Of a stretch of DNA of 33,488 nt, positions 1 through 33,488 are shown one piece after another. The stretch comes from Treponema sp. GTDB taxonomy: Bacteria; Spirochaetota; Spirochaetia; Treponematales; Treponemataceae. Under the pieces are notes generated by a model. The model did no database searches. It saw only the letters and a program-made list of their open reading frames with translations, and was not told where the DNA came from. The DNA is taken from contig JAEEKM010000075.1 in NCBI GenBank assembly GCA_016282455.1, positions 1-33,488 of the forward strand, given 5' to 3'. Made by a program: the position numbers and the translations under genes. Within the stretch, counting starts at the first letter, position 1; the number at the start of each line of letters is the position of its first letter.

Positions 1-939
1 ATTTGCAGTGTGAGTAAAATTAAACTTGTATTCTTCTACCGTAAAGCCAGCATCAGAAAACCTTTGTGCTCCTTTTTTTACCGCTTCTTTTACTTCATTT
101 TCCACTTCAAAAATTCCAAAGTCACTTGTAAAGGCGATTTTTAATTCTTTAAGCGGTTCGCAGTATTCTTTTGAAAAGTCACAGGTTTTTGGAAGACTGT
201 ATGGGTCCTCTGCATTGTAAGCGCTCATGTAGTTTAAGAGAATGGCAGAATCTTTTACAGACTTTGTGAGTCCTCCGTTTACGCAGAGGGGGTGGGTTGC
301 ACTCCAGGCATCAGGACGCAGGACAGAGGGTATGCAGCCTACTCCGGCTTTAAATCCAAAGAGGTTACAGAAAGATGCAGGTATTCTGATTGAACCGCCG
401 GCATCTCCTCCTTCTGCAATGGGAACGAGTCCTGCCGCCACTGCCGCCGCACTTCCACCGCTTGAACCTCCGGAATTATATTCTGTGTTAAAGGGGGTAG
501 AAGTGGGGCCGAACATGAGGTTGTCTGTTGTTCCGCGAAACCCGTAGGCAGGAGCATTTGTTTTTCCAATTGCAATTCCACCTGCTTTTTCCATGGCAGT
601 GCAAAAAACAGAATCTGTTTCATCAAAGGACACAAGACAGTTAACGCCGCCATGTGAACTCTGCCAGCCGCTTTTGTTCGGAAGAAAATCTTTTAGTGCA
701 AAGGGAACACCCGCAAACTCTCCGCAGTACTGACCCTCTGCAAGTTTTTTTTCCAGCATTTTTGCATGAAGAAGTGCGTAGGCTGCCCTGACATCAACAA
801 AGGCATTTACTTTACCGTTTAGTTTTTCAATCCGGTCAAGAAAATATTTTACAACTTCTGTAGGAGAAAGAATTTTATTATTTACAAGTTCGCCTATTTC
901 CCAGGCAGAAAGATTTTCCAGCTTTTGATTTGTGTTCAT
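1..939 (-). CDS. Amidase / GatA-like amidohydrolase, C-terminus truncated by window edge
   Basis: Manual reverse-strand reading from the ATG at 939: MNTNQKLENLSAWEIGELVNNKILSPTEVVKYF..., with amidase signature GFRGTTDNLMFGPTSTPFNTEYNSGGSSGGSAAAVAAGLVPIAEGGDAGGSIRIPA. Open at the left edge, so absent from the ORF track. Confidence 0.9.
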   Translation of the reverse strand, partial: MNTNQKLENLSAWEIGELVNNKILSPTEVVKYFLDRIEKLNGKVNAFVDVRAAYALLHAKMLEKKLAEGQYCGEFAGVPFALKDFLPNKSGWQSSHGGVNCLVSFDETDSVFCTAMEKAGGIAIGKTNAPAYGFRGTTDNLMFGPTSTPFNTEYNSGGSSGGSAAAVAAGLVPIAEGGDAGGSIRIPASFCNLFGFKAGVGCIPSVLRPDAWSATHPLCVNGGLTKSVKDSAILLNYMSAYNAEDPYSLPKTCDFSKEYCEPLKELKIAFTSDFGIFEVENEVKEAVKKGAQRFSDAGFTVEEYKFNFTHTAN

Positions 940-958
940 TTTTTCCTCGAAGTAACTT

Positions 959-1780
959 TTACTTGTATTCAAAGCGGGCAGGGTCGTCGCTTAGTTCCAT
1001 CTTCTTGCAGTAGTTAAAATAATCTTTTCCCACTCCCTCTTTCTGCCACTTGCGGCATTTGTGGTAAGCGATGGGAGAAAAAATAATTTCTGAAAAAAGT
1101 TCAATGAGGGCACCTATTAAAGCCATGCCGGTGATTGTAAAAAGACCATAAAACTTTGCAAAGAAAGAAAAGGCTAAGGCTGTAAAAATAAAGTTGTCCA
1201 CAAACTGACCGATTATTGTGCTCACGTAAGAGCGGGTAATGAAAGCAAGTTTTCCGTCAGGGTTTTTTACAAAGAGTCTTCCAATCAGAACATTTACAGC
1301 GGCATTAACAATTCCGGAAAGTACGTAGGCAATGGTAGAAGAAATTAAAATCTGCCAGGGCTGAACTCCGTTTCCTTTAAAACCCAATAAAGTGTCAAAG
1401 GAAGAACTTGCACCGGGGAAGGGAAAGTCAGAGGGTATGGAAGCAATGATGCCCAGGAAAACTATTGCAATGGTGTTTATTACAGCCCCAAAAAGATTTA
1501 ATTTGATTGCCGCTTTTCCGCCAAAAGTTTTTGTTACCATGTCCATGATTAAAAAAACTGCCCAGGACAAAAACACACCGCCGGTTATTGAGATAAAATA
1601 ATTGTCTCCGATTTTTAATCCGCTCCAGACGATTTTGTTTGCGGCAAGATTCATGGTTACTGTTGTTACAACAAAGAGTGCAACAACTACGGCAGGCAGG
1701 GACCGGAGAAGCATCTTCCAGTCGTTTAAATCAAAGAGCCACTCGAAGGTGTCTTTGACCCATAAAATAAGTTTTTTCAA
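959..1780 (-). CDS. VUT family (YhhQ/DUF165) putative queuosine-precursor transporter
   Basis: Multi-TM protein with the YhhQ-like pattern (LAANKIVWSGLKIGDNYFISITGGVFLSWAVFLIMDMVTKTFGGKAA...FIFTALAFSFFAKF). Start proposed at TTG (1780), preceded by AGGAG with 7-nt spacing, instead of the 1948 start in the ORF track. Confidence 0.75.
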   Translation of the reverse strand: MKKLILWVKDTFEWLFDLNDWKMLLRSLPAVVVALFVVTTVTMNLAANKIVWSGLKIGDNYFISITGGVFLSWAVFLIMDMVTKTFGGKAAIKLNLFGAVINTIAIVFLGIIASIPSDFPFPGASSSFDTLLGFKGNGVQPWQILISSTIAYVLSGIVNAAVNVLIGRLFVKNPDGKLAFITRSYVSTIIGQFVDNFIFTALAFSFFAKFYGLFTITGMALIGALIELFSEIIFSPIAYHKCRKWQKEGVGKDYFNYCKKMELSDDPARFEYK

Positions 1781-2046
1781 TTTAATGCTCCTAGTTTTGT
1801 TTATAGACAGGATGGAATTTCGAACTGTCTTTGTTTTACACTGCTTTAGTATAATGAAAAAAAGATTACTTGTATATAACGGGCTTTTCCTGTTATTAAT
1901 AAGTGTTAATCTAAATGCGAAAAACATGTTATATAGAAAAATTGGCACTGCACTCCGTTACGTGCCTGTTTTCCTTATCAATGTTTGTATTTAGGTTTTG
2001 TGGATGACAAGCGTAGTTAACCACTAAGTGATGTAAAAAAATATAA

Positions 2047-2164
2047 AAAGTACGCTGAAACGGAGCAGAGGTTCCGCTGCGAAAAAAATTCTGCACAAGT
2101 GAGCAACGCGAACGCGGAAGCCTTTTTTCGCAGTGGGTTCTCTGCGGGAGTGTAAGCGTACTTT
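2047..2164. repeat. Long imperfect hairpin in a divergent intergenic region
   Basis: AAAGTACGCT (2047-2056) pairs perfectly with AGCGTACTTT (2155-2164). CTGCGAAAAAA (2077-2087) pairs with TTTTTTCGCAG (2123-2133). The sequence between is partly complementary. Confidence 0.75.
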
Positions 2165-2233
2165 CGATTTTGATTAACACTTACTAAATTGTGTTTAAAA
2201 TAATACTTGTTATCCACACATAACGGACTTTCC

Positions 2234-2262
2234 TTGACAAATTGTTATACCTCTGCGACAAT
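2234..2262 (+). promoter_or_regulatory. Sigma70-type promoter for the OppA-like gene
   Basis: TTGACA (2234-2239), N17, GACAAT (2257-2262), upstream of AAGGAG and the ATG at 2323. Confidence 0.5.
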
Positions 2263-2322
2263 ATATAGAATAAAGTTTAAGTGTGTTAAGTTTAAATAAT
2301 ACCTGAACAAAAGGAGAAATTT

Positions 2323-3975
2323 ATGACTCATCGCGTGTTTTGCCTGGCTGCCTTACTGTGTGTTTTTACATTAAGCGGCTGTGCAGAAATGAATTCAAAG
2401 CAATCATCAGGTCCCCTTCCGGAGAAAAAAGTTTCCGGTCCTGTTTTAAATGTTTCGCTTGATACTGCAATCGACACTCTGGATCAGCAGACGGCAGTTT
2501 TTGCAACTTCCTTTGAGCTCATTGGAAATATGATTGACGGTCTTATGCAGATGGCAGATGACGGTTCTGTAAAAAATGCAGTCTGTAAAGAAATGACAGT
2601 TTCAAAAGACGGTCTTCATTACACCTTCAAGCTTCGTGATGATGTCTACTGGTCTAACGGCGACAAAGTAACTGCCCACGATTTTGTTTACGGCTGGCAG
2701 CGTGCAATTGACCCCGCTACCGGTTCTGAATATGCCTTTATGATAAGCGACATTGCCCAGGTTAAAAATGCAACTGCAATTCAGGCAGGACAGATGGATC
2801 CGAACCAGCTTGGAGTTCGTGCAAGGGATGACTACACTTTTGAAGTAGAACTTCAGGTTCCCGTTTCATATTTTGAACAACTGCTTTACTTCTGTACCTT
2901 CTATCCGGCAAACAAAGCCTTTGTGGAAAAATGCGGAGACAAGTATGCAACAAGCCCCGAGACCTGTCTTTCAAACGGAGCCTTTATTCTTACCGAATAC
3001 AAACCCGGAGCAACTTCCATTTCCTACATAAAAAATACCGCTTACTATGATGCTTCAAAAATAAAACTTGGCGGCATTCATTATGAAGTGCTAAGCAGTA
3101 GTGAAGAAGCATTAAAAAAATATCAGAGCGGACAGCTTGACTTTGTTGAACTCTCAGGTGATGCCGTTGTTAAAATGGAAAACTCTCCGGAGTTCCGTCC
3201 TGTAGACTCAGGCTTCCTTTACTACATTACCTTTAATTTTGATGACCCCGTTTTTGCAAACAAAAATCTTCGCAGGGCTTTTTCTTACGCAGTAGACCGT
3301 GAAAGGGTTGCCCGTGAAATGGCAGATGGTTCTGCCGCCGCATACGCCGCAATTCCAAGAGGTTTTGCTTTCTCACAGGATGGAAAAGATTTTACCCCGG
3401 CAGGAGTAGTTTACCCTGACCTTTGTTCCTATAATCCTCAGCTTGCCCGCCAGTATTATAATGAAGCCCTTAAGGAACTTGGACGCAGAACTTTTAATCT
3501 TGAACTTCTTACTGCAGACGGAGAGACACAGGTTATAGCTTCAAGGTCAATTAAAAATCAGATAGAAGCACTTCTTCCCGGAATAAACATTTCAATTAAA
3601 GCGGTTCCCAAAACAGAGAGACGTAAACTCATGAGTGCAGGAAAGTTCCAGTTCGGTCTTAACAACTGGGGCCCTGACTATGCTGACCCCATGACTTATC
3701 TTGCAATGTGGGTAACAGGAAATGACAACAATCAGGGAAATTATTTTAACCCAACCTACAATGCAATTATTGCAAGCTGTACTGACGGAGATCTCTGTAC
3801 AAAGATTCCTGAACGCTGGGCTGCAATGAAAACTGCAGAACGCATTATCATGGAAGATGCCGTAATCATGCCGGTTTACCAAAAGTGCAATGCAAACCTT
3901 ATCAAGAGCAATGTAAAGGGCGTGGCTTTCCATGCAGTTGCAATCAACCGTATTTACAAGAATACAACAAAATAA
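2323..3975 (+). CDS. Peptide ABC transporter substrate-binding lipoprotein (OppA-like, SBP family 5)
   Basis: Lipobox LSGC in MTHRVFCLAALLCVFTLSGC. SBP_bac_5 features: YTFKLRDDVYWSNGDKVTAHDFVYGWQRAIDP, NKNLRRAFSYAVDRE. Confidence 0.93.
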   Translation: MTHRVFCLAALLCVFTLSGCAEMNSKQSSGPLPEKKVSGPVLNVSLDTAIDTLDQQTAVFATSFELIGNMIDGLMQMADDGSVKNAVCKEMTVSKDGLHYTFKLRDDVYWSNGDKVTAHDFVYGWQRAIDPATGSEYAFMISDIAQVKNATAIQAGQMDPNQLGVRARDDYTFEVELQVPVSYFEQLLYFCTFYPANKAFVEKCGDKYATSPETCLSNGAFILTEYKPGATSISYIKNTAYYDASKIKLGGIHYEVLSSSEEALKKYQSGQLDFVELSGDAVVKMENSPEFRPVDSGFLYYITFNFDDPVFANKNLRRAFSYAVDRERVAREMADGSAAAYAAIPRGFAFSQDGKDFTPAGVVYPDLCSYNPQLARQYYNEALKELGRRTFNLELLTADGETQVIASRSIKNQIEALLPGINISIKAVPKTERRKLMSAGKFQFGLNNWGPDYADPMTYLAMWVTGNDNNQGNYFNPTYNAIIASCTDGDLCTKIPERWAAMKTAERIIMEDAVIMPVYQKCNANLIKSNVKGVAFHAVAINRIYKNTTK

Positions 3976-3996
3976 CTTCCTGAAGGAGTTTTAGTT

Positions 3997-6090
3997 ATGG
4001 AAGAAAATAAAAAGAAATACGAGCACATTGCCGTTCAGTTTTCAATAAATATACTTTTCATTCTGATTATTTCCTTTGTTCTTCAGAATGTTTTTATCGT
4101 TAGGAGCGTAAAGTCTTCTTCTAAAACAGACTATTCTGATTTTAGTGAAAAAGTGATTGCAGAAGATGCAGGAAAAATCGAAAACTGGAATGAAGTTTTA
4201 GTAAACGACCTGCGCATTTATTCTGATAATGATGTTACCAAAGCCGGTAATGCAGACAGGATTATTTCATGGCTGCTTTCTCACGAGAAGATCAGGAATC
4301 CTCTCTTTAACTATGTAATGTTCTGTACGCCGGATGGAGTGGGACACACAAGTGACGGAAAAACAATAACTGTCATTTCAAAACCCTTTTTCCGTTCCAT
4401 TATGAATGATAAAAAAGAAACTTTTGTTTCCAACATTGACTTCCAGCTGGATGGTTCTGTCTGCTATTACATTGCCCGTCCTGCCTACGATGCGTCAGGT
4501 AAACTGATTGGAGTTTTTGCAGGGGCCGTTAAGCTTGACGAAATTGACAAAATGATTGGTGAACTTTCCATGGGTAAAGACGGAAAGGCAATTCTTGTCG
4601 GTTCAAACGGAGTGCTTATTTCTCATATCCGCGGAAACAGCAAGTACATGGACTTGAGTTACAGCGATAAGGCCGGTTACAAGGGGCTTGATAAAATTGC
4701 AGAAATGGCCTGTGCCGGAAAACAGGGAGAAGGCTATTACATTGACCCTAACGGAGTGAGAACCTTTGCTTCCTACACGCCTGTAAAAGGAACTCCCTGG
4801 TCTGCAATTCTTACAATTCCTCAGGCACAGATTGATTCTGCCGGAGACAGACTCAGAACAGTTATTATCATCATCAGTATTATTGTGGGAATTATTGTTT
4901 CTACCGCATGTTCTGTCATGCTGGTTATGGCAGTGCGGCCCCTTAAAGTGGTGCAGGAATCCATACACAATATTGCTTCCGGAGAGGCAGACCTTACCCA
5001 GCAGATTATTGTTAAGAGCAAGAATGAAATCGGTGCTTTGGGCGACGGCTTTAACGCCTTTATGGGAAAACTTCGCCTTATCATCAGCGGAGTAAAAGAT
5101 TCCAAGGAAATGCTGGGAGATGTAAACGTTGGTCTTCAGAAGAAAATTGAAGAGAACGGAACTTCCATTGAAGCAATTATCGGTGACCTTAGTGAAATTG
5201 ATTCTCAGGTACAGAATCAGGCTTCCAGTGTTACAGAAACTGCCAGTGCCGTAGAAGAAATTTCCCAGAACATAGAATCTCTTGAAAGGATGATTGAAAC
5301 TCAGTCAAGCGGTGTGGTAGAAGCAAGTGCCGCCGTAGAAGAGATGATTGGAAACATCAGCAGCGTAAATAATTCTGTCGGTCACATGGCTCAGTCTTTT
5401 GATGATCTGGCCCGCAATGCAGAAGAAGGTATTAACCGCCAGAATGATGTGGACGAAAGGATTAAAAAGATTGAAGAGCAGTCAAAGGCACTTCAGGATG
5501 CAAACAAAACAATCAGTGAAATTGCAGAACAGACAAACCTTCTTGCCATGAATGCGGCTATTGAAGCGGCACATGCAGGTGAAGCCGGTAAGGGCTTTAG
5601 TGTTGTTGCAGACGAAATCAGAAAACTTTCTGAAACTTCCAGTGCCCAGTCAAAAACAATCCGTGAAGAACTTAACAATATTGAGTCTTCCATTAACGAT
5701 GTTGTTAATGCATCAAAAGCTTCGAGTGAATCCTTTGTTGCAGTTAACAAATCCATTACTTCTACCCAGCAGCTGGTTCTGCAGATTAAAGCCGCTATGG
5801 AAGAACAGCAGGAAGGTTCAAAGCAGATTGGTGATGCCCTTAAACTTATGAACGACAACACCAGTGAAGTTCGCGCTGCCTCACACGAAATGGCAGAAGG
5901 AAACAAATCCATTCTGCAGGAAGTGGATCAGCTCCGTGAAACTACCGGAATCATCCGCAGCAGTATGGATAAAATTTCTGAGAGCGCAGGAAACATTCGC
6001 AGTTCAAGTAATGCACTTACAGAAATTGCAAACAGCGTAGAGTCTGCAGTTGGTCAGATTGGTGACCAGATAGATCTCTTTACGGTTTAA
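3997..6090 (+). CDS. Methyl-accepting chemotaxis protein (extracellular Cache-like sensor, HAMP, signalling domain)
   Basis: Two TM segments, periplasmic segment with [38 protein letters not shown], and the MCP hairpin [39 protein letters not shown]. Confidence 0.95.
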
Positions 6091-6099
6091 TTATAAAGA

Positions 6100-6124
6100 C
6101 TGGGGGTTTTAAACCTCCAGTTTT
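6100..6124. terminator. Bidirectional terminator-like hairpin between convergent MCP and uvrD
   Basis: CTGGGGGTTT (6100-6109) pairs with AAACCTCCAG (6111-6120) with one G-T wobble, followed by TTTT. It overlaps the uvrD stop at 6109-6111. Confidence 0.6.
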
Positions 6125-8310
6125 GCAGAGAACTGAATGCTTCTTTCTGTTTCCATGCCGTCAAATTTTATGATGTAGCAGGAGGCTTCATTGTTAACAA
6201 GAGTAATTGTGCCCTTCCCGAAAACGGGATGGGTAACTCTTGTTCCAGGAGCAAGTAAAGTTTTCATGGCGGCAAGGCGGGCTTCGTCATAAGTAATAAC
6301 TTTTTGTGCCTGTTCTATAAGACCTTCATCCAGTTTTTTTTCAAGCCTGAGATTTTTTAATTCTGCATCAAAAATAAAACGGCTGGGATATTTAAAAATC
6401 CCGTCATTTGCTTTTCCTTCTGAATCACTTAAGAAAAGTTTTTTCTTTGCACGGGTCATTGCAACGTAGGCAATGCGGCGTTCTTCTTCCATGTCTTCCG
6501 GAGTGTTTACTTTGCGGCTGGGGAATACTCCTTCGTTCATACCGCAGAGGAATACGTAGGGAAACTCCATGCCTTTAGCGGCGTGAATTGTAAGCAGCTT
6601 AACACAGTCTTTTTTGTCATCCCTGTCAAGGTCTGTAAAAAGAGCCACGTGGTTAAGAAAATCTTCCAGACTGGCATCATCATCAAGACCTGCTTCGTTA
6701 ACGGCCCGCTTAAATTCTGCAACATTATCAAGCCTGTCCTGATCTGCTTCAAGACGTAAAAATGCTTCGTAGCCGGTGCGGTCAAGCAGTGCCTGAAGAA
6801 GGTCTCCCAGACTTGCCTGTTTGTGTAAGAGAGGTGCCTTGCTCTCCGGGTGGGGAAGCATGTCCCTTACGCTTTCTATTGCCTCAATGTATGCCTCTGC
6901 CTGTGTGCCCTTAAAGACAGGAGATTTTTCTGCAAGAAGGGCTTTTAGTGCCTGGTAGCCGCCACAGTTGTGTTCTTCTGCATAAGTTTTTATAGCAGCA
7001 ATTTTCTGTTTTCCGATTTTACGCGAAGGAGTATTTACCGTTCTGTAAAAGGCAACGTCGTCCTGTGCGGTAAGCATGCGGAGGTAACAGACTAAGTCTT
7101 TTATTTCACGCCTGCCGTAAAACTCAGTTCCTGCCAGTATGCGGTAGGGAATATTGTTGCTGATAAGGGCTTCTTCCAGAGAACGGCTTAAATAATGAGC
7201 CCTGTAAAGAATTGCAATGTCCCGGTAAGGAACTTCCTTTGAAAGTTTTTTTATTTTTTTGCAAATCCATGCCGCTTCTTCGCTTTCGCCAGGAGCATGA
7301 TAGTAAAGGGGTTTCTCATCTTCTCCAGCAGTTGCAAGAAGTGCCTTTGGGTATCGTACAGTGTTTTTGCTTATGAGGCTGTTACTTGCCGCAAGAATCT
7401 GTGGGGAACTGCGGTAGTTTTTTGCGAGTACAATTGTTTTTGCATCTGGAAATTTTTTGTCAAAGTCAAGAATGAGCTTTACATGACTTCCCCGCCATGA
7501 ATAAATTGTCTGGTCTGAGTCTCCCACAATAAAAAGGTTTTTGTGTTTTGCAGAAAGCAGTTCTGCAATGCGGTATTGTTTTGCGCTTACGTCCTGAAAC
7601 TCATCTACCATTACATATTCCATTTTCTTCTGCCACTTTTCCAGAATGTGGGGAAAGTTTTCAAGAATAAATGTGGTAAAGTTTATGAGGTCATTAAAGT
7701 CTATTCCAAAACATTTTTTCTGTTCATAAATGAAGCGGAGGAATATTTCCTGATTCTGGTCCAGGGGTTTTTCCGGATTGGTAAATTTTTCTTTGAGTTC
7801 TTCATTGTTCAGTTTGTAAAAATAATTTATGTAGGTGTCTGCCTGTAATTTTTTTCCTTCCAGAACTTCGTCAATTTTGCGCTGGACTGTAGTTTCTTTT
7901 AAGGTAAGGTGCATGTCAGAAAAAATACGCAGCATTATTTCGCGCCAGTCTTCCTTGTCCAGTATGATAAAATTTTTTGGAAAATTAAGGGCATTGATTT
8001 CTTCGTGTAAAAAAAGAGTGCAGAAGGCATGAAAAGTACAGATGTAACCTAAGTCCATGTCTCCCAGCATTGCCCTTACACGGGATTTCATTTCGTTAGC
8101 GGCCCTGTTTGTAAAAGTTACACAGAGAATGTTCTGAGGGCTTATTCCAACATCCCTCACAAGATAGCAGTAGCGGCTGGTAAGGGCTCGTGTTTTTCCT
8201 GTTCCCGCTCCCGCAAGTACGCGAATGTAACCTTCTGTAGTTTTTACTGCCTGGGTCTGTTCTTCGTTTAAGCGGGAAAGATAATCTGACTGTTTGCTGT
8301 TTTCTCCCAT
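6109..8310 (-). CDS. uvrD: UvrD/PcrA-type superfamily 1A DNA helicase
   Basis: GAGTGKTRALTSRYCYLV, VMVDEFQDVSAKQYR, VGDSDQTIYSWRGS, LTIHAAKGMEFPYVFLCGMNEGVFPS, VAMTRAKKKLFLS, and a C-terminal THPVFGKGTI Tudor-like module as in PcrA/UvrD. Confidence 0.95.
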   Translation of the reverse strand: MGENSKQSDYLSRLNEEQTQAVKTTEGYIRVLAGAGTGKTRALTSRYCYLVRDVGISPQNILCVTFTNRAANEMKSRVRAMLGDMDLGYICTFHAFCTLFLHEEINALNFPKNFIILDKEDWREIMLRIFSDMHLTLKETTVQRKIDEVLEGKKLQADTYINYFYKLNNEELKEKFTNPEKPLDQNQEIFLRFIYEQKKCFGIDFNDLINFTTFILENFPHILEKWQKKMEYVMVDEFQDVSAKQYRIAELLSAKHKNLFIVGDSDQTIYSWRGSHVKLILDFDKKFPDAKTIVLAKNYRSSPQILAASNSLISKNTVRYPKALLATAGEDEKPLYYHAPGESEEAAWICKKIKKLSKEVPYRDIAILYRAHYLSRSLEEALISNNIPYRILAGTEFYGRREIKDLVCYLRMLTAQDDVAFYRTVNTPSRKIGKQKIAAIKTYAEEHNCGGYQALKALLAEKSPVFKGTQAEAYIEAIESVRDMLPHPESKAPLLHKQASLGDLLQALLDRTGYEAFLRLEADQDRLDNVAEFKRAVNEAGLDDDASLEDFLNHVALFTDLDRDDKKDCVKLLTIHAAKGMEFPYVFLCGMNEGVFPSRKVNTPEDMEEERRIAYVAMTRAKKKLFLSDSEGKANDGIFKYPSRFIFDAELKNLRLEKKLDEGLIEQAQKVITYDEARLAAMKTLLAPGTRVTHPVFGKGTITLVNNEASCYIIKFDGMETERSIQFSAKLEV

Positions 8311-8353
8311 GTCTATAAATATAGCACAAAGTGAAGCGTGTGAGTTTAAAAAC

Positions 8354-8382
8354 TTGCTTTTTGAAAAAAAGTGACCTATACT
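8354..8382 (+). promoter_or_regulatory. Sigma70-type promoter for the EEP gene pair
   Basis: TTGCTT (8354-8359), N17, TATACT (8377-8382), 28 nt before the ATG at 8411. Confidence 0.5.
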
Positions 8383-8410
8383 TTAAAGACATATTGCATC
8401 CGGGGGTTGT

Positions 8411-9484
8411 ATGAAAGTCATTAAAAACATACTTTGTGCGGCAGGAATTATTATAGGTGCGGCTCTTGTATTATTTCTTCTGCTGGTTGCATTTCTTTCA
8501 ATCAGGGAATATAGGCCTGGAGAAATTGAAAAATCAAAAGTATCCGGAGGAATGAACCTCACAAAGCCCAAAGAAGGGGATGACATAAGCATTTTGCTGT
8601 GGAATATAGGCTACTGCGACCTGGGGAACAATGCAGATTTTTTCATGTCTTATGGTAAAAACATACGCTCAAGCAGTAAAGCCCGTGCAAAGGAAAATCT
8701 TTCTGAAATAATCAAATTCCTTAAAAGTGAAAACCCTGACGTAATCATGCTTCAGGAAATTGATTTGAACTCTACGCGTAGTTACCACATAAACCAGATG
8801 GAGACTGTAGGAAAGTCTATTCCTGAAAAAGCAAAAAGTTTTGCCTACAATTTTAATGTAGATTTTATTCCATACCCCATGCCTCCGATTGGAAAGGTAA
8901 GGTCTGGTCTTGCAACTTATGTTCCCTACCAGGTGACTGATGCTTACAGACAGGCATTACCTGTTCCCTTTAAGTGGCCCATACGTCTTGCAAACCTGAA
9001 ACGCTGTATGCTTGTAAACCGTATTCCGATTGAAGGAAGTGACAGGGAACTTGTTCTGATTAACCTGCATCTGGAAGCCTTTGACAATGGTGAAGGAAAA
9101 ATTGCCCAGACAAAAAAACTTCAGTCTGTTCTTGAAGCGGAATATGAAAAGGGAAATTATGTTATTGCAGGCGGAGACTATAATCAGGTTTTCTCAAATA
9201 CAGATGCCTCTATGTACACAAAAAAAGAAAACTGCTGGCAGCCGGGTGCACTTGATATAAATGACTTTAGTGACCACTGGCAGTTCAGGCAGGACAATAC
9301 CTATCCTACCTGCCGTTCAACAAATACCGTCTATGTTGGCGAAGAAAGAAACAAAATTCAGTATTACATGCTGGATGGTTTTATTGTTTCAGACAACATT
9401 ACCATTAAGTCAGTTGAAACACAAAATCTTGATTTTGTAAATTCCGATCACAATCCCGTGATTATGAGATTAACCCTCAATTAA
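8411..9484 (+). CDS. Membrane-anchored endonuclease/exonuclease/phosphatase (EEP) family protein, copy 1
   Basis: N-terminal TM helix, then LLWNIGY, VIMLQEIDLNSTRS, LINLHLEAFD, VIAGGDYNQVF, SDHNPVIM. Confidence 0.88.
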   Translation: MKVIKNILCAAGIIIGAALVLFLLLVAFLSIREYRPGEIEKSKVSGGMNLTKPKEGDDISILLWNIGYCDLGNNADFFMSYGKNIRSSSKARAKENLSEIIKFLKSENPDVIMLQEIDLNSTRSYHINQMETVGKSIPEKAKSFAYNFNVDFIPYPMPPIGKVRSGLATYVPYQVTDAYRQALPVPFKWPIRLANLKRCMLVNRIPIEGSDRELVLINLHLEAFDNGEGKIAQTKKLQSVLEAEYEKGNYVIAGGDYNQVFSNTDASMYTKKENCWQPGALDINDFSDHWQFRQDNTYPTCRSTNTVYVGEERNKIQYYMLDGFIVSDNITIKSVETQNLDFVNSDHNPVIMRLTLN

Positions 9485-9494
9485 AGGAGTGTTT

Positions 9495-10586
9495 ATGGAA
9501 AAAAAGAGAAGTGTCTTAAAAACCGTTCTCTGTGTGGCAGGCTGTGTACTTGCGGCCCTTATTGCATTTGCCGTTCTTGGACTCTGCTATCTTACAATCC
9601 GGGAATTCCGCCCCAAAGACAAAATGGGTGTTCCGGGAGTTTTCCCGTTAGAGTCTTCAGTAAGTGAAGTAAGTCTTGAAAAAGGAAAAGACCTCAGGCT
9701 GGTTACATGGAATATAGGTTACGGTGCACTTGGCAGTAAGGCTGATTTTTTCCTTGACGGAGGAAGCAGTGTAATTACTGCCACAAAAAAAGAAGTGGAA
9801 TGGAATATGGAAAATATTGCCGCTTCACTTAAAGACCTTAACCCGGACATTTTCTTTTTGCAGGAAATTGATTCAGATTCCACACGAAGCCACAAGGTAG
9901 ATGAACAGCTGGTAATGAGAGAGGCATTCCCCTCCTATTACAGTTCCTTTGCGGCAAATTACAAGGTGGATTTTATTCCATACCCCATGCCTCCTTTGGG
10001 AAAAGTGAATGCAGGTATTATGACCCTTTCCCGCTATGGCCTTTCCAGCGGAGAACGCATACAGCTCCCATGTCCTTTTAAGTGGCCTGTAAAAACCATA
10101 AACCTAAAGAGATGTCTCCTTGTAAATAGAATACCTGTTTCCGGGACTAACAGTGCACTTGTTCTTGTGAACCTTCATCTTGAAGCCTATGATTCTGGCG
10201 AAGGAAAAATTGCCCAGACAAAAATGCTTAAGGATTTTCTTGAAGCAGAAGTGAGCAAGGGAAACTATGTGATTGCAGGCGGAGATTTTAATCAGACTTT
10301 CTCGGGAACAAAAGTTCCATTTGTACTTGATGGAATGTGGAAACCCGGTTTGATTGAGGAGTCAGAATTTTCAACAGATCTGGCTTTTGTAATGGACAGT
10401 GATGTACCCAGCTGCCGTTCACTGGACAAAGCCTACGCCGGTCAGTCCAGGGAGGATTTTCAGTTTTACAATCTGGACGGCTTTATTATTTCAAAAAACA
10501 TTACAATCAAGTCTGCGGGAATTCATGACTATGATTTTACGTGGACAGACCACAACCCGCTTGTTGTTGATCTTGTGCTGAATTAG
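9495..10586 (+). CDS. Membrane-anchored EEP family protein, copy 2 (tandem paralog)
   Basis: Same architecture: LVTWNIGYGALG, IFFLQEIDSDSTRS, LVNLHLEAYDSGEGKIAQTK, VIAGGDFNQTF, TDHNPLVV. ATG at 9495 with AAAGGAG upstream; the ORF track start at 9489 lies inside the SD. Confidence 0.88.
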   Translation: MEKKRSVLKTVLCVAGCVLAALIAFAVLGLCYLTIREFRPKDKMGVPGVFPLESSVSEVSLEKGKDLRLVTWNIGYGALGSKADFFLDGGSSVITATKKEVEWNMENIAASLKDLNPDIFFLQEIDSDSTRSHKVDEQLVMREAFPSYYSSFAANYKVDFIPYPMPPLGKVNAGIMTLSRYGLSSGERIQLPCPFKWPVKTINLKRCLLVNRIPVSGTNSALVLVNLHLEAYDSGEGKIAQTKMLKDFLEAEVSKGNYVIAGGDFNQTFSGTKVPFVLDGMWKPGLIEESEFSTDLAFVMDSDVPSCRSLDKAYAGQSREDFQFYNLDGFIISKNITIKSAGIHDYDFTWTDHNPLVVDLVLN

Positions 10587-11038
10587 TCTTCAGACTGATT
10601 TTCTGTAAACCCTGCGAGAACCTTGTAGAGGAGGACGTAAAGTTTTTTTGCGTCTGCCTCAGACAGGTTCACGCACTGGGACATGGCGGCTGGAATTTTT
10701 AATGCAATTTCCTTCAGCTTTTCTCCCTGTGCAGTAATTTTTATAAGTACATTCCTTTCGTCCTTTTCCATGCGGGTTCTTGTAATGTAACCCTTCTGTT
10801 CAAGTTTTTTCAGCAGGGGAGTGAGGGTTCCGGAATCAAGGAAGAGGAATTTTCCCAGTTCCTTAACATTCATTTCCTTTTTATCCCAAAGCACCATCAT
10901 GGTAATGTACTGGGTGTAGGTTAAATCAAGTTCGTCGAGAAAAGGCTTATAGCGTTTAATGATTTCTTTTGAAGCGGCATAAAGCGGAAAACATATCTGA
11001 TTTTCAAGCTTAAGACAGTCGTATTTTGTCTGTTCCAT
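10583..11038 (-). CDS. MarR family transcriptional regulator
   Basis: MarR winged-helix pattern: DLTYTQYITMMVLWDKKEMNVKELGKFLFLDSGTLTPLLKKLEQKGYITRTRMEKDERNVLIKITAQGEKL. Confidence 0.93.
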   Translation of the reverse strand: MEQTKYDCLKLENQICFPLYAASKEIIKRYKPFLDELDLTYTQYITMMVLWDKKEMNVKELGKFLFLDSGTLTPLLKKLEQKGYITRTRMEKDERNVLIKITAQGEKLKEIALKIPAAMSQCVNLSEADAKKLYVLLYKVLAGFTENQSED

Positions 11039-11063
11039 TTATTCAGGCTCCTTACACCTTATT

Positions 11064-11112
11064 ATTTAATTGCACACTATTAAATTGTAGTATATAGAAC
11101 TCTGTTTGTCAA
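11064..11112 (-). promoter_or_regulatory. marR promoter with candidate MarR operator
   Basis: On the minus strand: TTGACA (11112-11107), N17, TACAAT (11089-11084). Downstream of the -10, perfect inverted repeat ATTTAAT-N8-ATTAAAT (11064-11085). Confidence 0.65.
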
Positions 11113-11174
11113 GGGTGAATTTTCTAAAAAAGTCTTGCCTTTACGAGAAAAGTGCAAGGTGGTATAATCTACTC

Positions 11175-11657
11175 ATGAAAAAAATACTTACTCTGGCATT
11201 TGTTTTATCAGCAGCTTTTTCATTTTCTGCCTGCAGGTTAACAATGGCTGTGGTTGATATTGCTTCCAGTATGCCTTCTCCTGTAACAGTAAGTGTAATC
11301 GGGGGCAGCGTGCAAATTATAAGTGCGGGAAATTCAGACACAAAAGTTTCTTCTTCTGAAGCAATGCTTGTTATGCCGGAACAAAGTCTGGCCCTTAATA
11401 CAAAGAAAAATATTCAGGACAATGCAGAAAATGCTTTCATCTATTCGCATGATAAATCTTCAAGTCAGGTTTGTTCAGCCGGTGAAGTGTACACTTATGA
11501 TTTGAACAGGGGTGCATCCGTTACCCTTATGGTTCGTGCCCTGAATGAAGATGCACTTGTAGAAGTGAGTGGTCCTGGCAAAGAAGTGCAGCGTGTAGAG
11601 ATTTTACAAAGCGACATAATCGGTAAATCATTTTACTTTTCCAGACGGAATAAATAA
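11175..11657 (+). CDS. Small putative lipoprotein of unknown function
   Basis: MKKILTLAFVLSAAFSFSACRL signal peptide with lipobox-like SAC. ATG at 11175 chosen over the TTG at 11106 because the signal peptide begins there. Confidence 0.7.
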   Translation: MKKILTLAFVLSAAFSFSACRLTMAVVDIASSMPSPVTVSVIGGSVQIISAGNSDTKVSSSEAMLVMPEQSLALNTKKNIQDNAENAFIYSHDKSSSQVCSAGEVYTYDLNRGASVTLMVRALNEDALVEVSGPGKEVQRVEILQSDIIGKSFYFSRRNK

Positions 11658-11669
11658 GGGGAATAATTC

Positions 11670-13802
11670 TTGCTTTCCCTGAATCATGTTTCCTATAGTT
11701 TTCCCCAGTCTCATGAAAATGCTTTAGAGGATATTTCCTTTTCGGTTAAAGCAGGGGAGTATATTGCCCTTGTGGGAACAAACGGTTCTGGAAAAACAAC
11801 CCTGTCCCGTCTTCTTGCGGGTTTTATTAAGCCTGACTCCGGTAGTCTCTGCATGGACGCTGACGTTCTTCCCGGAATTGTTTTTCAGCAGCCCAAGGAA
11901 CAGATTGTAGCAGGAGTTGTGGAAAGGGATACTGCCTTTGGACCGCAAAACCTTTCTCTTCCAAAATCAGAAATTGAACTCCGCACCATTGAATGTCTTT
12001 CGGTAGTGGGCATGGCAGACAGGGCTTCTTCCAGAACTTTTGAACTTTCTCTGGGACAGACGCAGCGCCTTGCCTTTAGCGGAATACTCGCTCTTTTTCC
12101 AGACCTTCTTATTCTTGACGAAGTAACTGCAATGCTTGACCCCAGGGCACGCAAAGAACTGGTGGAATTTATTGACCAGTGGAATACAAGGGGCCACACA
12201 ATAATTCACGTTACTCATGATGAAGATGAAGTGCTTCGGGCGCATAGAGTTCTTGTAATGGACATGGGAAAACTTGTCTTTGACGGAAGCAGCAGAGACT
12301 TTAAAAAAGATACGGGTTTGTTTGAAAATGTTTTTCCTTCACTGGAGATTGCAAAAAATAAAAATCAGGAAACTGAAAATAATGAAACAGTAAAAGAAAC
12401 TGCCCTTTGTGCAGAAGGACTTTCTTTTTCTTACCCTGACCGGGAAATTTTTTCTGACTTGAATTTTACTCTTGAAAAAGGAAGTCTTGTTGCCCTTACA
12501 GGACCGAGTGGCTGTGGAAAATCTACTTTACTGGAATGTCTTGCGGGGCTCCATGATGACATGAAAGGAAATGTTTTTTCAAAAACACGACCCGTACTTT
12601 CGCTTCAGGAAAGTGATGCTGCCCTGTTTGCTTCCTGTGCCGCAGATGACGTTGCCTTTGGGCCGGAAAACCAGGGACTAAAGGGAAAGGCATTACTCTC
12701 CCGTGTAAAAGAGAGCATGAAACTTGTGCAGCTTCCATTTAACGATTTTGCTGACAGAAATACATTCGGTCTCTCTGGCGGAGAAAAAAGAAAACTTTCT
12801 CTTGCAGGAATAATTGCCCTGGAAAGTGATGTCTATCTTTTTGATGAACCTACCTCTGCACTGGATGCCGCTTCCAGAAATGCAGTTTTGTCCACTCTCC
12901 GTTCCCTTGCAGATTCTGGAAAAACGGTTTTCTTCAGTACCCACCGCATGGAAGAAGCAGAAATTGCAGACAGGGAAATTAAATGGGAGTCTTTAATTCA
13001 CCACGAAAATACCAGTGAAGAAATTGCTGAGCAGTCTGAGAAAAAAAGTGAAGAATTAAAAGAACAAAAGCCTTTTGAAAATGCCGCTATGATCCGTAAA
13101 CTTGCAGCAGTGTCTGCTTCCTTAATGGCACCTGCAAAAGTTCCTGCTAGTCCTGTGAGTATTCTGCCCCCTCTTGCAAAGTGGCTGCTTTTTCTTGCCA
13201 TTGCCATTGCATCTTCTGTGGTTCAGGAAATCTGGCTCTGCGGACTAATGTTTGCCGTGAGTGTGCTTTATGTTCTTCTTGCCCGCTATCCCCTTAAAAA
13301 ACCCCTCTATGCCCTTTGGAAACTGCTGCCCTGGATTTTAGTTTTTGCCCTTCTGGGAATAGTTCTTCTGCCGCTTTCTGAAGGCGACCGCATTTTATGG
13401 AGCTGGAAAATATTTGCCCTTACGGACACAAAAATATTTCTTCTTGCCCGTGCATTTCTTCGTGCCGCTTCACTTATTTTTTCCATGGGAACTTTTCTTT
13501 TTACAACGGGGGAACGTGAAATTATGGACGGCATTTCCATGCTGCTTTATCCCCTTTCCCTTGTAAAAATTCCCGTGCGCTATGCCGTGCTTGTAGTTGG
13601 AATCATCTTCAGGTTCCTGCCCCTGCTCCTTGACGAAATGTGCGGCATTGTAAAAACACAAATGGTCCGCGGTTCTTTTGGAAAGGCAAAGGGACTTTCA
13701 AAAATAAAAAAACTCCTGCCGCTTTTTGTACCTCTCATGCTGCAAACCTTCCGCAAGGCAGAACAGCTGTCTGACGCATTAACGGCCAGGTATTTTAAGT
13801 GA
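11670..13802 (+). CDS. ECF-type transporter: two ATPase domains fused to an EcfT-like membrane domain (A-A-T)
   Basis: Two Walker A motifs (GTNGSGKTT, GPSGCGKST), two signature motifs (LSLGQTQRL, LSGGEKRKL), two Walker B regions (LLILDEVTAML, VYLFDEPTSAL), then a multi-TM CbiQ/EcfT-like region ending RFLPLLLDEMCGIVKTQMVRGSF...LSDALTARYFK. Confidence 0.88.
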   Translation: MLSLNHVSYSFPQSHENALEDISFSVKAGEYIALVGTNGSGKTTLSRLLAGFIKPDSGSLCMDADVLPGIVFQQPKEQIVAGVVERDTAFGPQNLSLPKSEIELRTIECLSVVGMADRASSRTFELSLGQTQRLAFSGILALFPDLLILDEVTAMLDPRARKELVEFIDQWNTRGHTIIHVTHDEDEVLRAHRVLVMDMGKLVFDGSSRDFKKDTGLFENVFPSLEIAKNKNQETENNETVKETALCAEGLSFSYPDREIFSDLNFTLEKGSLVALTGPSGCGKSTLLECLAGLHDDMKGNVFSKTRPVLSLQESDAALFASCAADDVAFGPENQGLKGKALLSRVKESMKLVQLPFNDFADRNTFGLSGGEKRKLSLAGIIALESDVYLFDEPTSALDAASRNAVLSTLRSLADSGKTVFFSTHRMEEAEIADREIKWESLIHHENTSEEIAEQSEKKSEELKEQKPFENAAMIRKLAAVSASLMAPAKVPASPVSILPPLAKWLLFLAIAIASSVVQEIWLCGLMFAVSVLYVLLARYPLKKPLYALWKLLPWILVFALLGIVLLPLSEGDRILWSWKIFALTDTKIFLLARAFLRAASLIFSMGTFLFTTGEREIMDGISMLLYPLSLVKIPVRYAVLVVGIIFRFLPLLLDEMCGIVKTQMVRGSFGKAKGLSKIKKLLPLFVPLMLQTFRKAEQLSDALTARYFK

Positions 13803-13869
13803 GAAGCTTTCTTCTCCGAAAAATTATTCAAATTTCTTCATTTTCTTGTATAAATATCCATGAAATTTA

Positions 13870-13898
13870 TTTACAAAGAGAATAAAATTTTCTATAAT
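13870..13898 (+). promoter_or_regulatory. gdhA promoter
   Basis: TTTACA (13870-13875), N17, TATAAT (13893-13898), about 40 nt upstream of the ATG at 13940. Confidence 0.65.
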
Positions 13899-13939
13899 TC
13901 CTTAGTTACTGTTGAAAGATACAGAACTAGGGGTTAATT

Positions 13940-15295
13940 ATGGATTTCAAAATTACCAATGACTATTGCAAGCGCGTATGGGATGATGTAAGCCAGCGCT
14001 ATGCAGACCAGGGGCACTTCCTGCAGGCTGTAGGTCTTGTGCTTGAGACAATTTCTCCCGTAGTGGCCAAGATGCCTGAGCTGGAGAAGTATGCAGTTCT
14101 GGAGCGTCTCGTTGAGCCAGAGCGTGTGATTATGTTCCGTGTACCTTGGACAGACGACAAGGGTAAGCCACATGTAAACCGTGGTTTCCGCGTTCAGTTC
14201 AACAGTGCAATCGGCCCCTACAAAGGTGGTCTTCGCTTTAGCCCCGAGGTAGGTCTTGATGTTCTCAAGTTCCTGGGCTTTGAGCAGATTCTTAAGAACA
14301 GTCTTACAACACTCCCCATGGGTGGCGGTAAGGGGGGGTCTGATTTTGACCCACACGGAAAGAGTGATGCAGAAGTTATGCGTTTCTGCCAGAGCTTTAT
14401 GACAGAGCTCCAGAGACACATTGGTGCTGATACAGATGTTCCTGCCGGTGACAAGGGTGTTGGTGGACGCGAAGTTGCCTGGATGTTCGGTCAGTACAAG
14501 AGACTCCGCAACGAGTACACTGGTGTTCTTACCGGTAAAGGTCTTGAGTTCGGTGGTTCACTTGTACGCCCTGAGGCTACAGGTTATGGTCTTATCTACT
14601 TTGCTGACTGCATGATGAAGCAGGTAGGAGACACTCTCGAAGGAAAGACTGCTATTGTTTCTGGTGACGGAAACGTTGCTCAGTTTGCTACAGAAAAGCT
14701 TATTCAGCTTGGTGCAAAAGTTCTTACTCTTTCTGACTCAACAGGATACATCTACGACGAAGAAGGAATTGACCAGAAGAAACTTGAGTACGTTAAGAAG
14801 TTCCGCGCAAAGAAGGAAAAGATTGACGCTTACGTTAAGAAATATCCAAAGGCAAAGTTCTACAAGGGACAGAAGCCATGGGGTGTTAAGGCTGACCTGG
14901 CATTCCCCTGCGCAACTCAGGATGAAATCTATCTTGAAGATGCAAAGAAACTTGTTGAAAACAAAGTAAAGCTTGTTGCCGAAGGTGCTAACATGCCAAC
15001 TCGTGCAGAGGCTATTGAATTCCTCCAGAAGAAGGGTGTAAAGTTCGCTCCTGGAAAGGCTTCAAATGCCGGTGGTGTTGCAGTTAGTGGTCTTGAAATG
15101 AGCCAGAACTCAGAGCGCCTCTCATGGAGCTTTGAGGAAGTAGATGCAAAACTCAAGGACATCATGACCAACATCCACAAGAATGCATGGGACACTGCAA
15201 AGAAGTATGCCACAGAAGGTGACTACGTAGCCGGTGCCAACATCGCAGGCTTCGTTAAGGTAGCCAAAGCAATGGTTGCTCAGGGCTTGGTATAA
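13940..15295 (+). CDS. gdhA: NADP-type glutamate dehydrogenase
   Basis: FRVQFNSAIGPYKGGLRFSPEVGLDVLKFLGFEQILKNSLTTLPMGGGKGGSDFDPHGKSDAEVMRFCQSFMTEL is characteristic of hexameric GdhA. Confidence 0.97.
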   Translation: MDFKITNDYCKRVWDDVSQRYADQGHFLQAVGLVLETISPVVAKMPELEKYAVLERLVEPERVIMFRVPWTDDKGKPHVNRGFRVQFNSAIGPYKGGLRFSPEVGLDVLKFLGFEQILKNSLTTLPMGGGKGGSDFDPHGKSDAEVMRFCQSFMTELQRHIGADTDVPAGDKGVGGREVAWMFGQYKRLRNEYTGVLTGKGLEFGGSLVRPEATGYGLIYFADCMMKQVGDTLEGKTAIVSGDGNVAQFATEKLIQLGAKVLTLSDSTGYIYDEEGIDQKKLEYVKKFRAKKEKIDAYVKKYPKAKFYKGQKPWGVKADLAFPCATQDEIYLEDAKKLVENKVKLVAEGANMPTRAEAIEFLQKKGVKFAPGKASNAGGVAVSGLEMSQNSERLSWSFEEVDAKLKDIMTNIHKNAWDTAKKYATEGDYVAGANIAGFVKVAKAMVAQGLV

Positions 15296-15422
15296 TTGTT
15301 AGACCAGGTAACCGCGAGAATTCGCAACAGCGGATTCTCGTTAAGCAAGCGCAGCTTGCGACTTGCTCAGGGATTGGTGTAATAGTTAACTAAAACAACT
15401 GCGAGAATACGCGACAGCGGAT
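15276..15422 (+). repeat. Two 60-nt imperfect direct repeats (15276-15335 and 15363-15422), period 87 nt; the first contains the gdhA 3' end
   Basis: Ungapped alignment by eye gives about 47/60 identical. Both copies encode A-Q-G-L-V-stop (GCTCAGGGCTTGGTATAA and GCTCAGGGATTGGTGTAA). Confidence 0.85.
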
Positions 15423-15452
15423 GACCTCTTTTGAGGTTGTCCGCTTTTTTTT
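15416..15452 (+). terminator. Intrinsic terminator downstream of gdhA
   Basis: AGCGGATGACCTC (15416-15428), loop TTTT, GAGGTTGTCCGCT (15433-15445), followed by a run of Ts. Confidence 0.85.
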
Positions 15453-16821
15453 ACATTTCTTCTACTTCAAGCATTCCGGGAACAGAGAAGTCCTGTATTT
15501 CTCCGCTGCGGGCAAAGTCAGCCCAGATTTTGCGCATTGGGATTCCCCTGCTGTAAATTTCACCGGAGGTAAGTTTCATTGCAGCCGGCCAGCCCTCTGC
15601 TTTACCTGCGCCGAAGAGTGGAAGAATGTCCAGTGTGTGAGCGGCCCCTACAAAAGATTTATTTTCTGTCCAGGTAAATTTGTAGTGATAGGTTTTTCCG
15701 CCATAAGAGGCATAATTTTCTGCAAACTTTTTAGATGGATTGATGAATATTTTACTGCTGATTTTTTTGATGATAAGTTCAACAATCCATCTTGTTAAAA
15801 AGAAAGAGTCCATTGCAACAAGCAGTTTGTTTTCGCCGATGTAGGCTGCAACTTCGCGGGTGGCAGAACCAATCATTATGTCGTGGGTTGCGGCAATTTC
15901 TTTAAGCCTGCTTTCAATCTGGGTTTCCGGTGGTAAGGGGTCAAGACCAAAGTGAGGGGCAAATATCAGGTACTTTGCATCCCCTTTTTCTGTTACATGA
16001 CTTACGATTGATTTTTGTGCTTCAAGAATTTCTTCTCTTCCTGCATCAAGGGGAAGAAGATTAAGTTCATCGAGCATTTTCTTTTCCATGTTCTGCCGGT
16101 TAACATAAGTACCTATGGGTGTACTCTGAAGGATTGCCCGCCTGTAAAGGTTTTCTGTACCGTAAGAAAGCATTACGCACCTTACTGCATCTGCTCCTGC
16201 CGACTGACCGAAAATCGTAACGTTTTCTTTGTCACCACCAAAGGCTTCTATATTTTCATTCACCCACTTTAAAGCAAGGATGATGTCCTTTAAACCAAGG
16301 TTTGCGAAATTTCCGTCAGCATCTTTCACAAAACCAAGAACTCCCAGCCTGTAATTTATTCCCACCAGAATAATGTTCTGTTCCTTTACAAGAGGTTCCC
16401 TGTCGTAGCTGGGGGCATCACAGCCACCGTTTCTGTAAGCACCGCCATGAATCCACACCATTACAGGAAGACGTGAGTTCTTGTCTGCATCCTTGGGCAT
16501 TGTGATGGAAAGATACTGGCAGTTTTCTTCCTGGGGAAAATCTTCGTAGCGGGTTCCCATCATAAAACCTTCTGCTGCAGAAGGAAGCTGGAATGCAAAA
16601 GGTGAATCCGCAGTACATTCATGAATCCCGGGAGAATAAACAAAAGGTTCAGCTTCTCCATAGCGGGTACTTGTTGCATAACGGATTCCTTTAACGTGAG
16701 AACAGCTTTCTGTTTCATAGCCTGAAAAAGTTCCTGCCTGGCATTCCCACTGTGTTTTTGCATAACTGGCAGTAGCCAGAAAAATGAAGAGTATAGAAAA
16801 AAAGATCCTGTTTGTTTTCAT
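15451..16821 (-). CDS. Secreted type-B carboxylesterase
   Basis: MKTNRIFFSILFIFLATASYA signal peptide; PVMVWIHGGAYRNGG oxyanion region; NVTIFGQSAGADAVR nucleophile elbow. Start corrected from 17070 to the ATG at 16821 (AAGGAAAAGCGCATG). Confidence 0.92.
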   Translation of the reverse strand: MKTNRIFFSILFIFLATASYAKTQWECQAGTFSGYETESCSHVKGIRYATSTRYGEAEPFVYSPGIHECTADSPFAFQLPSAAEGFMMGTRYEDFPQEENCQYLSITMPKDADKNSRLPVMVWIHGGAYRNGGCDAPSYDREPLVKEQNIILVGINYRLGVLGFVKDADGNFANLGLKDIILALKWVNENIEAFGGDKENVTIFGQSAGADAVRCVMLSYGTENLYRRAILQSTPIGTYVNRQNMEKKMLDELNLLPLDAGREEILEAQKSIVSHVTEKGDAKYLIFAPHFGLDPLPPETQIESRLKEIAATHDIMIGSATREVAAYIGENKLLVAMDSFFLTRWIVELIIKKISSKIFINPSKKFAENYASYGGKTYHYKFTWTENKSFVGAAHTLDILPLFGAGKAEGWPAAMKLTSGEIYSRGIPMRKIWADFARSGEIQDFSVPGMLEVEEM

Positions 16822-16839
16822 GCGCTTTTCCTTTTTTAA

Positions 16840-16868
16840 ACTATACTTCAGTTTTTCAGGCTTTACAA
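16840..16868 (-). promoter_or_regulatory. Candidate separate promoter for the carboxylesterase
   Basis: Minus strand TTGTAA (16868-16863), N17, TATAGT (16845-16840), in the gap after the upstream AAA+ gene. Confidence 0.5.
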
Positions 16869-16870
16869 GT

Positions 16871-18280
16871 TTATTTACCGCTAAAAAAATCCACTTCTGG
16901 TATTTTCCAGGGGTCTTTGGAAATTGCAGGACTGCCGCGGAATTTTTTCCAGCCAAGGTAAAGTTCACGGGGAGAGAAGAGGGCAATCTGCTCGTTTGTT
17001 TCGGGGTCTGTGGTAAGGGTTTCGTTACAGACTTTGACGATGGAATCTTCAATGCTGCGCGGGTTGTCATTGCTGTAAAGAAGAATTCTGTTGCGGATTT
17101 CTTCTGAAAGAACTGCCGGTAAAAATTCTCTTAACATGCCGCTGCTTTCAAGCCAGTTTTCGTAAAAGTTATCAAGCACAAAATCCCTGAGCTGTTCGTG
17201 AGTGTAATCTTTTATTTCAAAAATTTTAAGCCGGTTCAGAATTGGAGCGGGAATGCCGTCCAGCTTGTTTGCAGTGAAGATGTAATTTATTCCCGAAGCA
17301 TCCACATTTATTCCAAGGTAGTTGTTAAAGAAACGCCTGGAATTGCTTTTTTCCAGGATGGAATAGAAGATTGTTTCAATGCTGTGATTCTGGTCACCTT
17401 TTATTTTATCCAGTTCGTCAAAGAGAATGATGGGATTTTTAGTGGGTCTTCCGTCACTGTCTGCAAACATTGATTCTACAATGAGTCCGTGACTGGAACT
17501 TTTATAAGCAGGATCAGACCCGGAGAGGGTAAAGTTTGCAACATCATTTCCAAGGTCAATTTTGACTGGTGGTTTTCCCATAAGGATCATGCATAAGTCT
17601 CTGGCAAAAGAACTTTTTCCGCAGCCTGGGCCGCCTAAAAGTACAAAGGGTTTAAAACTTAAAGCTCCGTTTTTCTTAAGTCTGGAAGCATTTGCATTTT
17701 GCAGCATATAGTCAATTACGTCCTTCATGTTGGGATACTTTTTTTCAAGGTCCTTAATTTTTTGAAGTGTATCTTCGTCAATGCAGATGTATTTGGGCTT
17801 ACCATTAAGTTTATTATAAACACTATCCAGTTTAGATGTGTCCGCATTATCAAGGGCAAGCAGGTGGTCATCGTAATTTTCTGCTTCAATGATGGAATCA
17901 TTTTCTTCTCCGAACCAGCCGGGAATTTTTTCTTTGGCAAAATAAGAAACACTATGAGTTTCATTTACAGGACAGAGTATAGGCATCCTGTGCACTCTTT
18001 CTGCAAAAAAATATTTTTCACAATTCTTGCAGTGCATGATAAAGACTGGCTTTTCTGTCTTATCTGAAGAGAGGAAAGTCAAAGTTCCGTCAGGAAAAAT
18101 GAGAATAACTTTTTGTCCCTGCCTTAAATAGTCTGCTTTGTAGCAGGACTTATCTTCCAGAATGATAAGCTTTTGATCTTTTAGTTCAAAAGTTTCACTG
18201 TCCTCATGATAGACTGAAGAAATTTTTAGTGCATCTAAAACTTCAGACATTCTTCTTAGGGTGTTGCTTGGGTACTGCAT
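16871..18280 (-). CDS. Lon-like AAA+ ATPase without a Lon protease domain, with an N-terminal Cys motif
   Basis: Walker A GGPGCGKSS, Walker B PIILFDELDKI, Lon-like stretch NYLGINVDASGINYIFTANKLDGIPAPILNRLKIFEIKDYTHEQ. N-terminal HCKNCEKYFF...ILCPV resembles an incomplete zinc ribbon. Only about 60 residues follow the lid region. SD GGAGG upstream. Confidence 0.8.
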   Translation of the reverse strand: MQYPSNTLRRMSEVLDALKISSVYHEDSETFELKDQKLIILEDKSCYKADYLRQGQKVILIFPDGTLTFLSSDKTEKPVFIMHCKNCEKYFFAERVHRMPILCPVNETHSVSYFAKEKIPGWFGEENDSIIEAENYDDHLLALDNADTSKLDSVYNKLNGKPKYICIDEDTLQKIKDLEKKYPNMKDVIDYMLQNANASRLKKNGALSFKPFVLLGGPGCGKSSFARDLCMILMGKPPVKIDLGNDVANFTLSGSDPAYKSSSHGLIVESMFADSDGRPTKNPIILFDELDKIKGDQNHSIETIFYSILEKSNSRRFFNNYLGINVDASGINYIFTANKLDGIPAPILNRLKIFEIKDYTHEQLRDFVLDNFYENWLESSGMLREFLPAVLSEEIRNRILLYSNDNPRSIEDSIVKVCNETLTTDPETNEQIALFSPRELYLGWKKFRGSPAISKDPWKIPEVDFFSGK

Positions 18281-18300
18281 TTTCTAACCTCCGTATTTAT

Positions 18301-20445
18301 TTAGAAACCTATCTTGTGGTTTTCCCAGCTGCGTGTTTTTCCATGAACTATTTTGCATAGTTCTTCCGTTACATAGGCGGCATTTACCTTTTCTTTTTTC
18401 ATGAACTTTATCCTTCCGCTCAGGGCACCAAAGTCTCCGGGAGTAACATCTCCTGACTGGTAAATTTTTTCTACCTGATTTGGACTGATTTTTAAGTCCT
18501 TAAAGTAACTTTTACAAAGCAGGTTTACTCCGTCTTTTGTTAAAGGCTTAAAGTCCACTTTTAAGTTGAACCTTCTGTCTGTTGCTTTGTCCAGGCTTTC
18601 TGCAAGGTTTGTGTTGCAGAAGAGAATGCCCTTGAACTGATCCATTTGTAAAAGAAACTCATTTACCTTTAAGTCGTTGTGCCTGTTAAGGCTGTCTCCG
18701 CGGCTGTGAATAAAAGAATCTGCTTCATCAATGAGAAGGATTGCTTTTTTTTCTGCAGCGTTGTCAAAGGCAGCCTTTATGTTCTGTTCTGTTTCGCCTA
18801 CATAGGGGCTAATTATTTCTGAGGCACGGATTATGATAAGGGGTCTGCCCATACGCATAGCAATATTTTCTACATAAGCGGTTTTACCTGTTCCGGAAAG
18901 ACCAGAGAGGAGAATGTGTATTCCCGTAAATTGATCGGATTCTTCTTTCATGGAATCGTTTGCTGCCTGGAGCATTTCTGTGAGTTCCTGGACTGAATAA
19001 GAGGTATTAAGGGCTTCAAGACAATAACTGGGATTGTTTCTTATGTTGTCCGCATGGGGAGAATATTTTTTGTTCAGAAGTTTTGACCTTTCTTCTGCAT
19101 TAAGAAACTCTGTGTGTTTTAGAACATTAGTAAACTCTTCCCATTTATCCGGCTCAAGTTTTAGTTCTTCCATTTTATCTACGGCAACAGCAATTAAATC
19201 TGGAGAGAGCTGCTGTTCAAAAAAATATTCGGCAAGTTCTGTTTTGTCTTTTCTGTGTCTGGGAAGTTTTAGGTTTGTCCAGTAAAGAAGATCTACTCCA
19301 TGTTTTTCAAGTGCATGTTTTTTATCTTTCTCAAAATTACCTGAAGAAATAATGACGGGTACTTTTACGGCTTTAAGGACATTGGAAGAATTTTTCTGTA
19401 TTCTTTCTTCGCATAAGAGATAGTTATCTGCAAGATTTTTTGGAAGAAAGAAAATGCCATTACTGTTCTGGAGTGTAACCGAATAGGCATAAAGATAAAA
19501 TGAAAACTCGGTTAAATCTGCATGAGGGAACTCCTGCCGGATTTCATAGAGGCTTTGAAGTGAATCTTCACAAAGACTGGCAATAAAATTTTTGTTGCGG
19601 AAATCACTTTCGCTTTTGATGAGCATGAAGCAGCCTTTTTTATCTTCTTTGTATTCATGAACCTGCTCAAACATGATGTAAAAGTTTTCTTTGTTTAACT
19701 CCGACATATCTTCATAACTGTACAAATCCTGATTGGGCTTAAAGACTACCGGCTTGACTGTAAAAGAAGGATTGTCCTTTATGAAAAAGGAATAAACAAA
19801 TTCTTCTACGGTCCAGGCGTCAGAAAAGAGGTTGAGGTTTATTAACTCGTTGTTCAGTTTTCTTGTGTAGGAAACTTTAGACTGACTTTTGATATTGCAG
19901 ATGGAACAAAAAAGTTTTGCCTTGTATTCATCAGAATAGGAAGAGGGAAAAAGCCAGCCCCAGTCTCTGTTCAGAAGAGCAAGAATGAGAAGTTTTTTAC
20001 AATCTTCGGAAAGTCCCAGTCCCTTGCAAAAAGACTGAAAGAAAACATTGTTGAATACTTTTTCCAGAGGGGAAAGTTCTTTTTCTTCCGCCCTTTTTTT
20101 TTCTTCGACTATAAATAAAATTATACTGTATTTTTCTGAGTCTGATTTTAAATCGCTGCAAAAACTTTTAAAGACCTCTTCGGGATCAAAGTTGTTTTTT
20201 TGTAATCTCTGAAATTTTTCATTTTCCTTTTTCTCAAGAAAGTTCAGATAAACATTCAAGACTTTTGTAATATCTGAGTTTGTGAGAACAAGCTGGAGAA
20301 ACTCAGGATCACTTTCATGGTCAGAAAGACTGATGAGAGAAAAATTGTGTAAAAAGATCTGACCGGAGATTTCTTTGCTGTTAACATCAAGAACAGTATT
20401 TTTTAAAAGCTCGTTTTCTAAAAAGAAATTCTTTTCTTTTTCCAT
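18301..20445 (-). CDS. Classic-type AAA ATPase (COG0464-like) with long N-terminal region
   Basis: Walker A SGLSGTGKTAYVENIAMRMGRPLIIIRASEIISPYVGETEQNIKAAF, Walker B AILLIDEADSF, sensor CNTN, RRF arginine region. SD GAGGTG before the ATG at 20445. Confidence 0.85.
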   Translation of the reverse strand: MEKEKNFFLENELLKNTVLDVNSKEISGQIFLHNFSLISLSDHESDPEFLQLVLTNSDITKVLNVYLNFLEKKENEKFQRLQKNNFDPEEVFKSFCSDLKSDSEKYSIILFIVEEKKRAEEKELSPLEKVFNNVFFQSFCKGLGLSEDCKKLLILALLNRDWGWLFPSSYSDEYKAKLFCSICNIKSQSKVSYTRKLNNELINLNLFSDAWTVEEFVYSFFIKDNPSFTVKPVVFKPNQDLYSYEDMSELNKENFYIMFEQVHEYKEDKKGCFMLIKSESDFRNKNFIASLCEDSLQSLYEIRQEFPHADLTEFSFYLYAYSVTLQNSNGIFFLPKNLADNYLLCEERIQKNSSNVLKAVKVPVIISSGNFEKDKKHALEKHGVDLLYWTNLKLPRHRKDKTELAEYFFEQQLSPDLIAVAVDKMEELKLEPDKWEEFTNVLKHTEFLNAEERSKLLNKKYSPHADNIRNNPSYCLEALNTSYSVQELTEMLQAANDSMKEESDQFTGIHILLSGLSGTGKTAYVENIAMRMGRPLIIIRASEIISPYVGETEQNIKAAFDNAAEKKAILLIDEADSFIHSRGDSLNRHNDLKVNEFLLQMDQFKGILFCNTNLAESLDKATDRRFNLKVDFKPLTKDGVNLLCKSYFKDLKISPNQVEKIYQSGDVTPGDFGALSGRIKFMKKEKVNAAYVTEELCKIVHGKTRSWENHKIGF

Positions 20446-20515
20446 TCTTTCACCTCAACTAAAATGATTTTCTTTCTCATCATTCTAAGTGCGGTGAAGG
20501 AAAATGTAATTAAAT

Positions 20516-22264
20516 TTATAATTTATTATTTTCTGAAATACTCAGAAGTTCTTTTTTTGCATTTTCAATTTCTTTTTTGTATTGTCTGCTTAAGCGCTGA
20601 AGATTTTTATATCTTCGTTCAATTTCTTTTTGTTCTGCAAAGGGTTTGCCTGGTATAGTCATTTTTTCAAGATTCTCTTTTGAGATTGCAGGAAGTTTTG
20701 CTCCGCTTGTCAGGGAATGTAAATACTTCTGTCCGCTTGTAGATTCAAGATAGAGCTTAAGATAACAGGGGTTGAAAATCTGTTTGTATTGGTCTCTGAT
20801 TCTTATGACAAAAAGATTTGAGGCAGGAATTACAGCCAGGGAAGAGTCTTCGAATAGTGCAACTTTAAAAGCAGGATAAGAAGTTTTTGTGATTAGGACG
20901 TCTCCTGGCTTAAGGAGGTATTTATTCCAGCTGTTTTTTATGTCAGAAAGACGGGTCATATTTTCGTATTCAATTTCTCCGTCCTGAATGTCTGAAACAC
21001 TCATGTAACGGTAGGGAGTGTTACCGCTGGTTTCTGCTTCCCTTATGCCGGCTGTGTCCTGAAGCCCGCGGAATATTTCTGCATGATTCTTCAGTTCCTC
21101 AAAAGGTTTTGTGTAGTTTTCCAGGAACTCAATCGGATCAAAGGGTTTTGTTGTTTCAAACACAAAGTTTTTTGCTTCCAGATCTTTACAGGTTACTTCG
21201 TTTCTTTCTACGCCGTATCTGTCGCTGTGCTTTAAGCCCAGAAAATGATTTATAATATCTTCATCGTCTTTAAAAACTTCTGTAAGGGATTTTTCTTTTA
21301 AGGGAATCATTACACTGGAAAGGTCTAGAAAGATTATTTTATCTTCCGTGTTGTTTTTGTCAAAGATGAGCAGGGTTGAAACAAGATTTTTCGGGTAAAC
21401 TTCTCCTGCAGGAAACCTTATGAGTCCTTTAAAAAATCCGCACTGGCAGATTGTTTTTCTGAGTTCTGTGTTTTTTTCTGAATAGAGAATGTCAGAAATG
21501 CAGATTATTGCACGGCCATTTTTGTCTAAGTGGTTAAGAACATTTGTCAGGCAGGAAAGAGATTCATCCTGAGAGTCAATGTAATTTTTTACCATTCGGT
21601 TTGGGGTCTGGGAAAAAGAATTTTTGAAGAGGGGAATGAAGGAATATATTTTGTTAAAAAGTCTTTTTTCATTTTTTATTCCATCTTCTTTTATGCAGAT
21701 TTCTATCTGTTTGTTTTCCGGGAAAATTATGTCATTGTATAAAAGTAAAAAATCTCGGACTTCTTTAGAAGAAGTGTAAGAGACGGGTTTTGTGTTAAAG
21801 GTAAAATTTATTTCCGGATTGTTCATCAGTTCTGAAAGGAAACTTTCCGGTGCTCCATAAAAATCTGCAAGACGGTCACTTTCTGAGAGGTCCAAAAGTT
21901 TTGAAACCAGGCGGCACATGCCGGGGGTGGAATACATTTCTTCGTGCTGCTGCAGGGTACTCAGCCTGAAGGATTTAAAATAACTGTGAATGCGCTTTTC
22001 GCTGTAACGTTCAAAATCTTCTGCGGAAAAATCTTCGGGAAGGGTTTGAAGGTTTGCTCTTAAGATGTCTTTTATTTCCTGAGTAACCCTAAGTTCTTCT
22101 ATGAGAAGGGAGAGGTCAGGATTTGCTTTTATATTCTGTTCTAAGGTTTTGTATAAAATGTAGATAAGGCAGTAGGAGGGCATCTTCGTTTTTGTAAATA
22201 CATTTCCCCTGCGGTTTTCTTCCAGTTCATCAATCATATTGGTCTCTGAAATAATATAATACAA
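20516..22264 (-). CDS. HsdM-like (N-6 DNA methylase fold) protein fused to one HsdS-type TRD; catalytic motifs degenerate
   Basis: HsdM-like landmarks: EMYSTPGMCRLVSKLLDL, LNHLDKNGRAIICISDILYSEKNTELRKTICQCGFFKGLIRFPAGEVYPKNLVSTLLIFDK. HsdS-like TRD: YRYMSVSDIQDG...LLKPGDVLITKTSYPAFKVALFEDSSLAVIPASNLFVIRI...SGAKLPAISKENLEKMTIPGKPFAEQKEI. Start is TTG at 22264 or ATG at 22237. Confidence 0.8.
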   Translation of the reverse strand: MYYIISETNMIDELEENRRGNVFTKTKMPSYCLIYILYKTLEQNIKANPDLSLLIEELRVTQEIKDILRANLQTLPEDFSAEDFERYSEKRIHSYFKSFRLSTLQQHEEMYSTPGMCRLVSKLLDLSESDRLADFYGAPESFLSELMNNPEINFTFNTKPVSYTSSKEVRDFLLLYNDIIFPENKQIEICIKEDGIKNEKRLFNKIYSFIPLFKNSFSQTPNRMVKNYIDSQDESLSCLTNVLNHLDKNGRAIICISDILYSEKNTELRKTICQCGFFKGLIRFPAGEVYPKNLVSTLLIFDKNNTEDKIIFLDLSSVMIPLKEKSLTEVFKDDEDIINHFLGLKHSDRYGVERNEVTCKDLEAKNFVFETTKPFDPIEFLENYTKPFEELKNHAEIFRGLQDTAGIREAETSGNTPYRYMSVSDIQDGEIEYENMTRLSDIKNSWNKYLLKPGDVLITKTSYPAFKVALFEDSSLAVIPASNLFVIRIRDQYKQIFNPCYLKLYLESTSGQKYLHSLTSGAKLPAISKENLEKMTIPGKPFAEQKEIERRYKNLQRLSRQYKKEIENAKKELLSISENNKL

Positions 22265-22288
22265 AAACGAAGAATACTCTATATGGCC

Positions 22289-22567
22289 TTAGTACTTCTG
22301 TGGAATAAAGCAGGTTTGTACCAGGTCGTTCAAATCGCATTTAAAGATGGTTTTGATTTTTACCAGATTTTTAAGACTTGGGCTGCTTTTTCCTTCCATC
22401 CAGTTGTAGATTGCCTGCTGACAGGTAAAACCCAAAAGCTCCGACAGCTGGTTGAGTGTCATGTTGTTTTCAATGCACATGTCTCTGATTTTTCTTCCTG
22501 TAGCCGCATTGTTAACTGAAATTTCATCAATTTCCTGACGAATTGCCATAAATTCCCTGTTTCCCAT
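22289..22567 (-). CDS. XRE-family helix-turn-helix regulator
   Basis: GRKIRDMCIENNMTLNQLSELLGFTCQQAIYNWMEGKSSPSLKNLVKIKTIFKCDLNDLV is a Cro/CI-type HTH. AGGAGG upstream of the ATG at 22567. Confidence 0.9.
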   Translation of the reverse strand: MGNREFMAIRQEIDEISVNNAATGRKIRDMCIENNMTLNQLSELLGFTCQQAIYNWMEGKSSPSLKNLVKIKTIFKCDLNDLVQTCFIPQKY

Positions 22568-22586
22568 CTTTCTACCTCCTAAATGT

Positions 22587-22670
22587 TTTGAATATGCATA
22601 TCTGCTATAAATATAATATAGCAGGAGGCTTATGTTTTGTCAAGAAAAAAGTTGTATATGCATATTCAAA
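22587..22670 (-). promoter_or_regulatory. Operon promoter flanked by paired inverted operator-like sites
   Basis: Minus strand TTGACA (22643-22638), N17, TATATT (22620-22615). TTTGAATATGCATAT (22587-22601) and its exact reverse complement ATATGCATATTCAAA (22656-22670) flank it. Confidence 0.8.
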
Positions 22671-22690
22671 TTAAATAAAAGATAAAAAAA

Positions 22691-22770
22691 AGGGGATGTC
22701 CCAAAAGTACTAATGGTGGTGGTTGAGGTTCTCGAAACCACCAAAGACATTCAACTTTCAGGACATCCCT
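22691..22770 (-). terminator. Long nested hairpin, terminator-like on the minus strand, downstream of the amino-acid SBP gene
   Basis: Outer arms GGGATGTCC (22693-22701) / GGACATCCC (22761-22769); inner arms GGTGGTT (22718-22724) / AACCACC (22736-22742). On the minus strand the outer stem is followed by a T-rich run. Confidence 0.55.
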
Positions 22771-22800
22771 TATGGACAAAAGAAGTATTTTACAGGATTT

Positions 22801-23628
22801 TTAGAGTTTTCCTCCTTCTACTACAAGGCTGTCGGCATCGCTTTCGGGACCGTAAACTTCGCGCAGGGTTGCTTCATAGTCTGCGTGGAAGAAGTTTTCT
22901 TCACCGAGTTTTTTGATCTCTTCGTTAAGCCAGTTAAGAAGGTCTGTGTTGCCTTTTTTTACGGCAGGGTTGATTGTGTCAAGGTTACCGAGACTGTCAA
23001 TTCCTACAGCATAACCTGGGTTTTCTATTGCCCATGCCAGAACTTCTGTGTTGTCTGTGCTGAAGGCATCTCCGCGGCCGTCAAGAAGTGCCTTGTAGGT
23101 GTCTGAATAAAGGTCAAACTTAAGAAGCTTTACTTCAGGATAGTTTTCCGTAAAGTAGGTTTCTGCAGTGGTTCCTTTTGCAACAATAAGGGTTTTTCCG
23201 TTAAGCTGTTCGGGGCTTGTAATTTCTCCGTTTGGAGAGACAACTCCGAGGGCAACTTTCATGTAGGGAAGGGCAAAGTCCACTTTTTCTGAGCGCTCAG
23301 GGGTAAGGGTAAAGTTTGCAAGAACAATGTCTACTTTGTTAGTTTCTAGAACTTCCACACGGGCGGCGGGTTCAACAGGAACAAACTGCACTTTTACGCC
23401 AAGATCTTTTGCAATGCGGTTTGCAAAGTATACGTCGTAACCCTGGTAGATTCCGTTTTCGTCAACATAACCGAAGGGTTTTTTGTCGCTGAATACGGCA
23501 ATTTTTACAGTCTTGCTTTTTTTAATCTGGGCTACAGTGCGGCCTGGCTTTGGTTTTGCCCATGCTGATGTTGCTGAAATAAGTGCCAGTGCGGCGGCGG
23601 TGATTTTAATCAATGTGCTTTTTTTCAT
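22801..23628 (-). CDS. Polar amino-acid ABC transporter substrate-binding protein (SBP family 3)
   Basis: Signal peptide, then VKIAVFSDKKPFGYVDENGIYQGYDVYFANRIAKDLGVKVQFVPVEPAARVEVLETNKVDIVLANFTLTPERSEKVDFALPYM. Confidence 0.93.
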   Translation of the reverse strand: MKKSTLIKITAAALALISATSAWAKPKPGRTVAQIKKSKTVKIAVFSDKKPFGYVDENGIYQGYDVYFANRIAKDLGVKVQFVPVEPAARVEVLETNKVDIVLANFTLTPERSEKVDFALPYMKVALGVVSPNGEITSPEQLNGKTLIVAKGTTAETYFTENYPEVKLLKFDLYSDTYKALLDGRGDAFSTDNTEVLAWAIENPGYAVGIDSLGNLDTINPAVKKGNTDLLNWLNEEIKKLGEENFFHADYEATLREVYGPESDADSLVVEGGKL

Positions 23629-23729
23629 AAACTGCTCCTTTTCCGAAATTCCGGATGATTTTGGTTTATGAGAAAGTTCTATATTTTATTTCCTACTTTG
23701 TCAATAGGTTTAGTAATATTTTTTTAGAA

Positions 23730-24479
23730 TTATTTTTCATGTCTGGGGGCAAAAGTAAAACTTTCCAGAAAGGCACGGCCTCTCTGGCTGGTGGGGTTGT
23801 TAAAAAACTGACCGGGGGTGGTTTCTTCTACAATCTGTCCCTGATCCATGAAGACTATTTTATCTGCTACGGCTCTGGCAAACTCCAGCTGATGGGTTAC
23901 AATGAGCATGGTTTTTCCGTCCTTTGCAAGGTTCATCATTACATCAAGCACTTCACGAACCATTTCCGGGTCCAGTGCGGCGGTTACTTCGTCAAAAAGC
24001 ATTACTTCCGGGTGCATGCAGAGGGCACGTACGATTGCAACCCTCTGTTTTTGTCCGCCTGAGAGTTCCCTTGGAAAAGAAGTGGCTTTGTCCGGGAGAC
24101 CAACCAGTTCAAGCCATTCTTTTGCTTCCTTAAGCACTTCTTCTTTATTGCGTTTTTGTGCCTTGAGGGGACCAAGCAGTATGTTGTCAATTACATTCAG
24201 GTGGGGAAAGAGGTCGTAGCTCTGGAAAACCATTCCTACTTTCTGGCGGATAAGGTGCATGTCCTTTGTACGGTTGGAAATGATTTCTCCGTCTAGGGTT
24301 ATGGTACCGCTTTGTATTTGTTCCAGGCCGTTAATGCATCTTAAGAGGGTGCTTTTACCACAGCCGGAGGGCCCCAGGATTACCACTACCTGACCTTTTT
24401 CTACATTCAGGCTTACTCCGTGTAAGATTTCTTTTGTGTTAAAGGACTTCTGTATGTTTTTAATTTCAAGTAAGGCCAT
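23730..24479 (-). CDS. Polar amino-acid ABC transporter ATP-binding protein (GlnQ-like)
   Basis: GPSGCGKSTLLRCINGLE, LSGGQKQRVAIVRAL, VMLFDEVTAALDPEMV. Confidence 0.95.
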   Translation of the reverse strand: MALLEIKNIQKSFNTKEILHGVSLNVEKGQVVVILGPSGCGKSTLLRCINGLEQIQSGTITLDGEIISNRTKDMHLIRQKVGMVFQSYDLFPHLNVIDNILLGPLKAQKRNKEEVLKEAKEWLELVGLPDKATSFPRELSGGQKQRVAIVRALCMHPEVMLFDEVTAALDPEMVREVLDVMMNLAKDGKTMLIVTHQLEFARAVADKIVFMDQGQIVEETTPGQFFNNPTSQRGRAFLESFTFAPRHEK

Positions 24480-24482
24480 GTT

Positions 24483-25181
24483 CTATTCCTTCTGTCGTTT
24501 TTCTAAAATGCCGGCTAAAAGCGAGAAGATTCTGCATACCACATAGTACATGAAAAAAATTGTTGCGTAAATTGCTATTGAACTTGAAGGCACTTTAAGG
24601 CGGTTTGCCTCAATTATCTGCTGTCCGATTTTTACAACTTCAATTACTCCAACAAAGACAACAAGAGAGGTAGTTTTTATCATGCGGGTAACAAGGTTCA
24701 TGCTCACTGGAACAAGACGGCGTAAAGTCTGGGGAAGAATAATGTGGGCAAAGATTTGTTTTTCCGTTAAACCTAAAGCCCTTCCGCTTTCGTACTGATG
24801 CACCGGCACTGACTGCAATGCACCCCGCACCAGGTCTCCCATTTCTGCACTGCCCCAGAGGGTAAAAACAAGTACGCTTGCACCTTCTCCGGAGAGGGAA
24901 ATTCCCAGTGTACGGGTTAGTCCGTAATAGGCCATGAAAAGAAGAACCATCTGCGGCATGATGCGCATGAACTCAAGGTAGATTCTGCAAAGAACTTCTA
25001 TAACCCGGTTTTTAACCGTCATCAAAAGTCCAAAGAGGGTACCAAAAAACACGGAAAGTACAACAGAAACTGCCGCTATGCTGATTGTAACCCAAAGTCC
25101 TCCAAGCAGACGGATAAAATTCCGCCCCATGAAAAGTACGCTAAAGGCAGAGCTTATTGCTTCAAGAGCCGAACTGTGCAT
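24483..25181 (-). CDS. Polar amino-acid ABC transporter permease (HisM-type)
   Basis: EFMRIMPQMVLLFMAYYGL, ESGRALGLTEKQIFAHIILPQTLRRLVPVSMN. ATG at 25181 preceded by AGGAGG. Confidence 0.92.
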   Translation of the reverse strand: MHSSALEAISSAFSVLFMGRNFIRLLGGLWVTISIAAVSVVLSVFFGTLFGLLMTVKNRVIEVLCRIYLEFMRIMPQMVLLFMAYYGLTRTLGISLSGEGASVLVFTLWGSAEMGDLVRGALQSVPVHQYESGRALGLTEKQIFAHIILPQTLRRLVPVSMNLVTRMIKTTSLVVFVGVIEVVKIGQQIIEANRLKVPSSSIAIYATIFFMYYVVCRIFSLLAGILEKRQKE

Positions 25182-25821
25182 GACGCAGCCTCCTTTCTGC
25201 AAAAGAACTTAATAGTGAAACGGGAAGAAGAAGCACAAAATATGAGAGGGCAAGGAGAACAAGGGCTTCGTCGGTTTTGTAATAAAGGCCGATTAGATCT
25301 TTTGCAACATACATGAGGTCTGCAACGGCTACAATACTGAAGACACTTGTTTCTTTTATGAGGAACATGATGTTTGCACAAAAGCCAGGAACGGAAACAC
25401 TTATTGCCTGTGGTAAAATAACGTAGCGCATTATTTGTCTTTTTGTAAGCCCCAGGCATTCACCGCTTTCTATCTGAACATGACTTACGGTTTCAAGGGC
25501 ACTGCGGAAGGTTTCTTCCATGTAACTTCCGCCAAGAAAGGTGAGGCCAATGATGCAGCAGGAAAGGGAACTGAGTTTTATGCCCAGGTTTGGTAAAGCA
25601 AAGTATAAAAAGAAGAGCTGAATCATTAAAGGGGTGTTGCGGGAAAGTTCAATGTAAAAAAGGGTAATCTGCTTTAGGACTGGAATTTTATAATAGCGTA
25701 TGAGGGCACAGATTAGCCCTGTTGCAAAGGAAAGGAGAATGCCGGTTACTGCTATGCGAAGAGTAAGCCATGCCGCCTGGGTGTAAAGGGGAATGACCTG
25801 CTTGATGAATTCAAAGTCCAT
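25162..25821 (-). CDS. Polar amino-acid ABC transporter permease
   Basis: IELSRNTPLMIQLFFLYFALP, ESGECLGLTKRQIMRYVILPQAISVSVPGFCAN. Overlaps the downstream permease by about 20 nt. Confidence 0.92.
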   Translation of the reverse strand: MDFEFIKQVIPLYTQAAWLTLRIAVTGILLSFATGLICALIRYYKIPVLKQITLFYIELSRNTPLMIQLFFLYFALPNLGIKLSSLSCCIIGLTFLGGSYMEETFRSALETVSHVQIESGECLGLTKRQIMRYVILPQAISVSVPGFCANIMFLIKETSVFSIVAVADLMYVAKDLIGLYYKTDEALVLLALSYFVLLLPVSLLSSFAERRLRHAQFGS

Positions 25822-25827
25822 AAATAC

Positions 25828-25868
25828 GCCTGATTTTTAATCCCTAGTAAAGTAATAGAAAATCAGGC
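25828..25868. promoter_or_regulatory. Perfect 10-bp inverted repeat in the promoter/leader of the amino-acid ABC operon
   Basis: GCCTGATTTT (25828-25837) and AAAATCAGGC (25859-25868); minus-strand TTGACA at 25877-25872 directly upstream. Confidence 0.65.
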
Positions 25869-25877
25869 TTATGTCAA

Positions 25878-26888
25878 TTATTTCTTTTGCTGAGAATTGT
25901 CTACTGAGGCTTTGTGTTTACTCCAGAAGTAAGTTCCTACAATCATGCCTATGCCGCCAAGAATCATGAGGAAACAGAGAATCTGGCCTGTACTGATGTT
26001 CAGGAGGGAAGTGTTCATGTAAATGGCTTCGCTTCCGTCGTGGCTTATGCGGTAACCTAAGTCTGCGTCCGGTTCACGGAAGTATTCTATTACAAAGCGG
26101 ACAAGTCCATAGCCCAGGGTGTAGCAGCCTGCAAGAAAACCGTCGTGGGGCTTGTGTTTTCTAAGATTCCACATTACCACCCAAAGGAAAAGTCCTTCAA
26201 ACAAGGCTTCGTAAAGCTGACTGGGGTGGCGGGGAAGGTTAACAAAACGCTGCCCCTGCTGGATTACGATACCGCATTTTTCGGCAAACTCCTGTACCCA
26301 GGGTAAACTTGCAGAGAAGCGTTCTGCACGTGGAAAAACCATGCCCCAGGGCATTGTGGTTATTCTTCCAAAAAGCTCTCCGTTCATGAAGTTACCGATT
26401 CTACCGAAGGTGTAGCCCAGAGGTATTGCAACAACCATTGCGTCTATCCATTTCCAGACCGGCTGTTTGTGCCAGAGACACCAGACAATCATGCCTAAAA
26501 GACCGCCGATAAATCCGCCGTGGTAACTCATGCCTGCAAGACCGGTGAACTGTTTTGTTACAGTGTCAAAAGGCCAGAAGATGAGCCAGGGTTTTTTCCA
26601 GTAGAGTCCGCTTGTGTCGTAAACCAGTGTGCTGAAGATGCGTGCCCCTAAAAGCAGGAAGATGATTCCGCAGGCAATAAAACTAAAGATGTCGTCTTCG
26701 CTTGCCTTATAATCCCCGTGGTCAAGGGCACCTTCCCTCTGCTGTTTACGGAGAACAAGAAAGGCAGTTGCAAAAGCAAATATGTACATGAGGCCATACC
26801 AGCGTACAAGACCAAGGACCGGTATGCCGGGGAAAATTTCCGGATGAATCCATGAAGGATAGTTTATGAAAAGAAGTGAAGAAAACAT
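25878..26888 (-). CDS. lgt: Prolipoprotein diacylglyceryl transferase
   Basis: VRWYGLMYIFAF, GYTFGRIGNFMNGELFGRITTMPWG, RHPSQLYEALFEG, GLVRFVIEYFREPD. Confidence 0.96.
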   Translation of the reverse strand: MFSSLLFINYPSWIHPEIFPGIPVLGLVRWYGLMYIFAFATAFLVLRKQQREGALDHGDYKASEDDIFSFIACGIIFLLLGARIFSTLVYDTSGLYWKKPWLIFWPFDTVTKQFTGLAGMSYHGGFIGGLLGMIVWCLWHKQPVWKWIDAMVVAIPLGYTFGRIGNFMNGELFGRITTMPWGMVFPRAERFSASLPWVQEFAEKCGIVIQQGQRFVNLPRHPSQLYEALFEGLFLWVVMWNLRKHKPHDGFLAGCYTLGYGLVRFVIEYFREPDADLGYRISHDGSEAIYMNTSLLNISTGQILCFLMILGGIGMIVGTYFWSKHKASVDNSQQKK

Positions 26889-26901
26889 TTATGTTACCTC
26901 G

Positions 26902-28047
26902 TTAAACTTTAAAGCCCTTTGCTGCCGCTTCCAGGAGTTTTTTCTTGAGCAGGTTGTTTTCGTTCCTCAGCTGGGTAATCTCATACTGCTGCTGTTTAAG
27001 GACTTCTGCAAGTTCCCCTGTAGTAAGTGCTCCGCTTCCGGCAAGTTCTTCCACATACATCATTTTCTGTGAGAAATCGTCAGTGGCTTCTTCTGCTGCA
27101 ATTTCAAAAGAAGTGTCCGCTGCCTTTGTCATGTCGTAGTCATCATCAAAGGTAAGGGTTTCTGACTGCATGATTTTTTCTGCAATGCGGTATATGGCCT
27201 GGGAGATAATGGACTGAGGTTTGTAAATGACAACAGGAAGTCTTGAAGAAAGTGCCTTGTCCTGCATTGAGTCACGGTAAATTACGCCCAGATGTTCTAT
27301 ATCCAGACCAAGATACTGCTGGCAGGAGTGGCGGATCTTTGCGGCTTTTTCTGCATCCTTGGGGTCATCAATCATGTTCATGACAAGACGGGGATGGAAC
27401 TCTGACATGCGCTTTTTGAAAAGAGATGTGCTTTCCGGGTCTTTTTGATCCAGGGTTTCAATCAGCTTGGGAATGTAGAGTCTCTGCAGGGAAGCAGAAT
27501 CTGTTTTTAAGGTTTCAAGATATTTGTAGGCGGGTGAGTTCTTTCTGAAAGTATTATACATCATGCGGAAGACAATGTTTTTCAGGAAGAGGTATCCGTT
27601 TAAGGTTGCAGTAACAGTAGGGGCAGTTACAACAATTCCCTGTGGAGAAAGAAGGAACATGTCCAGAATGGTAAGGTGGGTACCTGCTCCCAAATCCAGA
27701 ATGAGGTAGTCTGCGTCCAGTTTTGTAAAGTTCTTTATGAGCTCGTTTTTCTGGCTTGCCTTAAGGGATGTGAGTCCGGGAATTTCTGAGTCTCCTGCAA
27801 TGAAGGAAACATTCTCGTAGTCAGTGGGCTGTATGAGGTCTTCGAATTTACTCTGACCTGTAAGAAAAGTGCCGATTCCTGTTTTAGATGCTGGCTGACC
27901 GATGACCAGGTGCAGGTTTGATGAGCCAAGGTCTAAGTCTGCGATGATAACTTTTTTTCCAGCCTGACCCAGGGCTATGGCAAGATTTGCGCTTAAAAGG
28001 CTTTTACCAACACCGCCCTTTCCGCTGGCAATAGGGATTATTTGCAT
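26902..28047 (-). CDS. MinD/ParA-family (FlhG-like) P-loop ATPase
   Basis: PIASGKGGVGKSLLSANLAIALGQAGKKVIIADLDLGSSNLHLVIG; YLILDLGAGTHLTILDMFLLS; C-terminal coiled-coil-like tail. Confidence 0.9.
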   Translation of the reverse strand: MQIIPIASGKGGVGKSLLSANLAIALGQAGKKVIIADLDLGSSNLHLVIGQPASKTGIGTFLTGQSKFEDLIQPTDYENVSFIAGDSEIPGLTSLKASQKNELIKNFTKLDADYLILDLGAGTHLTILDMFLLSPQGIVVTAPTVTATLNGYLFLKNIVFRMMYNTFRKNSPAYKYLETLKTDSASLQRLYIPKLIETLDQKDPESTSLFKKRMSEFHPRLVMNMIDDPKDAEKAAKIRHSCQQYLGLDIEHLGVIYRDSMQDKALSSRLPVVIYKPQSIISQAIYRIAEKIMQSETLTFDDDYDMTKAADTSFEIAAEEATDDFSQKMMYVEELAGSGALTTGELAEVLKQQQYEITQLRNENNLLKKKLLEAAAKGFKV

Positions 28048-28103
28048 GAAATAATTATAGCAGAAAAAGTGCTCTTCTTCAACAGAGATTTTATGATGGA
28101 GCT

Positions 28104-29363
28104 TTATTTTACCGCAAGTGCTTTTTCCAGTTCTTTCTGGGCTGCAGCAAGTCCTTCTTCCACACTTTTGCTTTCGTTAAGGATTTCGCGCATTTCTTTT
28201 CCCAAAATGGTGTAGAAGGTGCTCCAGTTTTCCATGACAGGTCTGTAAACTCCGCCTTCCAGTGCCCTGCATACATCCCCATACTGAGGGAATCTTCTTA
28301 ATACTTCCGGGTTCTGCAGGCTTGAGTAGCGGCAGGGAACGCCCCCCTTGGGAACGGTGGATCTTTGAATTCCGGGGTTCATGAGGTAGTCCAGCAGTTT
28401 AATGGCATAGTCTTTGTTCTTTGAGTTACGGGGAATGCCAAGAGTCCAGATGCCGTAAATGTTTGCGTTGTAGACAATGCTGGTGTCCTTAACTTTACCG
28501 CTGATTGCACAGTAGTCTACGGGAGAGTTTCTTGTGGGAGAGTACCATCCCGGCCAGCCCACAGCCATGGCAGCTCTTTTTGTTGCAACTGCATCGATCA
28601 AGTCTTCTTTTTCCAGGGCAGTGCCGGTTTTGATAAGTTCTTTGTAGGCGTAGAGTGCTTCTTTAAAAGCTTTTGTGTTTACGGAAGGACGGTTATGTAC
28701 ATCTACAACCCAGCCTCCGTAAGAAAGCAGTATGGGAAGAAAATCTACAACTATGTTGTTTTCCGTGTCGCCCCTGTAAACAAAACCGTTTGTATTGTGA
28801 CCCTGAGCGTAATTGCAGATGTTCTGTATGTCTTCGAGACTTCTTATTTTATCTTCGGAATAGCCTGCTTCTGAAACAAGAAGCTTGTTGTAAAGAAGAA
28901 CAGTTACGTTGCCATAAAAGGGGGTAAGGTAAAGACCACCCTTGTAGTAGCAGATTGCAGTTGTTGCAGGAATAATGTCGTCGTCCAATTCATAACCAAG
29001 AGAGGTTAAGTTTGTAAGAACATTGTTAGAGGTGTATTCTGCCATCCAGGAACCGTCAACCATGCAGAGGTCATAGGCACCGGTTTCATTCTGGGCATCT
29101 GAAGCCACCTGTGAGTGAAGGGAATCTTCGCTTAGTTCAAGTATGTTGCAGACCACATTGTATTCTGCTTCAAAGGCGGGAAGACACTGGCGTATGACAT
29201 TGGAATAAGTACCGTTTCTTAATGCCAGGGTAAGGACTGCATTGGGTTCAACATTGGGGTTACGTTTTGCATTTTTCTGTTTGATGCAGGATGAGAAAGA
29301 AAGGGAAATAAATGTAAGAAAAAGAATCAGGGCTGTCATTGACGCTGATTTTTTATGCATCAT
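28104..29363 (-). CDS. Extracellular sugar-binding lipoprotein (SBP family 1)
   Basis: Lipobox FSSC; GAYDLCMVDGSWMAEYTSNNVLTNLT, AMAVGWPGWYS, KDYAIKLLDYLMNPGIQ. Confidence 0.88.
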   Translation of the reverse strand: MMHKKSASMTALILFLTFISLSFSSCIKQKNAKRNPNVEPNAVLTLALRNGTYSNVIRQCLPAFEAEYNVVCNILELSEDSLHSQVASDAQNETGAYDLCMVDGSWMAEYTSNNVLTNLTSLGYELDDDIIPATTAICYYKGGLYLTPFYGNVTVLLYNKLLVSEAGYSEDKIRSLEDIQNICNYAQGHNTNGFVYRGDTENNIVVDFLPILLSYGGWVVDVHNRPSVNTKAFKEALYAYKELIKTGTALEKEDLIDAVATKRAAMAVGWPGWYSPTRNSPVDYCAISGKVKDTSIVYNANIYGIWTLGIPRNSKNKDYAIKLLDYLMNPGIQRSTVPKGGVPCRYSSLQNPEVLRRFPQYGDVCRALEGGVYRPVMENWSTFYTILGKEMREILNESKSVEEGLAAAQKELEKALAVK

Positions 29364-29555
29364 AAAACTCCAAACCGTTAAGTTTATTTTTTTATTATAC
29401 TACATATTAGCCATAAAAGCAAAGTGTCAGTGAACCCCAGTTCCATTACGGCGTACTTTTCATATTAATGACATTATGCGAAAAAAACTTTTTGTAATTT
29501 CATATGGAAATGATAAGAAATTCATGTTATTATTTGTAGGGGAGAATATTTTTAT

Positions 29556-30764
29556 ATGAATTATGCTGGTGTCGGCCTCATTGCCCTTTTAGTCCACATT
29601 ATCATCAACTTTGATGTAATGTTAAAAAACAGTGGTAAAACAGAATCAAAGTCCCATCACATATACAAAACCTTCCTTTGGTGTGTTTTTGTATATTACA
29701 TATTCGATATTCTCTGGGGCTTTATCTACGACATAAAAATTCCTCTCCTGTCTTTTATCTGGACTGAACTTTATTTTATTTCTGTTGCAGCCGCAGTATT
29801 TTTCTGGACAAGATTCGTCATTATCTACATTAACAGGGAAAGCTTTTTTACAAATATCATTAAGTTTGCGGGAGTTATTTTTCTTATAGGAGAGTCCGCA
29901 ATCCTCATAATGAATATTTTTAAGCCAGTCATGTTTCGTTTTAATGAAGACGGAACATATATTACGGAAAAAGCCAGAACCATTACCATGTATGCACAGA
30001 TTCTGCTTTTTCTTTCCACTTCTGTCTGTATGCCCATTGTGGCCGCTAAAGCACGGGGTAAAATAAGACGACGTTACATAACAATAGCCTGGTTTGGAAT
30101 CTCAATGACGGTTTTTGTAGTTCTTGCAACTGCTTTTCCAATCCTTCCTTTTTATTCTTTGGGCTATCTGTTTGGTACCTGCCTCATACATACTTTTGTT
30201 GTTGAAGACGAAAAAGAAGCCCGCCGGGAAGAACTTGAACAGCTGCTTAAGGTAGAAGAAATACAGGCTCAGGAACTTGGTTCTGCAAGACTCATGGCAT
30301 ATACCGACCCCCTTACCGGAGTAAAAAGCAAAAACGCCTATCAGGAAGATATTCTTGGAATCAACAGACGGATTGAAGACGGAATTTTAAAAAACTTTGG
30401 AATTGTGGTCTGTGATATAAACGGGCTAAAACTTACAAATGATACGCTGGGTCACGAAGAAGGAGACAGGCTCATAAAAAGTGCCGGCAAATTAATCTGC
30501 CATACTTTTATTCACAGTCCGGTTTATCGTATTGGCGGCGATGAGTTTGTAGTTTTTCTTCATGGCGAAGATTATGCAATCAGAATGGAACTGATGAAAG
30601 ACTTTAACAGGCAGGTAGAAACAAATGCCGGAGACGGAAAAGTGGTTGTTGCCTGCGGAATGTCAGAATATCTTCCCGGTGCAGACGAAAACTTTGGTTC
30701 ACTTTTCAGCCGTGCCGACAGAAAAATGTATGAGCGCAAAAAACAGCTCAAGGCCATGAAATAA
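29556..30764 (+). CDS. Membrane-bound GGDEF diguanylate cyclase
   Basis: Several TM helices in the N-terminal half, then AYTDPLTGVKSKNAYQED, CDINGLKLTNDTLGHEEGDRLI, VYRIGGDEFVVFL. No RxxD I-site five residues before GGDEF. Confidence 0.93.
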   Translation: MNYAGVGLIALLVHIIINFDVMLKNSGKTESKSHHIYKTFLWCVFVYYIFDILWGFIYDIKIPLLSFIWTELYFISVAAAVFFWTRFVIIYINRESFFTNIIKFAGVIFLIGESAILIMNIFKPVMFRFNEDGTYITEKARTITMYAQILLFLSTSVCMPIVAAKARGKIRRRYITIAWFGISMTVFVVLATAFPILPFYSLGYLFGTCLIHTFVVEDEKEARREELEQLLKVEEIQAQELGSARLMAYTDPLTGVKSKNAYQEDILGINRRIEDGILKNFGIVVCDINGLKLTNDTLGHEEGDRLIKSAGKLICHTFIHSPVYRIGGDEFVVFLHGEDYAIRMELMKDFNRQVETNAGDGKVVVACGMSEYLPGADENFGSLFSRADRKMYERKKQLKAMK

Positions 30765-30817
30765 AAGCCTCTTTAAAACTTATAGACAAGTTTTTTCAGG
30801 TATCTTATATTAAAAGC

Positions 30818-31147
30818 ATGAACACAACTTTTGTACTTGGAGTGGGAATAATTTTTATTGTTGTGGCAGTTATTTTTTCTGCCATAGCATTTTTTCTCAG
30901 CCTCCCTTCCTCTGTGGAAAAAGCAGCAATCAGCAGGCCGGCAGGAATAATTTTCTATGTAATAGGCGCACTGACTTTTGTAATTGGAATCCTTACACTC
31001 ATGTTCAGAAAGGAAATGACCCGTAACCTCATGGAAGGATTTGCCCTTGTTTATCTTGTGGTGATAACAATTCTCTTTGCAATGTTTACGGCACTTGTAG
31101 GAAAAAAGAATGGAAAAGAAAATGAAAGAGACTCTGCATCACGTTAA
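30818..31147 (+). CDS. Small three-TM membrane protein of unknown function
   Basis: 109-aa ORF with three hydrophobic segments; overlaps the start of the following rlu gene. Confidence 0.65.
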   Translation: MNTTFVLGVGIIFIVVAVIFSAIAFFLSLPSSVEKAAISRPAGIIFYVIGALTFVIGILTLMFRKEMTRNLMEGFALVYLVVITILFAMFTALVGKKNGKENERDSASR

Positions 31148-32057
31148 GGCAAGCACCCTTTACAAGCGGGAACACAAGGAAGATTACGGCAGGGAAAAAA
31201 TAGAGATTCTTTATGAAGATGATGACCTTGTGGTAATCCTAAAACCCACAGGACTACTTTCCGTGCCATACCCTGGAAGCAAAAGCCGTACTGCATTAGA
31301 CCTGCTGGAAAAAATTCTGCGGGGCAGGGGAGAGTTGAGTAAAAGCCACAAACCCCTTACGGTACACAGACTTGACCGGGACACAAGCGGTGTCATGATG
31401 TTTGCCTTAAACGAAGCGACTCAAAAAAAAGTGATGGACAGCTGGCACAAAATGGTAACCGAAAGACTATACCGTGCAGTTGCAGAAAACCCAAAAAAGA
31501 ACAGAGGGCATGGAAAAAACTTTGACCCCCTTCCAGATTTTGGAATGATAGATGACCCTCTTGCACAAAATGCCTGTCACGTAGGTTATGTTCCCCAGAA
31601 AAAAGATGAACATACAAAAACTGTTGTTGCCCGCACCCACTATAGGGTTGTAGAAAGAGGAAGCACACACACTCTTTTTGAACTCTCACTTGATACAGGA
31701 AGAAAAAACCAGATTCGCGCCCATCTTGCTTCCAAAGGCTATCCTCTTGCAGGCGACGAAAACTACCGGGCAAACACAGATCCCTTCCACCGCCTTATGC
31801 TTCATGCCCGCACACTGGATTTTATTCACCCGACTACGGGAAAGAAAATGCACTTTGAAGTTCCTGAACCGGAAGAATGGCTTTCTTATGTAAAAAAAGG
31901 GGACCCGCATCCGGAAGAACCTGTGTGGAAAAAAGAAAGGTTAACAGAAAGACGTTCTGAAGAAAAATTTCCTTCTGTAAAAACAAAACCCCTCTCCAGA
32001 AAAGCGGAAAGGGGCATGGACTTTATTGCAAGGGGTAAGAGCCGGAGTGGAAAGTAG
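31110..32057 (+). CDS. RluA-family pseudouridine synthase
   Basis: LTVHRLDRDTSGVMMFALN motif; LFELSLDTGRKNQIRAHLASKGYPLAGDENY; LMLHARTLDFIHPTTGK. Start could be 31110 or the ATG at 31122. Confidence 0.93.
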   Translation: MEKKMKETLHHVKASTLYKREHKEDYGREKIEILYEDDDLVVILKPTGLLSVPYPGSKSRTALDLLEKILRGRGELSKSHKPLTVHRLDRDTSGVMMFALNEATQKKVMDSWHKMVTERLYRAVAENPKKNRGHGKNFDPLPDFGMIDDPLAQNACHVGYVPQKKDEHTKTVVARTHYRVVERGSTHTLFELSLDTGRKNQIRAHLASKGYPLAGDENYRANTDPFHRLMLHARTLDFIHPTTGKKMHFEVPEPEEWLSYVKKGDPHPEEPVWKKERLTERRSEEKFPSVKTKPLSRKAERGMDFIARGKSRSGK

Positions 32058-32063
32058 GAATCT

Positions 32064-33488
32064 TTACCTTTCCAAAGCGGGAGTCCAGTATTCCTGGTTG
32101 TAGATGTCTGTAAAGCGGTAGGTAATTTTTATTTTGCCTCGTCCCACATCTACGTTGGAAAGTTCAAGTTTGTCTCCCACAACAAGACTTTCTCCCAGAT
32201 AGTAGCTGTCCTTGTATTCACCTGAATAAGTGTAGTAGTCGCAGAGGAAGTCCAGTTTGTCGCCTTTTTTGAGGCTGGTCATGTTCTTTGCAACAGTGTT
32301 TGTTGTTCCTTCGTTGTACTCATACTGGGCACCGGTAATGTAGCCGTAAGGGTTTGCGTTGTCAAAGGCTACCCAGAGGTTTACTTTTGTTCCGTTCAGC
32401 ATGGCAGGTATGCGGCCGCTTATGGTGTAGTTGTCACCAATTTCACTTGTGTCTGTGTGGTAGTAGGCAACAGGATGTCCGTTTATGGCAAGCCAGGTTC
32501 GGTCTGTATCTGCAATAAGGGAACCGTCTTCCGTCCAGTCGTAAATGTTGTCTAAGCCAAGATCAATGTAGCCTTCTCCGTCATCGTAGAAAAGATTCAT
32601 GTCCAGTGCGTGAACAAGAGCCCACTGGTCTTTTGAAAGAGAAAGGGTTGCTTTGCCGTCTGTGTATTCCTTCCATCTGAGGGAAGCTGCATCAAAGTGA
32701 TTTAAGGAAATAAAGGAGGCTGCCTCTTCCTGGGAAAGAGGGCTTGTCTTCATAAAGTTAATGTTCTTTCCGCTAAGGCCAGAAATGAGTCCGCTTCCTG
32801 CACTTGAGAGGAAGGAACCTAAAAGCTGGCTTACCATGTCTGAACTGGAAGAAGAGCCTGCACCTGCTCCAAGCATTCCTAAAAGTGAACTTACGGGAGA
32901 AGCACTTCCACCGGATGCAACCTGACCGCTCACTTCCATGCTGGCAAAGGCACGAATGGCTTCTGCGTAGTCATCATCCATTCCGATTGCTTCGTAAGTG
33001 CTGCATGCATCGTCTACATAAGAAGCCCTCTGGTAAGGGAAGTAGATGGAAACTCCGTAAGCATTTGTCATGTTGCTTGAAGTGCGGTTGTACTTTACGG
33101 CTGACTGTAAGGCTTTTGCAAGTTTTGTTCCTTCGCTGTTACCCACATTTTTTGCAAGGTCTACAAGATCCACCTGGTCAATTCTGGAACTTGAAGCAAA
33201 CTCGCGGGAAGTGTAACGGGCATCAGAAACCGTCTTATAATCCTTATTGGAAATCATGCGGCTGATTGATTTTGAGAATGAAGAAAGATTCTCTGGAATT
33301 GTATTTGCAAATTCAGCAAGGTCAATTACAGAAAGTGTTGCCTTTTGTCCGCGGCACTGCTGGGCACAGGTAGAAACAAAATCGTCTACAATATTTTTTC
33401 CAATCTCCAGTGTGGGCATGGAAGTGTTTGCTCCGAACTTTGTAAGCCAGTCTGTGTAGTACCAGCCGATTCCCGGTTCAGTTTCTTC
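32064..33488 (-). CDS. C11 (clostripain-like) cysteine peptidase, N-terminus beyond window
   Basis: Frame stays open to the right edge (EETEPGIGWYYTDWLTKFGANTSMPTLEIGKNIVDDFV...). Clostripain-like segments GWYYTDWL and AYGVSIYFP. Confidence 0.82.
   Translation of the reverse strand, partial: EETEPGIGWYYTDWLTKFGANTSMPTLEIGKNIVDDFVSTCAQQCRGQKATLSVIDLAEFANTIPENLSSFSKSISRMISNKDYKTVSDARYTSREFASSSRIDQVDLVDLAKNVGNSEGTKLAKALQSAVKYNRTSSNMTNAYGVSIYFPYQRASYVDDACSTYEAIGMDDDYAEAIRAFASMEVSGQVASGGSASPVSSLLGMLGAGAGSSSSSDMVSQLLGSFLSSAGSGLISGLSGKNINFMKTSPLSQEEAASFISLNHFDAASLRWKEYTDGKATLSLSKDQWALVHALDMNLFYDDGEGYIDLGLDNIYDWTEDGSLIADTDRTWLAINGHPVAYYHTDTSEIGDNYTISGRIPAMLNGTKVNLWVAFDNANPYGYITGAQYEYNEGTTNTVAKNMTSLKKGDKLDFLCDYYTYSGEYKDSYYLGESLVVGDKLELSNVDVGRGKIKITYRFTDIYNQEYWTPALER

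Follow-up and report, generated by a model that had tools for sequence, protein, structure and literature searches.

Here, we describe an accessory module carried by some gut and rumen Treponema, in which an XRE-family regulator and a methylase-like protein without catalytic motifs (HsdMS) lie beside two AAA+ ATPases, a tandem-AAA protein (AAA) and a Lon-like motor that ends before the protease domain (LonL). The genes recur together in other genomes, the methylase motifs are lost in every relative compared, and the reading frames are under purifying selection. Beyond these observations we infer DNA binding, recruitment, threading and a role in defense. Our preferred reading, offered tentatively and as possible rather than probable, is of an XRE-regulated module of two transcription units in which the pseudo-methylase would flag a site on DNA to a pair of AAA+ threading motors.

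Gene layout and transcription units

The window, the whole 33,488-nt stretch of a Treponema sp. contig analyzed here, carries the four genes in tandem on the minus strand (Table 1). An ORF check confirmed the coordinates and the gaps of 24, 70 and 20 nt given by the initial annotation, and Pfam and NCBIfam matches support each of its gene labels. As it described, the set contains no nuclease, helicase, PglZ, HsdR or full HsdS. Neighbors in the window are metabolic (an amino-acid ABC transporter, a carboxylesterase and a glutamate dehydrogenase). We found no clean empty insertion site: the transporter gene is present in 78 of 200 genomes, and in the 29 loci examined the esterase does not lie beside it.

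Table 1. Features of the locus, in window coordinates.
Feature	Position	Strand	Match or remark
LonL, a Lon-like AAA+ motor of 469 aa with an N-terminal zinc ribbon and the whole Lon AAA module	16871..18280	-	TIGR00763 1e-21
AAA, a tandem-AAA ATPase of 714 aa with a helical N domain, a dead D1, a live D2 and a conserved C-terminal KIGF tail	18301..20445	-	AAA 3e-24
Promoter-like element ATTACA-17-TAGAAT ahead of AAA-LonL	20482..20510	-	resembles sites in several relatives
HsdM-TRD fusion (HsdMS), catalytically dead by motif	20516..22264	-	N6_Mtase 2e-9, Methylase_S 2e-6
XRE/Cro-type helix-turn-helix regulator, 92 aa	22289..22567	-	HTH_3 E=6e-8
Inverted-repeat arm 2 ATATGCATATTCAAA, predicted XRE operator	22587..22601	-	
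Sigma-70-like promoter TTGACA-17-TATATT, XRE-HsdMS	22615..22643	-	11/12 matches
Inverted-repeat arm 1 TTTGAATATGCATAT, predicted XRE operator, upstream of -35 box	22656..22670	-	

A sigma-70-like promoter sequence does stand at the head of the XRE gene, as proposed, and is surrounded by a 15-bp inverted repeat, a predicted operator; promoter-like sites in the region as a whole were no more numerous than in shuffled sequence. XRE relatives (47–49% identity) directly precede the closest HsdMS relatives, in JC4, G019 and G493. In Treponema sp. JC4 (locus L114), paired operator-like repeats, with a sequence similar to arm 1, flank the corresponding promoter, and in two divergently arranged loci (L060 and L067) the XRE-AAA intergenic region contains palindromic operator-like repeats. 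We considered an invertible promoter and rejected it, as the half-sites in JC4 stand in the other order and the two divergent loci have separate palindromes, so that operators fit the repeats better than inversion does.

The element ahead of AAA-LonL has counterparts elsewhere: TTTAATTACA precedes the AAA start in the window, in both T. bryantii genomes, L057 and L062, and TTTAATGACA occupies this place in L067 and L060; the element is absent or diverged in L065, L142 and L171. Because this element would give AAA-LonL a promoter separate from that of XRE-HsdMS, and because the two pairs of genes are arranged divergently in other genomes, XRE-HsdMS and AAA-LonL probably constitute two transcription units. 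The four-gene operon originally proposed therefore stands as a tandem array on one strand, but probably not as a single unit.

HsdMS is a methylase-like protein without catalytic motifs

As called, the HsdMS ORF encodes 582 aa from a TTG start. The ATG at 22237 (573 aa) is more likely the true start, since relatives begin there with MISELxxxRRGN, and it would widen the gap to the XRE gene from 24 to 51 nt. The N6_Mtase match covers residues 228–376 only. Motif I, DPAxGSG, is replaced by DFYGAP, and motif IV, NPPY/F, by SFIP/AFPP-type residues; none of the 10 relatives compared retains either the SAM motif or the catalytic NPPY/F motif, which bears out the earlier impression of an inactive HsdM part. 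We therefore predict no DNA methylation. With a dN/dS among relatives of 0.24–0.39, HsdMS is, judged by its sequence, a conserved pseudoenzyme under purifying selection.

Its AlphaFold model (pLDDT 76) matched CamA and single-chain HsdM-S enzymes in Foldseek (E about 1e-17). Within the protein, conservation is highest in the target recognition domain (TRD; 54–56% versus 44–50% for the core), which argues against fast-changing specificity of the restriction type. By homology, this domain should allow HsdMS to bind DNA at a specific site.

AAA and LonL resemble protein-threading motors

Described at first as a classic AAA ATPase, AAA does belong to that family, and its D2 keeps the Walker A/B, sensor and Arg residues; however, when aligned with double-AAA paralogues in which D1 is live, its own D1 proves to lack Walker A and B, making it a Cdc48/Rix7-like tandem AAA with a dead first domain. 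In keeping with this, Foldseek matched its AlphaFold model (pLDDT 85) to Cdc48, Rix7 and p97 across some 560 columns (E about 3e-13). A conserved [IVLM]GF tail, modeled with low confidence by AlphaFold, closes almost every complete AAA homologue that we checked. The IGF peptide is the docking element of ClpX on ClpP, and the AAA tail resembles it; the tail could equally serve in subunit packing, as the C-terminal FG does in Vps4/katanin.

For LonL, the assignment as a Lon-like AAA+ ATPase holds, and the catalytic residues are kept. Walker A/B, sensor and Arg residues are invariant in six orthologues, all six of which also carry an aromatic at the Lon pore-loop position, and the LonL profile matched Lon structures at 1.5e-24. 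The TIGR00763 (Lon) match spans residues 175–379, the AAA region only, and on the Lon side it extends no further than position 518 of 795 or 555 of 784. We found no Ser-Lys protease domain of Lon protease (endopeptidase La) after the LonL AAA module, the protein ending at residue 469.

AAA and LonL form the recurring core

Among 200 congeneric genomes, LonL occurs in 16 and XRE-type HsdMS in 9, of which 8 are LonL-positive, a co-occurrence with a hypergeometric probability of 2e-9 that is not corrected for relatedness. The window has all four genes together in tandem, and no fewer than four other genomes have them together in divergent order. Treated as one set in the initial annotation, they do recur in other species (at least five genomes over the two gene orders), but the conserved core is AAA-LonL, an adjacent pair in most carriers, rather than all four. 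HsdMS is missing beside about half of the AAA-LonL pairs and is therefore not essential for this core; we regard it as probably an optional part of the module.

No close relatives were found on 72,556 plasmids or in 50,697 phage records. A viral origin was rejected, with one weak LonL relative in viral contigs and none close in phages or plasmids.

Comparison with known systems

On the features tested, we rejected membership in BREX, type I restriction-modification, IetAS and MADS, in line with the earlier statement that no named system of this composition was recognized. Our literature searches found no description of it, and it may represent a new kind of defense or remodeling machine.

The likeness to BREX lies in the pairing of a methyltransferase-type specificity protein (PglX in BREX) with AAA+ ATPases. 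BrxL of BREX is Lon-related and without protease activity (PMC10164562), and the ATPase BrxC occurs in all BREX subtypes (PMC12839542). However, LonL matches the AAA module of Lon itself and lacks a C-terminal Lon-fold domain, and Pfam, NCBIfam and PADLOC gave no BrxL family for it at E ≤ 1; none of the four proteins matched BrxC; and PglX methylates, whereas the catalytic motifs of HsdMS are gone. PglZ (PF08665) exceeded its family cut-off in 0 of 15 carrier genomes, against 2 of 14 known genomes in a control search.

HsdMS has the methyltransferase-TRD fold of type I systems and of single-chain HsdM-S proteins (CamA, VvuYJ016 MTase) and aligns with EcoR124 HsdM, but its motif I and (N/D)PP(Y/F) are replaced and it is linked to two AAA+ proteins; an HsdR motor nuclease is absent from the four-gene set, and none was recognized among the best 25 neighbor families; L061 has a type IV/type I-like fragment about 8 kb away. 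The AAA D2 is closest to IetA in PADLOC (2.7e-30), but the AAA domain alone matches, at 83 bits against an equivalog cut-off of 510 bits, and LonL stands beside it in place of a subtilisin-like IetS, which was not found among the best 25 of 67 neighbor families. Similarly, the HsdMS TRD resembles MAD5 (6e-20), but the similarity is confined to the TRD, the MAD8 match is at 0.03, and no other genes of MAD1–8 were found among the four proteins. AAA shares two AAA domains per chain with Cdc48, p97 and Rix7, but differs in its inactive D1, in a different, helical N domain, and in belonging to a small bacterial gene set.

A tentative model and its alternatives

In the reading we prefer, the XRE protein would keep the level of the module low through paired operators. 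HsdMS, a CamA/HsdM-type pseudoenzyme, would sit on DNA as a sensor or platform with sequence specificity, without methylating it, and AAA and LonL would be brought to its site, where they might act on proteins, by threading, unfolding or eviction, or might move DNA. An invading phage or plasmid would thereby be kept from replicating or becoming established. A more far-reaching reading, which we think unlikely, is that the locus is an immune or conflict system so far undescribed, whose dead methylase sensor loads pseudo-D1 Cdc48-like and protease-less Lon rings, with no nuclease and possibly passing proteins to a cell peptidase via the AAA IGF tail. If true, the preferred model would provide a clear case of a restriction-type methylase retained as a pure DNA reader coupled to protein-threading motors, would bear on phage arrest by BREX-like, nuclease-poor systems, and would offer a lineage-specific Treponema module with parts testable singly.

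The persistence of AAA-LonL without adjacent HsdMS in T. bryantii (two genomes), L062, L064 and L065 also suits a different account, in which the pair is a stand-alone protein-remodeling machine, for example two unfoldases that may feed a peptidase of the cell, while XRE-HsdMS is a dispensable control or addiction module that became linked to it. The Cdc48/p97/Rix7 fold matches and the ClpX-like tail point the same way, but no peptidase gene lies beside the pair, and its patchy accessory spread and linkage to HsdMS would be unusual for housekeeping quality control; we consider this account a serious possibility, though not a likely one.

The same HsdMS-free pairs weigh against a reading in which XRE and HsdMS are DNA-binding regulators of a toxic AAA-LonL effector, akin to a toxin-antitoxin or abortive infection system, as does the fact that XRE alone would do as regulator. 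That XRE heads its unit, that palindromic operators are predicted between the divergent units of L060 and L067, and that a dead methylase could act as a conserved-site repressor, in keeping with the well-conserved TRD, speak for such an arrangement, which we judge rather unlikely.

We find it improbable that the module maintains a mobile element by stabilizing or partitioning an integrated element or plasmid: ParA-family genes near LonL in L065 and L066, a gene beside XRE-HsdMS in G019 that by eye looks like an IS transposase, and flanks that differ between the two T. bryantii genomes hint at this, but the loci share no integrase or replication gene and have no close relative in the plasmid and phage records. 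Finally, despite the lost methylase motifs and degenerate first AAA domain, it is very improbable that the module is what remains of a type I or BREX-like restriction system in decay, because the motif loss is identical in all relatives and dN/dS is 0.09–0.39, with reading frames intact and no trace of HsdR or PglZ in the set.

Genomic neighborhood

Returning to the preferred model, a role in conflict with phages or plasmids is plausible. As to the proximity to known defense genes raised in the initial annotation, one T. bryantii relative lies in a clear defense island, its copy adjoining ZacABC, PDC-S27 and a gene fragment resembling type IV restriction, but most loci, including the window, lie outside such islands.

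Several loci have metallophosphoesterase genes nearby (7 of 81 neighbors). As a type A metallophosphoesterase is physically linked in three loci only, we rejected it as a regular part of the module. In further support of the preferred model, a WYL regulator lies directly downstream in T. bryantii, and WYL regulators are also encoded beside more distant AAA homologues on plasmids.

The four-gene locus and its distribution

The window, contig C131 of a 74%-complete parent genome in 369 contigs, carries four minus-strand open reading frames, whose positions and gaps of 24, 70 and 20 nt we confirmed in the sequence as initially annotated. They encode an XRE regulator, an HsdM-TRD fusion protein (HsdMS), an AAA protein (P0003) and a Lon-like AAA+ protein without a protease domain (LonL). 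Relatives of HsdMS open with MISELxxxRRGN, which suggests a start at ATG 22237 rather than TTG 22264. The surrounding genes are metabolic, and the nearest named loci come from T. bryantii, Treponema sp. JC4 and rumen or gut Treponema MAGs.

Scanning 84,980 species genomes yielded 13 strong LonL loci, every one from a record of Treponema or Spirochaetaceae. Of 200 genomes from the genus, 16 hold LonL orthologues (E below 1e-150), as does one genome from a sister genus. Where the flank is long enough, AAA almost always immediately precedes LonL, the exceptions being genomes G107 (LonL alone) and G480 and G493 (separated). XRE-type HsdMS is present in nine genomes, of which eight also carry LonL (hypergeometric 2e-9, ignoring kinship; three of the nine are relatives 83–88% identical).

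The grouping initially proposed extends beyond the window: all four genes recur together in G045, G531, G464 and G524, where XRE-HsdMS is divergent from AAA-LonL, the window locus being tandem. G103 has the divergent arrangement broken across contigs; in JC4, XRE-HsdMS ends one contig and AAA-LonL begins another; and in G493, XRE-HsdMS and AAA lie 2 kb apart and LonL is on a different contig. No HsdMS adjoins AAA-LonL in two T. bryantii genomes, L062, L064 and L065. HsdMS stands without LonL beside it in G019, followed by a transposase-like gene (judged by eye), and in a second G464 copy.

HsdMS as a predicted pseudoenzyme

HsdMS matches Pfam N6_Mtase from profile position 155 onward only, and Methylase_S. 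In a profile alignment, motif I of EcoR124 HsdM (DPAAGSG) falls opposite a stretch lacking the glycine motif, and NPPY opposite FPPL-type residues. A comparison of 10 XRE-type HsdMS proteins gives (D/N/V)(F/I)Y(G/D)xx at motif I and (A/S)(F/C)(I/P)P at motif IV, and none of the 10 contains (N/D)PP(Y/F). These replacements are themselves conserved among relatives, with pairwise dN/dS of 0.24, 0.27 and 0.39, from which we infer that HsdMS is a conserved pseudoenzyme. Its AlphaFold model (pLDDT 76, pTM 0.59) retrieves with Foldseek the single-chain methyltransferase-TRD enzymes VvuYJ016 and CamA (~1e-17, modest TM-scores of ~0.4).

The TRD is the region best kept between species (window versus G019, TRD 56% and core 50%; versus G493, 54% and 44%), which points to a fixed rather than rapidly changing target.

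A second, solitary HsdM-TRD family in Treponema (MSYAKHFYVERAL...) also lacks NPPY/F; several of its members retain a DxGxG resembling motif I, and none of the loci inspected links it to AAA or LonL.

The AAA and LonL ATPases

When P0003 is aligned to same-genus paralogues of ~730–820 aa in which both AAA domains are live, its first domain (residues ~280–440) proves to be missing Walker A and B, and its second retains every motif. The predicted model (pLDDT 85) resembles Cdc48, p97, Rix7 and Drg1 over ~560 columns. An [IVLM]GF motif lies among the final residues of almost every complete AAA homologue inspected, plasmid-borne proteins of Proteobacteria and Desulfosarcina among them, and in none of the LonL orthologues. 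In the window protein this tail (residues 710–714) is a low-confidence part of the model; it may dock a partner or pack against a neighbouring subunit.

Plasmids of Desulfosarcina, Rhodoferax and Novosphingobium (L091, L093, L094) carry tandem-AAA homologues in which both Walker A motifs are live, with WYL regulators beside or near them and, in Novosphingobium, PD-(D/E)XK and UvrD genes as well.

LonL resembles the Lon AAA module (1.5e-24 against solved Lon chains) and ends where that module ends. Six orthologues retain the Walker A/B motifs, the sensor and Arg residues and an N-terminal zinc ribbon, and have an aromatic (Y/F/W) at the position of the Lon pore loop. The ribbon matches the FmdB type in two members (E=0.002); window LonL is missing the fourth ribbon cysteine.

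A distant protease-less Lon-like family is divergent beside a gene of ~370 aa (L050, L143, L144, L145). The conserved C-terminal [IVLM]GF of the AAA proteins also occurs in a distant Lon-like family (G125, G478, G534, G480).

Putative regulatory sequences

A perfect 15-bp inverted repeat flanks the window XRE promoter, and JC4, whose XRE is 47% identical, shows comparable sequence to either side of its own promoter. In L060 and L067, the stretch between XRE and AAA contains two palindromes of the type GGGAGA..TCTCCC. A promoter-like element ahead of AAA-LonL contains TTTAATTACA, a string shared with the T. bryantii group. As sequence matches, all are putative regulatory elements.

Possible defence context

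One T. bryantii copy immediately adjoins ZacABC (2e-281, 3e-125, 2e-85) and PDC-S27 (7e-197), with a type IV restriction-like fragment in the same locus. The 81 neighbours of the loci include few other defence families and so do not establish the wider enrichment near defence genes raised in the initial annotation. The four-gene set belongs to no named system among those tested; it would work by the logic of BREX or Type I systems, pairing a specificity factor with AAA+ motors, minus nuclease and methylation. The likeliest of the readings considered makes the set an accessory module for conflict or defence, in which the dead methylase would read DNA. Its strongest rival is a protein-remodelling pair that acts alone and to which a regulatory module is an optional addition.

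Several types of calcineurin-like phosphoesterase are found repeatedly in the vicinity of AAA-LonL loci; type A occurs in 16 of 200 genomes, six of them LonL-positive, with physical linkage in few. Another repeated neighbour, of LonL or of the double-AAA paralogue, is a ParA-like gene accompanied by two small partners.

Coordinates of the window genes and of features in related loci
Feature	Sequence	Positions
XRE	window	22289-22567
HsdMS	window	20516-22264
AAA (P0003)	window	18301-20445
AAA [IVLM]GF tail	window	18301-18312
LonL	window	16871-18280
Second HsdM-TRD family	G000:C350 (L054)	34-1710
Second HsdM-TRD family	L108	8631-10292
Second HsdM-TRD family	L109	1849-3558
Second HsdM-TRD family	L110	7265-9025
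Second HsdM-TRD family	L111	7405-9165
Complete ZacABC set, PDC-S27, type IV restriction-like fragment beside AAA-LonL-WYL	L061 (T. bryantii NK4A124)	2999-4438 and 12744-21231
Calcineurin-like phosphoesterase	L113	127-951
Calcineurin-like phosphoesterase	L065	1678-2442 and 14071-14919
Calcineurin-like phosphoesterase	L142	11825-14657
Calcineurin-like phosphoesterase	L067	2969-3937
ParA-like gene, two small partners	L065	8003-10156
ParA-like gene, two small partners	L066	13019-15176
ParA-like gene, two small partners	L101	9866-12033

Follow-up and report, generated by a model that had tools for sequence, protein, structure and literature searches.

Paired palindromes bracket the promoter of a probable XRE autoregulator heading an unnamed gene cassette in Treponema

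Our analysis of a 33,488-nucleotide stretch of Treponema DNA (the window) suggests that a small XRE-family regulator of rumen-type Treponema is probably a negative autoregulator, acting by occlusion of RNA polymerase from two palindromic sites, one on each side of its own promoter. A concrete putative operator pair is thereby defined for an unnamed Treponema gene module, and the promoter layout stays constant while the operator letters are exchanged together with the regulator. The regulatory logic is known and ordinary, and the present case is a fresh instance of it; the cassette that the XRE heads may be new.

The regulator gene (22289 to 22567, minus strand) encodes a 92-aa protein, presumed to be an autorepressor, that belongs to Pfam HTH_3 (E = 6.4e-8; 32.9 bits, cut-off 23) and has a conserved HTH, with residues Q51, A52, Y54, N55 and W56 invariant in four orthologous (clade A) proteins (alignment A1). 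The sequence-only reading had placed a minus-strand promoter, TTGACA-N17-TATATT, upstream of this gene, and we confirmed it, with the -35 hexamer at 22638 to 22643, the spacer at 22637 to 22621 and the -10 hexamer at 22615 to 22620; judging from the position of the -10, transcription would start near 22608. The two perfect 15-bp inverted copies described in that reading are equally real: TTTGAATATGCATAT lies at 22587 to 22601 on the plus strand and its exact reverse complement at 22656 to 22670, so that copies of opposite orientation stand on either side of the XRE promoter. Matches to TTTGAATATGCATAT with at most two mismatches numbered three in the window, compared to 0.11 expected from dinucleotide shuffles of the window, and none of 100 shuffles reached three. 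No further copy with one mismatch or fewer occurred in the 2.15-Mb assembly, in which the next-best 15-mers had two mismatches.

For a bound dimer, the relevant spacing is set by the palindrome centres and not by the 15-mer centres. The spacing of about 69 bp given earlier holds for the latter; measured between the palindrome centres it is 64 bp. The distal site is a longer near-palindrome, TTGTATATGCATATTCAA (22652 to 22669; distal operator O_D, TTGAATATGCATATACAA on the minus strand), centred 17 bp upstream of TTGACA, at about -52.5. The proximal operator O_P (GCAGATATGCATATTCAA on the minus strand, 22588 to 22605) is centred 47 bp downstream of the start of TTGACA, about +12 from the putative +1; it overlies the transcription start, and its distance to the promoter is variable among loci. 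The 5' leader RNA has an ordinary structure (z = -0.38), and a hairpin acting in this RNA was rejected on the same value. Because the RNA is not unusually structured, O_D and O_P more likely act as DNA.

Lack of conservation in orthologous loci had been named beforehand as a refuting outcome, and the operator pair passed this test: both sites were found around the promoter in the Treponema genomes G133, G070 and G137. We searched 275 genomes of the family for the XRE together with its downstream partner gene, and searched the GTDB species collection for the partner gene, a pseudo-methyltransferase, whose alignment there returned three genomes only, all already known. Clade A comprises five XRE loci (the query, G133, G101, G070 and G137), whose proteins are 44–47% identical to the query (45–47% in G133, G070 and G137), although their independence is limited by the 83% identity between the G133 and G137 XREs. 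Each of the four loci whose upstream sequence is long enough has both operators, and the fifth, G101, has the proximal site, TGAATATGCATATTCA, inside which its contig starts. In G133, G070 and G137 the promoter between the two sites reads TTGACA-N17-TATNTT, and the site pair was matched in 0 of 5000 shuffles in each. TATNTT thus follows N17 in 4/4 clade A loci, and TTGACA is invariant in these four and in the clade B loci described below. Relative to TTGACA, the distal centre is at -17 in each of the four complete loci, and the proximal centres are at +47, +53, +51 and +54, giving centre-to-centre distances of 64, 70, 68 and 71 bp. From 18 half-sites we derived the consensus TTGAATATG (full site TTGAATATG|CATATTCAA), in which T at -4 and G at -1 are invariant and A at -5 and at -3 occurs in 17/18. 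The core ATGCAT varies, being GTGCAT and ACGCAT in G070 and G137, and distal and proximal sequences differ within each of G133, G070 and G137; in the G133 pair, CGATATGCATAACC and GAATATGCATATTC, for example, neither site is an exact inverted copy of the other. Palindromes that recur upstream of orthologous regulator genes, as these do, are a mark of autoregulators.

A second XRE type, about 20% identical to the query XRE, is paired with a pseudo-methyltransferase in six genomes (clade B: G227, G177, G193, G107, G208 and G176), and this pair is divergent from the gene for the ATPase AAA1 in five contigs (G227, G177, G193, G107 and G208). In G193, G107, G208 and G176 (clade B1), the XRE promoter TTGACA-N17-TATATT lies between two palindromes of the GGAGANNTCTCC type, GGAGAAATCTCC or GGAGATTTCTCC at -9 and GGAGAGTTCTCC at +46 or +49, with centres 55 or 58 bp apart. 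The XREs of these four genomes are 93–99% identical and therefore represent one lineage, and no clear palindrome pair was found at the G227 and G177 XRE promoters, which limits the argument from clade B. The bracketed layout is the same in both clades and the operator letters differ along with the regulator, as is expected of a true XRE-operator pair.

The pattern is also rare at the genome scale. Scanning 200 genomes of the genus for the distal half-core plus promoter (YGCATA-N13-TTGACA-N17-TATNTT) gave six matches, four of which are the clade A XRE promoters; the remaining two have neither a second site nor an XRE gene, and a reversed-pattern control gave no match in the same genomes. The query genome contains just two other sites one mismatch from GAATATGCATATTC, so that an XRE regulon is unlikely; in this genome the operator is private to the XRE promoter.

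The earlier reading had also noted a third palindrome, CTGCTATA-N7-TATAGCAG, over the -10 (22602 to 22624). The inverted repeat is present in the sequence, but as an operator it is near chance level and not conserved. When the 130-bp region was shuffled, 5.3% of the shuffled sequences contained an equally good inverted repeat, and repeats of this type are absent in the orthologues G133, G070 and G137, G070 having by eye at most a degraded version, CTGTATG-N7-CATACGG. Because it is not conserved and has this frequency in shuffles, the third palindrome is probably coincidental, and we dropped it as an operator.

We propose that XRE dimers would bind the two palindromes flanking a strong sigma-70 promoter. 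Positions near -52 and +12 lie at either edge of the RNA polymerase footprint. The distal dimer would cover about -61 to -44, at the upstream edge, where the underlying AT-rich DNA is the expected contact of the alpha-CTD, and the proximal dimer would sit on the first transcribed bases (about +4 to +21). Each dimer could occlude one edge of the polymerase, with the proximal dimer able to double as a roadblock, and their joint effect would be to hold a cassette of XRE, pseudo-methyltransferase/specificity protein, AAA1 and AAA2 at a low steady level. Entry of the cassette into an XRE-free cell would then be expected to produce a burst of expression. We infer XRE binding, its repressive effect, occlusion in preference to looping, and a single transcript of the four genes. 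That a restriction-like cassette should be kept under tight autorepression hints that overproducing its proteins would be costly.

Because the distal spacing is fixed, the main rival to occlusion is dual control resembling that of C proteins, in which XRE at low level would activate from the distal site and at high level would repress by filling the proximal site, resulting in a delayed, self-limited burst. A fixed distal spacing is equally expected of an activator site, and its constancy beside a varying proximal spacing is what one would see if only the distal dimer touched the polymerase. However, a promoter with a consensus -35, an N17 spacer and a good -10 should not need activation, a centre near -52 is not, to our knowledge, a classical activating position, and the PDB matches at E ≤ 1e-3 included no C-protein structure. 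C proteins are small restriction-modification regulators, one of them with roadblock action, but in a typical C-box a pair of dimer sites precedes a weak promoter (PMC6237814), and on balance we consider such dual control unlikely. A short DNA loop joining two XRE dimers, which the sequence-only reading had allowed beside two-site binding, could likewise account for two conserved operators at one promoter. The distances of 64, 68, 70 and 71 bp in clade A and 55 and 58 bp in clade B nevertheless fall at scattered helical phases, whereas a looping repressor would conserve its phase, and the 92-aa XRE consists of an HTH and short tails only, with no tetramerisation domain evident in Pfam or the alignment. 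Since no helical phase is common to these distances, repression through a loop is very unlikely, and of the earlier claim it is the two-site autoregulator that stands, with both sites kept and changing together with the XRE.

Two further explanations give the sites a different role. Exact inverted repeats flank the query promoter, and the 15-bp copies could be recombination sites of an invertible, phase-variable promoter. Yet such repeats would be kept nearly identical in relatives, and the sites in G133, G070 and G137 are not exact inverted copies, although each keeps its place at the promoter; the promoter orientation is the same across all loci, and none of the genes tested in and beside the cassette was recognised as a recombinase. 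An invertible promoter is thus extremely improbable. The sites could also bind another regulator, or be methylation or specificity targets of the pseudo-methyltransferase/specificity protein, given that the cassette encodes a DNA-specificity domain and that ATGCAT is a plausible 6-bp target. This is highly doubtful, as ATGCAT gives way to GTGCAT and ACGCAT in G070 and G137, every homologue lacks methyltransferase motifs I and IV, and the sites track the XRE clade.

Occlusion by two XRE dimers has several parallels among described autoregulators. Autorepression of the lambda cI/Cro type and bracketed promoters of the GalR type both rely on HTH dimers bound to palindromes, with operators flanking promoters. 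The Treponema locus differs from these: its operators do not form an adjacent cooperative cluster, and nothing points to looping under a phase constraint. Among the cases that we found, C proteins and RptR are the nearest described small autoregulators heading restriction-type cassettes. Like C.Kpn2I, whose downstream site can act as a roadblock (PMC6237814), the XRE is a small HTH regulator of a restriction-type cassette that would control its own expression. C.Kpn2I, however, binds within its own reading frame, and in C-boxes both dimer sites are upstream of a weak promoter, whereas the Treponema sites are 55–71 bp apart and stand on opposite sides of a strong consensus promoter, one before it and one after it. 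The cassette also departs from the C-protein operon with its active methyltransferase and endonuclease, since the methyltransferase motifs are absent (17 homologues) and no nuclease domain was recognised in it in Pfam, NCBIfam or PADLOC. RptR is the first gene and autorepressor of a type I restriction/DarTG2 island and acts at three 6-bp TAGCTA palindromes overlapping the -10 (PMC12255303). The XRE similarly heads its island, has several palindromes at its own promoter, and is conserved with its sites across genomes, but its sites are two palindromes of about 18 bp that bracket the promoter.

The second gene of the cassette (20516 to 22264, minus strand) encodes a pseudo-N6-methyltransferase fused to a type I specificity (S) domain (Pfam N6_Mtase and Methylase_S). 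With an AlphaFold2 model of intermediate quality (mean pLDDT 66), Foldseek gave matches to CamA (E = 1.9e-15) and StySJI HsdM (E = 2.7e-13) with modest TM-scores (0.3–0.5), so that the protein is predicted to have the methyltransferase plus specificity-domain fusion fold. Pattern matching found neither motif I (DPxxGxG) nor motif IV (N/D-PP-F/Y/W) in any of 17 homologues, the aligned stretches in the query being DFYGAPESF and IPLF, and because of this absence the protein is probably a non-methylating DNA reader. The motif-less fused family was seen in Treponema in the window and at L010, L039, L040, L041–L053, L156, L159, L166 and L167; the window's own genome contains a second, divergent member (G000:C350:763-1680, L041; 27% identity). 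On a Lactococcus plasmid, a homologue belongs to a type I locus that contains neither an XRE nor an AAA partner.

The remaining two genes, also on the minus strand, encode AAA+ ATPases. In AAA1 (714 aa, 18301 to 20445), an IetA/CDC48-like AAA domain is preceded by a long N-terminal region of no recognised fold, and the structure prediction for the protein (mean pLDDT 43.8, from two input sequences) was set aside; AAA2 (469 aa, 16871 to 18280) is a Lon-like ATPase module without protease. AAA2 orthologues occur in 17 Treponemataceae genomes, and AAA1 directly adjoins AAA2 in at least 13, including the query; a first AAA1 scan of genome contigs had returned no relative. The AAA1-AAA2 tandem (window 16871 to 20445; L042, L044, L151–L153, L156–L161, L163 and L164) is sometimes divergent from an XRE-pseudo-methyltransferase pair and sometimes alone, and more distant AAA1-like ATPases lie a few kb from other pseudo-methyltransferase genes (L048 403-2574, L052 1649-3973 and L055 9082-11277). 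In G227, AAA1 (L042 4189-6373) is split into two overlapping open frames of 98 and 644 aa, possibly owing to a frameshift or sequencing error.

As a set, the cassette was named by no library that we searched. It does not correspond to the MADS anti-phage system, as the S-like domain alone matches Mad5, with 40.6 bits against an equivalog cut-off of 400, or to IetAS, as AAA1 reaches 83 bits against the IetA equivalog cut-off of 510 and there is no protease among the four cassette genes. A defence role may be suspected. We tentatively suggest, as a possibility and no firmer, that the cassette is a DNA-surveillance or defence system not described before: the catalytically dead methyltransferase/specificity fusion would recognise DNA, the two AAA+ ATPases would act on it, and the XRE would silence the cassette, with an operator that varies by lineage under a fixed bracketed layout.

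Elsewhere in the window, positions 22689 to 22772 contain a long inverted repeat, AAGGGGATGTCC ... GGACATCCCTT, followed by a T-run on the minus strand, just downstream of a gene encoding a family 3 solute-binding protein (22801 to 23628). This repeat looks like the terminator of the solute-binding protein gene, separating that gene from the XRE promoter.
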